Below, piece by piece: positions 1-64,000 of a stretch of 64,000 nt of DNA. The position numbers and the translations under genes were made by a program. The notes beneath the pieces were generated by a model, which worked only from the letters and a program-made list of their open reading frames with translations, searched no databases and was not told the origin of the DNA. The DNA is taken from contig NZ_JAKLLH010000013.1 of the NCBI RefSeq assembly GCF_023150235.1, positions 34,302-98,301 of the forward strand, in the 5' to 3' direction. The first letter of the stretch is position 1. Every line of letters begins with the position of its first letter. The stretch is from Azonexus sp. GTDB taxonomy: Bacteria > Pseudomonadota > Gammaproteobacteria > Burkholderiales > Rhodocyclaceae.

Positions 1-1
1 T

Positions 2-715
2 TCCCGCACCGACAAGCCGCATCCGGGCGCCGTCCGTGCCGGTGAAGAAGTCACCACCAAGAAGGGCAACAAGATCGAGGTCAAGGGTACCCTGATCCGT
101 TCGCACATCACGCCGGAAACCATCGAGGCGGAAGTGGGCGACGAAATCACCGTCCATCTGACCAACCTCGAACGTGCCCAGGACGAAACCCACGGCTTCA
201 CCGTCTCGACCTACAACGTGCATGCGTCGGTCGAACCGGGCAAGACCGTGACCGTCAAGTTCAAGGCCGACAAGGAAGGCGTCTATCCGTACTACTGCAC
301 GGAATTCTGCTCCGCCCTGCACCTTGAAATGATGGGTTACCTGCTGGTCAAGCCGAAGGGTTGGAAGCCGACCAAGACGGCGGAAGCCAAGGCCAACTAC
401 ACCGAAGTCGATTACAAGAACACCTTGAAGAAGGTAGCCGACACCCAGGCTGTCATCGATCAGGTGGTCGGCTACATCACCAGCGTCAACTTCAAGGACT
501 TCCCGGATGTTGTAAACATGGTCGACGATGCAACCGACCAGCTGGGCAAGATGAAGGATGCCAAGGCCAAGCATGAAGCCGCAGCCGCCAAGAAGGACTG
601 GGACCAGGCCAATCTGTGGGCCGAGCAGGTCTGGCAGTACCAAGTCAAGGCAGCCGACCTCGGTCTGCGCGCCAAGACTTTCCTTGAGCAGAACGGCGCC
701 AAGAAAGTCAAGTAA
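2..715 (+). CDS. nosZ: Nitrous-oxide reductase NosZ, C-terminal part (5' end outside window)
   Basis: This is the last 237 codons of nitrous-oxide reductase, the periplasmic copper enzyme that reduces N2O to N2. The cupredoxin domain carries the complete CuA set: a His in DETHGF (about base 191), then CTEFC followed by H and M in ALHLEMM (bases 296-334). After the cupredoxin core the protein continues for about 115 residues in a Lys/Ala-rich, probably helical tail with no CXXCH haem motif. The cytochromes and nosB-D-G-H downstream fit a clade II (atypical) nos cluster. The start codon, the CuZ domain and the signal peptide lie outside the window, so Sec versus Tat export cannot be read here. 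Confidence 0.95.
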   Translation, partial: SRTDKPHPGAVRAGEEVTTKKGNKIEVKGTLIRSHITPETIEAEVGDEITVHLTNLERAQDETHGFTVSTYNVHASVEPGKTVTVKFKADKEGVYPYYCTEFCSALHLEMMGYLLVKPKGWKPTKTAEAKANYTEVDYKNTLKKVADTQAVIDQVVGYITSVNFKDFPDVVNMVDDATDQLGKMKDAKAKHEAAAAKKDWDQANLWAEQVWQYQVKAADLGLRAKTFLEQNGAKKVK

Positions 716-757
716 ATCCGGTCCACGGACTGAATTGATCTGACTTAAGGCAATTTT

Positions 758-788
758 CGGGGAGCAGAGGCAATCTGCTCCCCGTTTT
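758..788 (+). terminator. Intercistronic terminator-like hairpin after nosZ
   Basis: A perfect 11-bp stem (CGGGGAGCAGA, 758-768, with TCTGCTCCCCG, 774-784) closes a 5-nt loop and is followed by TTTT. It has the form of an intrinsic terminator. It lies 43 nt after the nosZ stop and 24 nt before the next start, so it probably lowers read-through into the cytochrome genes or protects the nosZ 3' end. Confidence 0.8.
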
Positions 789-808
789 ACTTAACGGAGG
801 GAAAATCC

Positions 809-1117
809 ATGAAATTCGTAATGTCTCTGATTGCTGCAGCCATTGTCGCCACCCCCGCCATCGCCGCTCCCGATGGTGCCAAGCTGTACGCCGACAAGAC
901 CTGTAACGCCTGCCACGGCCCCAAGGGCGACAAGCCCCTGATGCCGAACTATCCGAAGGTTTCCGGCCAGAATTCCGCCTACCTTGAGCAGCAGATGAAG
1001 GACATCAAGAGCGGCGCCCGCAACAACGGCCAGACCGCCGCGATGAAGGGTGTGATGCACCTGGTCAACGACGAGGAAATCAAGGCCATCGCCGATTACC
1101 TCGCCAAGCTGAAATAA
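809..1117 (+). CDS. Small monohaem cytochrome c553-type protein of the nos cluster
   Basis: The 102-residue precursor has a signal peptide cleaved near APAIAA, giving a mature protein of about 83 residues. One haem-attachment motif, CNACH (residues 32-36), and a Met in GQTAAMKGV as likely sixth ligand mark a class I cytochrome c of the c553 type. A strong Shine-Dalgarno (ACGGAGGG) precedes the ATG. Clade II nos clusters usually hold one or more such cytochromes, thought to deliver electrons to NosZ in the periplasm. That role is inferred from context. Confidence 0.9.
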   Translation: MKFVMSLIAAAIVATPAIAAPDGAKLYADKTCNACHGPKGDKPLMPNYPKVSGQNSAYLEQQMKDIKSGARNNGQTAAMKGVMHLVNDEEIKAIADYLAKLK

Positions 1118-1125
1118 GCCTGAAA

Positions 1126-1142
1126 GCCCCTTCACCAGGGGC
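1126..1142 (+). terminator. Short hairpin after the monohaem cytochrome gene
   Basis: GCCCCT-TCACC-AGGGGC forms a 6-bp stem 8 nt after the stop codon. No T tract follows, so it may be a processing or pausing signal and not a full terminator. Confidence 0.4.
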
Positions 1143-1235
1143 AAATGACCCACATCAAGGAATGCTGATATTGGAAATGTGACAATCTTTTCCAAGGCAT
1201 TCCCAAGTTATTTCCAAGTTAAAAAGGATTCAAAG

Positions 1236-1961
1236 ATGAAAGCATCCCTGTTGCTCGTTGGCCTCCTTGCCGCCGGCACCGCCTTTGCTGGCCCTCCGGC
1301 CCCTCATTCCGACGGTATCGAAGCGAAGGGCTACAAATGGAACGCCGACGGCGGTGAAAAATCCGAAGCGCTGAAGCTCAAGGGCGACAAGAAGCGCGGC
1401 GAGGAAGCCTATGAAGTCTGTGGCGCCTGCCACCTGCCTTCCGGCGCCGGTCGCCCGGACGGCACCTTCCCGCAGCTCGCCGGCCAGCACACCACCGTGC
1501 TGATCAAGCAGATGGCCGACATCCGCGCCGGTACCCGCGACAACCCGACCATGTACCCGTTCGCCGCCACCCTGACCGACCCGCAGGAACTGGCCGATGC
1601 CGCCGCCTACATCGAAAGCCTGTGCATCCCGGTCGAACACGGCAAGTACGAAGGTCCCGATGCCGCCATGCAAGTCGCCAAGGGCAAGGAACTGTATGAA
1701 AAGCAGTGCCTCGAGTGCCACGGCAAGAATGGTGATGGCAACAAGGAGAAGTTCTACCCCGTGATCGCCGGTCAGCACTACAAGTACCTGCTGCGTCAGA
1801 TGACCGAAATTCGCGACGGCCACCGCCGTAACGCCAACCCGGACATGGTCAAGGTGATCAAGCCTTACACCAACGACCAGCTGATCGCCATTTCGGCCTA
1901 CCAGGCCAGCCTGGTGATGCCGGGTTCGATGTGCAAGCCCAAGGCTGCCAAGAAGAAGTAA
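1236..1961 (+). CDS. Dihaem c-type cytochrome (c4/c553-like) of the nos cluster
   Basis: The 241-residue product has a signal peptide ending near GTAFAG and two tandem class I cytochrome domains with haem motifs CGACH (residues 62-66) and CLECH (158-162). Each motif is followed by a PxxAGQH segment and a helical QM.(D/E)IR(A/D)G stretch, so the two halves look like an internal duplication. ATG 1236 is preferred over an in-frame ATG at 1179 because it directly precedes the signal peptide and has AAAAAGGA upstream. Likely role: periplasmic electron relay to NosZ, from the context. Confidence 0.88.
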   Translation: MKASLLLVGLLAAGTAFAGPPAPHSDGIEAKGYKWNADGGEKSEALKLKGDKKRGEEAYEVCGACHLPSGAGRPDGTFPQLAGQHTTVLIKQMADIRAGTRDNPTMYPFAATLTDPQELADAAAYIESLCIPVEHGKYEGPDAAMQVAKGKELYEKQCLECHGKNGDGNKEKFYPVIAGQHYKYLLRQMTEIRDGHRRNANPDMVKVIKPYTNDQLIAISAYQASLVMPGSMCKPKAAKKK

Positions 1962-2030
1962 TTTCACTTAGCGGATCTTCGATTCCGCGACTGGACGACA
2001 CCCGCTCCGTGTGGCAGCGGGTTCAGTCTC

Positions 2031-2056
2031 CCCGGCATCGCCGCGGCGATGCCGGG
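2031..2056. repeat. Perfect 26-bp palindrome in the cytochrome-nosB gap
   Basis: Half-site CCCGGCATCGCCG is followed directly by its exact complement, giving a 13-bp stem with no spacer. It is the strongest structure in the 174-bp gap between the dihaem cytochrome and nosB. No T run follows. It could be an RNA stability or processing element or a protein-binding site. Confidence 0.6.
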
Positions 2057-2135
2057 CTCCTCGAGCGAATCCCGTAGAGGTGCCCCCGCCCTCTTCCCGA
2101 AATATCCTTATTTCACGCTGACAGAGAACAGTTCC

Positions 2136-3110
2136 ATGGAAAAGCAAAACAAAATCATCGGTGGCCTGACTTTCCTGGCCCTCATCGCCCTGGTCGCCGC
2201 CTATTTCTCCCCGATCTGGTGGGTCTCCCTCACCGCGCCGAATTATCCGGAAGATGCCTTCCCCGATGGCATCCGCATCCACTTCCACTTCGATGGTGTC
2301 TATAACGGCTGCAAGGTAGCCGGCAAAGGCACGCGGATGGCCAACGAAATCATCCAGAAGGACCTCTCTCACGACGACGAGCGCTACAACCCCATCCTTG
2401 ATGCCAAGAAGAATATCGACAAGGGTGCCGAAGGTCTCGACTGCGTGCATGAGATGAACACCATCAACCACTACGTCGGCATGTTCCCCATCGCCACTGG
2501 CGCTCCGGTTGAAAAGCCGCTGGCCAAATTTTTCTTCGGCTTCTTTGCCGTGATGATGATTGCCTTCACCCTGACGCGCAAAAAAGCCCGTCTCGCCGCG
2601 TTGACCGTGGGCTTTGCCGCTGTTGCCGCCTGGATGCTGGTTGACCAGTTCGTGCTCGGCCACCTGGAAGCCCACGTCCAGCACTACATGCAGGAAGCCG
2701 GTGCCTTCTTCAAGGAACCGGACAAGATCAAGGTCTGGGGCGACAACGTGCGCAGCTATTCCCAGCTGGTCATCGCCGGCCTGATCGCGGTCATGATTTT
2801 CATCATTGCCGGCGTGGCCACGGTTCGTAACTTCCAGCTTCTGCTGCCGCTGATTCCGGCCCTTCTCCCGGTCTTCTTCCTGATCACCTACGCCGGCTGG
2901 CTGTGGTTTTTCGGTCACAACCTGCACCCGTGGGGCGCCTTCACCGTCAAGCCCTTCATGCCCACCGTCTTCGGCGAAGGCAAGGTCGCCCAGTTCTCCA
3001 CCTTCTCCTACCCGTACTGGGGTTATGGCCTGCTGGTGGTGATTTTCTTCTGCGAAACCCTGGCCCTGCTCCTGCGCCGCAAGCAATTGCGCGAAGGTCA
3101 GGCCGAATAA
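2136..3110 (+). CDS. nosB: NosB-like integral membrane protein of clade II nos clusters
   Basis: The 324-residue protein has a membrane segment at residues about 8-28, a soluble stretch of about 100 residues rich in His, Asp and Cys, and then about five further hydrophobic helices, ending in a basic tail. A protein of this size and layout between the cytochromes and nosD is typical of clade II nos clusters, where it is called NosB. Its biochemical role is unknown. The name rests on position and topology. ATG 2136 is chosen over an in-frame ATG at 2049 because the first helix follows directly. Confidence 0.75.
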   Translation: MEKQNKIIGGLTFLALIALVAAYFSPIWWVSLTAPNYPEDAFPDGIRIHFHFDGVYNGCKVAGKGTRMANEIIQKDLSHDDERYNPILDAKKNIDKGAEGLDCVHEMNTINHYVGMFPIATGAPVEKPLAKFFFGFFAVMMIAFTLTRKKARLAALTVGFAAVAAWMLVDQFVLGHLEAHVQHYMQEAGAFFKEPDKIKVWGDNVRSYSQLVIAGLIAVMIFIIAGVATVRNFQLLLPLIPALLPVFFLITYAGWLWFFGHNLHPWGAFTVKPFMPTVFGEGKVAQFSTFSYPYWGYGLLVVIFFCETLALLLRRKQLREGQAE

Positions 3111-3123
3111 GGCGACGAGCGGC

Positions 3124-4482
3124 ATGTCCTTCCCGTTTCGCGCCCTGACTTCCGCCCTGCGCCGTTTCGGGCTGGCCACCATCGCCGTGGCCGGCCTCGG
3201 GCTGGCCGGCCTGGCAATCTCGGAATCGGAAGACATGGGCAAGCCCAATCTTTCCGCCAACTGGGGTTCCTCCGACGAAAAATCCCGCCGCCCCTCGGCA
3301 CCGCACCGCACCGACCTGCCCTGGCTGCAGCCGCTGATCGATGCGGCTCCAGCCGGCTCGGTGCTCAAGATTCCGGCCGGCGACTACGCTGGCCCGGTGC
3401 TGATCGACAAGCCGCTGATCGTCGATGGCGAGGATCGGGTCAGTGTGGACGGCGGCGGCAAGGGTACCGTCTTCGTCATCGATGCCCAGGGCGTGACCTT
3501 GCGCAACCTGCGTCTGCAAGGCTCCGGCGACTCGCACGACAGCGACGACAGTTGCCTGAATGTGCGCGGCAATCATCACCTGGTCGAGCACGTCGACATC
3601 CGCGACTGCCTCTTCGGGATCGACCTCAAGCAGGCGAATCACAACACCATCCGTGAAAATCACATCACATCCAAGGTACGCGATCTCGGCGTGCGGGGTG
3701 ACGGACTTCGGCTCTGGTACAGCAACCACAACCTGGTTGAAAAGAACGAAGTCGTCGATTCCCGCGACATGGTGGCCTGGTACTCGAACCACAACGTCTG
3801 GCGCGGCAATATCGGCAAGCGCAGCCGCTACTCGATCCACTTCATGTTCGCCAAGGACAACGATGTCGAGGACAACGCCTTCTACGACAACTCGGTGGGC
3901 ATCTACCTGATGTACACCGAGCGCGTGCATCTGCGCCGCAACACCATTTCGCACGCCACCGGTGCCGCCGGCATGGCTCTTGGCTTCAAGGAATCCAGCG
4001 ATTCCGACGTCGAGGACAACGAGATCATCTACTGTGCCGTCGGCGTCGGTTCCGATCTCTCGCCCTTCGAGCCGGACACCACCTTGCGCTTCAATCGCAA
4101 CCGTTTTGCCTTCAACGGCATTGCCGTGCGTTTCACCAGTGAGTTGGGCGGCAACATCCTCGCCGACAACGTCTTCGAGGGCAACCTGACCGACGTGGTG
4201 CAGATGGGACGCGGCGTTGCCGACAAGAACGAATGGCGGCGCAATTATTTTGCCGACTATCAGGGCTTCGACCGTAACGGCGACGGTGTCGGCGATACGG
4301 CACACGAGTTGTATGCCTACGCCGATCAGATCTGGATCGAAACCCCGATGGCAACCTTCTTCAAGAACTCTCCGGTTCTTGAATTGCTCGATTTTCTTGA
4401 GCGCCTGGCCCCCTTTTCATCGCCCGAGCTGCAATTGAAGGATCCGGAGCCACGCTTCGTAAAACCTGAAAAAAGGGTCTGA
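3124..4482 (+). CDS. nosD: NosD, periplasmic parallel beta-helix copper-site maturation protein
   Basis: 452 residues: an N-terminal hydrophobic segment (about 15-32) followed by carbohydrate-binding/sugar-hydrolase (CASH) type right-handed beta-helix repeats, seen as regularly spaced N-x-I/V and DN motifs. NosD works with the NosFY ABC transporter to supply sulfur or copper for the CuZ centre of NosZ. It starts 13 nt after nosB and ends 2 nt before nosG, so the genes are co-transcribed. A paralogue at 16211-17512 shares the C-terminal block ending in SPVLELLDFLERLAPF. Confidence 0.93.
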   Translation: MSFPFRALTSALRRFGLATIAVAGLGLAGLAISESEDMGKPNLSANWGSSDEKSRRPSAPHRTDLPWLQPLIDAAPAGSVLKIPAGDYAGPVLIDKPLIVDGEDRVSVDGGGKGTVFVIDAQGVTLRNLRLQGSGDSHDSDDSCLNVRGNHHLVEHVDIRDCLFGIDLKQANHNTIRENHITSKVRDLGVRGDGLRLWYSNHNLVEKNEVVDSRDMVAWYSNHNVWRGNIGKRSRYSIHFMFAKDNDVEDNAFYDNSVGIYLMYTERVHLRRNTISHATGAAGMALGFKESSDSDVEDNEIIYCAVGVGSDLSPFEPDTTLRFNRNRFAFNGIAVRFTSELGGNILADNVFEGNLTDVVQMGRGVADKNEWRRNYFADYQGFDRNGDGVGDTAHELYAYADQIWIETPMATFFKNSPVLELLDFLERLAPFSSPELQLKDPEPRFVKPEKRV

Positions 4483-4484
4483 AC

Positions 4485-5354
4485 ATGACCGAGAGCACCC
4501 CCCCGCAAGCGCCGGGTGGCCAGCCTGCATCGCGTAAACCCGCGATGTCCCTGGAAAAGGCGCAAAAAGCCAGGCGCAAGTTCCTGCAGTCCCTGGGGCT
4601 GACCGTCGGCGTTTCCGGGCTGTCGCTGCTAGGCTATATCCCGCTTTCCGATGCCCGGCCGGCACGCCTGCGCCCACCCGGTGCGCTCGACGAGGCCGAC
4701 TTCCTTTCCTCGTGCATCAAATGCGGCCAGTGCGTCCAGGTCTGCCCGGTACAGGCAATCAAGCTCGCCGACATCACGGACGGTTTCGGGATCGGCGTGC
4801 CTTACATCGCTGCCCGCGATCAGGCCTGCGATTTCTCCTGCGATGCGGTGCAGTGCATCCTCGCCTGCCCGACTGGCGCACTGACTTACAAGAAGCCCGA
4901 GTTCATGGACGCCCGCGATGGCATGAAGATGGCTGCCGCGCCCATCCTGCTGGCCAAGGAAAAAGATGCCGAACCGACCCTGAACCTCAAGGAGCGGATT
5001 GGCGTTGCCCGCCTGGCGCGTCCCGAGTCCTGTCTTGCGATTCAGGGCAAGGGCTTCAAGGGACAGGCACGCGGCGCCTCCTTCGAGGGCATGCTGCGCT
5101 ACATGAAGGTCGACCGCTGGAAGCCGATTCCCGTACGCGACTACAGCTACGAAACCGAGATATGCGATCTCTGCGAGCAGGCCTGCCCGATCAAGGGCGC
5201 CATTACGGTAAAGAAGGGACTGGACAAGGACGGCAAGCCGAAAGGGCTACCCGTCGTACATGAACCCTGCGTTGGTTGCGGCGTCTGCGAGATGGTCTGC
5301 CCGGTCGAACCGGCGGCCATTGTCATCGATGCGCAAGCCCCCTGGAAAGCCTGA
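4485..5354 (+). CDS. nosG: NosG/NapG-type ferredoxin with four [4Fe-4S] motifs
   Basis: 289 residues. ARRKFLQSLG (residues 29-38) followed by a hydrophobic stretch resembles a twin-arginine signal. Four cysteine clusters follow: CIKCGQCVQVCP, a CDAVQCILACP group, CDLCEQACP and CVGCGVCEMVCP. This is the NapG-like periplasmic iron-sulfur protein of clade II nos clusters. It probably passes electrons from the membrane partner NosH towards the cytochromes and NosZ, taking the place of NosR. It overlaps no neighbour but lies 2 nt after nosD. Confidence 0.9.
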   Translation: MTESTPPQAPGGQPASRKPAMSLEKAQKARRKFLQSLGLTVGVSGLSLLGYIPLSDARPARLRPPGALDEADFLSSCIKCGQCVQVCPVQAIKLADITDGFGIGVPYIAARDQACDFSCDAVQCILACPTGALTYKKPEFMDARDGMKMAAAPILLAKEKDAEPTLNLKERIGVARLARPESCLAIQGKGFKGQARGASFEGMLRYMKVDRWKPIPVRDYSYETEICDLCEQACPIKGAITVKKGLDKDGKPKGLPVVHEPCVGCGVCEMVCPVEPAAIVIDAQAPWKA

Positions 5355-5366
5355 GCGGAGTTCGTC

Positions 5367-6332
5367 ATGAGCCGATTTATCGACCAAATCAAGATCATGC
5401 TCGGGGCTGCGCCGAAAAAGCCCGAAAAAGTCTCCGAGAATGTACAGAAGATCATGTTCCTCAAGTACGAGGACAAGGATCGTTTCGTCAAGGAAAAACT
5501 CCACGCCCGCGCGCACCACGAAGTCAGCCACAAGTGGCGCAACCGGCGCTGGGCAGTGCTGCTGGCCGTCAATCTCCTCTTCGTTTTCAGCTTCTGGCTC
5601 GACATCCAGTTGCTCGAAGGCGCCCTGACGGCCTCGCGCTTTGCCGGCTTTCACCTGATCGACCTGAACTCCGCCCTGCAGGTGATGCTGGCCCACAAGC
5701 ACATCATCGTGAACCTGTTCATCGGCACCTTCACCGTTTTTCTGATCTGGGTGCTGCTCGGCGGGCGTAGTTTTTGTTCCTGGGTCTGCCCCTACCACCT
5801 GCTGGCGGAATGGACCGAAAAGCTGCATCTCAAGCTGGTGGAAAAAAAGATCGTCACCGACCACGAATTTCATCGTGGCGCGCGCACGGTATTCTGGCTG
5901 CTGTTCGGCCTGATGGCGGTGGTGACTGGCTACACCGTGTTCGAGACCCTGTCGCCAACCGGCATCCTGTCGCGGGCGCTGATCTACGGCCCGGGCCTGG
6001 CACTCGGCTGGGTCTTCCTGCTGCTGCTGTTTGAAATCTTCTGGTCGCGCCGCGCCTGGTGCCGCTACGTCTGCCCGATCGGCCTGACCTACGGCGCCGT
6101 CGGCATCATTTCGCCCTTGCAGATCACCTACCACGTCGAACACTGCTTCCACGAAGGCGATTGCCGCAAGGTCTGCCTGGTACCGCACGTCCTCGACGTG
6201 ACGGTCAAGGGCCGCGCCGACGAAGAACAGATCGGCCTCGGCCCGGACTGCACCCGTTGCGGCCTGTGCGTCGACACCTGCCCGACCGGTGCCCTGCGCT
6301 TCGAGGTCAAGGGCTTGTCCAAGCTGTTGTGA
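5367..6332 (+). CDS. nosH: NosH/NapH-type membrane quinol-dehydrogenase-like protein
   Basis: 321 residues with about four transmembrane helices. Conserved Cys-Pro motifs follow helices (FCSWVCPYH and WCRYVCPIG), and C-terminal polyferredoxin cysteines (HCFHEGDCRKVC and CTRCGLCVDTCP) complete the NapH pattern. With NosG it would form a menaquinol or quinol oxidising module feeding N2O reduction. It starts 12 nt after nosG with a GGAG upstream. It is the last gene of the cluster in this window, followed by a strong terminator. Confidence 0.9.
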   Translation: MSRFIDQIKIMLGAAPKKPEKVSENVQKIMFLKYEDKDRFVKEKLHARAHHEVSHKWRNRRWAVLLAVNLLFVFSFWLDIQLLEGALTASRFAGFHLIDLNSALQVMLAHKHIIVNLFIGTFTVFLIWVLLGGRSFCSWVCPYHLLAEWTEKLHLKLVEKKIVTDHEFHRGARTVFWLLFGLMAVVTGYTVFETLSPTGILSRALIYGPGLALGWVFLLLLFEIFWSRRAWCRYVCPIGLTYGAVGIISPLQITYHVEHCFHEGDCRKVCLVPHVLDVTVKGRADEEQIGLGPDCTRCGLCVDTCPTGALRFEVKGLSKLL

Positions 6333-6374
6333 TGCGGGCCTGAGTCGTTTTTGCCGCGCGTGGCGGTGGACCGT

Positions 6375-6413
6375 AAAAAAGGGCCGTGGCGGCAAACGCC
6401 ACGGCCCTTTTTG
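6375..6413. terminator. Strong bidirectional terminator ending the nos cluster
   Basis: An 11-bp GC-rich stem (GGGCCGTGGCG paired with CGCCACGGCCC) is flanked by A6 on the left and T5 on the right. It can therefore end both the nos operon and the convergent flavin oxidoreductase gene. Confidence 0.92.
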
Positions 6414-6429
6414 CTGCAGCGGCCGGAGT

Positions 6430-7512
6430 TCAACCGGCCAGGGTCGGATAATCGGTGTAACCCGCCGCGCCCGGCGAATAGAAGGTTGCCGAGTCGGCCG
6501 CGTTGAGCGCTGCGCCGGCCTTGAACCGGGCCGGCAGGTCGGGGTTGGCGAGGAAAGGCACGCCAAAGGCCACCGCGTCGAGCTGGCCGGCGGCAATCGC
6601 GGCTTCGGCCTCGGCGGCCGAGTAACCCATGTTGCCGATCAGCACACCCTTGAAATTGGCCCGCGCCGGGGTCAGCACGTCGCCTTTCTGCAGACCGAAG
6701 AAATCGCTGCGCATCACATGCAGGTAAGCCAGCCCGAAATCGTTGAGGCGCCCGGCCAGCCAGGCCGTCAGCCCGACCGGATCGCTGTCGATCATGCTGT
6801 TGAAGCTGTTGAGCGGCGAAATCCGCAGCCCGACCCGCTCGCTGCCCCAAACCTTGCACACCGCCTCGGTCACTTCCAGCAGCAGGCGGGCGCGGTTTTC
6901 CAGCGGACCGCCGTAAGGACCGCTGCGGCGATTGGCGCCATCGCGCAGGAACTCGTCGAGCAGGTAGCCGTTGGCGCCATGCACCTCGACCCCGTCGAAG
7001 CCCGCCGCCTTGGCATTGGCGGCCGCCTGGGCGAAGCCGGCGACAATTCCCGGCAGTTCGGCGTCGGCCAGCTCGCGCGGCACGACATAGGGCTGCTTGC
7101 CTTGCGGCGTATGCACTTCGTCGTTTTCGATCGCCAGCGGACTCGGCGCCACCGGCTGCCGACCATCGTTGAGCAGCGGATGGCAGGCGCGACCGCCGTG
7201 CCACAACTGCAGCACGATCTGGCCACCGGCCGCATGCACCGCATCGGTCACCTGTTTCCAGCCGGCGATCTGCGCCGGCGAATAGATCCCCGGCTCCTTC
7301 CAGAAAGCCGAATTACCCTCCATCGCCATCGTCGCCTCGGCGATCAGCAGGCCGGCGCTCGCTCGTTGTGCATAATGTTCGGCCATCAGCGCGCCCGGCA
7401 CATGCCCCGGCTCAGCGCGGCAGCGGGTCAACGGCGCCATCAGGATACGGTTGGGCAAACGCAAGGCACCGGCGCGCAGCGGTTCGAAGAGAACGTTCGG
7501 AGTTTGACTCAT
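6430..7512 (-). CDS. Old yellow enzyme family NADH:flavin oxidoreductase (NemA-like)
   Basis: A 360-residue FMN-dependent TIM-barrel ene-reductase. Family features are LFEPLRAGALRLPNRI at the N-terminus, APLTRCRA, LQLWHGGR, the substrate-binding HGANGYLLDEFL and the phosphate-binding IGNMGY segment. Such enzymes reduce activated C=C bonds or N-ethylmaleimide and nitro compounds with NAD(P)H. The start at 7512 is chosen because MSQTPNVLFEP matches the family N-terminus. It is a single gene, convergent with nosH, and no substrate can be assigned from the sequence. Confidence 0.88.
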   Translation of the reverse strand: MSQTPNVLFEPLRAGALRLPNRILMAPLTRCRAEPGHVPGALMAEHYAQRASAGLLIAEATMAMEGNSAFWKEPGIYSPAQIAGWKQVTDAVHAAGGQIVLQLWHGGRACHPLLNDGRQPVAPSPLAIENDEVHTPQGKQPYVVPRELADAELPGIVAGFAQAAANAKAAGFDGVEVHGANGYLLDEFLRDGANRRSGPYGGPLENRARLLLEVTEAVCKVWGSERVGLRISPLNSFNSMIDSDPVGLTAWLAGRLNDFGLAYLHVMRSDFFGLQKGDVLTPARANFKGVLIGNMGYSAAEAEAAIAAGQLDAVAFGVPFLANPDLPARFKAGAALNAADSATFYSPGAAGYTDYPTLAG

Positions 7513-7591
7513 GGCATGTTTCCAGCGGCAAAGAGGTCTAAGAAAGCGGCGTCCGGCAGGAGTTCCCGCCGACCGGATTTTGCCTTGGCGA

Positions 7592-7605
7592 CACGGTCGA
7601 CCGTG
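7592..7605. repeat. Palindromic copy of the iterated word CACGGTCGACCGTG
   Basis: A perfect 14-bp palindrome in the 187-bp gap between the divergent flavin oxidoreductase and bioF genes. It is one of three full palindromes of a word found at least 18 times in the window as a half (CACGGTCGAC). A promoter operator role is possible, but the same word also occurs inside genes. Confidence 0.7.
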
Positions 7606-7699
7606 CAAACAGTGACTTTCCGGTACGCCATCGGCAGCGGCAAAATGTTACCCTCCCGCTCTTTCGTTTGTCTTGCCTTCCTTCACCCGCATCCGCCCG

Positions 7700-8899
7700 A
7701 TGAGTCTCGAACCGCTGTCCGCCGTCCCCCCGTCGTCACTCGAAACACGGCTGCTCGCCCATCTCGCCGAGCTCGACAGCAGCGGTCTGCGCCGTCGCCG
7801 GCGGCTACTGGCCAGCCCCTGCGGCCGCGAAGTCACGGTCGACGGGCAAAAATTGCTTAATTTCGCCAGCAACGACTACCTCGGCCTGGCCAGCGACCCG
7901 CGCCTCGCCGCTGCGCTGGCCGAAGGCGCCGGGCAATGGGGCGCCGGCAGCGGCGCGGCACACCTGGTCAGCGGTCACATGCAGGCGCACGAAGACCTGG
8001 AACAGGCGCTGGCCGCCTTCGTCGGCTTTCCCCGCGTGCTCAGCTTTGCCACCGGCTATCTGGCCAACATCGCCGTCACTCCGACCTTTGCCGGCCGTGG
8101 CGCCGCCGTGTTCGCCGACAAGCTCAACCACGCCTCGCTGATCGACGCGATGCAACTGGCCAAGGCGCAGGGCGCCGAGGTCCACCGCTACGCCCATAAC
8201 GACATGGCCGCGCTGGCGCAACTGTTGGAAAAAAGCCCGGCCGCCAGCAAGCTGATCGTCACCGACGCCGTCTTCAGCATGGACGGCGACCTGGCCCCGC
8301 TCAACGAGTTGTTTGCCCTCGCCGAAGCGTACGACGCCTGGCTGGTGATCGACGACGCCCACGGCTTCGGCGTACTCGGGCCACACGGCGAAGGCAGCCT
8401 GGCGCATTGCCGCCTGCCCTACCATCCGCGCCTGCTGCTGATGGGCACGCTGGGCAAGGCCGCCGGCGTCGGCGGCGCCTTCGTCGCCGGTTCGGAAACC
8501 GCCATCGACTACCTGCTCAATTGCGGTCGCGGCTACATCTTCACCACCGCCGCGCCGCCAGCCGTCGCCTGCGCGCTGCACGCCAGCCTGCGCCTGATCG
8601 CCGCCGGCGACGACCTGCGCACCCGGCTGCAGGCGCACATCGCGCAATTGCGCGCCGGCCTCGCCGGCCTGCCGTGGACCTTGCTGCCGTCGGATACCGC
8701 GATCCAGCCGCTGATCGTCGGCGACAACCAGGCTGCGCTGCAACTCGCCGATGCCTTGCGCCAGCGCGGGCTGTGGACGCCGGCGATCCGCCCGCCGACC
8801 GTGCCCAAGGGCAGCGCCCGGCTGCGCATTTCGCTGTCGGCCGGACACACCGCCGACGACATCGAACGCCTGATCACCGCCTTGAAGGAACTCGCATGA
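7700..8899 (+). CDS. bioF: 8-amino-7-oxononanoate synthase BioF
   Basis: 399-residue PLP-dependent alpha-oxoamine synthase that condenses pimeloyl-ACP/CoA with alanine in biotin synthesis. The PLP lysine is in GTLGKAAGVGG (Lys253), and the cofactor-stacking region shows IDDAHGFG (residues 217-224). ATG 7700 is preferred to an in-frame ATG at 7673 because it gives the usual family length. It overlaps bioH by 4 nt (ATGA) and heads the bioFHCD operon. bioA and bioB are not in the window. Confidence 0.95.
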   Translation: MSLEPLSAVPPSSLETRLLAHLAELDSSGLRRRRRLLASPCGREVTVDGQKLLNFASNDYLGLASDPRLAAALAEGAGQWGAGSGAAHLVSGHMQAHEDLEQALAAFVGFPRVLSFATGYLANIAVTPTFAGRGAAVFADKLNHASLIDAMQLAKAQGAEVHRYAHNDMAALAQLLEKSPAASKLIVTDAVFSMDGDLAPLNELFALAEAYDAWLVIDDAHGFGVLGPHGEGSLAHCRLPYHPRLLLMGTLGKAAGVGGAFVAGSETAIDYLLNCGRGYIFTTAAPPAVACALHASLRLIAAGDDLRTRLQAHIAQLRAGLAGLPWTLLPSDTAIQPLIVGDNQAALQLADALRQRGLWTPAIRPPTVPKGSARLRISLSAGHTADDIERLITALKELA

Positions 8900-9621
8900 C
8901 TGCTCCGCTGTTTTTCATTCCCGGCTGGTGTCTCGGCCGCGGCCCGCTGCAATCCACGGTCGACGCGCTCAACGGGCAATTTCTCGACCTCCCCGGTTAC
9001 CGCAACACCGCCGACGGCACCCCGCCGATCGATGACTTTGCCGCCGCCGTTGCCCATTACGCCGAGCGTCTGCCGCCCGGCGCGACGCTGGCCGGCTGGT
9101 CGATTGGCGCGCAGCTGGCGCTGGCGGTAGCGGCACAAGCCCCGGCCAAGGTCGGCAAGCTGCTGCTGGTCGCCGGCACCACCTCCTTCGTCCAGCGCGA
9201 CGGCTGGCCACAGGCCATGCCGCCGGTGGCGCTCGCCGAATTCACCGCCGCCATGGCCGCCGATGCCGAAGCCATGCTGCCGCGCTTCGTCGGTGGCTTC
9301 AACCGGGGCGATGTGCGTGCCAAGGAAGTCACCCGCATCCTGCTCGACCAGGCCGACCCACGCCCGGCCAGTGAAGTGCTGCAAAGTGGCCTGCGCTGGC
9401 TGGCCGAGGTCGATTTGCGCCCGCTCGCGCCGCAGGTGCAGGCACCGACCCTGCTGCTGCACGGCGCAGCCGACCCGCTGATGCCGCAAGGCGCCGCCGA
9501 AGCGCTGGCAGCGCTGATCCCCGGTGCCCGCCTTGAGCTGTTCGCCGAATGCGCACACGCGCCGTTCATTTCGCGCCCGGACGAATTCCTCGCCCGTGCC
9601 CGTGCCTTCATCGATGCCTGA
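8896..9621 (+). CDS. bioH: Pimeloyl-ACP methyl ester carboxylesterase BioH
   Basis: 241-residue alpha/beta hydrolase that removes the methyl group from pimeloyl-ACP methyl ester and so ends the BioC-BioH pathway. The nucleophile elbow is GWSIG (Ser69). The catalytic Asp is in GAADPLMP and the catalytic His in ECAHAPF. The start overlaps the bioF stop by 4 nt and the end overlaps bioC by 8 nt, which points to translational coupling. Confidence 0.93.
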   Translation: MTAPLFFIPGWCLGRGPLQSTVDALNGQFLDLPGYRNTADGTPPIDDFAAAVAHYAERLPPGATLAGWSIGAQLALAVAAQAPAKVGKLLLVAGTTSFVQRDGWPQAMPPVALAEFTAAMAADAEAMLPRFVGGFNRGDVRAKEVTRILLDQADPRPASEVLQSGLRWLAEVDLRPLAPQVQAPTLLLHGAADPLMPQGAAEALAALIPGARLELFAECAHAPFISRPDEFLARARAFIDA

Positions 9622-10393
9622 GCAACCCGCCAAGTCCCGGGTCCGCGCCGCTTTCGAGCGTGCCGCCGAAAGCTACGACAGCGCCGCGGCAGTCCAGCGG
9701 CGGATCTGCCAGCAGTTGTGCGCGCAATTGCCGGAGGCCTTTTCCCCCCGCCAGGTGCTCGATGCCGGCTGCGGTACCGGTTACGCCCTGAACCTGCTGC
9801 GACAGCGCTTTCCGCTGGCGCAGTATCTGGCGCTCGACTTTTCCCCGGCCATGTTGCAACGCTGTCTCGACAGCCAGCCGGGAAAAACGCTGGCACTGGC
9901 TGGCGATATCGAGCAACTGCCCTTGGCCGACGCCAGCGTCGACCTCTACTGGTCGAGCCTGGCCGTGCAATGGTGCGATCTCGGACGAGCCCTGGCCGAG
10001 GCTCGGCGAGTACTCAAACCGGGCGGCGCGCTGGCCCTGGCAACCCTGGGGCCGGCCACCTTCGCCGAATTGCGTGCCGCCTTCGCCGACGTCGACCGGC
10101 ATGCGCACACCCTGAGTTTCCTTGAAGCCCGCGAGGTGGCACGCCTCGCCGACCGTAGCGGCTTTACCACGGTCGACGTCGGCATTCACCGGGAAACCGC
10201 GCACTATCCGGACTTCCCCGCCCTGCTCCGCGCCGTCAAGGCCGTCGGTGCCAACCAGATCGGTGCCGGGCGGCGTACCGGCCTGCTCGGGCGCAGTGCC
10301 TTTGCCCGTGCCGCCGCCGCTGCCGAAAGCGGTCGCCAGCCCGAGGGGCTCCCTCTCGGCTACGAAGCGATTCTCCTGCTTGCCCGTGCCTGA
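9614..10393 (+). CDS. bioC: Malonyl-ACP O-methyltransferase BioC
   Basis: 259-residue class I SAM methyltransferase. The SAM-binding motif I is VLDAGCGTGYAL, and the post-I acidic residue is in ALDFSPAML. The N-terminus (RAAFERAAESYDSAAAVQ) is typical of BioC. It methylates malonyl-ACP so that fatty-acid synthesis can build the pimeloyl chain. ATG 9614 lies inside the end of bioH. Confidence 0.93.
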   Translation: MPEQPAKSRVRAAFERAAESYDSAAAVQRRICQQLCAQLPEAFSPRQVLDAGCGTGYALNLLRQRFPLAQYLALDFSPAMLQRCLDSQPGKTLALAGDIEQLPLADASVDLYWSSLAVQWCDLGRALAEARRVLKPGGALALATLGPATFAELRAAFADVDRHAHTLSFLEAREVARLADRSGFTTVDVGIHRETAHYPDFPALLRAVKAVGANQIGAGRRTGLLGRSAFARAAAAAESGRQPEGLPLGYEAILLLARA

Positions 10394-10438
10394 CCCCCAC
10401 GCACCACCGCCTGCCGCCCCCTTGACCCACAACACCCC

Positions 10439-11137
10439 ATGACCGCTCAGCCCGCTCCCGCCTACTTCGTCGCCGGCACCGATACCGAGATCGGCAAGAC
10501 CTTCGTCAGTTGCGCCCTGATCCAGCGGGCCGCCCAGCACGGACTGCGCGCCGGAGGGCTGAAGCCGATAGCCGCCGGTACCGACGCCGCAGGCAGAAAC
10601 GAGGATGTCGAACAACTACTGGCAGCCAGCAATACCGCCCTGCCCCTCGATCTGGTCAATCGCTACCGTTTTCGTGCCGCCGTCGCGCCACATATTGCCG
10701 CCCGCGACGAAGACATCGCCATCCATTTTCCGGCAATTGCCGCAGACCTCGCGCAGGCACGCGGGCAGAGCGATTTCCTGATTGTCGAGGGCGTCGGCGG
10801 TTTTCGCGTGCCGCTGGGCGTGGACCGTGACGGTCGCCCGCAGGACAGCGCCGACCTCGCGCAAGCACTCGGCTTGCCCCTCATTTTTGTCGTCGGCATG
10901 CGCCTGGGGTGCATCAACCACTGCCTGCTCAGTATCGAGGCCATTCAGGCACGCGGCTTGAACCTGGCCGGCTGGGTCGCCAACCGGGTCGATCCGGAGA
11001 TGTCGCGCTTCGACGACAATCTGCATACCCTGCAATCGCTGCTTCCCGCACCGCTGCTAGGCTGCATTCCCCACGCACCGGCTGGCGGCGCCGCTGGCGC
11101 TGCCCGGCATCTGCGCCTGCCCGGCGAACGGATTTAG
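10439..11137 (+). CDS. bioD: Dethiobiotin synthetase BioD
   Basis: 232-residue ATP-dependent carboxylase closing the ureido ring of dethiobiotin. The P-loop is GTDTEIGKT near the N-terminus, followed by LKPIAAG with the catalytic lysine and VEGVGGFRVPL, which binds Mg and substrate. It starts 45 nt after bioC and is the last gene of this biotin run. No clear terminator follows. Confidence 0.94.
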   Translation: MTAQPAPAYFVAGTDTEIGKTFVSCALIQRAAQHGLRAGGLKPIAAGTDAAGRNEDVEQLLAASNTALPLDLVNRYRFRAAVAPHIAARDEDIAIHFPAIAADLAQARGQSDFLIVEGVGGFRVPLGVDRDGRPQDSADLAQALGLPLIFVVGMRLGCINHCLLSIEAIQARGLNLAGWVANRVDPEMSRFDDNLHTLQSLLPAPLLGCIPHAPAGGAAGAARHLRLPGERI

Positions 11138-11162
11138 CGGCAAACCGGGCAAACCGGGCGGA

Positions 11163-11510
11163 TCAGACCGCCGCTTCCTGGCGCAGGACGGAAGCCACCA
11201 GGCGGACCCTGGCCAGCAAGCCTTCGACCGCAGTGTCGAGATGGGCCACTTCCCCGTTTTTCGCCTTCTGTTCGATCCACAGCGCCTCGGCCGCGCCATC
11301 CTCGTCGGACATCGTCGACAGCAAACCCTTGATCGTGTGCGCCTCGCGCCGCAAAGTCGCCGCATCGCCACTGGCGTATGCCGCACTCAGGGCCGCACAG
11401 TTACCGTCCACGTCCTCGAGGAACATGTCGATCATCATCGCGAGAATTTCCTCGTCGCCTCCGAGGCGGTCGAGGATCAAGCCGCGGTCAAGCACAAAGG
11501 GCTTGCTCAT
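11163..11510 (-). CDS. Stand-alone Hpt (histidine phosphotransfer) protein
   Basis: 115 residues, a single Hpt four-helix domain with the phospho-acceptor in EAHTIKGLL (His58). It lies downstream of the HD-GYP response regulator on the same strand with a 121-nt gap, so the two may be co-transcribed and exchange phosphate. No hybrid kinase is adjacent. The partner could be the sensor kinase at 29654-31024, but that is a guess. Confidence 0.82.
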   Translation of the reverse strand: MSKPFVLDRGLILDRLGGDEEILAMMIDMFLEDVDGNCAALSAAYASGDAATLRREAHTIKGLLSTMSDEDGAAEALWIEQKAKNGEVAHLDTAVEGLLARVRLVASVLRQEAAV

Positions 11511-11631
11511 TCGGTTCTCCCGGTCCGCACGCAGCCAGCGGCGGACCCGTCATGGTTCAAGTTATCCGGGAAGTCTAGCAGTCCGCCGACCGACAGGGCA
11601 AAAACGCCGGCCGGCCGACATTCGCGCTGGT

Positions 11632-12684
11632 TTACATCATGACCGGCTCGGCGTCCTGGAAACGGGCGCGGATTTCCAGCACCTGATCCCAGGCCGCCAG
11701 CAGGGCGTCGACACAAGCGGGGTCGAAGTGAGCGCCACGACCTTCCTTCAGCAGGCCCACCGCATCCTCCAGGGTCCAGGCGGGCTTGTATGGACGCTCC
11801 GAGGTCAAGGCATCGAAAACATCGGCGACGGCGACGATACGCCCGAAAATCGGAATCTGCTCGCCGGCCAGGGCATTGGGATAGCCGCTGCCGTCGAATT
11901 TTTCGTGATGCGACAAGGCAATCTCGGCGCCGGCGTGCAGGATTTCGGAAGCACTGTCTTTCAGCAACTCGTAGCCCATGCGGGCATGCTGCTTCATGAT
12001 TTCGAATTCCTCCGGCGTCAGGCGTGCCGGCTTCAGGAGAATGGCGTCGGGAATGCCGATCTTGCCGACATCGTGCAGCGGTGCCGCCTCGAGCAGGAGT
12101 TTCTGGCGGTCGGCATCGAGACCGAGCTGCTTTCCGATCAGCAGCGAATAGTGCGCCATGCGCTGGATATGTGCCCCGGTCTCGGGGTCGCGGAACTCCG
12201 CCGCCCGCGACATGCGGTAGATCAGTTCCTGCTCGCGCGCCAGAATGGCCTGGGTACGTTCATCGACCATCCTCGCCAGGTGACGTGTCCAGTCCTCCTG
12301 AAATTTCTGACCATTGCGCAGATTGAGCATGTTGCGTACACGCGCCGAAAATTCGATGCGGTCGATGGGCTTGGTGAGAAAATCGTTGGCCCCGCCCTGC
12401 AGAACCTGGTAACGCACTTCTTTTTGATCGTTGGCGGTGACCATCAGGACGGGAATTTCCCCGGCACCACCCAGAGCGCGAAAAGCGGCGATGAACTGCT
12501 GACCGTTGAGGTCCGGCATCATGTAATCGACGATCACCAGATCCGGAATCGTCTGCCGGCACCAGTCGAGCGCCGCTTGCGGATGCTCGAAAAGCACCGG
12601 CTCGCAATCGCCCAACTTCTGCACCAGTGCCTTGATCAGGGTCAGGTTGATTGGACTGTCGTCAACGATGAGAACGGTATTCAT
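11632..12684 (-). CDS. Response regulator with HD-GYP c-di-GMP phosphodiesterase domain (RpfG type)
   Basis: 350 residues: an N-terminal receiver (acceptor Asp53 in IVDYMMPD, switch Lys in FLTKPID), a short linker helix, then an HD-GYP domain. The HD pair is in [11 protein letters not shown] (His204, Asp205) and the GYP signature in [11 protein letters not shown] (259-269). The domain is intact, so it is expected to hydrolyse cyclic di-GMP under phosphorylation control. ATG 12684 has AGGCGG upstream. It is divergent from yciB, with overlapping promoter-like sequence between them. Confidence 0.92.
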
Positions 12685-12721
12685 GGGCCGCCTGCCTGCG
12701 AATGGAGGAAGAGCCTGCAAG

Positions 12722-12729
12722 TATATAAT
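12722..12729. promoter_or_regulatory. Overlapping divergent -10-like elements
   Basis: On the plus strand TATAAT occupies 12724-12729, only 7 nt before the yciB ATG at 12737. On the minus strand TATACT occupies 12727-12722, about 38 nt from the response-regulator start. No good -35 is visible for the plus strand. The match may be functional in one direction only. Confidence 0.4.
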
Positions 12730-12736
12730 GCCGGCC

Positions 12737-13345
12737 ATGAAACTACTTTTCGATCTCTTTCCCGTCATCCTCTTCTTCGCCAGCTTCAAGTATGCGGAGA
12801 AGCACCCGGAACAGGCTATCGACTGGCTGACCTCCTTGCTCGGGCAAGCTCCGGGCGATGGAAAACAGGCGCCGATCCTGCTTGCGACACTGGTAGTCAT
12901 TGCCGCCACCGTCGGCCAGATCCTCTGGGTCCGCCTGCGCCACGGACGAGTGGACAAGATGCTCTGGCTCAGCCTGGTGCTGGTCGTCGTCTTCGGCAGC
13001 CTGACGCTGATCTTCCAGGACGAGACCTTCATCAAGTGGAAGCCGACCATCCTCTACTGGGCATTCGCGGGTAGCCTGGTCTTCAGCTCGCTGGTGCTCA
13101 AGAAAAACGCCATCCGCAGCATGCTCGGCGAGCAGTTGAGCCTGCCGGAGCCGGTCTGGGAAACGCTCCGTCGCGCCTGGATCGGTTTTTTCAGCGGCAT
13201 GGGCGTGCTCAACCTGCTCATTGCCTACAACTTTTCCACCGACACCTGGGTCAATTTCAAACTTTTCGGCGGCATGGGCCTGATGCTGGCCTTCGTTCTC
13301 GCCCAAGGCATGCTGCTCTCCAAATATATCGAGGAAGAAAAATAA
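12737..13345 (+). CDS. yciB: Inner-membrane septation protein A family (YciB/IspZ)
   Basis: 202 residues with five or six hydrophobic helices. The [14 protein letters not shown] start, the [11 protein letters not shown] loop and the [11 protein letters not shown] segment are hallmarks of YciB. The family has been linked to cell division and envelope integrity. The stop overlaps the start of the next gene (TAATG), and the yciB-yciI-bolA-parvulin order is common in Betaproteobacteria. Confidence 0.93.
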
Positions 13346-13647
13346 TGTTCTACGCCATCATTGCCGAAGATCGTGCCGGCACGCTCGAACAGCGTCTGGC
13401 CGCTCGTCCCGACCATCTCGCCCGCCTGCAGGCACTGCAGGCCGAAGGGCGTCTCTTCGTTGCCGGCCCCTGCCCGGCCATCGACTCGCCGGACCCCGGT
13501 CCGGCCGGCTTCAGCGGCAGCCTGATCATCGCCGAATTCGCCTCGCTCGAGGCCGCGCGCAGCTGGGCCGACGCCGACCCTTACATTGCCGCCGGCGTCT
13601 ATGAGCAGGTGACGGTCAAGCCCTTCCGGAAAGCCCTGCCGGCATGA
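13345..13647 (+). CDS. YciI-like protein
   Basis: 100 residues of the YCII/ferredoxin-like alpha-beta fold: [15 protein letters not shown] at the N-terminus, [14 protein letters not shown], and a C-terminal [17 protein letters not shown] block. The conserved His and Asp sit in RPDHL and the DP motif. The family's role is poorly known. It overlaps yciB by 1 nt and bolA by 4 nt. Confidence 0.85.
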
Positions 13648-13907
13648 GCGACCGGATCGCCACCCTGCGTGCCCGGCTGGCGGTACTCGAACCGCAGCGC
13701 CTGGAAATCGTCGACGATTCGCATCGCCATGCCGGCCACGCCGGCGCCCGCGAAGGCGGCCACTATCGCCTGCACATCGTTTCCCGGCATTTTTGCGGCC
13801 AATCAACCCTGGCACGCCACCGCCTGATTTATGATGCGGTCGGCGACCTGATGCGCAACGGCATTCATGCCCTGATCATCGTCGCCCTCAGCCCCGAAGA
13901 AACCTGA
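13644..13907 (+). CDS. bolA: BolA family protein
   Basis: 87 residues of the BolA fold, which works with monothiol glutaredoxins in Fe-S cluster and iron regulation. Conserved features are the [16 protein letters not shown] block with the His cluster and the C-terminal [11 protein letters not shown]. The ATG overlaps the previous stop (ATGA). Confidence 0.9.
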
Positions 13908-13944
13908 TTTTTGCCTTACACGACCCCCATCGAGGTAGTTTTCC

Positions 13945-14736
13945 ATGCGTAACATCTCCCGTCTGTCCGCCCTGCTTGTTGCAGGCGCCATCGTCTCCCT
14001 GCCGGCACTGGCCGCCGACAAGGGGAAGGCCTTTGCCACGGTCAACGGCCAGGCCATCCCGAATTCCGTTTATGAAGCCTTCAGCAGCGAGCAAAAGGCA
14101 CAGGGCGCGGCCGATTCGCCCGAATTGCAAGCCGCGATCCGCGAGGAACTGATCCGCCGCGAAGTCCTGGCACAGGAAGCCAAGAGGAAGGGCTTGGACA
14201 AGAACCCCGGCATCCAGGGCCAGATCGAACTGGCACGCCAGGCCGTGCTGATCCGCGCCCTGCTCTCCGAGCACGTTGGCGCCAACCCGGTCAGCGAAGC
14301 GCAACTGCGTGCCGAATACGACGCCATCAAGGCCGGCCTGGGCAATACCGAATACAAGTCGCGGCATATCCTGGTCGAAAGCGAGGAACAGGCAAAGGCC
14401 ATCGTCGCCAAGCTGGACAAGGGTGAAAAACTCGCCGACCTCGCCAAGCAGTCGAAGGATCCCGGCTCGCGCGACAACGGCGGCGATCTCGGCTGGAGCA
14501 GCCCCGGCGCCTACGTCAAGCCCTTTGCCGATGCCCTTTCGCAACTGAAGAAAGGCGAGTACACCAAGACTCCGGTCAAGAGCGACTTCGGTTACCACGT
14601 CATTCAGCTCGACGATACCCGCGCCCTGAACCCGCCCGCCTTCGACCAGTTGAAGCAGCAACTCCAGCAACGCGCCCATCAGCAACAAGTGGAAAAACTG
14701 GTCAAGGAATTGCGCGCCAAGGCCAAGGTCAACTGA
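13945..14736 (+). CDS. Periplasmic parvulin-type peptidyl-prolyl isomerase
   Basis: 263 residues: a signal peptide ending near LPALAADK, an N-terminal SurA/PrsA-like helical chaperone region (about 30-130), then a parvulin domain (about 133-235). The domain carries SRHILV, DPGSRDNGGDLGW and FGYHVIQL signatures, followed by a Lys/Gln-rich helix. It should assist folding of exported proteins. It follows bolA by 37 nt and is followed by a terminator. Confidence 0.9.
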   Translation: MRNISRLSALLVAGAIVSLPALAADKGKAFATVNGQAIPNSVYEAFSSEQKAQGAADSPELQAAIREELIRREVLAQEAKRKGLDKNPGIQGQIELARQAVLIRALLSEHVGANPVSEAQLRAEYDAIKAGLGNTEYKSRHILVESEEQAKAIVAKLDKGEKLADLAKQSKDPGSRDNGGDLGWSSPGAYVKPFADALSQLKKGEYTKTPVKSDFGYHVIQLDDTRALNPPAFDQLKQQLQQRAHQQQVEKLVKELRAKAKVN

Positions 14737-14783
14737 GCCGACATCGCGGCGGACCTCCCTTGTTCCCGCCACCGGATGCTCAC

Positions 14784-14813
14784 TGCCCGCCCGCCGGCGG
14801 GCATTTCTTTTTG
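14784..14813 (+). terminator. Intrinsic terminator after the parvulin gene
   Basis: TGCCCG (14784-14789) pairs with CGGGCA (14798-14803), with a further GCCCGCC/GGCGGGC self-complementary option, and TTTCTTTTT follows. It ends the yciB-yciI-bolA-parvulin unit. Confidence 0.75.
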
Positions 14814-14833
14814 TCGACGCCAGGAGAGTCCTC

Positions 14834-16141
14834 TTGTTCGGATTGAAAAACCTTTTCCCGCAATCCGCAGCGACAGCCGCTTCCCCCCCGTCGGCCACAT
14901 CGCCCACCAGCGATGCCCTGCTCTGCAGCGAGGCCGTTTTCGACCGTCGCAACCGGATTGCCGGCCATCTGCTGCGCATGCGCCAGGCAGACATCGCGGC
15001 CCGGGGACCGGCGTCGATTCAGGCCAGTCACGACGAGCAATTGCTGGCCCTGCTCAGTACCGAAGATCAGGCCGCACACGGCGGAATCTTCTTTCTGCCG
15101 CTATCTTCGGCCAGCCTCGCCCTATCCACGGTCGACCGCCTTGCCGGGCGAAAAATCATTCTCCTCCTGCAACTGGCCGACAAGGCACGGAGCGAGGATC
15201 TGCTGCCGCGTATCGAACAACTCCAGGCACTCGGATTGCAGATCGGCCTCTACCGACAACCCCGCCATGCGGCTTTCGGCGAACTGGTCACGGCCACCGA
15301 CTGCGGCGCCATCGACATCGCCGGCAACACCCCGGAAACGCTACGCGACTTCTCCGCCGCCTACCGCGCCATCGAGAAGGTGCGGCCTACCGCCCTGTTC
15401 GCTGCCAATATCGAACACCTCGACGAATTGCGCCTCTGCCGGCAATGGCACTTCGATTATTTCCACGGCCACTTTGCCGACCTGCCGTCCGTGACTGAAG
15501 ACGAACGCAGCGGCGCCGATCCGCACAAGATGCAGTTGCTGCACCTCCTGCGCCTGGTGCAGAGCGATGCCGACAATGCCAGCATCGCCGCCGCGCTCAA
15601 ACACGACCCCCTGCTCGCCTTCCGCATCCTGCGTTACCTCAACTCACCGGCGCTTGGCCTCTCCGGACGGATCGACAACATGGAGCAGGCGCTGATGCTG
15701 CTCGGGCGACAGCGCCTGTTCCGCTGGCTCTCGGTCTTGCTGTTTTCGGTGCGCGAGCCGCAATTCGGCGACTGGCTACTGGTCGAGAGCGCGCTCACAC
15801 GCGGCCGGCTGATGGAATTGCTCGGCCGCGACAGCCTGCCGCAACAATCGGGCGACCTGCTTTTCCTCACCGGCATTTTTTCCTGCCTCGACCGCCTGCT
15901 ACGCCGGCCGCTGCCGGAAATCATCGCCGACACGCCCCTGCCCGAGGCGGCGGCGGCCGCGTTGCTGCGCGACGAGGGGCCGCTGGCCCCCCTCCTGCGC
16001 ACGGCCATGGCGGGTGACAGCTTCGATCCACAACGTCTGGCGGCAAGCGCCCGCAATGCCGGACTGGCACCGTCGAGCGTCAATCGCGCCTTCCTCGCAG
16101 CCACGGCCTGGGCCAGCGAAGTGACCGAGCACTGGGAATAG
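14834..16141 (+). CDS. HDOD-domain signalling protein with degenerate EAL-like N-terminus
   Basis: 435 residues. The C-terminal half (about 225-420) is an HDOD domain with HKMQLLHLLRLV, LKHDPLLAFRILRYLNSPALGL and the ALMLLGRQRLFRWLSVLLF helix, as in YuxH-type proteins. The N-terminal half has the EAL-like fold pattern but no EAL motif or metal ligands, so phosphodiesterase activity is unlikely. The start is TTG, supported by CAGGAGAG 7 nt upstream. It probably acts as a signalling scaffold. Confidence 0.8.
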   Translation: MFGLKNLFPQSAATAASPPSATSPTSDALLCSEAVFDRRNRIAGHLLRMRQADIAARGPASIQASHDEQLLALLSTEDQAAHGGIFFLPLSSASLALSTVDRLAGRKIILLLQLADKARSEDLLPRIEQLQALGLQIGLYRQPRHAAFGELVTATDCGAIDIAGNTPETLRDFSAAYRAIEKVRPTALFAANIEHLDELRLCRQWHFDYFHGHFADLPSVTEDERSGADPHKMQLLHLLRLVQSDADNASIAAALKHDPLLAFRILRYLNSPALGLSGRIDNMEQALMLLGRQRLFRWLSVLLFSVREPQFGDWLLVESALTRGRLMELLGRDSLPQQSGDLLFLTGIFSCLDRLLRRPLPEIIADTPLPEAAAAALLRDEGPLAPLLRTAMAGDSFDPQRLAASARNAGLAPSSVNRAFLAATAWASEVTEHWE

Positions 16142-16210
16142 CCGGCTCCCGCAAAACCGGACCGGGCCGGGGATCGAATTGATCCAGGTCCATGCGCGGG
16201 CCGGGCAAAC

Positions 16211-17512
16211 ATGGCCAAATGGCGTCCCATGCTCTACCGTTCGCCCTCAGCCCCTTCCGCCGCCAGGCGCCCCCCCCTGCTCCCGACTCTCCTGCTCGTC
16301 CTGGCCGTCATCATCCACGCCCTGCCAGCCGGTGCCGCGCAACCACTGCAACCCTGGCTGGACGCCGTGGCGGCAGGCAGCGTCCTGCGCCTGCCCGCCG
16401 GCGAATACCGGGGACCGGCGGTCATCAGCAAGCCGCTGACGCTCGAAGGCAACCGGGAGGTCATCATCGACGGCGGCGGCAAGGGAACGGTAATCACCAT
16501 CCGCAGCGACGACGTCACCCTGCGCGGACTGCACCTGCGCGCCAGCGGCGACTCGCACGACAGCATCGACGGCGGCATCATGGCCGAGGGAAACCGCCTC
16601 CTGATCGAAGACAACCGGATCGACGACGTCCTCTTCGGCATTTCCCTTCACCGTAGCCGCGACAGCATCGTGCGTCACAACCGCATCCGTTCGCGCCCGG
16701 TCGATTCAGCCGAACGCGGCGACGGCATCCGCCTCTGGTACAGCAGCGGCAACCGTATCGAGGGCAACGACATCGCGCAGATCCGCGACATCACCGTCAG
16801 CAACGCCACCCATAACCGTTTTATCGGCAACCGCGTGCGCGACAGCCGGCGCGGTCTCAATTTCCTGTTTGCCCAGCGCACCCTGGTCGAAGGCAACCTC
16901 TTCGAATTCAACTCCACCGGCATCATCGCCCTCAACTCGGCCGGCATCATCATCCGCCGCAATCGCATCCTGCACGCCATGGACCCTTCGGGTGCCGGCG
17001 TCGCGCTCAAGGAGACCGATGCCGCCCTGGTTGAAAACAACGAGATCGTGCATTGCGCCCACGGCATCATGGCCGACTCGCCGATGCACCCGATCAATCG
17101 CATCGTCTTTATCGACAATTTGATCGCACACAACATTACCGGTGTTTATTTCTATGGCGCCAAAGGCGGTCACGTAGCCATCGACAACCGCTTTCAAAGC
17201 AATCTCTGGCCGGTGACCATCATCGGCGACGGCGACCCGATGGATGACGTCTGGCTGAACAACGAGTGGGACGATTACGAGGGTTTCGACCGCAACAACG
17301 ATGGCATCGGCGACACGCCGCACGAGTTGTACGCCTGGTCCGACCGGATCTGGATGGAAACACCCTCGGCACGCTTCTTCCGCAATTCGCCGGTGCTGGA
17401 ACTGCTCGATTTTCTCGAACGACTGGCGCCTTTCGCCCCGCCTACCCTGATCCTGCGCGACAACGCGCCGCGCATGGGCAAGAAAAAGGCGGAACCCGCG
17501 TTCCGCCGCTGA
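16211..17512 (+). CDS. Second, orphan NosD-like beta-helix protein
   Basis: 433 residues with an N-terminal signal peptide or anchor (about 23-45) and CASH beta-helix repeats closely parallel to NosD at 3124-4482. Both share a GSVL.(I/L)PAG(D/E)Y.GP entry, a GDSHDS turn, a GD(G)(V/I)GDT.HELYA block and the same C-terminal LLDFLERLAPF. It stands about 10 kb from the nos cluster with no nosF, nosY or nosL next to it. It may serve NosZ maturation as a paralogue or have another periplasmic client. Confidence 0.85.
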   Translation: MAKWRPMLYRSPSAPSAARRPPLLPTLLLVLAVIIHALPAGAAQPLQPWLDAVAAGSVLRLPAGEYRGPAVISKPLTLEGNREVIIDGGGKGTVITIRSDDVTLRGLHLRASGDSHDSIDGGIMAEGNRLLIEDNRIDDVLFGISLHRSRDSIVRHNRIRSRPVDSAERGDGIRLWYSSGNRIEGNDIAQIRDITVSNATHNRFIGNRVRDSRRGLNFLFAQRTLVEGNLFEFNSTGIIALNSAGIIIRRNRILHAMDPSGAGVALKETDAALVENNEIVHCAHGIMADSPMHPINRIVFIDNLIAHNITGVYFYGAKGGHVAIDNRFQSNLWPVTIIGDGDPMDDVWLNNEWDDYEGFDRNNDGIGDTPHELYAWSDRIWMETPSARFFRNSPVLELLDFLERLAPFAPPTLILRDNAPRMGKKKAEPAFRR

Positions 17513-17545
17513 GTACCGGGCAGCCCAAACTGGCCGGGCGGGAAA

Positions 17546-17863
17546 TCAAGGCAGGAGCGCCGCGCCGATACCGGTTGAATTGCCGACAAAGTTACTCAAG
17601 GAACCCCGCAATTTTTCGCGGTCGCCGGCCTGCATCGCGGCATCGCACTCGGCGAGATCGCGCTGACACTGATGGGCAGCGCGGGTATAAGCGGCGAGGT
17701 GTTCTTCGGACAGATCCCAATGTTCCCCGGACTGCATCTCGTCGACCAGGCAATCGCAACGGATTTCTCCGGTACGCATGAAGCGGGCCGCCATACGGAA
17801 CCTGCGCGCATTGCACAGGTGGATCACCGTGGTGGCGGCCAGTTTCTCGAAGGCCTGCGACAT
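17546..17863 (-). CDS. Small conserved-looking protein of unknown function
   Basis: 105 residues, mostly helical, with five cysteines including CDC, and no signal peptide or membrane helix. It has normal codon use for the region and sits on the same strand as cysB, 73 nt downstream of its stop. No family was recognised. Confidence 0.6.
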   Translation of the reverse strand: MSQAFEKLAATTVIHLCNARRFRMAARFMRTGEIRCDCLVDEMQSGEHWDLSEEHLAAYTRAAHQCQRDLAECDAAMQAGDREKLRGSLSNFVGNSTGIGAALLP

Positions 17864-17936
17864 GCTCGACTCCTTGCCGGGAAATATACTTCCAAAATAT
17901 TACCCAAGAATCCGGTGGCTGCCTATTACACGAAAG

Positions 17937-18878
17937 TCATAGCTGGTAGGCATCGCCGCCACCCTGCATCGCGATGTCCACCACCCGGCGGGTAAGATGC
18001 GGAGCGAAGAGCAGCATCAGGTCGTAGTCATAGCGCCGCAGGTAGGCGCCCCGCCGCAAGGCCAGCCGCGTGGTATTGGACTCGAAGAGATGCCCGGCAT
18101 CGAGCGCCACCAGACCGCTGTCGCGCTGCGCATCGTAAGCCAGGGCCGAAATGATCCCCAGGCCCAGGCCGAGGCCGACATAGGTCTTGATCACGTCGGC
18201 ATCGAGCGCGGTCAGCGCGATGTGCGGTGCCACGCCGATGCGCTCGAAGGCGCGATTGATGCGGGAGCGGCCGGCAAAGGCGGTGTCGTAGGTAATCAGT
18301 GGCCAGCGCACCAATTCCTGCAGGCTCAAAGCCGGGCAGCCGCAAATTGGATGCCCTTCCGGAGCGATCACGCAATGGCTCCACTGGCGTACCGGCAGGG
18401 TCACCAGTTGCGAATACTGGTCCAGGGCTTCGGTGGCGATACCGATATCCGCCTCGCCGGCCACCACCCATTCGGCAATCTGGGTCGGACTGCCCTGGTG
18501 CATTTCCAGCCTGACATTCGGATGTTGGGCAACGAAATCACGTACCACCAGCGGCAGGGCATAGCGAGCCTGCGTATGCGTCGCCGCCAGCACCAGCCGG
18601 CCGCTGTCGCCGGTGGCAAACTCGGCGCTCGCCCGCTTGAGGTTATCCGCTTCGCGCAAAATGCGCTCGGCCAGGGCCAGCACCACCTTGCCCGGCTCGG
18701 TAACGCCGGTAAAGCGTTTGCCGCTGCGCTCGAAGATGGCAATCCCGAGTTCCTCCTCAAGCAGCTTGACCTGCTTCGAGATCCCCGGCTGCGAGGTGTA
18801 AAGGGACTCGGCTGCCTCCGACACGTTGAGCCCCTGACGCTGGATTTCGACGATGTAACGTAGTTGCTGGAGTTTCAT
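17937..18878 (-). CDS. cysB: CysB-type LysR regulator of sulfur assimilation
   Basis: 313-residue LysR-type regulator. The N-terminal helix-turn-helix starts MKLQQLRYIVEIQRQ and includes SQPGISKQVKLLEEELG. The C-terminal effector-binding domain matches CysB (N-acetylserine sensing), including ATHTQARYALP. ATG 18878 is chosen since this N-terminus is nearly invariant in CysB. It is divergent from the permease-cysI-DUF934-cysH operon it likely activates. Confidence 0.92.
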   Translation of the reverse strand: MKLQQLRYIVEIQRQGLNVSEAAESLYTSQPGISKQVKLLEEELGIAIFERSGKRFTGVTEPGKVVLALAERILREADNLKRASAEFATGDSGRLVLAATHTQARYALPLVVRDFVAQHPNVRLEMHQGSPTQIAEWVVAGEADIGIATEALDQYSQLVTLPVRQWSHCVIAPEGHPICGCPALSLQELVRWPLITYDTAFAGRSRINRAFERIGVAPHIALTALDADVIKTYVGLGLGLGIISALAYDAQRDSGLVALDAGHLFESNTTRLALRRGAYLRRYDYDLMLLFAPHLTRRVVDIAMQGGGDAYQL

Positions 18879-18891
18879 GGTTGAGAGTTGA

Positions 18892-18926
18892 GGATTTAGG
18901 ATCAAGGATCAAGGATCAAGGATTAA
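18892..18926. repeat. Five tandem heptamers GGATYAA upstream of cysB
   Basis: GGATTTA, three copies of GGATCAA, then GGATTAA run head to tail starting 14 bp from the cysB start codon. The last unit also forms an inverted repeat (AGGATTAAGG, 18919-18928) with CCTTAATCCT (18948-18957). Length changes by slippage would alter the cysB leader. Confidence 0.85.
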
Positions 18927-18956
18927 GGGGGTTGCTTGCAGCTGGATCCTTAATCC

Positions 18957-19010
18957 TAATAACTAAAAAACATAACAATCTAACTCAATATTCTTTTTGT
19001 TTCAAATAAA
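18957..19010. promoter_or_regulatory. AT-rich divergent promoter region between cysB and the cys operon
   Basis: About 54 bp of strongly AT-rich DNA in an otherwise GC-rich region, lying between the divergent cysB and sulfate-assimilation genes. CysB boxes are typically AT-rich and located in such divergent gaps. No exact site can be fixed from the sequence alone. Confidence 0.55.
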
Positions 19011-19029
19011 GCCCGGTACGATGCCGGCC

Positions 19030-19806
19030 ATGGATTACCTCTACACTCTCTCCGGTTTTGCGGTCGGTGCCATCGTCGGTCTCACCGGTGTTGGCGGCGG
19101 TTCGCTGATGACCCCGCTGCTGGTCCTGGTCTTCGGCGTGCATCCGGCCACCGCGGTCGGCACCGATCTGCTCTACGCCGCGCTGACCAAGGCCGGCGGT
19201 ACCGTTGCGCATGGTCGCAAGGGTCATGTCGATTGGAGCATCACCCTGCGTCTCGCGGCCGGCAGCATTCCGGCGGCAGCGATCACGATCTGGGTGCTGT
19301 CACAACTGCCCAAGGGCAGCAACGTCATTGGCGCGGTGATTTCGCACGGCCTCGGCTTTGCGCTCTTCCTGACCGCGATTGCCATCCTCTTCGGCAAGAA
19401 ATTGCGCGACTATGCCAATCGCCACGAAGAATCGGAACTGCGCCGCTGCTGCCTGCCCAAGATCACCGTGCTGGTCGGCGCCATTCTTGGCGTGCTGGTC
19501 ACGATTTCATCGGTCGGCGCCGGTGCGCTCGGCGTAGCCGTGTTGTTTTTCCTCTATCCCAAGCTGTCGACCGTGAAAATCATCGGTTCCGACGTCGCCC
19601 ACGCCGTGCCGCTGACACTGGTTGCCGGCCTCGGCCACTGGCTGCTCGGCGGCGTCGACTGGGTGCTGCTCGGCTCGCTGCTGCTAGGCTCGTTGCCCGG
19701 CATCTGGCTCGGCAGCCATCTTTCCGCCAAGGTGCCGGAGCACATCCTGCGCCGCATCCTGGCCTCCATGCTGGTGCTGATCGGCACCAAGCTGGTCCTT
19801 GCCTGA
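19030..19806 (+). CDS. TSUP (TauE/SafE) family membrane permease
   Basis: 258 residues with about eight hydrophobic helices and the family motifs GLTGVGGGSLMTPLL, GTDLLYAALTK and ISSVGAGALGVAVL. TSUP proteins move sulfite, sulfonates or other organosulfur anions. Placement directly before cysI suggests sulfite or sulfate handling. ATG 19030 or the in-frame ATG 19021 could be used, and neither has a clear Shine-Dalgarno. It ends 20 nt before cysI. Confidence 0.85.
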   Translation: MDYLYTLSGFAVGAIVGLTGVGGGSLMTPLLVLVFGVHPATAVGTDLLYAALTKAGGTVAHGRKGHVDWSITLRLAAGSIPAAAITIWVLSQLPKGSNVIGAVISHGLGFALFLTAIAILFGKKLRDYANRHEESELRRCCLPKITVLVGAILGVLVTISSVGAGALGVAVLFFLYPKLSTVKIIGSDVAHAVPLTLVAGLGHWLLGGVDWVLLGSLLLGSLPGIWLGSHLSAKVPEHILRRILASMLVLIGTKLVLA

Positions 19807-19826
19807 GATTTCCCCAAGGAATCGCC

Positions 19827-21500
19827 ATGTATCAATACACTGCCCTCGACCGCCAGTTGATCAACGAGCGCGTCGCCCAATTCCGCGATCAGGTCCGCCG
19901 CTGGAAAGCCGGCGAACTTTCCGACGAGGAATTTCGTCCGCTGCGCCTGCAAAACGGCCTCTACATCCAGCGTCATGCCCCGATGTTCCGCATCGCCGTG
20001 CCCTACGGCATGCTCAACGCCGCGCAGCTGCGCAAGATGGCCCACCTGGCCCGCACCTATGACCGGGGTTACGGCCATTTCACCACCCGCCACAATCTGC
20101 AGCTGAACTGGCCGAAGATCGAGGATGTGCCGGAAATGCTCGCCGAACTGGCGACCGTCGACCTGCACGCGATCCAGACTTCCGGCAACTGCCTGCGCAA
20201 CATCACCACCGACCAGTTCGCCGGCGTCGCCGCCGACGAGATCATCGACCCGCGCCCGCTGGCCGAGATCCTCCGCCAGTGGACCACCTTCCACCCGGAA
20301 TTCGCCTTCCTGCCGCGCAAGTTCAAGATCGCGATTTCCGGCACCGAAGAAGACCGCGCCGTCACCTGGTTCCACGACATCGGCCTGCATCTGAAGCAAG
20401 TCGACGGTCAGGTCGGCTTCACCGTCATCGTCGGCGGCGGCCTCGGCCGTACCCCGATCCGTGGTGAAGTGATCCGCGACTTCCTGCCCTGGCAGGACAT
20501 TCTTTCCTATTGCGAAGCGGTGCTCCGCGTCTATAACCGCTACGGCCGCCGCGACAACGCCTACAAGGCGCGGATCAAGATCCTGGTCCAGGCACTCGGC
20601 ATCGACGCCTTCCGCGAGCAGGTCGAGGCCGAATGGGCGCACGGCAAGAACGGCCCGATGACCATCACCCAGGCCGAGTACGACCGTGTCGCCGCGCACT
20701 TCGCACCGCCGGCCTATGCAAGCCTGGGCGCCGCCGAACTGCCGCAGGAAAAAGCCTTCCGGCGCTGGGTCGACCGTAACACGCATGCCCACAAGGTGCC
20801 GGGCTACGCCGCCGTCACCCTGTCGCTGAAAAAGCACGGCATCGCACCGGGCGACATCACCGCCGAGCAGATGGAGGTCGTCGCCGACCTCGCCGACCGC
20901 TACAGCTTTGGCGAACTGAGGATCAGCCACGAGCAGAACATCATCCTCGCCGACGTCAAGCAAGCCGACCTCTACGCCGTCTGGCAACAAGCCAGCGCCG
21001 CCGGCCTGGCAACGCCGAACATCGGCCTGCTGACCGGCATGATCTGCTGCCCGGGCGGCGATTTCTGCGATCTGGCCAACGCCAAGTCGATCCCGATTGC
21101 CAACGCCATCCAGGCCCGTTTCGACGACCTCGACTACCTGTTCGACATCGGCGAGATCGACCTCAACATTTCCGGTTGCATGAATGCCTGCGGCCACCAC
21201 CACGTCGGCCACATCGGCGTCCTCGGTGTCGACAAGAACGATGCCGAGTTCTACCAGGTCACCCTCGGCGGTCGCCAGGGCAACCACGCCAAGCTCGGCA
21301 AGGTGATCGGCCCGTCGTTCTCGGCCGAAGAAATGCCCGACGTGGTCGAGAAGATCATCAAGGTTTACCTTGCCAACCGCCACGAAGACGAGCATTTCAT
21401 CGACACCTTCGACCGGATCGGCCTCGACCCCTTCAAGAACCTCGTCTACGAAGGCCGCGCCCACGGCAAGGCCAAGTCCGCCGCCCAGGAGAATGCATGA
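19827..21500 (+). CDS. cysI: Sulfite reductase hemoprotein (nitrite/sulfite reductase family)
   Basis: 557 residues with two ferredoxin-like and two siroheme/[4Fe-4S] half domains. The cofactor cysteines are in TGMICCPGGDFC and GCMNACGHHH, and the siroheme-binding basic segments include YGHFTTRHNLQLNW. It reduces sulfite to sulfide with six electrons. The context with DUF934 and cysH marks the assimilatory sulfite reductase used in Betaproteobacteria. It overlaps the following gene by 4 nt. Confidence 0.93.
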   Translation: MYQYTALDRQLINERVAQFRDQVRRWKAGELSDEEFRPLRLQNGLYIQRHAPMFRIAVPYGMLNAAQLRKMAHLARTYDRGYGHFTTRHNLQLNWPKIEDVPEMLAELATVDLHAIQTSGNCLRNITTDQFAGVAADEIIDPRPLAEILRQWTTFHPEFAFLPRKFKIAISGTEEDRAVTWFHDIGLHLKQVDGQVGFTVIVGGGLGRTPIRGEVIRDFLPWQDILSYCEAVLRVYNRYGRRDNAYKARIKILVQALGIDAFREQVEAEWAHGKNGPMTITQAEYDRVAAHFAPPAYASLGAAELPQEKAFRRWVDRNTHAHKVPGYAAVTLSLKKHGIAPGDITAEQMEVVADLADRYSFGELRISHEQNIILADVKQADLYAVWQQASAAGLATPNIGLLTGMICCPGGDFCDLANAKSIPIANAIQARFDDLDYLFDIGEIDLNISGCMNACGHHHVGHIGVLGVDKNDAEFYQVTLGGRQGNHAKLGKVIGPSFSAEEMPDVVEKIIKVYLANRHEDEHFIDTFDRIGLDPFKNLVYEGRAHGKAKSAAQENA

Positions 21501-22009
21501 TGGCGCAACTGATCAAGAACGGCTCGCTCACGGTCGACACCTGGAACAGCCTGGAAATCGGCGAGGGCGAGAGCCCCGAGACTCTGGCCCTGCCGGAAGG
21601 CGACCTGCTCTTCCCGCTCACCGTGTGGCTGGCGCGCAAGAACGAAATCATCGCCCGCTACCCGCGCATCGGCCTGCTGCTGCAGCCGGCCGACCGGGTT
21701 GAGGAGATCGCCGCCGACCTGCACTACTTCCAGGTGATCGCGGTCAATTTCCCCAAATTCGTCGATGGCCGTGGCTACTCGACCGCCGCCCTGCTCCGTC
21801 AGCGCTATCAGTTCGCCGGCGAACTGCGGGCCGTCGGCGACGTGCTGCACGACCAGCTGTTCTTCATGCGCCGGGTCGGCTTCGACGCCTACGCGCTCAA
21901 GGACGGCAAGAGCGTCGAAGCGGCGCTGGCCAGTGCCTTCGGCACCTTCAGCCAGCCCTACCAGGGCGCTACCGACCAACCGCAGCCGGCTTTCCGCCGC
22001 AACGCCTGA
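21497..22009 (+). CDS. DUF934 protein, sulfite reductase partner
   Basis: 170 residues of DUF934, almost always encoded between cysI and cysH in Proteobacteria and thought to help sulfite reduction, possibly as an oxidoreductase subunit. Recognisable are the PLTVWLARK segment, the NFPKF.DGRGYS..LLR.RY block and FMRRVGFDAYAL. Two adjacent ATG codons (21497 and 21500) could start it. The first overlaps the cysI stop. Confidence 0.88.
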   Translation: MMAQLIKNGSLTVDTWNSLEIGEGESPETLALPEGDLLFPLTVWLARKNEIIARYPRIGLLLQPADRVEEIAADLHYFQVIAVNFPKFVDGRGYSTAALLRQRYQFAGELRAVGDVLHDQLFFMRRVGFDAYALKDGKSVEAALASAFGTFSQPYQGATDQPQPAFRRNA

Positions 22010-22018
22010 GGCCTGCCG

Positions 22019-22738
22019 ATGACCCCGAACCTGCTCCGCATCACGCCCGAACTCTCGGCCAGCGTCGCGACCAAAACGGCGGAAGTCCAGCAGTTGCTGG
22101 CGCGCATTGCCCACGAGTTCGCCCCGGCGACCTTCGCCAACAGCCTCGGCGCCGAGGACATGGTGCTGACCGACCTGATCCTGAAGAGCAAACTGCCGAT
22201 CCAGATCTTCAGCCTCGACACCGGCCGCCTGCCGCCCGAGACCTACGACCTGATGGGCGCGGTGGAAAAACACTATAAAACCCAGTTGACCGTGTTTTTC
22301 CCACGCGCCGACGACGTCGAGCTGTATGTCCGCAACCAGGGCATCAACGGTTTCTACGACTCGGTGACGCTGCGCAAAGCCTGCTGTGCGATCCGCAAGG
22401 TCGAGCCGCTGAAGCGGGCACTAGCCGGCAAGCGCGCCTGGATCACCGGCATGCGCGCCGAGCAGGCGGCGACCCGGGGCAACCTGGCGGTGCAGGAATA
22501 CGACGAAGGCAACGGCCTGGAGAAATTCAACCCGCTCGCCAGCTGGAGCGAAAAGGAAGTGTGGACCTATATCAAGGAGAACGCCGTGCCGTACAACGCG
22601 CTGCACGACAAGTTCTACCCGAGTATCGGCTGCGCCCCCTGCACCCGCGCCATTTCACCCGGCGAAGACGTACGCGCCGGCCGCTGGTGGTGGGAAAACC
22701 CGGAATCCAAGGAGTGCGGCCTGCACGTCAAGGGCTGA
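22019..22738 (+). CDS. cysH: Assimilatory adenylyl-sulfate reductase CysH
   Basis: 239 residues of the PAPS/APS reductase family. The cysteine pairs KACCAIRK and SIGCAPCTRA indicate a [4Fe-4S] cluster and hence APS as likely substrate. The C-terminal ECGLH holds the catalytic cysteine. The PP-loop-like SLGAEDMVL and SLDTGRL segments bind the nucleotide. It lies 9 nt after DUF934. APS kinase and sulfate adenylyltransferase genes are not in the window. Confidence 0.93.
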   Translation: MTPNLLRITPELSASVATKTAEVQQLLARIAHEFAPATFANSLGAEDMVLTDLILKSKLPIQIFSLDTGRLPPETYDLMGAVEKHYKTQLTVFFPRADDVELYVRNQGINGFYDSVTLRKACCAIRKVEPLKRALAGKRAWITGMRAEQAATRGNLAVQEYDEGNGLEKFNPLASWSEKEVWTYIKENAVPYNALHDKFYPSIGCAPCTRAISPGEDVRAGRWWWENPESKECGLHVKG

Positions 22739-22846
22739 ACCGGCACCAGTGGGGCTCTCGAAGGGCTCGCGAAAAACCTTGGCGGGGCTCGGCGGATCTC
22801 GACACCACAGTCCTCGCCGCCCACTGCCATTGCCGGGAACCACGGC

Positions 22847-22878
22847 GGGAAGCCCCTGAAGCGGGCTTCCCTTTTTTT
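22847..22878 (+). terminator. Intrinsic terminator of the cys operon
   Basis: GGGAAGCCC (22847-22855) pairs with GGGCTTCCC (22863-22871), followed by seven T. It lies 109 nt after cysH, between the convergent cysH and sodC genes. Confidence 0.9.
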
Positions 22879-22967
22879 CGTCCGGAAAACGGCCGATCCG
22901 CGTTCATTGGCGCGATGCGCGCCTGAATTGAGGTTTTTACCTTGCGCCCGACCGGCGGGAACGACGA

Positions 22968-23474
22968 TCAGCGGACGACGCCGCAGGCAATGCGCTTGCC
23001 GCTATTACCTTCGGGATGCGACATGTAGTCGTCGGGATCGGCGGTAATGATCAGGCTGAGGCCGATCACATCCTTCAGCAACAAGCCCTGCACCTCGGTG
23101 CTGTAATTGGCATTGCCCTTGCCATCGGCCAGCAGGTTGGGCAGGTCGCCAACATGATGTTCCGGCTTGTCGTAGTGGCCGTGACGCTTGCCGAGAGGGT
23201 TGTAATGCCCGCGCGCACTGCTGGCATCGGGTGCGCTGCAGTCGCCGAGCTCGTGCAGATGAATGCCGTGCTCGCCCGGCGTCAGATTGCGAGCGGTGAC
23301 TTCGATACGCAGCTTGTCCTCCCCCGTATCGGTAAAGCGGGCGCTGGCGCTGGCGCGGCTACCCGAGCGCGCCTGGAGTTCGGCGCTCGCATCCGGTTTG
23401 ACGGGTTGCGAAACACAAGCCGACAACAGCAGCGACAAGCCGCCGAGCAGCAGGTAACTGGTACTTTTTTTCAT
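22968..23474 (-). CDS. sodC: Cu/Zn superoxide dismutase-like lipoprotein with an altered copper site
   Basis: 168 residues with a lipobox LLSAC (Cys20), so probably anchored in the envelope. The SOD fold is clear: HGIHLHE (copper ligands His72 and His74), GHYNP (bridging His90), a zinc loop with HGHYDKPEHHVGD, and disulfide Cys79/Cys164 in GDC and ACG. The fourth copper ligand, normally His in (V/I)(V/I)HA..DD, is Thr144 here (LIITADPDD). Activity is therefore doubtful. GGAGAAAACC precedes ATG 23474. It is a single gene between terminators. Confidence 0.88.
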   Translation of the reverse strand: MKKSTSYLLLGGLSLLLSACVSQPVKPDASAELQARSGSRASASARFTDTGEDKLRIEVTARNLTPGEHGIHLHELGDCSAPDASSARGHYNPLGKRHGHYDKPEHHVGDLPNLLADGKGNANYSTEVQGLLLKDVIGLSLIITADPDDYMSHPEGNSGKRIACGVVR

Positions 23475-23665
23475 GGTTTTCTCCTTGTCTGTCAAAGCCC
23501 GGGCGACCCCCCGGCAAGGGCTGGAACATCCAGCTTCAAGGATACGCGACTCTTTCCCGCAGCGGCGCGCGACAAACTCCGCGGGCATTTGATGCCGGCT
23601 ATTTGCTGCGCCGCAACATTACGGTAGTCTTGCGGGCTTAAACTTGCTCGAACTTGAGGAATATC

Positions 23666-25993
23666 ATGAGCGAAATCGATCTCAAACGTTTTTTCCTGGA
23701 ACAGGTCAAGCTGTTTCAACATTGCCCCGCCGACATCGTCGAAAAAATCATCGACCAGTCCCGCCTATCTACTTTTGAGGGCAACGAAGCGATGCTCGAG
23801 ACCGGCGACGACAGCCAGTATCTCGGCATCCTGATCGACGGCCATGCCGAAATTTCGGTCAGCGACAATACCGGCGCCCGCAGCGTCGTCGCCCAGCTCG
23901 GTGCCGGCGACGTCTTTGGCGTGATGTCGCTGCTCACCGGCGAGCGGATCGCCGCCGACGTGATCGCCGGCAACCGCTGTTTCGTGCTGCTGATCCCGCA
24001 GGATGTTTTCAACACCCACATCCTGACCACGCCCAAAGCGGTCGCCTATCTGTCGCGCCTGCTCACCGAGCGCATCCGCGCCATGAGCGCCAGCGAGGCC
24101 GAATCCACGGTCAACCACGGCAATCCGGCAAAATCGAGCGACCCCTATGCCCTGTCGCTGATCAACAACCGGCCAGGCAAGGTGGTGGCGCTCAATATCG
24201 GCCTCAGCCAGATCCACTTCGGCATCTACAACACCGCCGAGAGCGGCGCCGACGTGCATGGCATCATCGACCAGACCGAGCCGGAACTGGCCCGGATCAC
24301 GGTCCACGTCGGGCCACAGCAAAAAACCCTGGACTGGCCGCAATTCAAGCTCTCCGACCTGTTCAAGGTGATGGTCGAGGCGAGCCGCCTGCTCGGCCCG
24401 GCCTTCACCTTCCACCCGGAAGACGTCAGCGCCATCGGTCATCGCGTCGTGCATGGCGGCAACAAGTTCGCCAGCTCGGTGGTCGTCACCCCGGCGGTGA
24501 TGGCCGACATCGAGGAGTTGTCGGTCTTCGCACCGCTGCACAACCCGGCCAACCTCGCCGGCATCCGCGTCGCGCTCCAGGCCTTCCCCAGCGTTCCGCA
24601 GGTCGCCGTCTTCGATACCGCCTTCCACCAGACGCTGGCGCCCTATGCCTACCTCTACGGCCTGCCCTACGAGCTGTACAAGCAGCACGGGATCCGCCGC
24701 TACGGCTTCCACGGCACCTCACACCGCTATGTCTCGCTGAAATCGGCAGAAGTGCTGCAGCGCCCGCTCGGCGAGCTGGAAATCGTCTCCTGCCACCTCG
24801 GCATCGGGGCTTCGCTGTGCGCCATTGACCACGGCCGTTCGGTCGACACCACGATGGGGATGACCCCGACCGACGGTCTGATCATGCCCAGCCGCTCCGG
24901 CAGCATCGATCCGGCGGTGATGATCCACCTGATGGAAGAACACAAGATGTCGCCGGCCGATCTGTCGGCGCTGATCAACAGCGAGAGCGGCCTCAAGGGC
25001 ATTTCCGGCATTTCCAGCCACATCGCCGAAATCGAAGCCGCCGCCGCCGAAGGCCATCACCGCGCATTGCTCGCGCACAAGGCCTTCTGCTACCAGGTGC
25101 GCAAGAACATCGGCGCCTACGTCGCAGCCATGGGCGGCATCGACGTCCTCGCCTTCACCGGCGACATCGGCGAAGGCAGCGCCACGGTGCGCAGCCTGGC
25201 CTGCCAGGGCCTCGGCTACATGGGGATCAAGCTCGACGAGGAAAAGAACCGCAACCTCGGGCCGGTCGACGGCTACGCGGTGATCTCGACCGACGATTCG
25301 CCGGTCAAGATCCTGGTCATCGCCAACGACGACGAACGCCTGGTCGCCTGGGAAACCCTGCGCGCCATCGAACGCAACCAACTGCTGCTCGAAGCCAAAG
25401 CCGAAGAAACGCCGGCGATCCCGGTTGAAATCTCGGCCCACCACGTGCATCTGGCGCAAGCCGACGTCGAAGCCCTGTTCGGCCCCGGCCACCAGCTGAC
25501 GCCAATGCACGAACTGTCGCAGCCCGGCCAGTACGCCTGCGAGGAAAAGGTGCACCTGGTCGGACCCAAGGGACGCATCGCCAACGTCCGCGTGCTCGGC
25601 CCGACGCGTAAGGAAACCCAGGTTGAAATCGCGATGACCGAGCAATTCAAGCTCGGCGTGCAGCCGCCGATCCGTCAGTCCGGCGACTTGGCCGGCACCC
25701 CGGGGATCACCCTCGAAGGCCCCTACGGCAGCACCACCATCGAGCGTGGCGTGATCTGCGCCCAGCGCCACATCCACATGTCGCCGGAAGACGCGATGCG
25801 TTTCCGCGTGCGCGACAACTACGTCGTCCGCGTCCGCGTCGAAGGCGAGCGCGAGCTGATCTTCGGCGACGTCGTGGTCCGCGTGAACCCGGCTTTCCGC
25901 CTGGCCATGCACATCGACACCGACGAAGGCAACGCCGGCAATATCCACACCGGCATGCTCGGCTACATCGAGGAAATCCAGAGCCGCGCCTGA
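23666..25993 (+). CDS. Fusion of cNMP-binding-like domain, acetate/propionate kinase and PduL phosphotransacylase
   Basis: 775 residues, three domains in one frame. Residues about 12-130 have the cyclic-nucleotide-binding fold, but the cassette reads FGVMSLLTGERIAA, so the ribose-binding Glu is Val86 while Arg94 remains. Residues about 172-570 are an acetate kinase with Arg260, His292, Asp317, His349, Arg410 and Glu503 at active-site positions. The N-terminal loop is NIGLSQIHF instead of N-G-SSS-K, and the Asn of HLGNGAS is Ile380. Residues about 586-775 are PduL, with AHHVHL, RHIHM and AMHIDTDEGNAG metal-binding motifs. Together it would link acyl-CoA, acyl-phosphate and ATP. GAGGA precedes the ATG. 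It is a single gene. Confidence 0.9.
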   Translation: MSEIDLKRFFLEQVKLFQHCPADIVEKIIDQSRLSTFEGNEAMLETGDDSQYLGILIDGHAEISVSDNTGARSVVAQLGAGDVFGVMSLLTGERIAADVIAGNRCFVLLIPQDVFNTHILTTPKAVAYLSRLLTERIRAMSASEAESTVNHGNPAKSSDPYALSLINNRPGKVVALNIGLSQIHFGIYNTAESGADVHGIIDQTEPELARITVHVGPQQKTLDWPQFKLSDLFKVMVEASRLLGPAFTFHPEDVSAIGHRVVHGGNKFASSVVVTPAVMADIEELSVFAPLHNPANLAGIRVALQAFPSVPQVAVFDTAFHQTLAPYAYLYGLPYELYKQHGIRRYGFHGTSHRYVSLKSAEVLQRPLGELEIVSCHLGIGASLCAIDHGRSVDTTMGMTPTDGLIMPSRSGSIDPAVMIHLMEEHKMSPADLSALINSESGLKGISGISSHIAEIEAAAAEGHHRALLAHKAFCYQVRKNIGAYVAAMGGIDVLAFTGDIGEGSATVRSLACQGLGYMGIKLDEEKNRNLGPVDGYAVISTDDSPVKILVIANDDERLVAWETLRAIERNQLLLEAKAEETPAIPVEISAHHVHLAQADVEALFGPGHQLTPMHELSQPGQYACEEKVHLVGPKGRIANVRVLGPTRKETQVEIAMTEQFKLGVQPPIRQSGDLAGTPGITLEGPYGSTTIERGVICAQRHIHMSPEDAMRFRVRDNYVVRVRVEGERELIFGDVVVRVNPAFRLAMHIDTDEGNAGNIHTGMLGYIEEIQSRA

Positions 25994-26023
25994 TACCCAG
26001 GAACAAGCACCCGGCAAACCACG

Positions 26024-26049
26024 CAAAGCCTCCACCCCCGGAGGCTTTG
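26024..26049 (+). terminator. Hairpin after the kinase-PduL fusion gene
   Basis: CAAAGCCTCC pairs with GGAGGCTTTG around a 6-nt loop, 30 nt after the stop. There is no long T run, but placement and stem strength suit a terminator. Confidence 0.65.
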
Positions 26050-26112
26050 TGCCTTGCGGGCCGCGCAGACTGCAGTCGTGTGACCACCACATCCGAGAAT
26101 TGGGTGGATTTT

Positions 26113-26126
26113 CACGGTCGACCGTG
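26113..26126. repeat. Palindromic copy of the iterated word CACGGTCGACCGTG
   Basis: A perfect 14-bp palindrome in non-coding DNA, followed by GCAAAC. The copy at 7592 is followed by CAAAC, so some extra context is shared. See the iterated-word finding. Confidence 0.7.
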
Positions 26127-26230
26127 GCAAACCGACAATCTTCTGAAGCAGTCCGAACATGTCTTTGCCCATCACAGCAAGCGCTTGCGCACTGAATGAT
26201 CGGCGCACCGTTCCAGCTCGCACCGATTGA

Positions 26231-26392
26231 TCGTAAGACTAACTCCGGTTTGAAACCCCGCCCTTCAGGGCGGTGGGAGCCGACCCCGGCCTGAAGGCCG
26301 AGGTTTCAGGCGACCGTTTCGGGAGGGGATGCAAACCCCTTCCAAAACATGTTTGACCGACAGGCATGAATGCCTGTCGCTAATTTCTTGCT
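26231..26392. repeat. 162-bp structured repeat, copy 1
   Basis: Nearly identical, and exactly equal in length, to 46274-46435. It holds four potential hairpins: GCCCTTCAGGGC, GGCCTGAAGGCC, GAGGGG-ATGCAAA-CCCCTT and CGACAGGCA-TGAA-TGCCTGTCG. The first two also lie in a larger inverted repeat that starts TGAAACCCCG and returns as CGAGGTTTCA. There is no reading frame inside. The form resembles a small non-autonomous element, possibly IS200/IS605-derived. The family is inferred from the sub-terminal GC hairpins only. Confidence 0.85.
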
Positions 26393-26808
26393 GCCGGGCA
26401 TGACCGCGCCGCATTCAACGGCGATCCGGAGCCGCTGAACCGCCACCTGTGCGAACAAGTCACTCCACCGCCGCTCACCTTGCGACCCAAGGTAAAATCC
26501 CCTCCCCTGCCTGATTTGTTACTTCCATGAGCGAACCGATCTGCCGTGCATACGGCATCATAAGACGCTGAAAACGAAACTAACAATCTGTATATAAAGC
26601 GTTTTATTGGCGCAAGTGTCTAAGGAAAATAGATATTTTTCGATAAACCCGGGCTAGATTTCATGCGGGTTTCCGGGGCTATCTTAGACGCTTTTTTCAT
26701 GATGCCAATCGCATGAATCCAGCCGATGGTGGAACGAATACACCCCATTCTGTTCGATCAATGGACATGCTCCTCCTGCCGCACCAAAATTTCCCCAGCA
26801 GAAATTTC
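26393..26808. other. Non-coding accessory segment with AT-rich inverted repeats
   Basis: No convincing gene. From 26393 to about 26528 one frame stays open and reads protein-like (FNGDPEPLNRHL) but has no start, so it may be a relic. At 26575-26700 the base composition turns AT-rich. Here GTGTCTAAG (26616-26624) faces CTTAGACGC (26683-26691), and AAACCCG (26645-26651) faces CGGGTTT inside them. Confidence 0.5.
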
Positions 26809-26837
26809 TTGAATGACTGTCTCCCGAAAGATACAAT
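26809..26837 (+). promoter_or_regulatory. Predicted sigma-70 promoter of the toxin-antitoxin pair
   Basis: TTGAAT (26809-26814), a 17-bp spacer and TACAAT (26832-26837). The start point would fall about 7 nt later, at or next to the toxin ATG (26844), implying a leaderless or near-leaderless transcript. Confidence 0.55.
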
Positions 26838-26843
26838 CGATGC

Positions 26844-27140
26844 ATGACTTACGAATTGCACAGCACCGAGGTGTTCGATGACTGGCTGACCGATCTGGAT
26901 GGCTCACTGCGGCGCCGCTTGGCGAACCGGCTGGCGCAGGTAGAGAGCGGCCATTTTGGCGACCACAAGGCGCTGGCAGCGGACCTGTTTGAGTTGCGCT
27001 GTTTTTTCGGTGGCGGACTGCGGCTGTATTTTACGCAGCGTGGAGAACGCATCGTGCTGTTGCTGGCCGGCGGCGACAAGTCGTCGCAAAGCGCCGATAT
27101 TGCCAGAGTCCGTGCGATGCTGGCTGATCTGGAGGATTGA
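26844..27140 (+). CDS. RelE/HigB-type addiction module toxin
   Basis: 98 residues of the phage-derived Gp49-like/HigB addiction-module killer type: FDDWLTDLDGSLRRRLANRLAQVESGHFGDHK at the N-terminus (split here as FDDWLTDLDGS and RLAQVESGHFGDHK), then ELRCFFGGGLRLYFTQ and VLLLAGGDKSSQ..DI at the C-terminus. It would be a ribosome-dependent mRNA interferase. The toxin precedes the antitoxin with a 2-nt gap, the usual order for this family. Confidence 0.88.
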   Translation: MTYELHSTEVFDDWLTDLDGSLRRRLANRLAQVESGHFGDHKALAADLFELRCFFGGGLRLYFTQRGERIVLLLAGGDKSSQSADIARVRAMLADLED

Positions 27141-27142
27141 CC

Positions 27143-27436
27143 ATGCTTAAGACAAGAAAATTCGATGTAGCCGAGTTGCTGGATGACGAGTCCGAAGTGC
27201 AGGCGTTTCTGGACGAGGCGGCGACATCCGGCGATGCCGCAGCATTTGTGCATGCACTGGGGATCGCTGCCCGTGCCAAGGGAATGACCGAGGTAGCACG
27301 GGCAGCTGGGGTAACGCGAGCTAGCTTGTACAAGTCGCTGGCCGACGGCGGTAACCCGCAGTTCGAGACGATCTTTAAGGTCTGCCGGGCGCTGGGGGTG
27401 CGGCTGGCTGCGATACCTGAGATGGCTGCACATTAA
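27143..27436 (+). CDS. HigA-like antitoxin with helix-turn-helix
   Basis: 97 residues. The C-terminal XRE-type helix-turn-helix reads MTEVARAAGVTRASLYKSLADGG, followed by the NPQFETIFKVCRALG block typical of this addiction-module antidote family. The N-terminal part would neutralise the toxin. GGAGG lies 8 nt upstream of ATG 27143, inside the toxin's last codons, which would give strong translation of the antitoxin. Confidence 0.88.
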   Translation: MLKTRKFDVAELLDDESEVQAFLDEAATSGDAAAFVHALGIAARAKGMTEVARAAGVTRASLYKSLADGGNPQFETIFKVCRALGVRLAAIPEMAAH

Positions 27437-27503
27437 GCAGGACAATCCGTTCTGCACGTAACGCACGCGACCTACACGGCCGCCATTGCATGGCGATTTC
27501 AAG

Positions 27504-27915
27504 CTACCGCAACCTCGACTGCAACCCAGCCGCCGGTCTGGCGAAATCCGGCACCACGGCATTCTTCTCGGCCTCATTCAGCTTCTGCACCCGCTTCCTG
27601 ATTTCTTCGGTGTGGTCGCCAATCGCGCTCTGCCTCTGCGCTTCGCTGAGGCTTTGGTCCGCCAGGCGCTGCCGCAGCCGCCTCTTGACCTCAAGAATAT
27701 CGCGCCGCAACCCGCTCATTTCCGATGCCCGGCTGTGCTCCGGGTCAACGCCCTTGACGTTGACTCCGACGAGCCCGGCCACCGCCTGCAGGTCGATCCC
27801 GAAGGATTGCGCCTCGCTCATGAGCCGGTCGCGGTAGCCGCCCGGCTGGGCCGCCGTACCGGTGGCATAGGCGGCCTGCAGCCCGGCAGTGCGGCCATTG
27901 TTCAGGGCCACCACC
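27504..27915 (-). pseudogene. C-terminal fragment of a phage or mobile-element protein
   Basis: About 137 codons open on the minus strand and ending in a stop at 27504, with no start of their own. The residues look genuinely coding: a GTAAQPGGYRDRLMSEAQ segment followed by a charged coiled-coil rich in Arg, Glu and Leu. The upstream part is lost where the integrase fragment begins on the other strand. The family is not certain. It resembles tails of large phage proteins. Confidence 0.4.
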
Positions 27916-28343
27916 GTCCCGGCCAGCGCATCGGCGACGTGCTGAAAATCCGCTATGCCGACATCGACGAAGACGGGATCTTCTTCAAGCAGGAGAAGAC
28001 CGGGAACCGGCTCAAGGTAGCGATGACCGATGACCTGAAGGCCGCGATCGATACCGCCCGCGCTCTGCATCAATCGGTCAAGGGCCTGACCCTGTTCCAT
28101 ACCCACCAGGGGAAACCCTTCGCCTATTGGACCGTGCGCACGCTTTGGGATCGCGCCATCACGGCGGCCGGCGTTCAGGACGTGCATATCCACGACATCT
28201 GCGCCAAGGCCGCAACCGATGCCAAGGCCCAAGGCCTGGACAGCAAAACCCTTCTTGGCCACGCCAGTAAATCGGCCCATTCGCGCTATTTGCGCAGCAA
28301 GGAAATCCCGTTAGCGAAACCGGTTAAAATCCGCAAACCTTAG
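27912..28343 (+). pseudogene. Truncated tyrosine recombinase (integrase) with mutated catalytic Arg
   Basis: Only the catalytic C-terminus survives: TGQR-like GQRIGDVLKIRYADI, the beta-sheet FFKQEKTGNRLKV, then HDICAKAATDA, LLGHASK and SRYLRSKEIP. In active enzymes the HxxR box reads HDIR or HDLR. Here the Arg codon is TGC (Cys) at 28200-28202. The catalytic Tyr remains. The N-terminal half is missing, so the gene is dead. Confidence 0.8.
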
Positions 28344-28367
28344 ACACCCACGCCGAATTCTTAGACA
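28338..28367. repeat. Paired CTTAGACA motifs at the right edge of the accessory scar
   Basis: CCTTAGACAC (28338-28347) and CTTAGACA (28360-28367) lie in tandem, ending 2 bp before the next gene. The first is the exact complement of GTGTCTAAGG at 26616-26625, so the two could be terminal inverted repeats or recombination sites bounding about 1.73 kb. Confidence 0.5.
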
Positions 28368-28369
28368 AA

Positions 28370-28738
28370 ATGACCGGAAACCCGCACCACTCCGTATGTC
28401 GCATATATGGCATCAAGAACTGCGACACGATGAAGAAAGCCCTGGCCTGGCTGGCCGAGCACGGTGTGGCGCACGAGTTTGTCGATTACAAGAAGGCCGG
28501 CGTGGTCGAGGCGCATCTGGCCGACTGGATGGCGCGAACGGAGTGGGAAATCCTGCTCAACAAGCGTGGACTGATGTGGAAGAAACTGAGCGAGGCCGAG
28601 CGGGCTGATGTTGATGCGGCCAAGGCGGCACGGCTGATGATTCAGTACCCGGCATTGATCAAGCGGCCGGTACTCGATAGCGGTACGCAGTTGCTGGTCG
28701 GCTTTGCCCCCGAAATTTATGCGGAGAAATTGAAATGA
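28370..28738 (+). CDS. ArsC/Spx-family thioredoxin-fold protein (YffB-like)
   Basis: 122 residues. The N-terminus has IYGIKNCDTMKKAL with a single redox Cys, then FVDYKKAGV and a C-terminal LIKRPVLD block. This is the YffB/ArsC-like reductase family. Arsenate activity is not implied. The usual start MxxVYGIKNCDT is preceded here by about ten extra residues, since recombination motifs lie directly upstream. No Shine-Dalgarno is seen. It overlaps hslO by 4 nt. Confidence 0.85.
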   Translation: MTGNPHHSVCRIYGIKNCDTMKKALAWLAEHGVAHEFVDYKKAGVVEAHLADWMARTEWEILLNKRGLMWKKLSEAERADVDAAKAARLMIQYPALIKRPVLDSGTQLLVGFAPEIYAEKLK

Positions 28739-29616
28739 GCGAGAGCACTGTCCGGCGTTTTTTGTTTGAGCATCTCGATATTCGCGGTGCGGTGGTGCAT
28801 CTTGGCGACACCTGGCAGCAGATGCAGGAGGGTCGCAACTACCAGCCGACCGTGGCGCAACTGCTCGGCGAGCTTGCGGCGGCGACGGCGCTGATTGCGG
28901 CGCAGTTGAAGCAGCCCGGCCGCCTGACCTTTCAACTGCGCGGCGGCGGCCCGATCCAGATGCTGGTGATGGACTGCGACGAGCAGTTGCGCATGCGCGG
29001 CATGGCACGCAGCAATCCGGTGGTCTTGCCGGCACCGGCCTCCGACCTGCTCGGCGCGCACCAGGGTGGCCAGTTGATGCTGACACTGGACCTGCCGACC
29101 GCCCGCCAGCCCTACCAGAGCTATGTGCCGCTGGTTGGCGAGAGCATGGCGACCATTTTCGAGCATTACCTGGAACAGTCCGAGCAGCAGCCGTCGCGCC
29201 TGTTCCTGACGGCCAGTTCCAAGTCTGCCGTGTGCCTCTTCCTGCAGAAGATGCCGGAGGCCGACCAGCGCGACCCGGACGGCTGGCACCGCATCACGCA
29301 GCTGGCGAGCACGGTCAAGACGCAGGAATTGCTTGAGCTGGATGCCGAAGCCCTGCTCTCCCGACTGTTTCACGAAGAAGTCAGCGGTGAGGGGATTCGC
29401 GTGTACGACCCGCGTCCAGCGGTGTATTACTGCCCGGAAAACCGCGCCAAGGTCGCCGACATGATCCGTGGCCTGGGGCGTGGCGATGCCGAAACCCTGC
29501 TTGCCGAACATGGCGAAATCGTGATCGCCGATGAAATCTGCAATCGCGAATACCGCTTCGGTGCCGACGAGGTTGCCGCCCTGTTTGCCGAAAGCGAAGG
29601 CAAGAAGCTTAATTGA
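28735..29616 (+). CDS. hslO: Hsp33-type chaperone with incomplete zinc-binding centre
   Basis: 293 residues. The Hsp33 core is clear: RGAVVHLGDTWQQM, RGGGPIQMLVMDCDEQLRMRG, YQSYVPLVGESMATIFEHYL and LTASSKSAVCLFLQKMP. Normally a C-terminal CxC...CxxC centre binds zinc and acts as the redox switch. Here these positions are Tyr231-x-Cys233 and Asp266-x-x-Cys269, so only two of four cysteines remain. Oxidative activation must differ or be lost. It overlaps the upstream ArsC-like gene (ATGA). Confidence 0.9.
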   Translation: MSESTVRRFLFEHLDIRGAVVHLGDTWQQMQEGRNYQPTVAQLLGELAAATALIAAQLKQPGRLTFQLRGGGPIQMLVMDCDEQLRMRGMARSNPVVLPAPASDLLGAHQGGQLMLTLDLPTARQPYQSYVPLVGESMATIFEHYLEQSEQQPSRLFLTASSKSAVCLFLQKMPEADQRDPDGWHRITQLASTVKTQELLELDAEALLSRLFHEEVSGEGIRVYDPRPAVYYCPENRAKVADMIRGLGRGDAETLLAEHGEIVIADEICNREYRFGADEVAALFAESEGKKLN

Positions 29617-29653
29617 AGCCGGAAACGGTACTTTGCCGAAAGCCACACCGTTC

Positions 29654-31024
29654 ATGACCGAAGAGGCTGCCTACATCCTGGCCCGCAGCAACGAGCTGAT
29701 CTACCGCAATCAGCGGCTGGGGCAAATCGTTTCCATCGTCAATGCCATCCTGCTGGCGGGCATCGCCTGGCTGGCCGCGCCCGGCGGGCAGCCGCAGGCT
29801 CAGCTCCTGGCCTGGGTCCTGCTGGCGATATTCACTGCCGGCATGCGGATTGTCATGGCGGAGCGTTTCGGGCGACTGGACCATGAGACGCGGGAAGCCG
29901 ACGCCGCCGGCTGGCGTCGCCGGGCGTTGCTCGGGGCGCTGGCCAGTGGTTGCGTCTGGGCCGGCGGTGGCTTGCAGATGATGCTGGCGGGCGACACCGT
30001 ATTACAGATGTTCGTCGCCTTCGTCCTTGCCGGCATGGTGGCCGGGGCCGTGCCGGTGCTGGCGGCGGACCGCATGGTCTTTCGCACTTATGCCTGGCCG
30101 GTCGTTCTGGCTGCGATTCTCGGCGGCATGGGTAGCGAACCGCTGCAAATCGCCTACACCTTGATGGCCGGCGTCTTTCTGCTGACGGCAACCCGCAGTG
30201 CCGACAATTTCCACTCGGCCCTGCACGAAACGATCCGCCTGGAGCATGAAAAAGCGGCTCTCGTCAGCGGCCTGGAGGCGGCGCACCGGGTGGCGGAGCG
30301 CTCCAACCGGACCAAGACCGAGTTTCTGGCCAATATCAGCCACGAATTGCGGACACCGATGAATGGCATCCTGGGCATGACCGAATTGCTCTCCCTGGAA
30401 GAGCTGCCGGAAGCACAGCATGAAATGCTGACGCATCTGCACCAGGCGGCGCTGTTGATGAATCGCCACGTCGATGCGCTGATTCTCCTCTCCAACCTGG
30501 AGGCCGGCCAGGTAGCGGCGCACTCGGCGCCGCTTTGCCTGGGCGAGCTGCTGGAAAGCCTGCTGACCGTGGCCCGTTCGCAAGCGGCAGCCCGGGGGCT
30601 AGTCTTGGTTGAGGAGATCGACCCGGCGCTGCCCCACTGTCTGGAGACCGATGCCGGGCACTTGCGTCAGGCGCTGTTGCAATTACTCGACAACGCCATC
30701 AAATTCACCGATCGGGGCGAGGTTCGCGTCAGCATCCGCCTGCTCGATCAGGATGACAAACAGGCGCGGATCGAATTTTCGATTGCCGACAGCGGCCCCG
30801 GCATCGAGCCTGAAATGCTGCAGGCCCTGCGTGAAGGCCTGATGCTGCAGGCCGATGGTTCGTCGGTCCGGCGCCACGGGGGAATCGGCCTTGGCCTGCC
30901 GCTGGCGCGCAAGCTGATCCGGCTGCTCGGCGGTGAATTGCTGATCGAAAGCCAAGCGGGGAGCGGCAGCCGCTTCTGCTTCCGCCTGTCGCTAGCGCAC
31001 GAGTCCCCGACCGATCCGGCCTGA
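29654..31024 (+). CDS. Membrane sensor histidine kinase
   Basis: 456 residues: five to six hydrophobic helices in residues about 25-180 with no large periplasmic domain, a coiled linker, a HisKA dimerisation domain with His230 in NISHELRTPMNG, and an HATPase domain with LDNAIKFTDRG, ADSGPGI and GGIGLGLPLARKL. There is no receiver or PAS domain. No response regulator is adjacent. It may signal through the distant Hpt and receiver genes, but this is unproven. Confidence 0.87.
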   Translation: MTEEAAYILARSNELIYRNQRLGQIVSIVNAILLAGIAWLAAPGGQPQAQLLAWVLLAIFTAGMRIVMAERFGRLDHETREADAAGWRRRALLGALASGCVWAGGGLQMMLAGDTVLQMFVAFVLAGMVAGAVPVLAADRMVFRTYAWPVVLAAILGGMGSEPLQIAYTLMAGVFLLTATRSADNFHSALHETIRLEHEKAALVSGLEAAHRVAERSNRTKTEFLANISHELRTPMNGILGMTELLSLEELPEAQHEMLTHLHQAALLMNRHVDALILLSNLEAGQVAAHSAPLCLGELLESLLTVARSQAAARGLVLVEEIDPALPHCLETDAGHLRQALLQLLDNAIKFTDRGEVRVSIRLLDQDDKQARIEFSIADSGPGIEPEMLQALREGLMLQADGSSVRRHGGIGLGLPLARKLIRLLGGELLIESQAGSGSRFCFRLSLAHESPTDPA

Positions 31025-31066
31025 TGGAGGCCTGGCCCGCCGGATCGGGTGGCCGGCGGATAAAGG

Positions 31067-31600
31067 CTAACGCCCGTAGGCCAGCTCGACGCGGCGCAAC
31101 TTGATGCGGCAGGCTTCCTGGCGACATCCGGCGGGGGCTTTTTCGCTCCCCACCGGGTAACGGCGAAGTTGGTTTCGCCCTACCCCTTGCCCGCGCAGTA
31201 CCTCAAAAACGGCATCGACCCGCTGCTGTGCAATGGCAAGGTTATAAGCCGGACTACCGAGATCGTCGGTATGGCCGATCAAGATGACGGCAAGTTTGGG
31301 GTCGGCCTTGAGTCTTGCCGCATGCACGCTCAGTTTGGGCAGTTCGTCCGGCTCGATCCGCGCTTCGCCAAAGGCAAAAAAGATGTTGTCCTCATCGGCC
31401 AGTATCGGCAACGGCGACTCGGTCATCGTCGGGGGCTCGGGGAGCACGCGCCGGACATCGACGGCGGCGGGCGCGCTTCTCGCTTCCTGACGCCCGGTGA
31501 GCGCCAAGGGCGTATTGGCACAGCCAGCGAGTTGCAGCAGCAGAAAAAGGGGAATGGAGAGAAAAACGCATCCGGGCGCGCGTTTGCTTGCGTGTTTCAT
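31067..31600 (-). CDS. OmpA-domain lipoprotein (Pal-like)
   Basis: 177 residues. A signal peptide with lipobox LQLAGC is followed by a Pro/Ala-rich linker and an OmpA-like peptidoglycan-binding domain with IFFAFGEARIE, LIGHTDDLGSPAYNLAIAQQRVDAV and YPVGSEKAPA. It should be an outer-membrane lipoprotein bound to the cell wall. Two extra cysteines (GCRQEAC) lie near the C-terminus. ATG 31600 overlaps the upstream dehydrogenase stop by 4 nt. Confidence 0.86.
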   Translation of the reverse strand: MKHASKRAPGCVFLSIPLFLLLQLAGCANTPLALTGRQEARSAPAAVDVRRVLPEPPTMTESPLPILADEDNIFFAFGEARIEPDELPKLSVHAARLKADPKLAVILIGHTDDLGSPAYNLAIAQQRVDAVFEVLRGQGVGRNQLRRYPVGSEKAPAGCRQEACRIKLRRVELAYGR

Positions 31601-33039
31601 CGAGGCCTTGCGCAAGATGAGAAAGAGGGCGGGGTCTCCACCGCCCAGAGTTTTCCCGGGTTCATCAAGCCCTGCGGATCGAAAGCCGCCTTGAGCCGGC
31701 GCATCAAGGCCAGTTCCAGCGGCGCCTTGTAATGCTGCAATTCGCCGATCTTCAGCTGGCCGATGCCGTGCTCGGCGGAAATCGACCCGGACAGCGCGTC
31801 GACCGTGTCATGCACGATCCGATTGACCTGCGGCTGCGCGGCGAGGAAGGCGGCATTGTCCTGGGCATCGGCTTTCGACAGGTTGTAATGCAGGTTGCCG
31901 TCGCCGACATGGCCGAAGGCGACCACGCGGATACCGGGGAAGGCTGCCACCAGTGCGCCGTCGGCGCGGCGCAGGAACTCGGGAATCGCCGAGACCGGGA
32001 CCGCGATGTCGTGCTTGATGCTGATGCCTTCGATCTTCTGCGCTTCCGAGATGTTCTCACGCAGCGCCCACAGCGCCTGCGCCTCGCGCTCCGACTGCGC
32101 CAGCACGCCATCGACGACCCGCCCGGCGGCGATCTGCCCCGCCAGCCAGCCTTCAACCGCCGCCGGCGCCGCGTCGGAAAACTCGGCGAGCACGTACCAG
32201 GGGCTGGCCGCCACCGGTCGCCGGGTCTGCGGGATATGTTGCAGGACCAAGCCGAGCGCGACCTCGGAAATCAGCTCGAACACGGTCAACTGCGCGTTAA
32301 AGGCATTTTTGGCGGCCTGCAACAGCGCCACGGCGGCGGCCGGATCAGCGACGTTGAGCCAGCAGGTGCTCTGCCGCTGCGGCAGCGGGAAGAGCTTGAG
32401 CACGGCGGCGGTAATGATCCCGAGCGTGCCTTCAGCGCCGATGAAGCAGTGCTTGAGGTCGTAGCCGGTGTTGTCCTTGCGCAGCCCGCGCAGGCCGTTC
32501 CACACCTCGCCGTCGGGCAGCACCACTTCCAGCCCTAGGGTCAGTTCGCGGGTATTGCCGTAGCGCAGCACCTGCACACCGCCGGCATTGGTCGACAGGT
32601 TGCCGCCGATCTGGCAACTGCCTTCCGAGGCCAGCGCCAGCGGGAACAAACGGCCGGCGGCACGCGCCGCCGCCTGGACTTCGGCCAGGGTGCAGCCGGC
32701 GCCGACGCAAATCGTGTCGTTTTCAGCGTCGACCGTGAAAATGCGCTTGAGCCGCGCCAATGAGATCAGGACCGCGTCACCACCAGCATCCGGCGTTGCC
32801 GCGCCGCACAGGCTGGTGTTGCCACCCTGCGGCAGCATCGGCACGCCGGCGGCGGCGCAGGCGCGCACCACGGCTGCGACTTCAGCGGTATTCGCCGGGC
32901 GCACCACGCAGCGTGCCGCGCCGCGATAACGCCCGCGCCAATCGCTCAGATAGGGCGCGGTGTCGGCGGCGGCGGTCAGTACCTGCTCGGCACCGACAAT
33001 CGCGGCCAGTGCGGCGATCAGGTCAGGCGACCTCGGCAT
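31597..33039 (-). CDS. FAD-linked D-2-hydroxyacid dehydrogenase (GlcD/D2HGDH family)
   Basis: 480 residues: an N-terminal PCMH-type FAD domain ([44 protein letters not shown]) and a C-terminal cap with the [12 protein letters not shown] and EHGIGQ motifs. The family oxidises D-lactate, glycolate or D-2-hydroxyglutarate. The exact substrate cannot be told. Starts at 33039 or 33048 are possible. Both overlap the end of rimO, so the genes are coupled. Confidence 0.88.
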
Positions 33040-34336
33040 AGAGGTCATGGTGGTCGGCGTCGATGACCTTGACCTTGAGGAAGTCGCCCGGCTCGGCGTC
33101 GAAATAGCCGTCGAGATAGACCAGGCCGTCGATTTCCGGCGCGTCGGCCTTGGAGCGGGCAATCGTGCCTTCCTCGTCGATTTCGTCGACCAGCACCTCG
33201 ATGACGCTGTCGATCTTGGCCGCCAGCTTGTCGGCGGAAATGTCTTCCTGCACCTGCATCAGCCAGCGGCGGCGGTCTTCGCGCACGCTTTCCGGCAGCA
33301 GCAAGCCAAGTTCGTTGGCGACCGCGCCTTCGACCGGCGAATAGGCAAAGGCGCCGACGCGATCCAGCTTGGCGTCTTCGAGGAACTGGATCAGCTGGTC
33401 GAAATCCTCGTCGGTTTCGCCGGGGAAGCCGGTGATGAAGGTCGAGCGGATCACGATTTCCGGGCAGATCTCACGCCACTTGGCGATCCGCTCCAGGGTG
33501 TTCTCGCTTGATGCCGGACGCTTCATCGCCTTGAGAATCTTCGGGCTGGCGTGCTGGAAAGGCACGTCGAGGTAAGGCAGGATCTTGCCTTCGGCCATCA
33601 GCGGGATCACGTCGTCGACCGAGGGATAGGGATAGACGTAGTGCAGGCGGACCCAGATGCCGAATTGGGCAAGCGCATCACAGAGTTCGCGCAGCCGGGT
33701 CTTGACCGGCTTGCCGCCCCAGAAACCGGTGCGGTATTTGACATCGACGCCATAGGCCGAGGTGTCCTGCGAGATGATCATGATTTCCTTGACCCCGGCG
33801 CGCGCCAGGTTCTCGGCTTCGGCGAGCACGTCGCCGACCGGACGCGAGACCAGCGGCCCGCGCAGGCTGGGGATGATGCAGAAGGTGCAGCTGTGGTTGC
33901 AACCTTCGGAAATCTTCAGGTAGGCGTAGTGATCCGGAGTCAGGCGCACGCCCTGCGGCGGCACCAGATCGGAATACGGGTCGTGCGGCTTGGGCAGATG
34001 CTGGTGCACGATGCCCATCACCTCGTCGGCGGCGTGCGGGCCGGTGACGGCGAGCACCGACGGGTGGGTGCTCTTGACGATGTCGCCCTTGGCGCCAAGG
34101 CAACCGGTGACGATCACCTTGCCGTTTTCGTTGAGGGCCTCGCCAATCGCGTCGAGCGACTCCTCGACGGCGGCGTCGATGAAGCCGCAGGTATTGACGA
34201 TCACCAGATCGGAATCGTGGTAGCTCGACGACAGCTGGTAGCCTTCGGCGCGCAGCTTGGTCAGGATCAATTCGGTATCGGTCGATGCCTTGGGACAGCC
34301 CAGGCTGACAATGCCAACGGTCTTTTCAGTGCTCAT
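33023..34336 (-). CDS. rimO: Ribosomal protein S12 methylthiotransferase RimO
   Basis: 437 residues of the MiaB/RimO radical-SAM family: N-terminal UPF0004 domain ([25 protein letters not shown]), radical-SAM [11 protein letters not shown], and a C-terminal TRAM domain. It adds a methylthio group to Asp of ribosomal protein S12 and uses two [4Fe-4S] clusters. It is followed by the overlapping hydroxyacid dehydrogenase gene. Confidence 0.95.
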
Positions 34337-34353
34337 AATCTTTACTCAATCTC

Positions 34354-34848
34354 TCAATCGTTCTGCGGGTCGGCCGGCTTGCCGGCCTGCTGTTCGGCTT
34401 GCTGCCAGCGGGCGGCGGCGGAATCGTCGCTGTCGCGGGCATCGACCCAGCGGCCGCCGTCGGGGGTGTCTTCCTTCTTCCAGAACGGCGCCCGGGTTTT
34501 CAGGTAGTCCATGATGAATTCGCAGGCGGCAAAAGCTTCGCCGCGATGCGCGCTGCTCACCGCCACCAGCACGATCTGGTCGCAGGGTTTGAGCGGCCCG
34601 ACGCGATGGATCACCAAAGCGTCGTAAATGTTCCAGCGTTGTTTAGCCTCGGCGACGATGGCTTCCAGCGCCTTCTCGGTCATCCCCGGATAATGCTCCA
34701 GGCTCATCGCCGAGACGCTGGCGCCGTCATTCAGGTCGCGCACCAGCCCGAGGAAGCTGGCGACTGCACCAATCCGCGCGTCGCCGGCACGAAACACGGT
34801 CAACTCCGCGCCAAGGTCAAAATCCGCTGTCTGTATCCGTACCGTCAC
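34354..34848 (-). CDS. moaE: Molybdopterin synthase large subunit MoaE
   Basis: 164 residues. Core motifs are ASFLGLVRD, LEHYPGMTEKALEAI, HRVGPLKPCDQIVLVAVSSAHRGEAFAAC and TRAPFWKKED, the last with active-site lysines. MoaE with MoaD converts cPMP to molybdopterin. moaD is not next to it. The C-terminal tail is longer than usual and polar. It lies 17 nt upstream of rimO on the same strand. Confidence 0.93.
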   Translation of the reverse strand: MTVRIQTADFDLGAELTVFRAGDARIGAVASFLGLVRDLNDGASVSAMSLEHYPGMTEKALEAIVAEAKQRWNIYDALVIHRVGPLKPCDQIVLVAVSSAHRGEAFAACEFIMDYLKTRAPFWKKEDTPDGGRWVDARDSDDSAAARWQQAEQQAGKPADPQND

Positions 34849-34852
34849 GTTC

Positions 34853-34920
34853 GTGGTTCGCTGTTAGTGGTTGGTGCTTAGCCCTGGGGCGCTCGCTGCC
34901 GATCACGGACAGCGAACCAC
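34853..34920. repeat. 12-bp inverted repeat between moaE and prfC
   Basis: GTGGTTCGCTGT (34853-34864) and its exact complement ACAGCGAACCAC (34909-34920) enclose 44 nt, within the 81-nt gap between prfC and moaE. It could form a long hairpin in the prfC 3' end or the moaE leader. Confidence 0.6.
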
Positions 34921-34929
34921 CCCGCAGGA

Positions 34930-36516
<1,587 letters not shown>

Positions 36517-36552
36517 GGCGGCAAGAGGCTGAAAGCAGGAAAAAACCCTGCA

Positions 36553-37275
36553 TTATACCTTCGCCGGCAGGACCGCCCGGTAAAGTTCCCGACTGGCGTA
36601 GGCTAGCCAGGGCAGGGTCAGCGGCAGCAGGGGCAACAGCAAGGCACTGCCGATGAGGACGCTTCCCAGCAAGGCGCCCCAGAGCAGCGCCAGAGGCAGG
36701 CGCGAGAAAACCACGCGCACGCTGGTCGCCACCGCCTCGACCAAGCCGCAGCGCCGCTCGCAAAGCAAGGGCACGGCAAAGGCCGAAACCGTGTACAAGA
36801 GGAGTGCGACGACCAGGCCGGACAAGGCCGACCAGCGCACGAAACGTTCGACACCGGCCGCTTCCCAGCCCGACACCGGCTCGCCACCGACCATGTAGGC
36901 ATAGAGAATCGCGGCATCGGTGACAAAAATCATGAACAAGAGGGCACAGACCAGCGACAGCACCCAGAGCGCCGGAGAGGCTGCGCGAAAACCGGCCAGG
37001 ACAGCGGCAATATCGGCATGCCCCCTCGTTTCCCAGGCACGGGCGATACCGAAAAACCCGGCGAGAAAAACCGGCCCAAGCAACATGAAGGCCCCCGCCG
37101 CCGCGAACATGAACGGCGCCCAGCCCTGCCAGAGCAGCAAGCCGCCGATCAAGGCGCCGCCGCCGACGAAAAGCAGCGAGTAAAGCACACTCACCGTGCG
37201 CGTGGCACGGGCAATCCGCCAGCCACCTTGCAAGGCCTGGCGCAGGGTGGAAAACTCGTAAGACTGAAAGTGCAT
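36553..37275 (-). CDS. DUF2189-like integral membrane protein
   Basis: 240 residues with about six membrane helices. The N-terminal ALQGGWRIARAT and GPVFLAGFFGIARAWE patterns match the DUF2189 (BPSS1780) family of unknown function. It lies upstream of prfC on the same strand with a 36-nt gap. The start at 37275 precedes YEFSTLRQAL, in line with the family. Confidence 0.75.
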   Translation of the reverse strand: MHFQSYEFSTLRQALQGGWRIARATRTVSVLYSLLFVGGGALIGGLLLWQGWAPFMFAAAGAFMLLGPVFLAGFFGIARAWETRGHADIAAVLAGFRAASPALWVLSLVCALLFMIFVTDAAILYAYMVGGEPVSGWEAAGVERFVRWSALSGLVVALLLYTVSAFAVPLLCERRCGLVEAVATSVRVVFSRLPLALLWGALLGSVLIGSALLLPLLPLTLPWLAYASRELYRAVLPAKV

Positions 37276-37375
37276 CGACCGGCCCGCTCCTCTGATTTCC
37301 CGGACATCCCCGCAAGCATGCCGGGAGCAAAGGCGCAGGCTAGCGCCGGCCACAAGCCGTCGGCTGCGATACAGA

Positions 37376-37759
37376 TCAATTTCCGGCGTTTTCGTCGCTG
37401 GCAGCGAGCAGCCGGGTGCACTCGTCCATGATCGCCTCGCCGATGGCTGAATGGTAATTGCGGTCGAGCGATTCCATCATTTCATGCGCGGTGAACAAGC
37501 CGGCTTCGCGCGAGACGCTGTCGGCCACCTGCCGCGCCAGGGCATCGCCGAGTTCGGCCAGGCGCTTGCGCTCGCCCTGGCCCAGGCTGCGCTGCGAACG
37601 CGCCAGCCATTCGGCGCAAAGGCTGGCGCCCTGATTCACGGTCAACCACTGCCCGTGCTCGTAATAGGCGCTCAGCGCTTCGGCGACCAGCGCGTAGATC
37701 AGCGCCAGACGGGTGCCCTTGTCTTCAGCGGGCAGGTGTTCGGTTTTTTTCAGCAGCAT
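37376..37759 (-). CDS. Small soluble helical protein of unknown function
   Basis: 127 residues, helical, with no signal peptide. No family was recognised. It is the last gene in line with the metal-efflux operon, 114 nt downstream of the DUF411 gene, but its sequence shows no metal motifs, so membership in the operon is uncertain. Confidence 0.6.
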   Translation of the reverse strand: MLLKKTEHLPAEDKGTRLALIYALVAEALSAYYEHGQWLTVNQGASLCAEWLARSQRSLGQGERKRLAELGDALARQVADSVSREAGLFTAHEMMESLDRNYHSAIGEAIMDECTRLLAASDENAGN

Positions 37760-37873
37760 GCGGCAGGTCGGGAGAGAAACGGCGGCAGTATAGCGGCAGC
37801 CGTCCGCCGGCGCAGGCTGCAAATGCCCGCTCGGCAGCAGCGGGCGAGCGCCCCGCCCCCGGTTGTCCGCGCT

Positions 37874-38338
37874 TCAGCGATGGCTGGCAAAGACCCGGCT
37901 GCTGCCGTCGCGGTTCACCAGCAGGACGTCGTAGGCATCGCGACGGCCGCGATAGGCCGGGCCGTCCATCCCCGGCGCACCGACCGGCATGCCCGGTGCG
38001 GCAATCCCGAGCGCCTTGGGTTTTTCTTTCAACAGGCGGCGGATATCGGCCGCCGGGACATGGCCTTCGACGACGTAAGCGCCGACCAGCGCGGTATGGC
38101 AGGAGCCGTAACGTTCGGGCAGGCCGAGGCGCTGACGTGCCGCCTGGTTGCCCTGGTTGAAGACGCGAACGGCGTAACCTTCGCCTTCGAGATGGTCGAT
38201 CCAGTCCTGGCAACAACCGCAATTCGGGTCTTTCCAGACGTCGACCGTGATTTTCTGCGTATTGGCCAGGGCCGGCAGCGTCGCGAGCGCCAGCAGGCCG
38301 CCGAGCAAACGGCGGCGGAAAGGTGAAGACAAGGACAT
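37874..38338 (-). CDS. DUF411 periplasmic metal-binding protein
   Basis: 154 residues. An arginine-rich export signal (FRRRLLGGLLALA, ending near PALAN) precedes a DUF411 domain with DPNCGCCQDWIDHL, SCHTALVG and EGHVPA. DUF411 proteins bind copper-like metals and are often encoded in metal-resistance operons. Its place downstream of the RND genes supports a periplasmic metal-binding role. Confidence 0.85.
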   Translation of the reverse strand: MSLSSPFRRRLLGGLLALATLPALANTQKITVDVWKDPNCGCCQDWIDHLEGEGYAVRVFNQGNQAARQRLGLPERYGSCHTALVGAYVVEGHVPAADIRRLLKEKPKALGIAAPGMPVGAPGMDGPAYRGRRDAYDVLLVNRDGSSRVFASHR

Positions 38339-38411
38339 CGCAATACTCCCGAGAAAACAGATTCAAAATCTGGCCGGCGGCGGCCTGGGCAGCCCAAGCC
38401 GCCGCCTCGGC

Positions 38412-38795
38412 TTATTTGGCGACGGTGCGCGCCTGCAGCGGCTTCCGGCCCGGCAACTGAACCTGGAGCAGCAGTTTGGCGCCGGCCACATAGGCCCCCT
38501 GCCCTTCAAGGCGGTTATCGCCCGCCGGTTTGAGCTCGCTATCGCTCTTCTCGCCACCGGCCAGGATGTTCAGCTTGCCGCTGGCACCGGCGGTGGTGAC
38601 TGGTTTTCCATGTTCGGAGACGTAGACCGTGATTTTTCCAGCCTTGGCGACCAGCTCGAATTCGACCTCGCCGGCCTCGGCGACGACGCCGCCGTACTGC
38701 GGCTGACCATGATCGGCGTGGGCGTGGGCATGGCTCAGCGGCAGATTCAGGGCAATCAGGCTGGCTGCCACGGTCAACAGGGTTTTTGCATGCAT
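38412..38795 (-). CDS. His-rich periplasmic protein of the RND efflux operon
   Basis: 127 residues: a signal peptide, then a His-rich mature N-terminus (HAHAHADHG) and a beta-rich domain (EVEFELVAKAGKITVYV, GKLNILAGGEK). Such small proteins accompany CusBA/CzcBA pumps and may be metal chaperones. It starts 23 nt after the pump gene stop. No enzyme motif is present. Confidence 0.75.
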   Translation of the reverse strand: MHAKTLLTVAASLIALNLPLSHAHAHADHGQPQYGGVVAEAGEVEFELVAKAGKITVYVSEHGKPVTTAGASGKLNILAGGEKSDSELKPAGDNRLEGQGAYVAGAKLLLQVQLPGRKPLQARTVAK

Positions 38796-38818
38796 TTTCA
38801 GACTCCTTGATGAATAAA

Positions 38819-41800
38819 TCAGAAATTGTCGTCGCCGCCTTCGGCGAGCAGACGTTCGGCAGGTTTGCGGCCAAACAGCCAGAACAGCGCCGGGGTGACG
38901 AAGGTATCGAGCAGGGTCGAACTGACCAGCCCGGAGAAGATCACCACCGCCACCGGATGCAGGATTTCGGTGCCCGGCTGCTCGGCCTCGAAGAGCAGCG
39001 GCGCCAGCGCAAAGGCGGCGACCAGCGCGGTCATCAGCACCGGCGCCAGGCGCTCCAGCGAGCCGCGCACGATCATCGGCACACCGAAGACCTCGCCCTC
39101 GAAGCGCATCAGGTTGAGGTAATGGCTGATCTTGAGGATGCCGTTGCGGGTGGCAATCCCGGCCAGCGTGATGAAGCCGATCAGCGCCGCGACCGACAGC
39201 GGCTGTCCCGACAGCCACAGGCCGATCACGCTGCCGACCAGCGCCAAGGGCACATTAGCCATGATCAGCGAGGCGAGCACGGCGGAACGGTAGCGGCTGT
39301 AGAGGACCATGAAGATCAGCAGCGCCGAGCCCAGCGCCAACAGGGAAATCAGCCGCGCTGCCTCTTCCTGCGCCTGGAACTGGCCGCCGAGGGTGATGAA
39401 ATACCCCTCCGGCAAGGGGAAGGCGGCGACCGCGCCGCGCAACTCGTCGACCACGTCGGACAAGGCCCGGCCCTGGACGTTGGCCGAGATCACGATCCGC
39501 CGCCGGCCTTCATCGCGGGTGATCTGATTCGGCCCATCGGCGTCCTCAATGCTGGCCAGCTTGGACAGCGGCACACGGCCGCCTGGAGTTTCGATCAGCA
39601 GCTTGTCCAGCCCTTCCAGCGAGCGCCCGCGTTCCGGCAGGCGGACGACGAGATCGAAACGGCGGTTGCCCTCGACGATCTGGGTCACCTTCTCGCCATC
39701 GACCAGGGTCTGCAGGCTGCGCGTCAGCTGCGCGGTCGAGATGCCGTAGCGGGCGGCGGCGTCGAAATCGACGCGGACCTTGATCTGCGGCGCCAGCACC
39801 TGCTTTTCGATTTCCAGGTCGGCCATGCCGGGAATCTGCGCCAGCCGCTCGCGCAGCAATCCGGCCTGCGACCGTAGCGTATCGAGATCCTCGCCGAACA
39901 GCTTGATCGCGATCTGCGCGCGCACGCCGGAGAGCATGTGGTCGATGCGGTGGGCAATCGGCTGGCCGAGGCTGAGACTGGCCGGCAGGTCCTTGAGGCG
40001 CTGACGGATGTCGGCATAGACCGCCTCCTTGGGCCGCCCGCCGGGCTTGAGCTTGATCTCGAACTCGGTCACATGCACGCCTTCGGCATGTTCGTCGAGT
40101 TCGGCGCGGCCGGTCCGCCGCCCCATGTGCTCGATTTCCGGCAGGCCGCGCAGGGCTTGCTCGGCCGCACTGGCGATGCGGATCGACTCGGACAGCGTCG
40201 CCCCCGGATTGAGGCGCAGGCCGAGGGTGATCGAGCCTTCGTTGAAGGGCGGCAGGAAGGTGGTCGGGAAAAACGGCACCGCCGCCGTCGCCACCGCCAC
40301 CGCCAGCGCCGCCGCCGCGACCGGCCCCTTCGGCGCCGCCAGCACGGCCTGCAAAGCGCGCTGGTAATGCCCCTTGAGCCAGCGCAGCAGCCGGGTTTCC
40401 CCATGCGCCTCGCGGACCAGGGCCGGCAGCAGCAAGGAAGACAGCACCGGCGTCACCAGCACCGAGACCGCCAGCGAAGCCAGGATTGCAACGATGTAGG
40501 CGACGCCGAGCGGCACGAACAAGCGGCCTTCGATCCCCGGCAGCGCGAATAGCGGCACGAAGACCAGGGCGATGATCAGGGTCGCGTAGACAATCGCGGT
40601 GCGCACTTCCAGCGAGGCGGCGATCACCGTTTCGCGCAGCGAGTAGGCGACACCGCTGGCTGCCTTTTCTTTCAAGCGGCGCAGGATGTTCTCGACATCG
40701 ACCACCGCATCGTCAACCAGCTCGCCGATGGCAATCGCCAGCCCGCCCAGGGTCATGGTGTTGATCGACAGCCCCAGCCATTTGAAGACCAGGATCGCGG
40801 TCAGGATAGACAGCGGGATCGCAGTCAACGAAATCAGCATGGTGCGGAAGTTGCCGAGGAAGAAGAAGAGGACGCCGGCGACGAAGCACGAGGCGAGCAG
40901 CAGCTTCATCTGCAGGTTGCCAAGCGAGGCCTCGATGAAATCGGCCTGGCGGAAGATCACCTGCGGCGCGCTCATCCCGGCCGGGACGCTGGTCTTCAGT
41001 TCGGCGAGCGCATTTTCCAGGCGCCGGGTGAGGTCGACCGTGTCGGCCGTCGGCTGCTTCTGGATGCTCAGGATCACCGCCGGCGTCCCGCCCTCGGCGT
41101 CGGCAAAACCGCCGTCGCCGCGCTTGATCGCGGCCGCGAAGCCGACTTCGGCGACCTGCCGGAGCAGGATCGGTTGGTAACCGGTCGCCGATTCGCGCGA
41201 GGTCAGCGCCAGGTTGCGAAGATCGTCGAGGCGGGCGCTGCGGCCGAGGTGGCGGATCAGATACTCGCGACCATTGAGTTCGAGGAAGCCGCCCGAGGTG
41301 TTGGCGGCAAAGCCGCGCACCGCGTCCTCGATCTGTGCCAGCGAGATGCCCAGCGTCGCCATTTTCTGGGTATCCGGCTGCACCTGAAACTGGCGCACCT
41401 CGCCACCGATCGGGATCACCTGCGAGACGCCGGCAATCGCCATCAGCCGGGGCCGCAGCACCCAGTCGGCGTATTCGCGGGCGGCCTTGGGGTCGGCTTC
41501 GACGCCGGGCTGCGCGCCGCGAATCGGGATCGCCACCAGCATGATCTCGCCCATGATCGACGACACCGGCCCCATGCGCGGCACGGCGCCGGGCGGCAGC
41601 GTCGCCTCCATTGCCGTCAGCCGTTCGCTGACCATCTGGCGGGCGCGATAGACGTCGACGTTCCAATCGAAGGTGAGATAAACGAAGGACAGGCCGGCGC
41701 TCGAAATCGAGCGCACGTTGGCGATCCCGGGCAGGCCGCTCATCGCGGTTTCGAGCGGGAAGCTGAGCAATTGCTCGACCTCCTCCGGCGCCATGCCGCC

Positions 41801-41959
41801 GGCCTCGGTCATCACCGTCACCGTCGGCTTGTTGAGGTCGGGAAAGACATCGACCGGCAGGCGGGTCGCCTGCACGGCGCCCCAGACCATCAGCACCGCC
41901 GCCGCGACCAGGACGAACAGGCGGCTGCCCAGACTTTTTTCGACTAACCATTGAAACAT
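38819..41959 (-). CDS. Heavy-metal RND efflux pump, inner-membrane transporter (CusA/CzcA family)
   Basis: 1046 residues with the RND layout: TM1, a large periplasmic porter domain, TM2-6, a second porter domain and TM7-12. The N-terminal PVDVFPDLNKPTVTVMTEAGGMAPEE-type block (here seen as LPVDVFPDLNKPTV) and the TM4 motif IGELVDDAVVDVENI with acidic residues belong to heavy-metal efflux pumps. Metal choice (Cu/Ag or Zn/Co/Cd) cannot be fixed from sequence alone. It lies 9 nt after the adaptor gene. Confidence 0.93.
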   Translation of the reverse strand: MFQWLVEKSLGSRLFVLVAAAVLMVWGAVQATRLPVDVFPDLNKPTVTVMTEAGGMAPEEVEQLLSFPLETAMSGLPGIANVRSISSAGLSFVYLTFDWNVDVYRARQMVSERLTAMEATLPPGAVPRMGPVSSIMGEIMLVAIPIRGAQPGVEADPKAAREYADWVLRPRLMAIAGVSQVIPIGGEVRQFQVQPDTQKMATLGISLAQIEDAVRGFAANTSGGFLELNGREYLIRHLGRSARLDDLRNLALTSRESATGYQPILLRQVAEVGFAAAIKRGDGGFADAEGGTPAVILSIQKQPTADTVDLTRRLENALAELKTSVPAGMSAPQVIFRQADFIEASLGNLQMKLLLASCFVAGVLFFFLGNFRTMLISLTAIPLSILTAILVFKWLGLSINTMTLGGLAIAIGELVDDAVVDVENILRRLKEKAASGVAYSLRETVIAASLEVRTAIVYATLIIALVFVPLFALPGIEGRLFVPLGVAYIVAILASLAVSVLVTPVLSSLLLPALVREAHGETRLLRWLKGHYQRALQAVLAAPKGPVAAAALAVAVATAAVPFFPTTFLPPFNEGSITLGLRLNPGATLSESIRIASAAEQALRGLPEIEHMGRRTGRAELDEHAEGVHVTEFEIKLKPGGRPKEAVYADIRQRLKDLPASLSLGQPIAHRIDHMLSGVRAQIAIKLFGEDLDTLRSQAGLLRERLAQIPGMADLEIEKQVLAPQIKVRVDFDAAARYGISTAQLTRSLQTLVDGEKVTQIVEGNRRFDLVVRLPERGRSLEGLDKLLIETPGGRVPLSKLASIEDADGPNQITRDEGRRRIVISANVQGRALSDVVDELRGAVAAFPLPEGYFITLGGQFQAQEEAARLISLLALGSALLIFMVLYSRYRSAVLASLIMANVPLALVGSVIGLWLSGQPLSVAALIGFITLAGIATRNGILKISHYLNLMRFEGEVFGVPMIVRGSLERLAPVLMTALVAAFALAPLLFEAEQPGTEILHPVAVVIFSGLVSSTLLDTFVTPALFWLFGRKPAERLLAEGGDDNF

Positions 41960-41968
41960 GGTCGGCTC

Positions 41969-43132
41969 CTAGCGAATCTGCGCGATCAGGCTGGCGCCCT
42001 GCACCACCACTCGCTCGCCAGCCCGAATTCCCGCATTGGGGCCGGCAGTGACCAGCACGCGCACGCCATCGAGCGGCTCGCTACGGATCGGCCGCGCCTC
42101 GAAACGCTCAGGCGCGGTCTTGACCCAGGCCACGATCTGGTTGGCGCTGTTGCGGGTCAGCGCACTGGCCGGCAGCGGGATGCCATTCACGGTCGACTTC
42201 AATTTCACCTGGATTTTCACTGGCAAACCGAGTGGCAAGGCCAGCGCCGCGCCGGCCGAGTGATTCTCGAAAATCAGCGGCAAGGCCTGTTCGCGCAGAC
42301 GTCGTGGCGCACCAACGAAACTCAGCGCAATCGCCCGCTGCTCGGCACCGTCGCCGACCGCGACGGTCGCTGCCACGACCTGATCGAGTGGAATCGGATC
42401 AAAGGCGGTGGCTTCGATGTGCAGGCTGTCGGGGTCGATCACCTCGAAGATCAACTCCTTGGGCTCGACCACCTGCCCGACCACCGCATTGCTTGCGGCG
42501 AGCACGCCGCCGACCGGCGCGATCAGCGCCTCGCGCCCGGAGAGGCCGCCACCGACTGCGGCGATCCGCCCCTTGAGGCTGGCGACCTCGGTTTCGGCGG
42601 TATCGATATCCTTCTTCGGCACGGTATCGGCCAGCTCCTGGAGCCGGGCGACGCGCTTCTCGGCGAGGCCGAGGCTGGCCTTCAGCTCGGCCAGCAGCGC
42701 CGACTGGTTGGCACGCTCGATGGCGCCGGAGGCCGGCACCACCCAGGCCAGGACTTCGCCCTTTTTCACCTTGCTGCCGGCGGCCGGCAGGCCGTGCGGC
42801 CCGGCGGCTTCGATCCGCCCCGGAATCATCGCCTGGACGCGACCGCCGACGTGCGGATCCATGATCACCCGGCCCGGCAGTTCGAGCGTGCGCGGCAGGC
42901 TTTCCTCGGCCACGCGTGCCGTCAATACCCCCATCCCGCGCTGCGCCGACTTGGGTAAAAAGACCGCGCCGTCGGGCAGGCGCTGCGGCGCATTGCCGGG
43001 GGCCAGCTGGTTTTTCTGCTCGTCGCCGTGATCATGGCCTTCGTGCGCGGCCAGCGGCAGCGCGAATCCCGCAAGCAGCGCAGCGGTCAATAGCACGGCG
43101 CTTGCCCGCGACAGTTCGAGAACGTTTTTCAT
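41969..43132 (-). CDS. RND efflux periplasmic adaptor (CusB/CzcB family)
   Basis: 387 residues: a signal peptide and then a His-rich HEGHDHGD start, a barrel-sandwich domain around PGRVIMDPHVGGRVQAMIPGRIE (read as short blocks GRVIMDP and GGRVQAMIPG), a coiled hairpin (about 150-200), and beta-barrel and membrane-proximal domains. It bridges the inner-membrane pump and the outer-membrane channel. ATG 43132 overlaps the upstream stop by 4 nt. Confidence 0.92.
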   Translation of the reverse strand: MKNVLELSRASAVLLTAALLAGFALPLAAHEGHDHGDEQKNQLAPGNAPQRLPDGAVFLPKSAQRGMGVLTARVAEESLPRTLELPGRVIMDPHVGGRVQAMIPGRIEAAGPHGLPAAGSKVKKGEVLAWVVPASGAIERANQSALLAELKASLGLAEKRVARLQELADTVPKKDIDTAETEVASLKGRIAAVGGGLSGREALIAPVGGVLAASNAVVGQVVEPKELIFEVIDPDSLHIEATAFDPIPLDQVVAATVAVGDGAEQRAIALSFVGAPRRLREQALPLIFENHSAGAALALPLGLPVKIQVKLKSTVNGIPLPASALTRNSANQIVAWVKTAPERFEARPIRSEPLDGVRVLVTAGPNAGIRAGERVVVQGASLIAQIR

Positions 43133-43671
43133 GCCACACCTCCACGACGCTGGCGCCGCAGGCGCTGCCACCCCCAGCGCAAGGCCAGAGCGCCGAGCAA
43201 GAAGCCGGGCAAAGCCCAAAGTACACCGCCCAAGCCGCTGCCCGGGGCCAATGCCACGGTCAACGCCGTCTCGGGGCCATTTTCAACCTGAAGTTCGCCG
43301 GCCAGCAGGTCGCTGTCCGTGCCGGCGATCAAGGTCAGCGCCAGCGGATGATGGCCGACGGCACGCAGGGGCTGCAGCCACTCGCGGTCGGCGATCAGGT
43401 AATCGCCCTGCTCCGGGCGAAACAGCGCCTGGGCAGTTTTGCCGTCGCGCTCGACTTCCAGTGTCGCGCCGAGCACCGGCGCATTACTGTCGGCACGGTC
43501 AACCCACCAGACCAAGCCTTCTTCGTTCAGGCGGCCAACCGCCTCGAAGGACTCGCTCTCCATGACCACCAGCGGCGTTGCCGCCGGGGTCGCCGCCGGC
43601 ACGGTGCCGGCCAGCACCGGCCGGGACAGCAGCCCAACCACGGTCAACGCCAAAAAAAGCCAAAATTTCAT
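43129..43671 (-). CDS. Exported protein with C-terminal membrane helix in the RND operon
   Basis: 180 residues: a signal peptide (cleaved near VLAGT), a beta-rich middle and a C-terminal transmembrane helix (about 146-166) followed by an Arg-rich cytoplasmic tail. It has no recognised family. It sits between the channel and adaptor genes with 12-nt and overlapping junctions, so it is likely part of the metal-efflux system. Confidence 0.7.
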   Translation of the reverse strand: MKFWLFLALTVVGLLSRPVLAGTVPAATPAATPLVVMESESFEAVGRLNEEGLVWWVDRADSNAPVLGATLEVERDGKTAQALFRPEQGDYLIADREWLQPLRAVGHHPLALTLIAGTDSDLLAGELQVENGPETALTVALAPGSGLGGVLWALPGFLLGALALRWGWQRLRRQRRGGVA

Positions 43672-43683
43672 TTCGTTTGCTCC

Positions 43684-44931
43684 TTATTCAGGCAACAGGC
43701 CAAGACTCTGGCGCCATTGCGAAATTCCCTGCGCCAGCGCGATCCGTGCCCGCCCCAGGGCGCGCTCGGCCTCGAAGGCCTCGGCTTCGATCCGCAGCCG
43801 GGTCGGCAGGTCGCTTTCGCCGAGGCGAAAGGATTTGTCGTAGAAAGCGCGGTTTTCCCGCGCCAGCGCCGCTCGCTGTTCGGCGGCGGCCAGTTGCTGG
43901 CGGGCGGCCGCGACCTGGCTGGCGGCCAGTTCGCCTTCGTAGTCGAGTCGCTCCTGCAGGCGCAAGGCTTCGCTCTGCAGCTCCAGCGCCTCGGCGCGTG
44001 CGCTGGCGATCCGCGCATCCTGGCGTGGCCCGGCGCCGAAGGGCAGGCGCAGCGCCAGCGCCCAGGTCTGGTCAACCGCCTCGCCGCCAGCCCCCCGGTC
44101 GCGCCGGGTCGATACGGCCAGTTCCGGGTTGGCACGGGTCTGCTGGCGGGCCAATTCGACCTCGGCGTCGGCCCGTTGTGCCCGCGCCTGCAACTCGCGC
44201 CATTGCGGGTGGCTGACGGCAGGAACGCCTGGCGCGCTGGCCGGCAAGGGCTCGGGGTCGAGTCCGGCGGGCGCCCCGGCGTTGGCCACCGGCAGCGCCT
44301 GGCCCGTCAGGCTGCGCAGCCGGAAAACCGCCTGCGCAGCGACGACGCTGACCTCGGCAGCCTGCGCCTCGGCCTGTGCCAGAACCCCGGCGGCGGCGTT
44401 GAAATCGGCCCGCGACAAGTCGCCGGCGCGGAAACGCCGGGCCACGTCGTCGCGCAGCCGGGTGGCGGCGGCGACCCGCTCGGCGGCGAGGGCTACCTCG
44501 TTATGGCTGGCTTGCCAGTTCCACCAGGCGTCGCGCAAGGCCTGCGCCAACTGCAGGCGCAAGGCGTCGCCCCGGCGCTCGACGATGCCGAGATCGGCCG
44601 CAGCCAGCGCCTGGCTGGCGCTGCGTTCACCGGGCAGCCACAGCGGCAGCGCCACGCCAAGCTCGTGCTCAAGCGCACCGCGATTGCGGTTGAAACGGTC
44701 GCTGCGAGTCGCGACTCCGAGGCTGGGCGGGGCGGCCGTCCAGGCATTCGCGACCTGTTGCTGCGCTACTGCGGCACGGCCGCGTTCGCCCAGCCCGGCG
44801 GCCGCCGGCTGGCGTTCCCAGGCGGCAGAAAAAGCCTGCGCCAGGGGGCTTGCCGCCTGAACCGGCAGGCTCAGGCAAGCGACAAAAAGGGATAACAGCG
44901 TGCGTTGAATTGCTGCAGTAGCCAAACGCAT
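43684..44931 (-). CDS. Outer-membrane efflux channel (CusC/TolC family)
   Basis: 415 residues. A signal peptide ending near PVQAAS is followed by two TolC-like repeats rich in Ala, Arg and Glu coiled coils (LAERVAAA-type helices, RFRAGDLSRADF, SFRLGESDLPTRLRIEAEAFEAERAL as short blocks FRLGESDLPTRL). It would complete the tripartite pump. A 9-bp hairpin sits just upstream of its Shine-Dalgarno AGGA. Confidence 0.88.
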   Translation of the reverse strand: MRLATAAIQRTLLSLFVACLSLPVQAASPLAQAFSAAWERQPAAAGLGERGRAAVAQQQVANAWTAAPPSLGVATRSDRFNRNRGALEHELGVALPLWLPGERSASQALAAADLGIVERRGDALRLQLAQALRDAWWNWQASHNEVALAAERVAAATRLRDDVARRFRAGDLSRADFNAAAGVLAQAEAQAAEVSVVAAQAVFRLRSLTGQALPVANAGAPAGLDPEPLPASAPGVPAVSHPQWRELQARAQRADAEVELARQQTRANPELAVSTRRDRGAGGEAVDQTWALALRLPFGAGPRQDARIASARAEALELQSEALRLQERLDYEGELAASQVAAARQQLAAAEQRAALARENRAFYDKSFRLGESDLPTRLRIEAEAFEAERALGRARIALAQGISQWRQSLGLLPE

Positions 44932-44942
44932 GGGAAATTCCT

Positions 44943-44966
44943 CCGGTTGTTGAACAGAACAACCGG
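44943..44966 (-). promoter_or_regulatory. Hairpin directly upstream of the efflux-channel ribosome site
   Basis: In the transcript CCGGTTGTT-CTGTTC-AACAACCGG forms a perfect 9-bp stem whose last bases abut AGGA, 12 nt before the ATG. It could act as a terminator-like attenuator for the first gene or modulate access to the ribosome site. Confidence 0.5.
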
Positions 44967-45073
44967 CGGCATGCCGCGTCCCCGGTCAGGCCGGGAGCGA
45001 CTCGCAGCCACTGGAACCCAGGGCTTCGAGCGCGAGAGAGAACGGGGAAAAACGCGAGGAATGCCGCCGCCGA

Positions 45074-45454
45074 TCAGGCGGCGAGGCGGGGCGGGCGTTC
45101 CAGCCCTTCAGGGATGCGCGACGTGAACGAGCCGCTGTCGCGGCTGAACGGCAGGCTACCGCCTTGCGGCAAGGCCAGGCTGCCGGCTTCGCCAATTCCC
45201 CCGAGCAGGTGCCCGAGTACGTGGCCGGGGCAGCAATGATGGCTGAGATCGGAGACGGCGCCATCACCGGTAGCCGCGTGTTCGTGACAATCGAGTTCGG
45301 CCGCGGCGAGAACGCGCAAGCTGGCTGCATCGTCATGAGAGCTGCTGCCCTCGATCACTTCCCAGCCGAAAGTCGGCGAAAACACCGTCGCCAGCATCAC
45401 CAGCAGGACGATGCGCGACAACAGACGGGAAAGTTGGGAGGGGAAACGCAGCAT
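45074..45454 (-). CDS. Small His/Cys-bearing exported protein, first gene of the efflux operon
   Basis: 126 residues: a hydrophobic signal or anchor (LLSRIVLLVMLATVF), then a His-rich region with ELDCHEHAA and LSHHCCPGHVLGHLL. Clustered His and Cys suggest metal binding. Similar small proteins precede Czc/Cus operons. GGGAGGGGAAACGC precedes the ATG, giving a strong ribosome site. Confidence 0.72.
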   Translation of the reverse strand: MLRFPSQLSRLLSRIVLLVMLATVFSPTFGWEVIEGSSSHDDAASLRVLAAAELDCHEHAATGDGAVSDLSHHCCPGHVLGHLLGGIGEAGSLALPQGGSLPFSRDSGSFTSRIPEGLERPPRLAA

Positions 45455-45457
45455 GGG

Positions 45458-45479
45458 ACGAACTATAAACCAAGTTCGT
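45458..45479. promoter_or_regulatory. Palindrome in front of the metal-efflux operon
   Basis: ACGAACT-8-AGTTCGT, a perfect 7-bp inverted repeat, lies 3 to 25 bp upstream of the first operon start, where an operator or 5' hairpin would be expected. No metalloregulator gene is adjacent. Confidence 0.4.
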
Positions 45480-45500
45480 GGCAAATGAAAATGACTCGCA

Positions 45501-46274
45501 TCAAGCCAGGCGCCGACGCAAGGCTTCAAACAGACAGATCGCAGCGGCCGCACCGACATTCAGCGACTCGACCGCACCCGGCATCGGGATGCGGATGCGC
45601 AAACCGGTGGCGGCGATCAGCTCCGGGCGCACGCCCTGCCCTTCGGCGCCGAAAATCCAGGCCAGCGGCCCTTGCCAGTCGGCGTCGTACAGCGAAGTCG
45701 CGCCGTCGAGACAGGTCACCGCCGTGGTCCCGCGATAGCTGCCGACAAAACCGGCGAGGTCGGCCTCTTCGACGATGTCGAGGACGAAATGCGCCCCCTG
45801 CCCGGCCCGTAGCACCTTGGGCGACCAGGCGCTGGCGCAGCCCGGCCCGAGCAGCGCCTGTTTGACGCCGGCCGCCGCCGCCGTGCGCAGCAAGGTGCCG
45901 ACGTTGCCGGGGTCCTGCACGCCGTCGAGCAAAATCGTGTCCTGATCGAGGTCGACCGTAGTCGCGTCGACACCGGGCAGGGGCACCACCGCCAGCACCC
46001 CACTCGGCGTATCGACCAGCCCGAGTTCGCGCAGCAAGACGTCGGCCAGCACCACCGGCGAGGTTTTCACGGTCAACGCGGCAATTTCGCGATTTTCCAG
46101 CGCCGATTCGGCGACCACCAGCGTCTGCACCGGCCCGCGTGCGACCTCCCAGGCGCTCACCAGATGCACGCCGTCGAGCAAGGTCAGGCCGCTCTTGCGC
46201 CGTTCGCGGCCGGACTCGGCCAGCTTTTTCAGCTGCTTGTAGAACGCGTTGTCGCGCGACTGGATCAGTTTCAT
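45501..46274 (-). CDS. SpoU/TrmH-type RNA 2'-O-methyltransferase
   Basis: 257 residues: an N-terminal substrate-binding domain (SGLTLLDGVHLV) and a knotted SPOUT catalytic domain with LLDGVQDPGNVGTLLRTA, WIFGAEGQGV and IPMPGAVESLNVGAAAAI. It should methylate a 23S rRNA or tRNA ribose. The target is not known. The ATG's first base coincides with the edge of the 162-bp repeat. The only Shine-Dalgarno candidate (GGAG, 11 nt upstream) lies inside that repeat. Confidence 0.88.
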   Translation of the reverse strand: MKLIQSRDNAFYKQLKKLAESGRERRKSGLTLLDGVHLVSAWEVARGPVQTLVVAESALENREIAALTVKTSPVVLADVLLRELGLVDTPSGVLAVVPLPGVDATTVDLDQDTILLDGVQDPGNVGTLLRTAAAAGVKQALLGPGCASAWSPKVLRAGQGAHFVLDIVEEADLAGFVGSYRGTTAVTCLDGATSLYDADWQGPLAWIFGAEGQGVRPELIAATGLRIRIPMPGAVESLNVGAAAAICLFEALRRRLA

Positions 46275-46435
46275 CGTAAGACTAACTCCGGTTTGAAACC
46301 CCGGCCTTCAGGGCGGCGGGAGCCGACCCCGGCCTGAAAGCCGGGGTTTCAGGCGACCGTTTTGGGAGGGGATGCAAACCCCTTCCAGAACATGTTTGAC
46401 CGACAGGCATGAATGCCTGTCGCTAATTTCTTGCT
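46274..46435. repeat. 162-bp structured repeat, copy 2
   Basis: Same length and nearly the same sequence as 26231-26392, with only about eight differences. Some of these sit in predicted stems: here GGCCTGAAAGCCGGGG replaces GGCCTGAAGGCCGAGG. It fills the gap between the rnhB stop (46439-46441) and the methylase ATG almost exactly. Both genes stay intact, so it either inserted at a precise intergenic site or is a functional RNA spacer. Confidence 0.87.
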
Positions 46436-46438
46436 CGC

Positions 46439-47029
46439 TTACAGCAGCGAGAGTTGCCGAGCGACCGGCCCAAAGCTCTTGCGGTGCACCGGCGAGGCGC
46501 CATGGGCGGCCAGCGCGGCGCGATGCGCGGCAGTCGGGTAGCCCATGTGGCGAGCAAAGCCGTATTGCGGATAGCGCGCGTCGAGTTCGAGCATGCCGGC
46601 GTCGCGCACGGTCTTGGCCAGGATCGAGGCAGCGGCAATCGAGGCAATCTTGCCGTCGCCCTTGACCACGGCCTCGGCCGGAATCGCCAGCTTGGGGCAG
46701 CGATTGCCATCGACCAGCGCCGCCTCGGCTGCGATCTGCAAGCCGGCCACCGCCCGCTGCATCGCCAGCATCGTTGCGTGCAGGATGTTGAGGCGGTCGA
46801 TTTCCTCGACACTGGCCTCGGCCACCGCCCAGGCCAGGGCTTTGGCGCGGATTTCGTCGGCGAGGAGCAGGCGCTTTTTTTCCGACAGTTTTTTCGAGTC
46901 GTCGAGCCCGGCAATCGGCCGCGCCGGATCGAGAATCACCGCCGCCGCGACCACCGGCCCGGCCAGCGGTCCGCGTCCGGCTTCGTCGATGCCGCAGACC
47001 AGTCCTGCGGGAACGATCAGTTCAGGCAT
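46439..47029 (-). CDS. rnhB: Ribonuclease HII
   Basis: 196 residues. The active-site motif [15 protein letters not shown] (acidic pair DE), [10 protein letters not shown] and [15 protein letters not shown] are diagnostic. It removes RNA from RNA/DNA hybrids. The start overlaps the lpxB stop by 13 nt, as in the usual lpxB-rnhB order. Confidence 0.95.
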
Positions 47030-48162
47030 GCGATCACCGCCCGCGCCGCCGTTTCGGCATTGTTCTGGCGCAATTGCAAATGGATGTCGGTGAAGGCTTC
47101 CTCGATTTCCTCGGCCTGGTCCTTGTCGGCGTAAAGCGCCAGCAACTGCTCGGCGAGCTTTTCCGGATTGGCGTCTTCCTGCAGCACCTCGGGCACCACG
47201 AAGCGGCCGGCGAGCACGTTGGGCAGGCCGACGTAGGGCAGATAGGCCATCCGCTTCATCAGCCAGTACGAGAACCTGGCGATCTTGTAGGTGATCACCA
47301 TCGGCCGCTTGTACAGCGCCGCTTCCAGCGTCGAGGTACCGCTCTTGACCAGCGCCACGTCACAAGCGCCGAAGGCGTCCTGAGCATGGCCGAAGAGCAG
47401 GCGGAAGGGAATTTCACCGGCCTTTTCCTGGTAGATCGCCATCTCGAACTGCAGCCGCGTCTCGCGGGTCGCCAGCGGGACGACGAACTGAGCGTCTGGC
47501 AATTGCTCGCGGACTCGCTGCGCAGTCTGCACGAAGGTGGCCGCCATCTGTTCCAGCTCGCCGCGTCGACTACCCGGCAGCAGCGCAAAAATCGGGATGT
47601 CGCGCGGCAATTGCAATTTATCGCGCACCTGGTTGCGATTGACCTCGAGCGGGACGATGTCGGCCAGCGGGTGCCCGACGTAGGTCACCGGAATCCCCGC
47701 CTTTTCATAGATCGGCGGCTCCATCGGGAAGAGCGCGAGGACGCGGCTGACCGCCTTGCCGATTTTCTTGATCCGGCTACCGCGCCAGGCCCAGATCGAC
47801 GGACTGACGTAGTGGATGGTCTTGATTCCGGCACGCTTGAGGTCGGTTTCCAGGCCCAGGTTGAAATCCGGTGCATCGACGCCGATGAAGATGTCCGGCC
47901 GGTCGCGCAGCAGACGCTTCTTCAACTGCCGACGAATGCCGGCAATCTCGCGATAGTGCTTGAGCGCGTCCCAGTAGCCCATCACCGACAGGGCGTCCAT
48001 TGGCCACCAGGCATCGAGCCCCTGCGCCTGCATTTTCGGGCCACCGATACCGACGAACTCGACCGCCGGCAGACGCGCCTTGAGCGCTGCCATCAAATGG
48101 CCGGCGAGCAAGTCCCCGGAGGCCTCGCCCGCCACCAGTGCGATACGAACCCGGCCCTGCAT
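47017..48162 (-). CDS. lpxB: Lipid-A-disaccharide synthase
   Basis: 381 residues of the GT19 family: [15 protein letters not shown] at the N-terminus, [21 protein letters not shown] and a C-terminal [11 protein letters not shown] block. It joins UDP-diacylglucosamine and lipid X in lipid A synthesis. The ATG overlaps the lpxA stop by 1 nt. Confidence 0.96.
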
Positions 48163-48932
48163 CAGCGGATAATGCCCCGCTTCGAGACTTCGAGGAAATC
48201 GACGAAGCGCTGGACGTCCGGCTGGCTCTTGGCGTCCTCGGCCAGCTTGACCTTGGCTTCTTCCAGCATCAGTCCGGATTTGTACAGGGTGCGGTAGGCG
48301 CGCTTGAGCGCCAGCAGCGAATCGGCATGGAAGCCGCGGCGCTTGAGTCCTTCGACGTTGATTCCATAGGGCTGAGCGGTGTTGCCGGCAGCCATCAGGT
48401 AAGGCGGAACGTCCTGCAGGATCACCGTGCCGACGGCGGTCATCACGTGCGCGCCGATGCGGCAGAACTGGTGCACGCCGGTGAAGCCACCGAGAATCGC
48501 CCAGTCTTCGATGGTGACGTGACCGGCCAGCTGCGAATTGTTGGCGAAGGTGCACTTGTTGCCAACCACGCAGTCGTGCGCGATATGGACGTAGGCCATG
48601 ACCCAGTTGTCGTCGCCGATACGGGTCACGCCCTGGTCCTGCACGGTCCCGAGATTGAAGGTGCAGAACTCGCGGATGGTGTTGCGGTCGCCGATTTCCA
48701 GCCGGGTCGGTTCGCCGGCGTATTTTTTGTCCTGCGGCACTTCGCCGAGCGAACAGAACTGGAAGATGCGGTTGTCGCGACCGATCCGGGTATGCCCCTT
48801 GATCACGGTATGCGGACCGATCACGGTGTTGTCGCCGATCTCGACCTGCGGCCCGATGATCGCGTAGGGGCCGATCTCGACGTTGGCGCCGATCCTGGCG
48901 CCGGGATCGACAATGGCAGTCGGATGAATCAT
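48162..48932 (-). CDS. lpxA: UDP-N-acetylglucosamine acyltransferase
   Basis: 256 residues, a left-handed beta-helix with hexapeptide repeats ([14 protein letters not shown] and similar), the catalytic His in [10 protein letters not shown] and a helical C-terminus. It is the first enzyme of lipid A synthesis. It lies 1 nt after fabZ in the fabZ-lpxA-lpxB run. Confidence 0.97.
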
Positions 48933-48933
48933 T

Positions 48934-49374
48934 TTACAGATCCCGCTTGGCGCACATCAGCTTGGCTTCGGCGACGATCTGGCCGCCGACCCGGGCTTCG
49001 GTCTTGTACTTCCAGATCCCGCGCATCTGCCGCTCGACTTCGACGTGCAGATGCAGCTGGTCGCCCGGCATGACCGGCTTCTTGAAGCGGCACTCGTCGA
49101 TCCCGACGAAGTAGAAGACCGAGTTCGCATCGGGCTTGCTCTCCATGGTCTTGAACGAGAGGATGCCGGCGGCCTGGGCCAGGGCTTCCATGATCAGCAC
49201 ACCGGGCATCACCGGATGGTGCGGAAAATGACCGACAAAGAAGGGCTCGTTGATGCTGACGTTCTTGTAGGCGTGAATCGACTTGCCAACTTCGTAGCTG
49301 ACGACGCGGTCGACCAGCAGGAAAGGATAACGGTGCGGCAGGTGTTCGAGAATTGCGTGAATGTCCATTTCCAT
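48934..49374 (-). CDS. fabZ: 3-hydroxyacyl-ACP dehydratase FabZ
   Basis: 146 residues, hot-dog fold, with [11 protein letters not shown], the catalytic His in [26 protein letters not shown] (seen as [14 protein letters not shown]) and a downstream catalytic Glu in EALAQ. It supplies unsaturated acyl-ACP and sits with the lipid A genes as usual. Confidence 0.96.
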
Positions 49375-49399
49375 GGCGACCCCTTGAAAGGCTTATTTT

Positions 49400-50446
49400 T
49401 TATTCGGCGGACGCTGTGTCTGCCTTGAGTTGTTTTTCGATGACGGCAAGACGTTCGGCCAGGCGCGGCAGACGCCGTACCAGCGACGCATTGCGCGCCC
49501 AGTCGTCGTGTTCGTCGAGCGGGAACAGGCTGGTATAGACCCCCGGCTCCTTGATGCTCTTGGTGACGAAAGAACCACCCGACACCGTGGTTCCCGGCGC
49601 CAGCGACAAATGCCCGGCGAGCATTGCCGCACCGCCGATGATGCAGCCTTCGCCGAGCGTGACGCTACCGGCGATCCCGGCGCACCCGGCGATCACGCTG
49701 TGAGCGCCGATCCGGCAGTTGTGCGCAATCTGCACCTGGTTGTCGATCTTGCAGCCGTCGCCGATCACGGTGTCGTCGAGCGCGCCACGGTCGACCGTGG
49801 TATTGGCCCCGATTTCGACATCGTTGCCGATCGCCACGATGCCGACTTGCGGAATCTTGACCCAGGTCCCGGCATCCGGCGCAAAGCCGAAACCGTCGGC
49901 ACCGATCACCGCGCCACTATGAACGATGGCCCGCTCGCCGATACGACAGCCGCGATAGACGCTGACCCGCGGATAGAGCAGCGAACCGGCACCGATCTCG
50001 ACCTCGTCGTCGATGATGCAGCCGGCGCGGATCACCACCCCCTCGCCGAGGCGGACATTGCGCCCGATGCTCACCCCCGGACCGATGCTGACGCTGGCTG
50101 GAACGACCGACTCGACCACCGCCGAGGAATGCACCCCCGGTACCGCCGCCGGCAAGGGATTCAACCAAGCCGCCACCCGCGCGTAAGCCGCGTAGGGGTT
50201 GGCGATCACCAGGCGCGGACCGGCAAAGGCCTCGGCGACCTTGGGCGCCAGGATCACGGCCGCCGCGCCGGTAGTCGCCAGTTGGCTGCGGTACTTGGGA
50301 TTGGCGAGAAAGGCGATTTCGCCCTCGCCGGCCGAAGCCAGCGTGGCGACCCGGCGGATTTGCGTCGTGCCGTCGCCAAGGACATCGCCGCCCAGGCGGG
50401 CGGCGATCTCGGCAAGCGTCAGGACGATCCCGCCGGTTTCCGGCAT
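49400..50446 (-). CDS. lpxD: UDP-3-O-(3-hydroxymyristoyl)glucosamine N-acyltransferase
   Basis: 348 residues: an N-terminal uridine-binding domain, a long left-handed beta-helix with the catalytic His in QIAHNCRIG, and a C-terminal helix ([19 protein letters not shown]). ATG 50446 is chosen because it overlaps the skp stop by 1 nt (TAATG) and fits the family length. Confidence 0.95.
49785..49800. repeat. 16-bp palindrome containing the iterated word, inside lpxD
   Basis: CCACGGTCGACCGTGG is fully palindromic and lies within the lpxD coding region, where it encodes an ordinary TTVDRG turn of the beta-helix. It shows that the iterated word is not confined to promoters. Confidence 0.7.
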
Positions 50447-50949
50447 TACTTGCCGTCCGCCAGCGCCTTGATCACGCGCTCGGTGATGTCCAGGCGCGGA
50501 CTGACCCAAACCACATCCTGCAGGATCAGGTCATATTTCTCGGCCTCGGCGATCTGCTTGATGGCCTTGTTGGCCTTCTCGATCACGGCGGCGTTTTCCT
50601 CGTTCTGACGCAGGTTCAGATCTTCGCGGAATTCGCGCTGGCGACGCTGGAATTCACGCGACAGTTCGCCGAATTCCTTTTCCTTGGCGCGACGCTCGCT
50701 CTCCGACATCGTCACCGCGTTCTTTTCGAGGTTTTCCTGCAGGCCCTGCAGTTGCTTGGCCATGCGCTGCAGTTCCTGATCGCGCTTGGAGAATTCGCTC
50801 TCCAGCTTCTTGGCTGCCTTCTGTGCTGCCGGAGCATCACGGAAAATACGCTGGGTATTGACGTAACCGATCTTGACTTCGGCCGCCGCGACGCTGCCGG
50901 CGAAAAGCGCCGGAATCAACGAAGCCAGAACGAGAGACTTGATTTTCAA
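50446..50949 (-). CDS. skp: Periplasmic chaperone Skp/OmpH
   Basis: 167 residues: a signal peptide ending near GSVAAAE, the conserved [18 protein letters not shown] start of the body, and a long charged coiled coil (about 50-130) that forms the jellyfish tentacles. It carries outer-membrane proteins to the BAM complex. It lies 15 nt after bamA. Confidence 0.93.
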
Positions 50950-50964
50950 CTTGATACTCCTGGA

Positions 50965-53244
50965 TCAAAAAGTGGTGCCCATCTGGAACTGGAAGGTTTC
51001 CGACTTGTCGCTTTCCTTCTTGTTCAGCGGCATGCCGATACTGAACTTCAACGGCCCGATAGGCGAAACCCAGGCCGCCGACAGACCGGCAGAATACCTC
51101 AACTGCCCCAGGTCGAGACGCTCGGAGCTGCCATAGACCTGCCCGCCATCGACAAAAGCCCCCATCCGGAAGGACTTGTCCATTCCCGGCAAGGACCAGA
51201 GAATTTCGGCGGTACCGACAACACGGCGATTGCCACCGATACGGTATTCGTTGCCATTGTCGCGAATCAAGGGTCCAAGCGAGGAAGCCTTGAAACCACG
51301 TACCGAAGTCACGCCGCCGGCGTAGAAATTCTTGAAGAAGGGCAATTCCTTGTCGCCAAAACCATTGGCGTAGCCGAATTCACCGTTCAGCATCAGGGTG
51401 AAGGTCCGGGTCAGCGGGAAGAACTGCTGCCACTGGAAATTGGCGCGGTAATAGGTCAGGTCGCCGCCGGGAACGGCCACCTCGATCCCCGCGCGCTTGA
51501 AAGCGCCACGGGTGGGGAAGAAATAACTATCCTTGCCGTCGCTGGCCCAACTCAGGGTGATCGGGATCGAAAGATTGGTATCGCCGTTCTTGCGGACGAA
51601 GTCCTTGTAATAGACCGGGCTGTCGTCGTAGGTGGTGATGGCGGTCGAATCGATCCCGAGGCCGACGCCGATGGATTCCTTCTCGCCGATGGGGAAGCCG
51701 AAGCGCAGGGCGCCGCCGGTCGATTGCGTGGTGTAGTTGGCAATCGCCGTCGTTGCCGCGTTGAAGGTACGGTGATAGACGTCGTAGCCCTGGCTGATGC
51801 CGTCGACCGTGAAATAAGGGTTGGTATAGGAAAAGACGTAGGTCCGGTAGGTACGCGCCGAGTTCACCTGCATGGTGACGTTGTTGCCGCTACCCATGAA
51901 GTTGTTCTGCGAAATCGAGCCGGAGAGGATCACCTTGTCGGTACTCGAGGTACCGACACCGAGCATCAGGCTGCCCGTCGGCTTCTCGGTGACCTTGACG
52001 TTGACATCAAGCTGATCGGAGGTACCGGCAACCGCCGGCGTCTCGATATTGACGTCGGAAAAGAAACCGAGCCGGTCGAGACGCATCTTGGAATTGCTGA
52101 CCTTGTCGGCATCGTACCAGCCACCTTCCATCTGCCGCAGTTCGCGTCGCACCACCTCGTCGCGGGTCTTGGTATTGCCGGTGACGTTGATGCGTCGTAC
52201 ATAAACGCGTTTACCGGGGTCGATAAAGACGGTGAAGGCCACCAGGCGCTTGTCCTTGTCGATCTCCGGGGCGGCATTGACGTTGGCGAAGGCATAGCCT
52301 TCCTGCCCCAGGCGCTCGCTGATCGCCTTGGTCGTGTCGTTAAGTTTCTCGCGGGAAAAAACATCGCCCGGCGCAATTTTCATCAGCTTGCGCACTTCGT
52401 CTTCGGGAATCGAAAAATCTCCGGCCAGCTTGATCGACGAAACCTGATAGCGCTCGCCCTCGGTGACGTTGACAGTGATATACACGTCCTGCTTGTCCGG
52501 GGAGATGGAGACCTGGGTCGACTCGACATTGAATTCGAGGTAGCCCTGGTTCATGTAGAACGATTTCAGCTTTTCCAGATCGGCCGAGAGCTTCTGGCGG
52601 GAATACTGGTCGTTCTTGCTGTACCAGGTCAGCCAGCCGGGAGTGGTCAACATGAATTGTCCGAGCAATTCCTTTTCACCAAAGGCCTTGGCGCCGACAA
52701 TGCCGATCTGCTTGATCTTGGCGATGGCGCCTTCGTCGATGGCGAAATCGATCCCGACCCGGTTGCGCTCGAGCGGCGTGACCGTGGTGCGTATCTCGAC
52801 CGCGTACTTGCCGCGCGTCAAGTATTGCCGCTTGAGTTCCTGCTCGGCTTTTTCGAGCAGGGCGCGGTCGAAGATGCGTCCTTCGGCAATCCCGGTTTCC
52901 TTGAGCGCCTTGGTGATGACGTCCTTGTCGAACTCCTTGAGGCCGGAAAAGGCGATACGGGCGACTGCCGGACGCTCCTGGACGACGATCACCAGGACAC
53001 TGCCGTCGATTTCGACACGCACGTCCTTGAAGAAACCGGTGGCGAACAGGGCCTTGATCGACTCGGATATCTTTTCGTCGCCGACGGTATCGCCGACCTT
53101 GACCGGCAGATAGCTGAAGACGGTACCGGCTTCGGTCCGCTGAATACCCTCAACCCGGATATCCTTGACGGTAAAAGGCTCAATCGCCAGTGCCGGCAGC
53201 GAAAAGAGGCCGGCCAATGCTACGGACAACAGGGTTTTCTTCAT
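50965..53244 (-). CDS. bamA: Outer membrane protein assembly factor BamA
   Basis: 759 residues: a signal peptide (ending near PALAIEP), five POTRA domains (about 22-420) and a 16-strand Omp85 barrel ending in aromatic FQFQMGTTF. The barrel motifs VRGF and the final-strand Phe are present. It is the core of the outer-membrane protein insertion machine. It starts 3 nt after rseP. Confidence 0.96.
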   Translation of the reverse strand: MKKTLLSVALAGLFSLPALAIEPFTVKDIRVEGIQRTEAGTVFSYLPVKVGDTVGDEKISESIKALFATGFFKDVRVEIDGSVLVIVVQERPAVARIAFSGLKEFDKDVITKALKETGIAEGRIFDRALLEKAEQELKRQYLTRGKYAVEIRTTVTPLERNRVGIDFAIDEGAIAKIKQIGIVGAKAFGEKELLGQFMLTTPGWLTWYSKNDQYSRQKLSADLEKLKSFYMNQGYLEFNVESTQVSISPDKQDVYITVNVTEGERYQVSSIKLAGDFSIPEDEVRKLMKIAPGDVFSREKLNDTTKAISERLGQEGYAFANVNAAPEIDKDKRLVAFTVFIDPGKRVYVRRINVTGNTKTRDEVVRRELRQMEGGWYDADKVSNSKMRLDRLGFFSDVNIETPAVAGTSDQLDVNVKVTEKPTGSLMLGVGTSSTDKVILSGSISQNNFMGSGNNVTMQVNSARTYRTYVFSYTNPYFTVDGISQGYDVYHRTFNAATTAIANYTTQSTGGALRFGFPIGEKESIGVGLGIDSTAITTYDDSPVYYKDFVRKNGDTNLSIPITLSWASDGKDSYFFPTRGAFKRAGIEVAVPGGDLTYYRANFQWQQFFPLTRTFTLMLNGEFGYANGFGDKELPFFKNFYAGGVTSVRGFKASSLGPLIRDNGNEYRIGGNRRVVGTAEILWSLPGMDKSFRMGAFVDGGQVYGSSERLDLGQLRYSAGLSAAWVSPIGPLKFSIGMPLNKKESDKSETFQFQMGTTF

Positions 53245-53247
53245 CGT

Positions 53248-54624
53248 TCAGCCAAAAAACAGGCGATTCAGGTCGTTGAAAAATGCAAAAGCCATCAGGA
53301 CCAGCAGGACCGAGAGCCCAATTCGCTGCCCGATCTGCATGGCGCGCTCGGAGAGCGGACGCCGCCTGACGACTTCGATCATATGATACATCAAATGCCC
53401 ACCATCCAGCACCGGCAGCGGCAGCAGATTGAGAACGCCGAGGCTGACCGAAACCAGGGCCATGAATTTCAGGTAATAGTCGAGCCCGAGTCGCGCCGAT
53501 TGACCGGCGTAATCGGCGATCGTCACCGGCCCGGAGAGATTCTTGAGCGAGGCTTCGCCGGTCAGCATCTTGCCCATCATCACCAGGCTGAAAACCGATT
53601 TTTCCCAGGTCTCGCCCGCAGCCCGGACCAGGGCTTCCGCCGGCCCATGGCGAACGAAAGTGCGCAGTTCGCGCACCCCACCCGGAGGTTCGGCCACGGC
53701 AACACCGATCTTGCCGACTCGCTGCCCCCGCTCGGAAATTGTCTCGGGCACGAGGTCGACCGTGAATGAGTGTTCACCGCGCAGCAGATCGAGGCGGAGC
53801 TGACGCCCGCCGGCTTCACGCACCATGCCGACGAACTGGTGCCAATATTCCAGCACCTGCCCATCCACCGCCAGCACTTGGTCGCCCGCCTGCAGTCCGG
53901 CACGGGCCGCCGGTCCATCGTCGACAACCCGGCCGATCCGTGCCGGCAGACGCGGCCGGTAGAGATTCAGGCCGAGACGCTCGAAAGGGTCGCCCTCCCA
54001 GCCATGCTCGCCCACCGCCGCCAGGTAGAGGCGGCGTACGGCAATTTCGTGCTGTCCGTTGATGACTTCCAGATCGACACTTTCACGGTCCACCGCCCGA
54101 TTGAGCACAATCCAGCGCAGATCGTCCCAGGTTGCCACCGGCTGAGCATCGACGCTGCGCACTTCCTCGCCGTCCTGTAGCCCGGCCTGGGCCGCTGGCG
54201 TCGCCGGTGGCGGCGGGCCGAGCACCGGCAGCAATTCGTTGCTGCCAAGCATGAATACCAGCCAGTAAAGCAGCAGGGCGGCAAGAAAATTGGCCAGCGG
54301 GCCGGCGGCAACGATCAGGCTGCGCCTGGCGACCGACTGGCGGTTGAAGGCTCGCCCCTGCTCACCGACGGCCACCGCTTCCTCGCGTTCGTCGAGCATC
54401 TTGACGTAACCGCCGAGTGGAATCAGGCTCAGCGCCCATTCCGTGGCATCCCGCCCCAGGCGCCGCTGCCAGATCACCGGACCGAAGCCGAGGGAAAAAC
54501 GCAGGACGCGCACACCGCAAAAGCGCGCGGCAAGGTAATGCCCGAATTCGTGCACGAAGACCAGCACGCCGATGACGACTGCAAAAGCGAGAAGGTAGAA
54601 AAGCGGTGAACTCAGCGTGTGCAT
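53248..54624 (-). CDS. rseP: Site-2 intramembrane zinc protease RseP
   Basis: 458 residues with four membrane helices, the zinc motif [11 protein letters not shown] (His25, Glu26, His29), two periplasmic PDZ domains and the C-terminal [14 protein letters not shown] with the third ligand. It cleaves anti-sigma factors in the envelope stress response. It overlaps dxr by 13 nt. Confidence 0.95.
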
Positions 54625-55802
54625 CGAGCGCGCAACAAACGAAGGGCCAGTTCGCGGGCCTGGGCATCGGCGGCGACGACGTCGTCCAGGCTCCCTTCGG
54701 GGCCGGCCGGCAAGCCGTCCAGCACGGCTTCGTTGAGTGCCGCGATCTCTGTAAACGCCAGTTCGCCGGCAAGAAAAGCGGCAACAGCGAGTTCATTGGC
54801 GGCATTGAGAATGGCCGGCGCCGTCCCTCCCGCCGCCAGTACGTCGTAAGCCAGTCGCAGGCAGCGGAAGCGCTCGAAATCCGGGGGAAAGAAATCCAGG
54901 CGCCCGATCTTGAACAAGTCCAGCGGCGCCACGCCGGCGGCAATGCGCTCCGGCCAGGCCAGGGCATAAGCAATCGGTGTGCGCATGTCGGGACAGCCCA
55001 GTTGCGCCAGGACCGAACCGTCGACGTATTGAACCGCCGAATGAACCACGCTCTGGGGATGGACAACTACTTGGATCATCTCCGGCGGGGCATCGAACAG
55101 CCAGCGCGCCTCAATCACTTCCAGCCCCTTGTTCATCATGGTTGCCGAATCGACCGAAATCTTGCGCCCCATCACCCAGTTCGGGTGAGCACAAGCTTGC
55201 TCGGGTGTCACGGTCGACAGCTCGGAAAGGGGTTTTTCGCGAAATGGCCCGCCGGAGGCTGTGAGCAAGATCCTGTCGACACCGCAGGCAGCGAGGCCAC
55301 GGGAAAAATCTGCCGGTAGCGCCTGGAAGATGGCGTTGTGTTCGCTGTCCACGGGCAGCAGCGTCGCTCCATGAACTTGCACGGCATGCATGAACAGCTC
55401 GCCGGCCATGACCAGCACTTCCTTGTTGGCGAGCAGCACGCGCTTGCCCGCACGAGCGGCGGCCAGCGTCGGCGCCAGACCGGCGGCACCGACAATCGCC
55501 GCCATTACCGCATCGACCTCGGGCAGGCTGGCCATGTCGACCAGTGCCTCCACACCGTGACGGACTTCGGTGGGCAAATCCGCCTCGCGGCAAAGTGCCT
55601 GCAGATCGGCGGCAGCGGTGGCCTCGCCGAGGACGGCAAACCGTGGGCGGAATTCGCGACACTGCGCGAATAAAGCGTCGACCTGGCGATGCGCGCAGAG
55701 GGCAAATACCCGGTAACGCTGCGGATGACGACGGACGACATCCAGCGTGCTGAGGCCGATCGAGCCGGTCGAACCGAGAACGGTAAGCTGAAGTGGGCTC
55801 AT
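54612..55802 (-). CDS. dxr: 1-deoxy-D-xylulose 5-phosphate reductoisomerase
   Basis: 396 residues of the non-mevalonate isoprenoid pathway. The NADPH-binding motif is [21 protein letters not shown] and SEHNAIFQ form the substrate and metal site, and [22 protein letters not shown] is represented by its core [15 protein letters not shown]. It overlaps cdsA by 4 nt and rseP by 13 nt. Confidence 0.96.
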
Positions 55803-56632
55803 GGGGAGGTATGAATGAAGAGCAGCCAGAACAATGCCGCCAGGGGCAAGGTCGAGGTCAGGCTGTCGATGCGGTCAAGCACGCCGCCATGTCCAGGCAG
55901 GATGTTGCTGCTGTCCTTGATCCCGGCCAGGCGCTTGAGCATCGACTCGACAAGATCGCCGACAATGCTGACCGCCGTCACCGCCAGCAGGAGCAAGGCC
56001 CAGGCCGGAGCCGGCAAGAGTTCGACGCCGACGAGCGCCGGCACGGCAAAACCGTAAGCCAGGACGCCGCATACGGCGCCGACGGCCCCCTCCCAGGTCT
56101 TGCCCGGGCTGATGTTTGGCGCCAGTTTGTGCTTGCCGAAGGTCCGCCCGGCAAAATAGGCGGCGATATCGGCCACCCAGACGACCGCCAGCACTGCCAG
56201 CAGCACTCCCGGCCCGAGGGCGCGCAGTTGTACCATCGCCAGCCAGGTGGGAAACAGGAGAATGGCTCCGACCAGCAAGCCACTCCCGCCGCGCAGACGC
56301 CACTTGGCACGCAGCCAGAACGGAACGAGCAGACTCCAGAAGGCCGCCGAAAGCAGGTAGGCCAGCCAGACCCAGGGGGCGGAGGGAGCGAAGCCCCCCA
56401 CGCCGAGCGCCAGCGGATCGAACAGGGAAAGGGCGGCGCAAACCAGGGCCACCACTCCGCCCAGCCACAGGCGCGCGCCGGAGTGCCAGGCCAGCAGCCC
56501 GCCCCATTCCCAAGCGGCGATTCCGACGACCGCCGCCATCAGCAGCGCCCAGCCGGATTGCGGCAGAAGAAAGAGCGACGGCAGGAGCAGGGCCAACAGG
56601 ACCAGGGCGGTGATTACCCGCGCCTTAAGCAT
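55799..56632 (-). CDS. cdsA: Phosphatidate cytidylyltransferase
   Basis: 277 residues with about eight membrane helices and the CDS signature SxxKRxxxxKDxxxxxPGHGGxLDRxD, seen here as [13 protein letters not shown] followed by [12 protein letters not shown]. It makes CDP-diacylglycerol for phospholipid synthesis. ATG 56632 overlaps the uppS stop by 8 nt. Confidence 0.94.
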
Positions 56633-57386
56633 CGGAAGTCCCCTGAAGTTGTTCGCTGGTTCGTCCGAAGCGGCGTTCGCGAGTCTGATAGGAGGCAATG
56701 GCCCGATCGAATTCCGCGGTATCGAAATCCGGCCACAGGGTGGAGGTGAAATAAAGTTCGCTGTAGGCCAGTTGCCAGAGCAGGAAATTGCTGATGCGCT
56801 GCTCGCCGCCGGTACGAATGAAGAGATCGGGCTCCGGGGCGAAAGCCATCGCCAGCCAGGGTTCGAGATCCGACTCTCGCCAATCGCCCCGCTTTTCCGG
56901 ATTGGTCGCCAGCATGCGATTGGTGGCCTGCATGATGTCCCAGCGCCCCCCGTAATTGGCGGCAATGGTCAGGTTGAGACGCTGATTGGCGGCAGTACCA
57001 GTCTCGGCATCGCGTATCAGTTGCTGCAGGCGAGGCTCGAAGCGGGAGAGATCGCCGACGATACGCAAACGCACGCCGTTGCGATCAAGCTTTGCCACTT
57101 CCTGCTCGAGCGCCTTGACGAACAACTGCATCAGTAGCGTGACTTCTTCCTGCGGTCGACGCCAGTTTTCCGAAGAAAAGGCGAACAGGGTCAAGTAGGA
57201 GATACCGCGCTCGAGGCAGGCACGAACCATCTCGCGTACCAGCTCGACCCCCTTGACATGCCCGGCGACGCGCGGCAGGAAGCGCTTCCTGGCCCAGCGG
57301 CCATTGCCGTCCATGATGACTGCGACGTGAGCAGGAACGGCCGCAACGACCGGCACCTGGCGGGTGGAACTGGAAAACAGACCCAT
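56625..57386 (-). CDS. uppS: Undecaprenyl diphosphate synthase
   Basis: 253 residues, cis-prenyltransferase fold. The catalytic block is [13 protein letters not shown], with [11 protein letters not shown] and [24 protein letters not shown] (core [15 protein letters not shown]). It makes the lipid carrier for cell-wall and O-antigen units. It lies 41 nt after frr. Confidence 0.96.
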
Positions 57387-57427
57387 GCGGCGAAAGAACC
57401 GGTCGCGATCGAGCGGGATTTACAGGC

Positions 57428-57985
57428 TCAAACCTGCATCAGCTCGGCCTCTTTCGTGGCGAGCATCTTGTCGATTTCAGCGATGTGCTTGTCGGTCATC
57501 TTTTGCACCTCGTCCTGGGCGCGACGCTCGTCATCCTCGGGAATTTCGCCCTTCTTCAGCGCGTCCTTGAGATGGTTGTTGGCATCGCGACGCAGGTTGC
57601 GGATCGCCACCTTGGCGCCCTCGCCTTCCTGCTTGACGACCTTGGTCAGATCGCGGCGGCGTTCCTCGGTCAGCATCGGCATCGGAACGCGGATCAACTC
57701 GCCCTGGGCGGCCGGGTTGAGGCCGAGATCGGAGTCGCGAATCGCTTTTTCGACCTTGCCGACCATGTTCTTTTCCCAGGGCTGGACGCCGAGGGTGCGG
57801 GAATCGACCAGGGTCACGTTGGCCACCTGGTTAACCGGTACCGGCGAGCCGTAGTAATCGACCATCACATGATCGAGCAAGCCGGTGTGGGCACGACCGG
57901 TACGAACCTTCTGAAGATCGTTCTTCAACGCCTCCAGCGTCTTGTCCATCTTGGTTTCGGTAGTTTTTTTGAGTTCGGCAATCAT
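57428..57985 (-). CDS. frr: Ribosome recycling factor
   Basis: 185 residues, the standard length. Three-helix body with [20 protein letters not shown] and RNLRRDAN segments. It splits post-termination ribosomes with EF-G. ATG 57985 is chosen for the [10 protein letters not shown] start and the GGGAGAGA ribosome site. It starts 11 nt after pyrH. Confidence 0.96.
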
Positions 57986-57996
57986 CTGTCTCTCCC

Positions 57997-58713
57997 TCAG
58001 CAATAGACCAGCGTACCTTCGTCTTCGCCGCACACCACGCGCTTCAGCGCGCCGGCCTTGAAGATCGAGAAGACGTTGATCGGCAATTTCTGGTCGCGGC
58101 ACAACGCAAAAGCAGTTGCATCCATGACCGCAAGATTCTTGGAGATCGCTTCGTTGAAGCTGATCTTGTCGAAACGGGTCGCCGCCGGATCCTTTTTCGG
58201 ATCAGCCGTGTAGATACCGTCGACCTTGGTCGCCTTGAGCACGATTTCGGCGCCGATTTCCGAACCGCGCAGCGCTGCGGCAGTATCGGTGGTGAAGAAG
58301 GGGTTGCCGGTACCGGCACCGAAGATCACGATCTTGCCTTCTTCGAGGTAACGAATGGCCTTGCCGCGAATATAGGGCTCAACCACCTGTTCGATATTCA
58401 GCGCCGACTGGACGCGCGCGTTCAGTCCGTTCTGGCGCATGGCGTCGGACAGCGCCATGGCATTCATCACCGTAGCCAGCATGCCCATGTAATCGGCCGT
58501 GGCGCGATCCATCCCGGTGGCCGTACCGGCCATACCGCGGAAAATGTTGCCACCACCGATCACGACACCGATTTCCACCCCCAGGTCGGCCACTGCCTTG
58601 ATCTCGCCGCAGATTTCCGAAATCACTTTCGGATTAATGCCATAAGCATCGTTGCCCATCAGGGCCTCGCCGGAGAGCTTGAGGAGAATGCGCTTGTACT
58701 TGGGAGTGGTCAT
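57997..58713 (-). CDS. pyrH: Uridylate kinase PyrH
   Basis: 238 residues of the amino-acid-kinase fold: [41 protein letters not shown] and [14 protein letters not shown]. It phosphorylates UMP and sits between tsf and frr as usual, 16 nt after tsf. Confidence 0.96.
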
Positions 58714-58729
58714 CGGTCTTCCTTGTCAG

Positions 58730-59629
58730 TTACTTCTTGGCGGCAGCGGCAGCAGCCTGGGCGGCAACTTCGGCAGCGAAGTCGTCAACCTTCTTCTCGA
58801 TGCCTTCGCCGACGACGAAGAGGGTAAAGGCAGCAACGGAAGCTCCCTTGGCCTTGAGCAGTTGCTCGATGGTCTGCTTGCCGTCTTCAGCCTTGACGAA
58901 GACCTGGCCGAGCAGGGTCACGTCCTTCAGGTATTTCTGCACCGTACCTTCGGCGATCTTTTCCAGCATCGCTTCCGGCTTGCCGGCTTCGCGAGCCTTT
59001 TCGATAGCCACGCGACGCTCGATTTCGAGCAATTCGGCGGAAACGCCGGAGGCATCCAGGGACTTCGGCTTCGATGCAGCAATGTGCATCGCGAGGTCTT
59101 TACCCAGCTGCTCGTCGCCCCCCACCAGATCAACCACGACACCCACCTTGGCACCGCCATGGATGTAGGAAAGCAGCTTGCCAGCGGCCTCGAAACGCAC
59201 GAAGCGGCGGATGCTCATGTTTTCGCCGATCTTGCCGACCAAAGCGGTACGAGTCGATTCAACAGTACCCTCGCCCATCGGCAGCGCCGACAGCGCAGCC
59301 ACGTCGGCCGGGTTGTTGGCCGTGACCAGAGCGGCACAGCCGTTGGCCAGTGCGATGAAGTCGTCGTTCTTGGCAACGAAGTCGGTTTCGCTGTTAACTT
59401 CGATGATCGCACCGGTCTTGCCATCGGCAGCGATGCTAATGGCGACGATGCCTTCAGCGGCAACGCGGGCGGCAGCCTTGGTCGCCTTGTTGCCCAGCTT
59501 GACGCGAAGGATCTCTTCGGCCTTGGCCATGTCGCCGTCGGCTTCGGTCAGCGCCTTCTTGCATTCCATCATCGGTGCGTCGGTCTTGCCGCGCAGTTCT
59601 GCAACCATGCTTGCGGTAATAGCCGCCAT
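58730..59629 (-). CDS. tsf: Elongation factor Ts
   Basis: 299 residues. The N-terminal UBA-like [22 protein letters not shown] (core [17 protein letters not shown]) and the EF-Tu contact [10 protein letters not shown] are clear. It exchanges nucleotide on EF-Tu. CAGGAGATCAAGTT precedes ATG 59629. A hairpin lies between rpsB and tsf. Confidence 0.97.
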
Positions 59630-59650
59630 AACTTGATCTCCTGAATTTGT

Positions 59651-59678
59651 AAGAAAGGCGGAACCCGAAGGTTCCGCC
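59651..59678 (-). terminator. UUCG hairpin attenuator between rpsB and tsf
   Basis: In the transcript GGCGGAACC-TTCG-GGTTCCGCC is followed by TTTCTT: a 9-bp stem with the very stable UUCG loop and a short T run, 30 nt after the rpsB stop. It could partly end transcription to set the S2 to EF-Ts ratio. Confidence 0.8.
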
Positions 59679-59708
59679 AGCAACATCTTTGATACGGAAG
59701 AGGATGCC

Positions 59709-60455
59709 TTACTCGGCAGCGGCTTCCTGAACCTCGACGAACTCGTCGTCGCCGGCGGCAACGATTTCCTGGATGGACAGGGTACGACCTTCGAGGATGG
59801 CGTCGGCAACACCGCGGGCGTAGAGCTGGATCGCGCGGGAAGAGTCGTCGTTACCCGGAATGACGTAATCGACGCCTTCCGGAGAGTGATTGGTATCGAC
59901 CACGCCGATCACCGGGATACCCAGCTTGGCGGCTTCGGTAATGGCAATCTTGTGGTAGCCGACGTCGACCACGAAAATGGCGTCCGGCAGGCCGCCCATT
60001 TCCTTGATGCCGCCGATGGACTTCTGCAGCTTCTCCTGCTCGCGACGGAAATCGAGGGCTTCCTTCTTGGACATGCGCTCGAGGTCGCCGGCTTCGGCGG
60101 CCAGCTCCATGTCCTTCAGGCGCTTGATCGAGGTCTTGACGGTCTTGAAGTTGGTCAGCATGCCGCCCAGCCAGCGCTGGTCAACGTACGGCGCACCGGC
60201 GCGGGCTGCCTCTTCGGCGATGATTTCGCGGGCCTGACGCTTGGTGCCGACGAAGAGGATATTGCCGCGATTGCCGGCCAGCTTCTTGACGAAATCCATC
60301 GCCTCGTTGTACTTGACCAGGGTCTTTTCGAGGTTGACGATGTGAATCTTGTTGCGGGCACCGAAGATGTACGGGGCCATCTTGGGACACCAGAAACGGG
60401 TCTGGTGGCCGAAGTGGACACCGGCTTCCAGCATTTCGCGCATGGTAACGGACAT
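59709..60455 (-). CDS. rpsB: Small ribosomal subunit protein S2
   Basis: 248 residues. [22 protein letters not shown] and IHIVNLEKT are family marks (core HFGHQTRFW), with FVGTKRQAR and a C-terminal acidic tail. CAGGAG is 6 nt before the ATG. It heads the rpsB-tsf-pyrH-frr run. No map gene lies upstream, unlike many Proteobacteria. Confidence 0.97.
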
Positions 60456-60484
60456 TTGAAACTCCTGATAAGGGTTGAACCGCC

Positions 60485-60541
60485 ACCCGCCGTCATCGTT
60501 GCCACCCCGACGGGGAGCGGCAACACCCTTAACTGGCGGGT
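60485..60541 (-). promoter_or_regulatory. Structured leader of rpsB
   Basis: ACCCGCC pairs with GGCGGGT as an outer stem, enclosing GTTGCC/GGCAAC and CCCC/GGGG inner pairings, about 30-86 nt upstream of the rpsB ATG. S2 is known to regulate its own leader in other Proteobacteria. Whether this structure plays that part is inference. Confidence 0.45.
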
Positions 60542-60808
60542 GTGAGGATTTGACGGACCGCAGCGTGCGGACCGCCTTTTCCCGACGCCCTGCGCCGGAA
60601 AAACCCGCTGATTATAGCAGCCCGCCCCCCTTGCCGGAAGCCCCGGACAAGGATCGATCAGTAGCGTGAGCAGAGCCCGTGAACGACTTGGGTACGCCTG
60701 AGCAAGGCGCGAAGCGCGGTCATGGCTCGGGCCATGGCAAGCATTTGCAAGGCCGAGCGGGCTCGCCTGGGCGCGGGAAGCGGGTGCAAACCAATATTTC
60801 ACAGGCTC
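60542..60808. other. Gap between rpsB leader and the antiporter gene
   Basis: Holds the likely rpsB promoter region near 60600 and no convincing gene. A minus-strand frame through 60802-60650 is open but shows no family features. Confidence 0.5.
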
Positions 60809-62563
60809 TCAGTCGTGCTGGAAGTGGGAAGTTTCATTGACCGGGCATTTGAGACCCACGCTGGCGATTTCGCCCTCCCCGTTCATTTCGCGCACCACGC
60901 AGATAAAACCGCCGATCTGCACACGATCCCCCACTACCGCCGGGCGGCCAAGGCGAGCTTGCAGCACCGCAGCAACCGACAAACCGGCTTCGTCTTCGAG
61001 CAGGGTGAAGCCGTAGGCGCTGGCCAGGTCGCTGGCCAGGCACTCCGGTGAAACCGCAAATTCGCCGAAGTAGCGGTTGGTTCGGGCAATATCCAGTCGG
61101 GCATTGCCGAACAAGCGCGCCAGCGGCTCGGCGGCCTCCTGCGGGGCAAGGAACCAGACCGCATCGTCCTCGCGCAAGCGAAAGTGATCTACCTGCGGCA
61201 GCAGACGCTCCCGGCGGACCACGGCAATACAACGCACCTCGCCAACGGCACAGTCGGCGACCACCTCGTCCGGATGACGCCCCGCCGCGGCCGAGCCGGC
61301 ACAGACGCGATACTCGAACATCGGCAGGGCGGCCTCCTTGCCGACCCAGACCTCCCGGCGGTCGCAAGGCTCGTCGCGAGGCGGGAGTTCAACCTTGAGC
61401 AAGCGAGCGGCGGCGGGAATTGTGGCCCCCTGAACCAGCAGCGACAGAAGAACCACCGAAAAGGCAACATCGAACAGCAGCTGTGAATCAGGCACCCCCA
61501 TCACTACCGGAACGATGGCCAGCACGACGGGAACGGCGCCGCGCAAGCCGACCCAACTGACGAAGGCAATCTCGTTGGCAGCATAGCGAAAGGGCCAGAG
61601 GCCGAGCATAACCGCCAGCGGGCGCGCCACCAGCATCAGGAAGAGCGCCATGGCCAGCGCCTCCCAGCCATGGCCGGCAAGATGGGAAGGCGTGACCAGC
61701 AATCCGAGCACGACGAACATGCCGGCCTGCGCCAGCCAGGCCAGACCATCCATGACGCGCAGCACATGTTCTGTAGCCCGTGTACGGCGATTGCCGATGA
61801 TAACGCCCGCAATGTAGACGGCAAGCAGGCCACTGCCATTGAGCAGGCTGGTCAAACCAACGATCAGCAAGCCGCCGGAAAGAATGAGCAAGGCATAAAG
61901 CCCCTCGGCAAGATTGAGCCGATGCAGCAGGCGGGTAAGTATCTTGCCGCCGGCGAGACCAAAGACCACCCCCAGCCCCGCCTGCTTCAGCAGCATCACG
62001 GCAAAGGCAAGGAAACCGGCTTGCGCCGGGCGCAACAAAGCTTCAATCATCACCGCCACGAGGAGAATAGCCATCGGGTCGTTGGAGCCGGATTCGATTT
62101 CGAGTGTGCTTTTGACCCGTTCGTTGAGACGTACGCCGCTATTGCGCAGCAAGGCAAAAACCGCGGCGGCATCGGTCGACCCGACAATGGCCGCGAGCAG
62201 CAGCCCGAGGCGCCAATCGACATCGAGCAACCAGGTAGCAAACAGACCAAGCAAGGCAACGCTACCGATCACCCCCCAGGTAGCGAGCACCGCCGCCGGC
62301 TTCAAGGCGACGCGGAAAGTCCGGGTATCGGTACGCAATCCCCCGTCGAGAAGAATGACCGCCAACGCCACCTGGGCAACCAGATTGGCAAGCTGGAAAT
62401 CGTTGAAATGGATACCGCCGGGACCATCCTCCCCGGCCAGCATGCCGACGCCGAGAAAAAGCAGAAGCAGGGGCAGGCCAAGGCGTGCGGACACGGTGCT
62501 GCTCAGCACGCTGATGAACAGCAGAAGCCCGGCCAGCAGGAGCAGCGTATTGACAGTATCCAT
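60809..62563 (-). CDS. CPA1-type K+/H+ antiporter (NhaP2/CvrA-like)
   Basis: 584 residues: about twelve membrane helices with the exchanger motifs GSTDAAAVFALL, ESGSNDPMAILL and FVSWVGLRGAVPVVLA, followed by a cytoplasmic regulatory part (about 400-575) holding a TrkA-C-like domain. It should extrude K+ or Na+ in exchange for H+. It is separated from rpsB by a 353-nt gap. It replaces the map-glnD neighbourhood often found beside rpsB. Confidence 0.9.
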   Translation of the reverse strand: MDTVNTLLLLAGLLLFISVLSSTVSARLGLPLLLLFLGVGMLAGEDGPGGIHFNDFQLANLVAQVALAVILLDGGLRTDTRTFRVALKPAAVLATWGVIGSVALLGLFATWLLDVDWRLGLLLAAIVGSTDAAAVFALLRNSGVRLNERVKSTLEIESGSNDPMAILLVAVMIEALLRPAQAGFLAFAVMLLKQAGLGVVFGLAGGKILTRLLHRLNLAEGLYALLILSGGLLIVGLTSLLNGSGLLAVYIAGVIIGNRRTRATEHVLRVMDGLAWLAQAGMFVVLGLLVTPSHLAGHGWEALAMALFLMLVARPLAVMLGLWPFRYAANEIAFVSWVGLRGAVPVVLAIVPVVMGVPDSQLLFDVAFSVVLLSLLVQGATIPAAARLLKVELPPRDEPCDRREVWVGKEAALPMFEYRVCAGSAAAGRHPDEVVADCAVGEVRCIAVVRRERLLPQVDHFRLREDDAVWFLAPQEAAEPLARLFGNARLDIARTNRYFGEFAVSPECLASDLASAYGFTLLEDEAGLSVAAVLQARLGRPAVVGDRVQIGGFICVVREMNGEGEIASVGLKCPVNETSHFQHD

Positions 62564-62872
62564 CCGATCTTCCGTCCATGAGAGCCCATCGAGGACTCGA
62601 CAAAACCAGCACCGCGAGCAGGCTGACAGTCACCTTTTTTCTTGAAGTCGCCCATGCCGCCCCCGGTTCGCCAGGGGAGGCAAATGGGCAAGGCAGCATT
62701 TTTTGCCTTGACCCGGCTTTCTCGCAGCCACATCTTCACGCCGCCGATTATGCCTGACGCGCCGATATGTGCCGGAAGCGCCAACTCTCATCCGGCGCGA
62801 TCAACGACAGCCTTGGCTGCAATACCCGATGCCTTGATCACGGTCGACCGCGATCGGATCGATTTTTCAAGC
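62564..62872. other. Gap between antiporter and spermidine-synthase-like genes
   Basis: No gene is supported. It contains one copy of the iterated word (62839-62848) within the near-palindrome GATCACGGTCGACCGCGATC, followed by an AT-rich ATCGATTTTTCAAG near the downstream stop. Confidence 0.5.
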
Positions 62873-63742
62873 TCAGTAGCCGCGCTGCGCCTTATGACGG
62901 GCGACGCCCTGTTTCATCGAGCGTTCGATCTCTTCGGCAAAGGCCGGAAAATCGAGCCCGAAGCGGCTGCGCAACTCCTTGGCGAAGCCGTGCAGCCAGC
63001 GCCAGCGCGGGTCGAAGGGGCGGGCCTTGAAGGCGTAGAGGATGTGGTTGCCGTCTTCCGGCACCGAGGTCACGATCACCTGGTCGTCGAAGACTTCCAT
63101 CGCCGTCGCGATCAGCCCGGCGTAGCTCTCGGCGTCGCCGGCCAGGTTGATCACCAGCACGCCGTTGCCGGCGAGCTTGCCGTAGGCGCTATCGAAAAAT
63201 TCGCGGTTGGCCAGCGCCGGTGCAAAGCCGGTCTTGTCGAAGGCATCGACCAGCAGCAGGTCGATGCCTTTTTCGGCCTGCGCCAGGTATTCGGCGCCGT
63301 CGCCGTGCACGATGCTCAGCCGCTCGTCGTCGGGCGGGACCATGAAGGTGTCGCGGAAGGCGATCACGTCGGCGTTGAGCTCGACCGCGACGATCTGGGT
63401 ACCGGGCAGGCGGCGGTGGCAGAACTTGACCAGCGAGCCGCCGCCGAGGCCGATCAGCAGCAGCCGCTTCGGGCGCGGCAGGAAGAGCAGCGCAGCCAGC
63501 ATCTTCTGGGTGTATTTCAGCGCCAGGTCGTAGGGTGTCTTCAGTGACATCTCGCTCTGCATCAGGCGGACGCTGAAGTACAGGTAGCGCGCCTTGCCGT
63601 CGTCGATGACGAAGGGCTTGCCGTAGCTCTCGTCAAGCAGCTGCGCACGTAGTTCACCGGCGCGCGCCCAGGCCGGCTCGTGCAGCAGCACGGTGCCGGT
63701 TTCGATTTCAAAGGGGCTGGGCAGGGTGTAAAGCGTCGACAT
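62873..63742 (-). CDS. Spermidine-synthase-like SAM-fold protein
   Basis: 289 residues of the polyamine-synthase/Rossmann fold: LLLIGLGGGSLVKFCHRRLPG (core GLGGGSLVKFCHRRL), AVELNADVI as acidic ligand, HGDGAEYL and LLLVDAFDKTGFAP in place of the usual catalytic DxxDP. The N-terminal SPFEIETGTVLLHEP domain is present but short. It may be an orphan SpeE-like enzyme or a different aminopropyl or methyl transferase. Confidence 0.8.
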   Translation of the reverse strand: MSTLYTLPSPFEIETGTVLLHEPAWARAGELRAQLLDESYGKPFVIDDGKARYLYFSVRLMQSEMSLKTPYDLALKYTQKMLAALLFLPRPKRLLLIGLGGGSLVKFCHRRLPGTQIVAVELNADVIAFRDTFMVPPDDERLSIVHGDGAEYLAQAEKGIDLLLVDAFDKTGFAPALANREFFDSAYGKLAGNGVLVINLAGDAESYAGLIATAMEVFDDQVIVTSVPEDGNHILYAFKARPFDPRWRWLHGFAKELRSRFGLDFPAFAEEIERSMKQGVARHKAQRGY

Positions 63743-63879
63743 GCGGTGGTGGTCAGGAAAAGAGGGTAACGGCGGGGGCGATCAGTGGATTGGCAACGGG
63801 GGAGCGGTGGCGCGGCGGCACCCATCAACCGGGCAAGGGCAGCGACGGCCAAGCCGATCAGCATAGGGGGCAACTATTA

Positions 63880-64000
63880 TAGGCTGCACCCCTGCCACAC
63901 CACCCGGCATGCGGGTCCGCACCGGGCGGTTCGAGAAGTTGAGGTCATGAGAGACGAGGCACCCTGAGTCGATCAAAGTAGGCGATGGTCAGTACCGTTT
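63880..64000. mobile_element. Possible edge of a structured mobile element (group II intron-like)
   Basis: A compact hairpin with ATGCGGGTCCGCA at its core and flanks CCACCCGG and CCGGGCGG, followed by GGTTCGAGAAGTTGAGG, resembles the conserved stem that precedes reverse-transcriptase genes in bacterial group II introns. The window ends before any protein could confirm this. No gene is present. Confidence 0.3.

Follow-up and report, generated by a model that had tools for sequence, protein, structure and literature searches.

The window, meaning the whole 64,000-nucleotide stretch of Azonexus sp. DNA that was analysed, contains a CNB-AckA-PduL fusion gene (23666..25993; ATG at 23666, stop ending at 25993) on the forward strand, as are all features described below. 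Its single uninterrupted frame encodes 775 residues, in which three Pfam domains lie in series, each above its curated cut-off: a cNMP-binding-fold domain at residues 36-116 (23771..24013; PF00027 cNMP_binding, 9.5e-14), an acetate kinase domain at residues 172-561 (24179..25348; PF00871 Acetate_kinase, 5.1e-128) and a PduL phosphotransacylase domain at residues 586-759 (25421..25942; PF06130 PTAC, 1.4e-78). These matches bear out a sequence-only reading of the window, which had seen the three folds in one frame. An AF2 model of the fusion protein (mean pLDDT 80.9, pTM 0.55) resembles acetate kinases (7fj7, 1g99 and 1tuy), PduL (5cuo) and cNMP-binding proteins (7t4t and 4cyd) from the PDB, with 7fj7 and 1g99 matching the kinase domain and 5cuo aligning with the PduL domain. 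The model does not fix the arrangement of the domains and scores low at residues 324-333, 341-346 and 397-405; therefore no channelling path was taken from it.

The divergent neighbour of the fusion gene encodes a Cu/Zn superoxide dismutase, and a PAPS-reductase gene lies upstream with other sulfur assimilation genes. Upstream sulfate-assimilation genes are common to 8 of 41 fusion loci, the window among them; a conserved gene neighbourhood was looked for at the 41 loci and none was found outside close species. The window contains no tRNA genes and no matches to Rfam families.

Distribution and published relatives of the fusion

The fusion is real and widespread. Among 199 genomes sampled from the window's family, 36 (the window's own included) encode it at full length, with 65-100% identity and no internal stop. 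These copies rule out a frameshift, an assembly fault or a sequencing artefact as the source of the frame, and with them the case in which homologues would occur elsewhere solely as separate genes. A sample of 200 genomes from across the order gave full-length matches in three, the window's genome counted, all from the window's own family. Named genomes were scanned with residues 501-775 as the query; the best 80 of 557 relatives were kept, and the domain content of those listed was judged by alignment score to the three domains of the window protein. Records L060-L085, among these best 80 of 557, belong to the window's clade and include Azonexus hydrophilus, Dechloromonas, Zoogloea, Rhodocyclus purpureus, Sulfuritalea and Sulfurisoma. 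The term clade, or Rhodocyclales type, denotes a grouping of our own that takes in the window, the genomes of its family and L060-L085; for some of its records, several of them MAGs, the title gives no more than a class or phylum. One record (L080) is titled Gammaproteobacteria, yet over the 550 residues compared its fusion does not differ from the one in G295, a genome of the window's family. Rhodocyclus purpureus carries two tandem copies of the fusion.

The three-domain architecture, for which the sequence-only reading had proposed a search across genomes, occurs in the family and in several other phyla. Outside the clade, the three-domain fusions among the best 80 of 557 relatives are L086, L087, L089-L094 and L097, from records titled Phycisphaerae/Planctomycetota, Verrucomicrobium, Akkermansiaceae, Spirochaetales, Deltaproteobacteria, Brocadiia and Bdellovibrio. 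The same 80 include AckA-PduL fusions without the cNMP domain (L095, L096, L098 and L099) and separate PduLs (L100-L139). In the phylum of the genome encoding L087, 8 of 199 genomes match at E 1e-130 or better, five over the whole length and three only from about residue 254.

Ack-PduL multidomain proteins, along with the idea that they channel substrate, were published in 2016 (PMC4784909). They resemble the window protein in that PduL (PF06130) is found in proteins mostly annotated as Acks; the portions of that paper drawn on here mention no cNMP domain, remodelled kinase site or regulon. The Ack-PduL fusion itself is thus already on record; the three-part architecture, suggested to be uncharacterised, was not found in searches of open-licence PMC. 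That literature contained nothing joining acetate kinase, a cyclic nucleotide-binding domain and phosphotransacetylase, nothing on 'AckA-PduL', and nothing linking phosphate propanoyltransferase, acetate kinase and polyhydroxybutyrate. As far as these searches show, three things are new: the occurrence of the three-domain form in several phyla, a nucleotide site rebuilt in this clade alone while the PduL site was left intact, and the PHB-type promoter.

Residues and rates in the kinase and PduL domains

Kinase positions are numbered here after M. thermophila AckA (MtACK; 1tuu, 1g99), with both structures of which the window protein was aligned. The domain shares with the acetate kinase family (PF00871) its fold, its acyl-side catalytic residues and about 40% identity, but S10, S12, K14, N211, G239, G331 and E384 are all changed. 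In the PHOSPHATE1 motif (N177-I-G-L180-S-Q182-I-H184; 24194..24217), N7 is kept and S10, S12 and K14 are replaced by L180, Q182 and H184. N211 of PHOSPHATE2 has become I380 (24803..24805), G239 of LOOP3 is P408 (24887..24889) and G331 of the ADENOSINE motif is D500 (25163..25165); E384 aligns to D556 (25331..25333) and E385 to E557. The sequence-only reading had correctly named the changes at S10, S12, K14 and N211 and the retention of Arg91, His123, Asp148, His180 and Arg241. It had also listed Glu384 as kept, which the alignment contradicts, and it did not contain the changes at G239 and G331.

The fusion alignment held 72 rows, of which 7 that were identical over the last 600 residues were removed, leaving 65 (51 clade fusions and 14 others); L088 is partly masked and was scored as gap or X. 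All seven positions are altered in 51 of 51 clade fusions, a count that, like the others given here, is overstated because related sequences are not independent. The clade has L, I, V, M or H at S10, Gln at S12 in all 51, His (45) or Arg (6) at K14, Ile (37), Val (10) or L/A/Q (4) at N211, Pro (43) or A/S/T (8) at G239, Asp (46) or E/Q/A/R (5) at G331, and Asp (50) or His (1) at E384; N7 is kept in 48. Fusions from other phyla are canonical at S10, S12, K14 and G239 (13 of 13 readable) and at G331 and E384 (14 of 14); at N211, 11 of the 13 readable rows have Asn and the other two have Ser. Comparison among fused homologues, which had been suggested for the four sites noticed at first, therefore finds them changed throughout the clade and mostly canonical elsewhere. 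Separate AckAs are canonical at all seven positions in each of the 16 fusion genomes read, out of 29 having a full separate AckA. The same holds for the AckAs of two family genomes in which ackA and pduL are neighbouring but unfused genes (L185, L186) and of two outside genomes (L187, L188).

An unbiased scan of 395 kinase columns asked for at least 80% of one residue in the clade and at least 90% of one residue in canonical kinases, the latter residue never occurring in the clade. Eight columns separate the clade from canonical kinases in this way. Six of them belong to the nucleotide motifs or the E384 loop, which together span 35 columns (p 7.8e-6, an approximate value since we set the motif boundaries ourselves). 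S10 and N211 lie outside the eight because the clade is variable at both positions.

The acyl side of the kinase is kept. R91, H123, D148, H180 and R241 are invariant in 51 of 51 clade fusions. V93, L122, F179 and P232, which we take to be the acetate-pocket positions of acetate kinase, are kept in 51, 49, 51 and 51 of the 51, respectively. In the PduL domain, window residues H593, H595, R648, E654, H702, H704 and H749 match the zinc and phosphate ligands of rPduL, in which H48, H50 and E109 are described as binding Zn1 and H157, H159 and H204 as binding Zn2, with R103 also a ligand (PMC4784909). These ligands are kept in 51 of 51 clade fusions (50 at H204, where one row is cut off). The Rhodopseudomonas palustris PduL (5cuo) matches over residues 10-182 of a 200-residue domain query with the zinc and phosphate ligands kept, and differs in that the window PduL is fused behind a kinase. 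The sequence-only reading had supposed that the phosphate donor or the acyl substrate may differ from those of acetate kinase. The seven clade-specific changes strengthen the suspicion about the phosphoryl donor or acceptor; a change of acyl substrate is not indicated by the residues, the pocket being kept in 49-51 of 51.

Several of the altered positions have published roles. Single changes at N211, G239 or G331, made to Ala, Ser, Thr or Gln and not to the residues found in the window, are described as lowering MtACK activity 6- to 200-fold, and the PHOSPHATE1 motif as mattering for ACK catalysis (PMC4390882). G331 is reported to be completely conserved among ATP-dependent ACKs (PMC5517563). 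Given these roles, a normal ATP acetate kinase is unlikely in the clade, and the earlier description of the protein as an enzyme leading from acyl-CoA through acyl-phosphate to ATP is not supported there, since the changed residues are the ATP-handling ones. A fungus and Entamoeba nevertheless have altered AckAs that are described as active enzymes (PMC4390882), so that sequence cannot prove the loss of ATP use.

An ordinary ATP-dependent acetate or propionate kinase joined to PduL, with a compensated, equivalent site and a fusion that serves channelling, is an unlikely reading of the protein. It would agree with the retained acyl-side catalytic residues, the match of the fold to known AckAs, the purifying selection on the kinase domain described below and the canonical site of fusions in other phyla. 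It would have to absorb seven simultaneous changes at the nucleotide site, the invariant G331 among them, where one change at N211, G239 or G331 is costly to MtACK. The presence of a second AckA does little to decide the matter. The search for it covered 32 of the 36 genomes in the family with a full-length fusion (G287, G326, G373 and G383, of low completeness, were left out), and 29 of these 32 encode a full separate AckA; G242 has only an AckA fragment at a contig end, and G252 and G332 (85% and 91% complete) have no separate AckA. With a separate AckA in most fusion genomes, the remodelled fusion usually need not act as the acetate kinase of the cell. However, 6 of 9 genomes with canonical three-domain fusions outside the clade (G393-G396, G398 and G403) also have a strong second AckA, so the second enzyme is no proof, and on the ordinary-kinase reading no sign, of lost function in the fusion; the evidence is only permissive. 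Of the other three outside genomes, G397 and G399 are without a second AckA and G400 has weak matches only. In the four genomes with two-domain fusions, the fusion is the sole PF00871 match.

A different phosphoryl partner has a precedent in the PPi-dependent ACK of E. histolytica (EhACK; 4h0o). The kinase domain might use phosphate, pyrophosphate or another non-nucleotide, converting acetyl-CoA + 2 Pi to acetate + CoA + PPi, or working in reverse as a PPi-driven activation of acetate. N211, G239 and G331, three positions where EhACK is described as departing from MtACK, are all changed in the window protein (PMC4390882), and Asp at G331 also occurs in ACKs of Anaerolineaceae, which are listed as possibly not ATP-dependent with their donor use left open (PMC5517563). 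However, the replacements differ, being I/P/D here and T/S/Q in EhACK by published description (PMC4390882). The window protein shares only 26-27% identity with EhACK and lacks its extended PHOSPHATE2 loop with a second Gly (PMC5517563), having no insertion relative to MtACK, and a residue exchange in E. coli ACK reportedly gave no PPi use (PMC5517563). This reading of the kinase domain is rather improbable.

The nucleotide site was rebuilt in one burst on the kinase domain, and the domain has been constrained since. The trees took in 17 of the 51 clade rows. In the kinase tree these form one clade (100/100), which groups (96/84) with the nine fusions from other phyla that have all three domains. 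The stem of the clade measures about 1 change per site in this tree, which is midpoint-rooted and has several long end branches elsewhere. When the rows are matched, the kinase has a stem of 1.31 and a crown depth of 0.31, and PduL a stem of 0.31 and a crown depth of 0.28. Mean identity between clade and other fusions is 0.49 in the kinase, against 0.60 among the others, and 0.68 in PduL, against 0.69. In 111-113 close pairs, dN/dS has a median of 0.135 for the kinase, 0.059 for PduL and 0.19 for the cNMP domain, ratios that are rough because dS is high. In 117 of 120 pairs from 16 genomes, dN of the fused kinase is below that of the separate AckA (medians 0.145 versus 0.333), a contrast that may be inflated in that the separate AckAs are perhaps not strict orthologues. 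These rates argue against a dead kinase domain. That the domain is inert ballast, kept for the folding or dimerisation of PduL, would fit the loss of the nucleotide motifs and the occurrence of PduL as a separate protein elsewhere; the lower dN and the invariant acyl-side residues, which are not expected of a scaffold, make it very improbable.

Sensor domain and promoter box

The phosphate-binding cassette of the cNMP-binding fold, FGVMSLLTGERIAADV (23915..23962), is degenerate, with V86 in place of the canonical Glu and I95 in place of the canonical Arg. The first of these replacements had been recognised from the sequence; the second adds to it. At the Glu position, 36 of the 51 clade fusions have Val or Ile and the other 15 have Glu, which is also present in all nine non-clade fusions having a cNMP domain. 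The Arg is absent in 60 of 60 aligned fusions having this domain, which makes ordinary binding of cAMP or cGMP improbable. The window protein, lacking both residues, does not have the cassette of a classical cyclic-nucleotide-binding domain, and control by cyclic nucleotides was set aside because of the missing Arg. Of the two benefits that the sequence-only reading had attached to the fusion, channelling had already been put forward in print (PMC4784909), and a cyclic nucleotide is unlikely to exert direct allosteric control.

A TGC palindrome resembling a PhaR box, TTGCTGC-GCC-GCAACA, lies at 23603..23618, 63 to 48 nt before the ATG (genome position C27:57904-57919). Its core, TGCNNNGCANCA or TGNTGCNNNGCA, is found upstream of 27 of 30 clade fusions (all except L040, L050 and L053), mostly 57-100 nt before the start codon, against an expectation of 0.28 from mononucleotide shuffles. 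None of 13 fusions from other phyla has the core, a weak negative since start codons are approximate there. As a background, 72 of 2686 segments of 250 nt in clade contigs have the core, some of them being the fusions' own boxes. A longer pattern gives 24 matches in the window's genome, against 2 for a reversed control; with two palindromes counted on both strands, they mark 22 places. An FNR-type box was rejected, a site with at most one mismatch occurring in only 2 of 26 upstream regions.

Several of the marked places in the window's genome belong to genes of acetyl-CoA and PHB metabolism or lie near them. The box is present at two phasin promoters (C6:70941 for the gene at C6:71094, and C4:1303 for the gene at C4:1450), at an acetyl-CoA hydrolase/transferase (C30:44877) and at an SDR gene (C33:15406) about 2 kb upstream of a PTA_PTB-AckA pair; the promoter of a further phasin at C40:187774 (L234) has no core. 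Phasins gave 55 matches in 12 fusion genomes, of which 30 were fetched and 26 tested, 4 that tblastn left unplaced being dropped. The core occurs in 21 of these 26 rows, or in 18 of 23 distinct promoters, since three rows repeat promoters already counted. The PhaR domain (PF07879) is encoded in 12 of 12 of these phasin-searched genomes; of the 13 fusion genomes from outside the clade, 4 encode it. Known PhaR sites are described as TGC-rich (PMC3570403, PMC10888616), and in a Bradyrhizobium phaR mutant, pta and two ackA genes are reported to be strongly induced (PMC10888616). From the box shared with phasin genes, the presence of PhaR, the nature of its known sites and the Bradyrhizobium data, we infer that the fusion gene belongs to the PhaR (PHB) regulon, with PhaR as the putative binder. 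Counting against this placement, only 4 of 12 genomes, all from the window's genus, have the core in front of their own phaR, and in the window's genome the box also precedes genes with no evident link to PHB, including those for a class-II glutamine-amidotransferase, an HU/IHF-type protein, a histidine kinase, a DUF3422 protein and an efflux protein.

A possible role in PHB metabolism

On balance, the fusion of the window's clade is probably, if only just, a PduL phosphotransacylase under PHB regulation, with a kinase domain that has ceased to be an ordinary ATP acetate kinase. The PduL half would convert acetyl- or propionyl-CoA and Pi to acyl-phosphate and CoA while carried on an acetate-kinase fold that may still bind acyl-phosphate or acetate. 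The nucleotide side of that fold, remodelled a single time in the ancestor of the clade, would no longer support a normal ATP/ADP acetate kinase, leaving the fold either as an acyl-phosphate-binding module that gates PduL or as a transferase with another phosphoryl acceptor. Retention of N7 (48 of 51), D148, H180 and R241 counts against a pure binding module, as these residues are unneeded for binding alone. Expressed within the PHB-granule (PhaR-type) regulon, the fusion would set the flux between acetyl-CoA and acyl-phosphate while PHB is made or broken down, usually beside an ordinary AckA. More tentatively, the former kinase could pass the phosphoryl group of acyl-phosphate to or from a non-nucleotide (phosphate or pyrophosphate, giving PPi-linked conversion between acyl-CoA and the free acid), or could directly sense acyl-phosphate for PduL, again under PHB regulation; this proposal from sequence is possible rather than probable.

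If the favoured account of a PHB-regulated phosphotransacylase is correct, an ATP-making housekeeping domain turned into something else a single time, as a betaproteobacterial clade arose, and its partner enzyme remained unaltered. Canonical fusions in other phyla and remodelled ones in this clade would then form a natural series for testing how acetate kinases choose their phosphoryl partner, a question also raised by the PPi enzyme of Entamoeba. Acetyl-phosphate would, in addition, be linked to the control of PHB storage. In the window's own genome, a separate AckA with a canonical kinase site is encoded directly after a PTA_PTB-domain gene (C33), and the same overall chemistry is expected of this pair of separate genes.

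Residues of the kinase and sensor domains

Gln477 of the window's fusion protein (25094-25096), located in the kinase domain, is conserved in all 51 fusions of the Rhodocyclales type, whereas Arg occupies this position in 32 of 34 canonical kinases. This column falls outside the motif columns that were chosen for the kinase-site analysis. In the cNMP-binding domain, Asp98 (23957-23959) lies three positions past the lost Arg of the phosphate-binding cassette. The residue is Asp in 56 of the 60 aligned fusions, Asn in two, Glu in one and Gly in one, and its identity hints at a possible different ligand for the domain.

Fused, duplicated and separate genes

Two genomes of the window's family that lack the fusion encode ackA and pduL as adjoining separate genes (loci L185 and L186; genomes G301 and G391), and these AckAs carry canonical residues at the kinase sites changed in the clade. 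A separate AckA gene is found approximately 3.5-10.5 kb from the fusion in G187:C1, G295:C21 and G362:C155, a proximity that possibly reflects a functional link. In Rhodocyclus purpureus, the fusion gene is present in two tandem copies (L077, 6327-8825 and 8829-11300; G338:C59).

Downstream ORF and further TGC boxes

Downstream of the fusion, an ORF with a phage-integrase domain (PF00589; 27486-28343, + strand) is perhaps a mobile-element remnant. Elsewhere in the window's own genome, a perfect TGC palindrome (G000:C30:44877-44893) precedes an acetyl-CoA hydrolase/transferase gene, a candidate further member of the putative PHB regulon. Another TGC box (L203; G000:C29:34613) has an AraC-type regulator on one side and, on the other, a fused B12-binding/MeaB gene.
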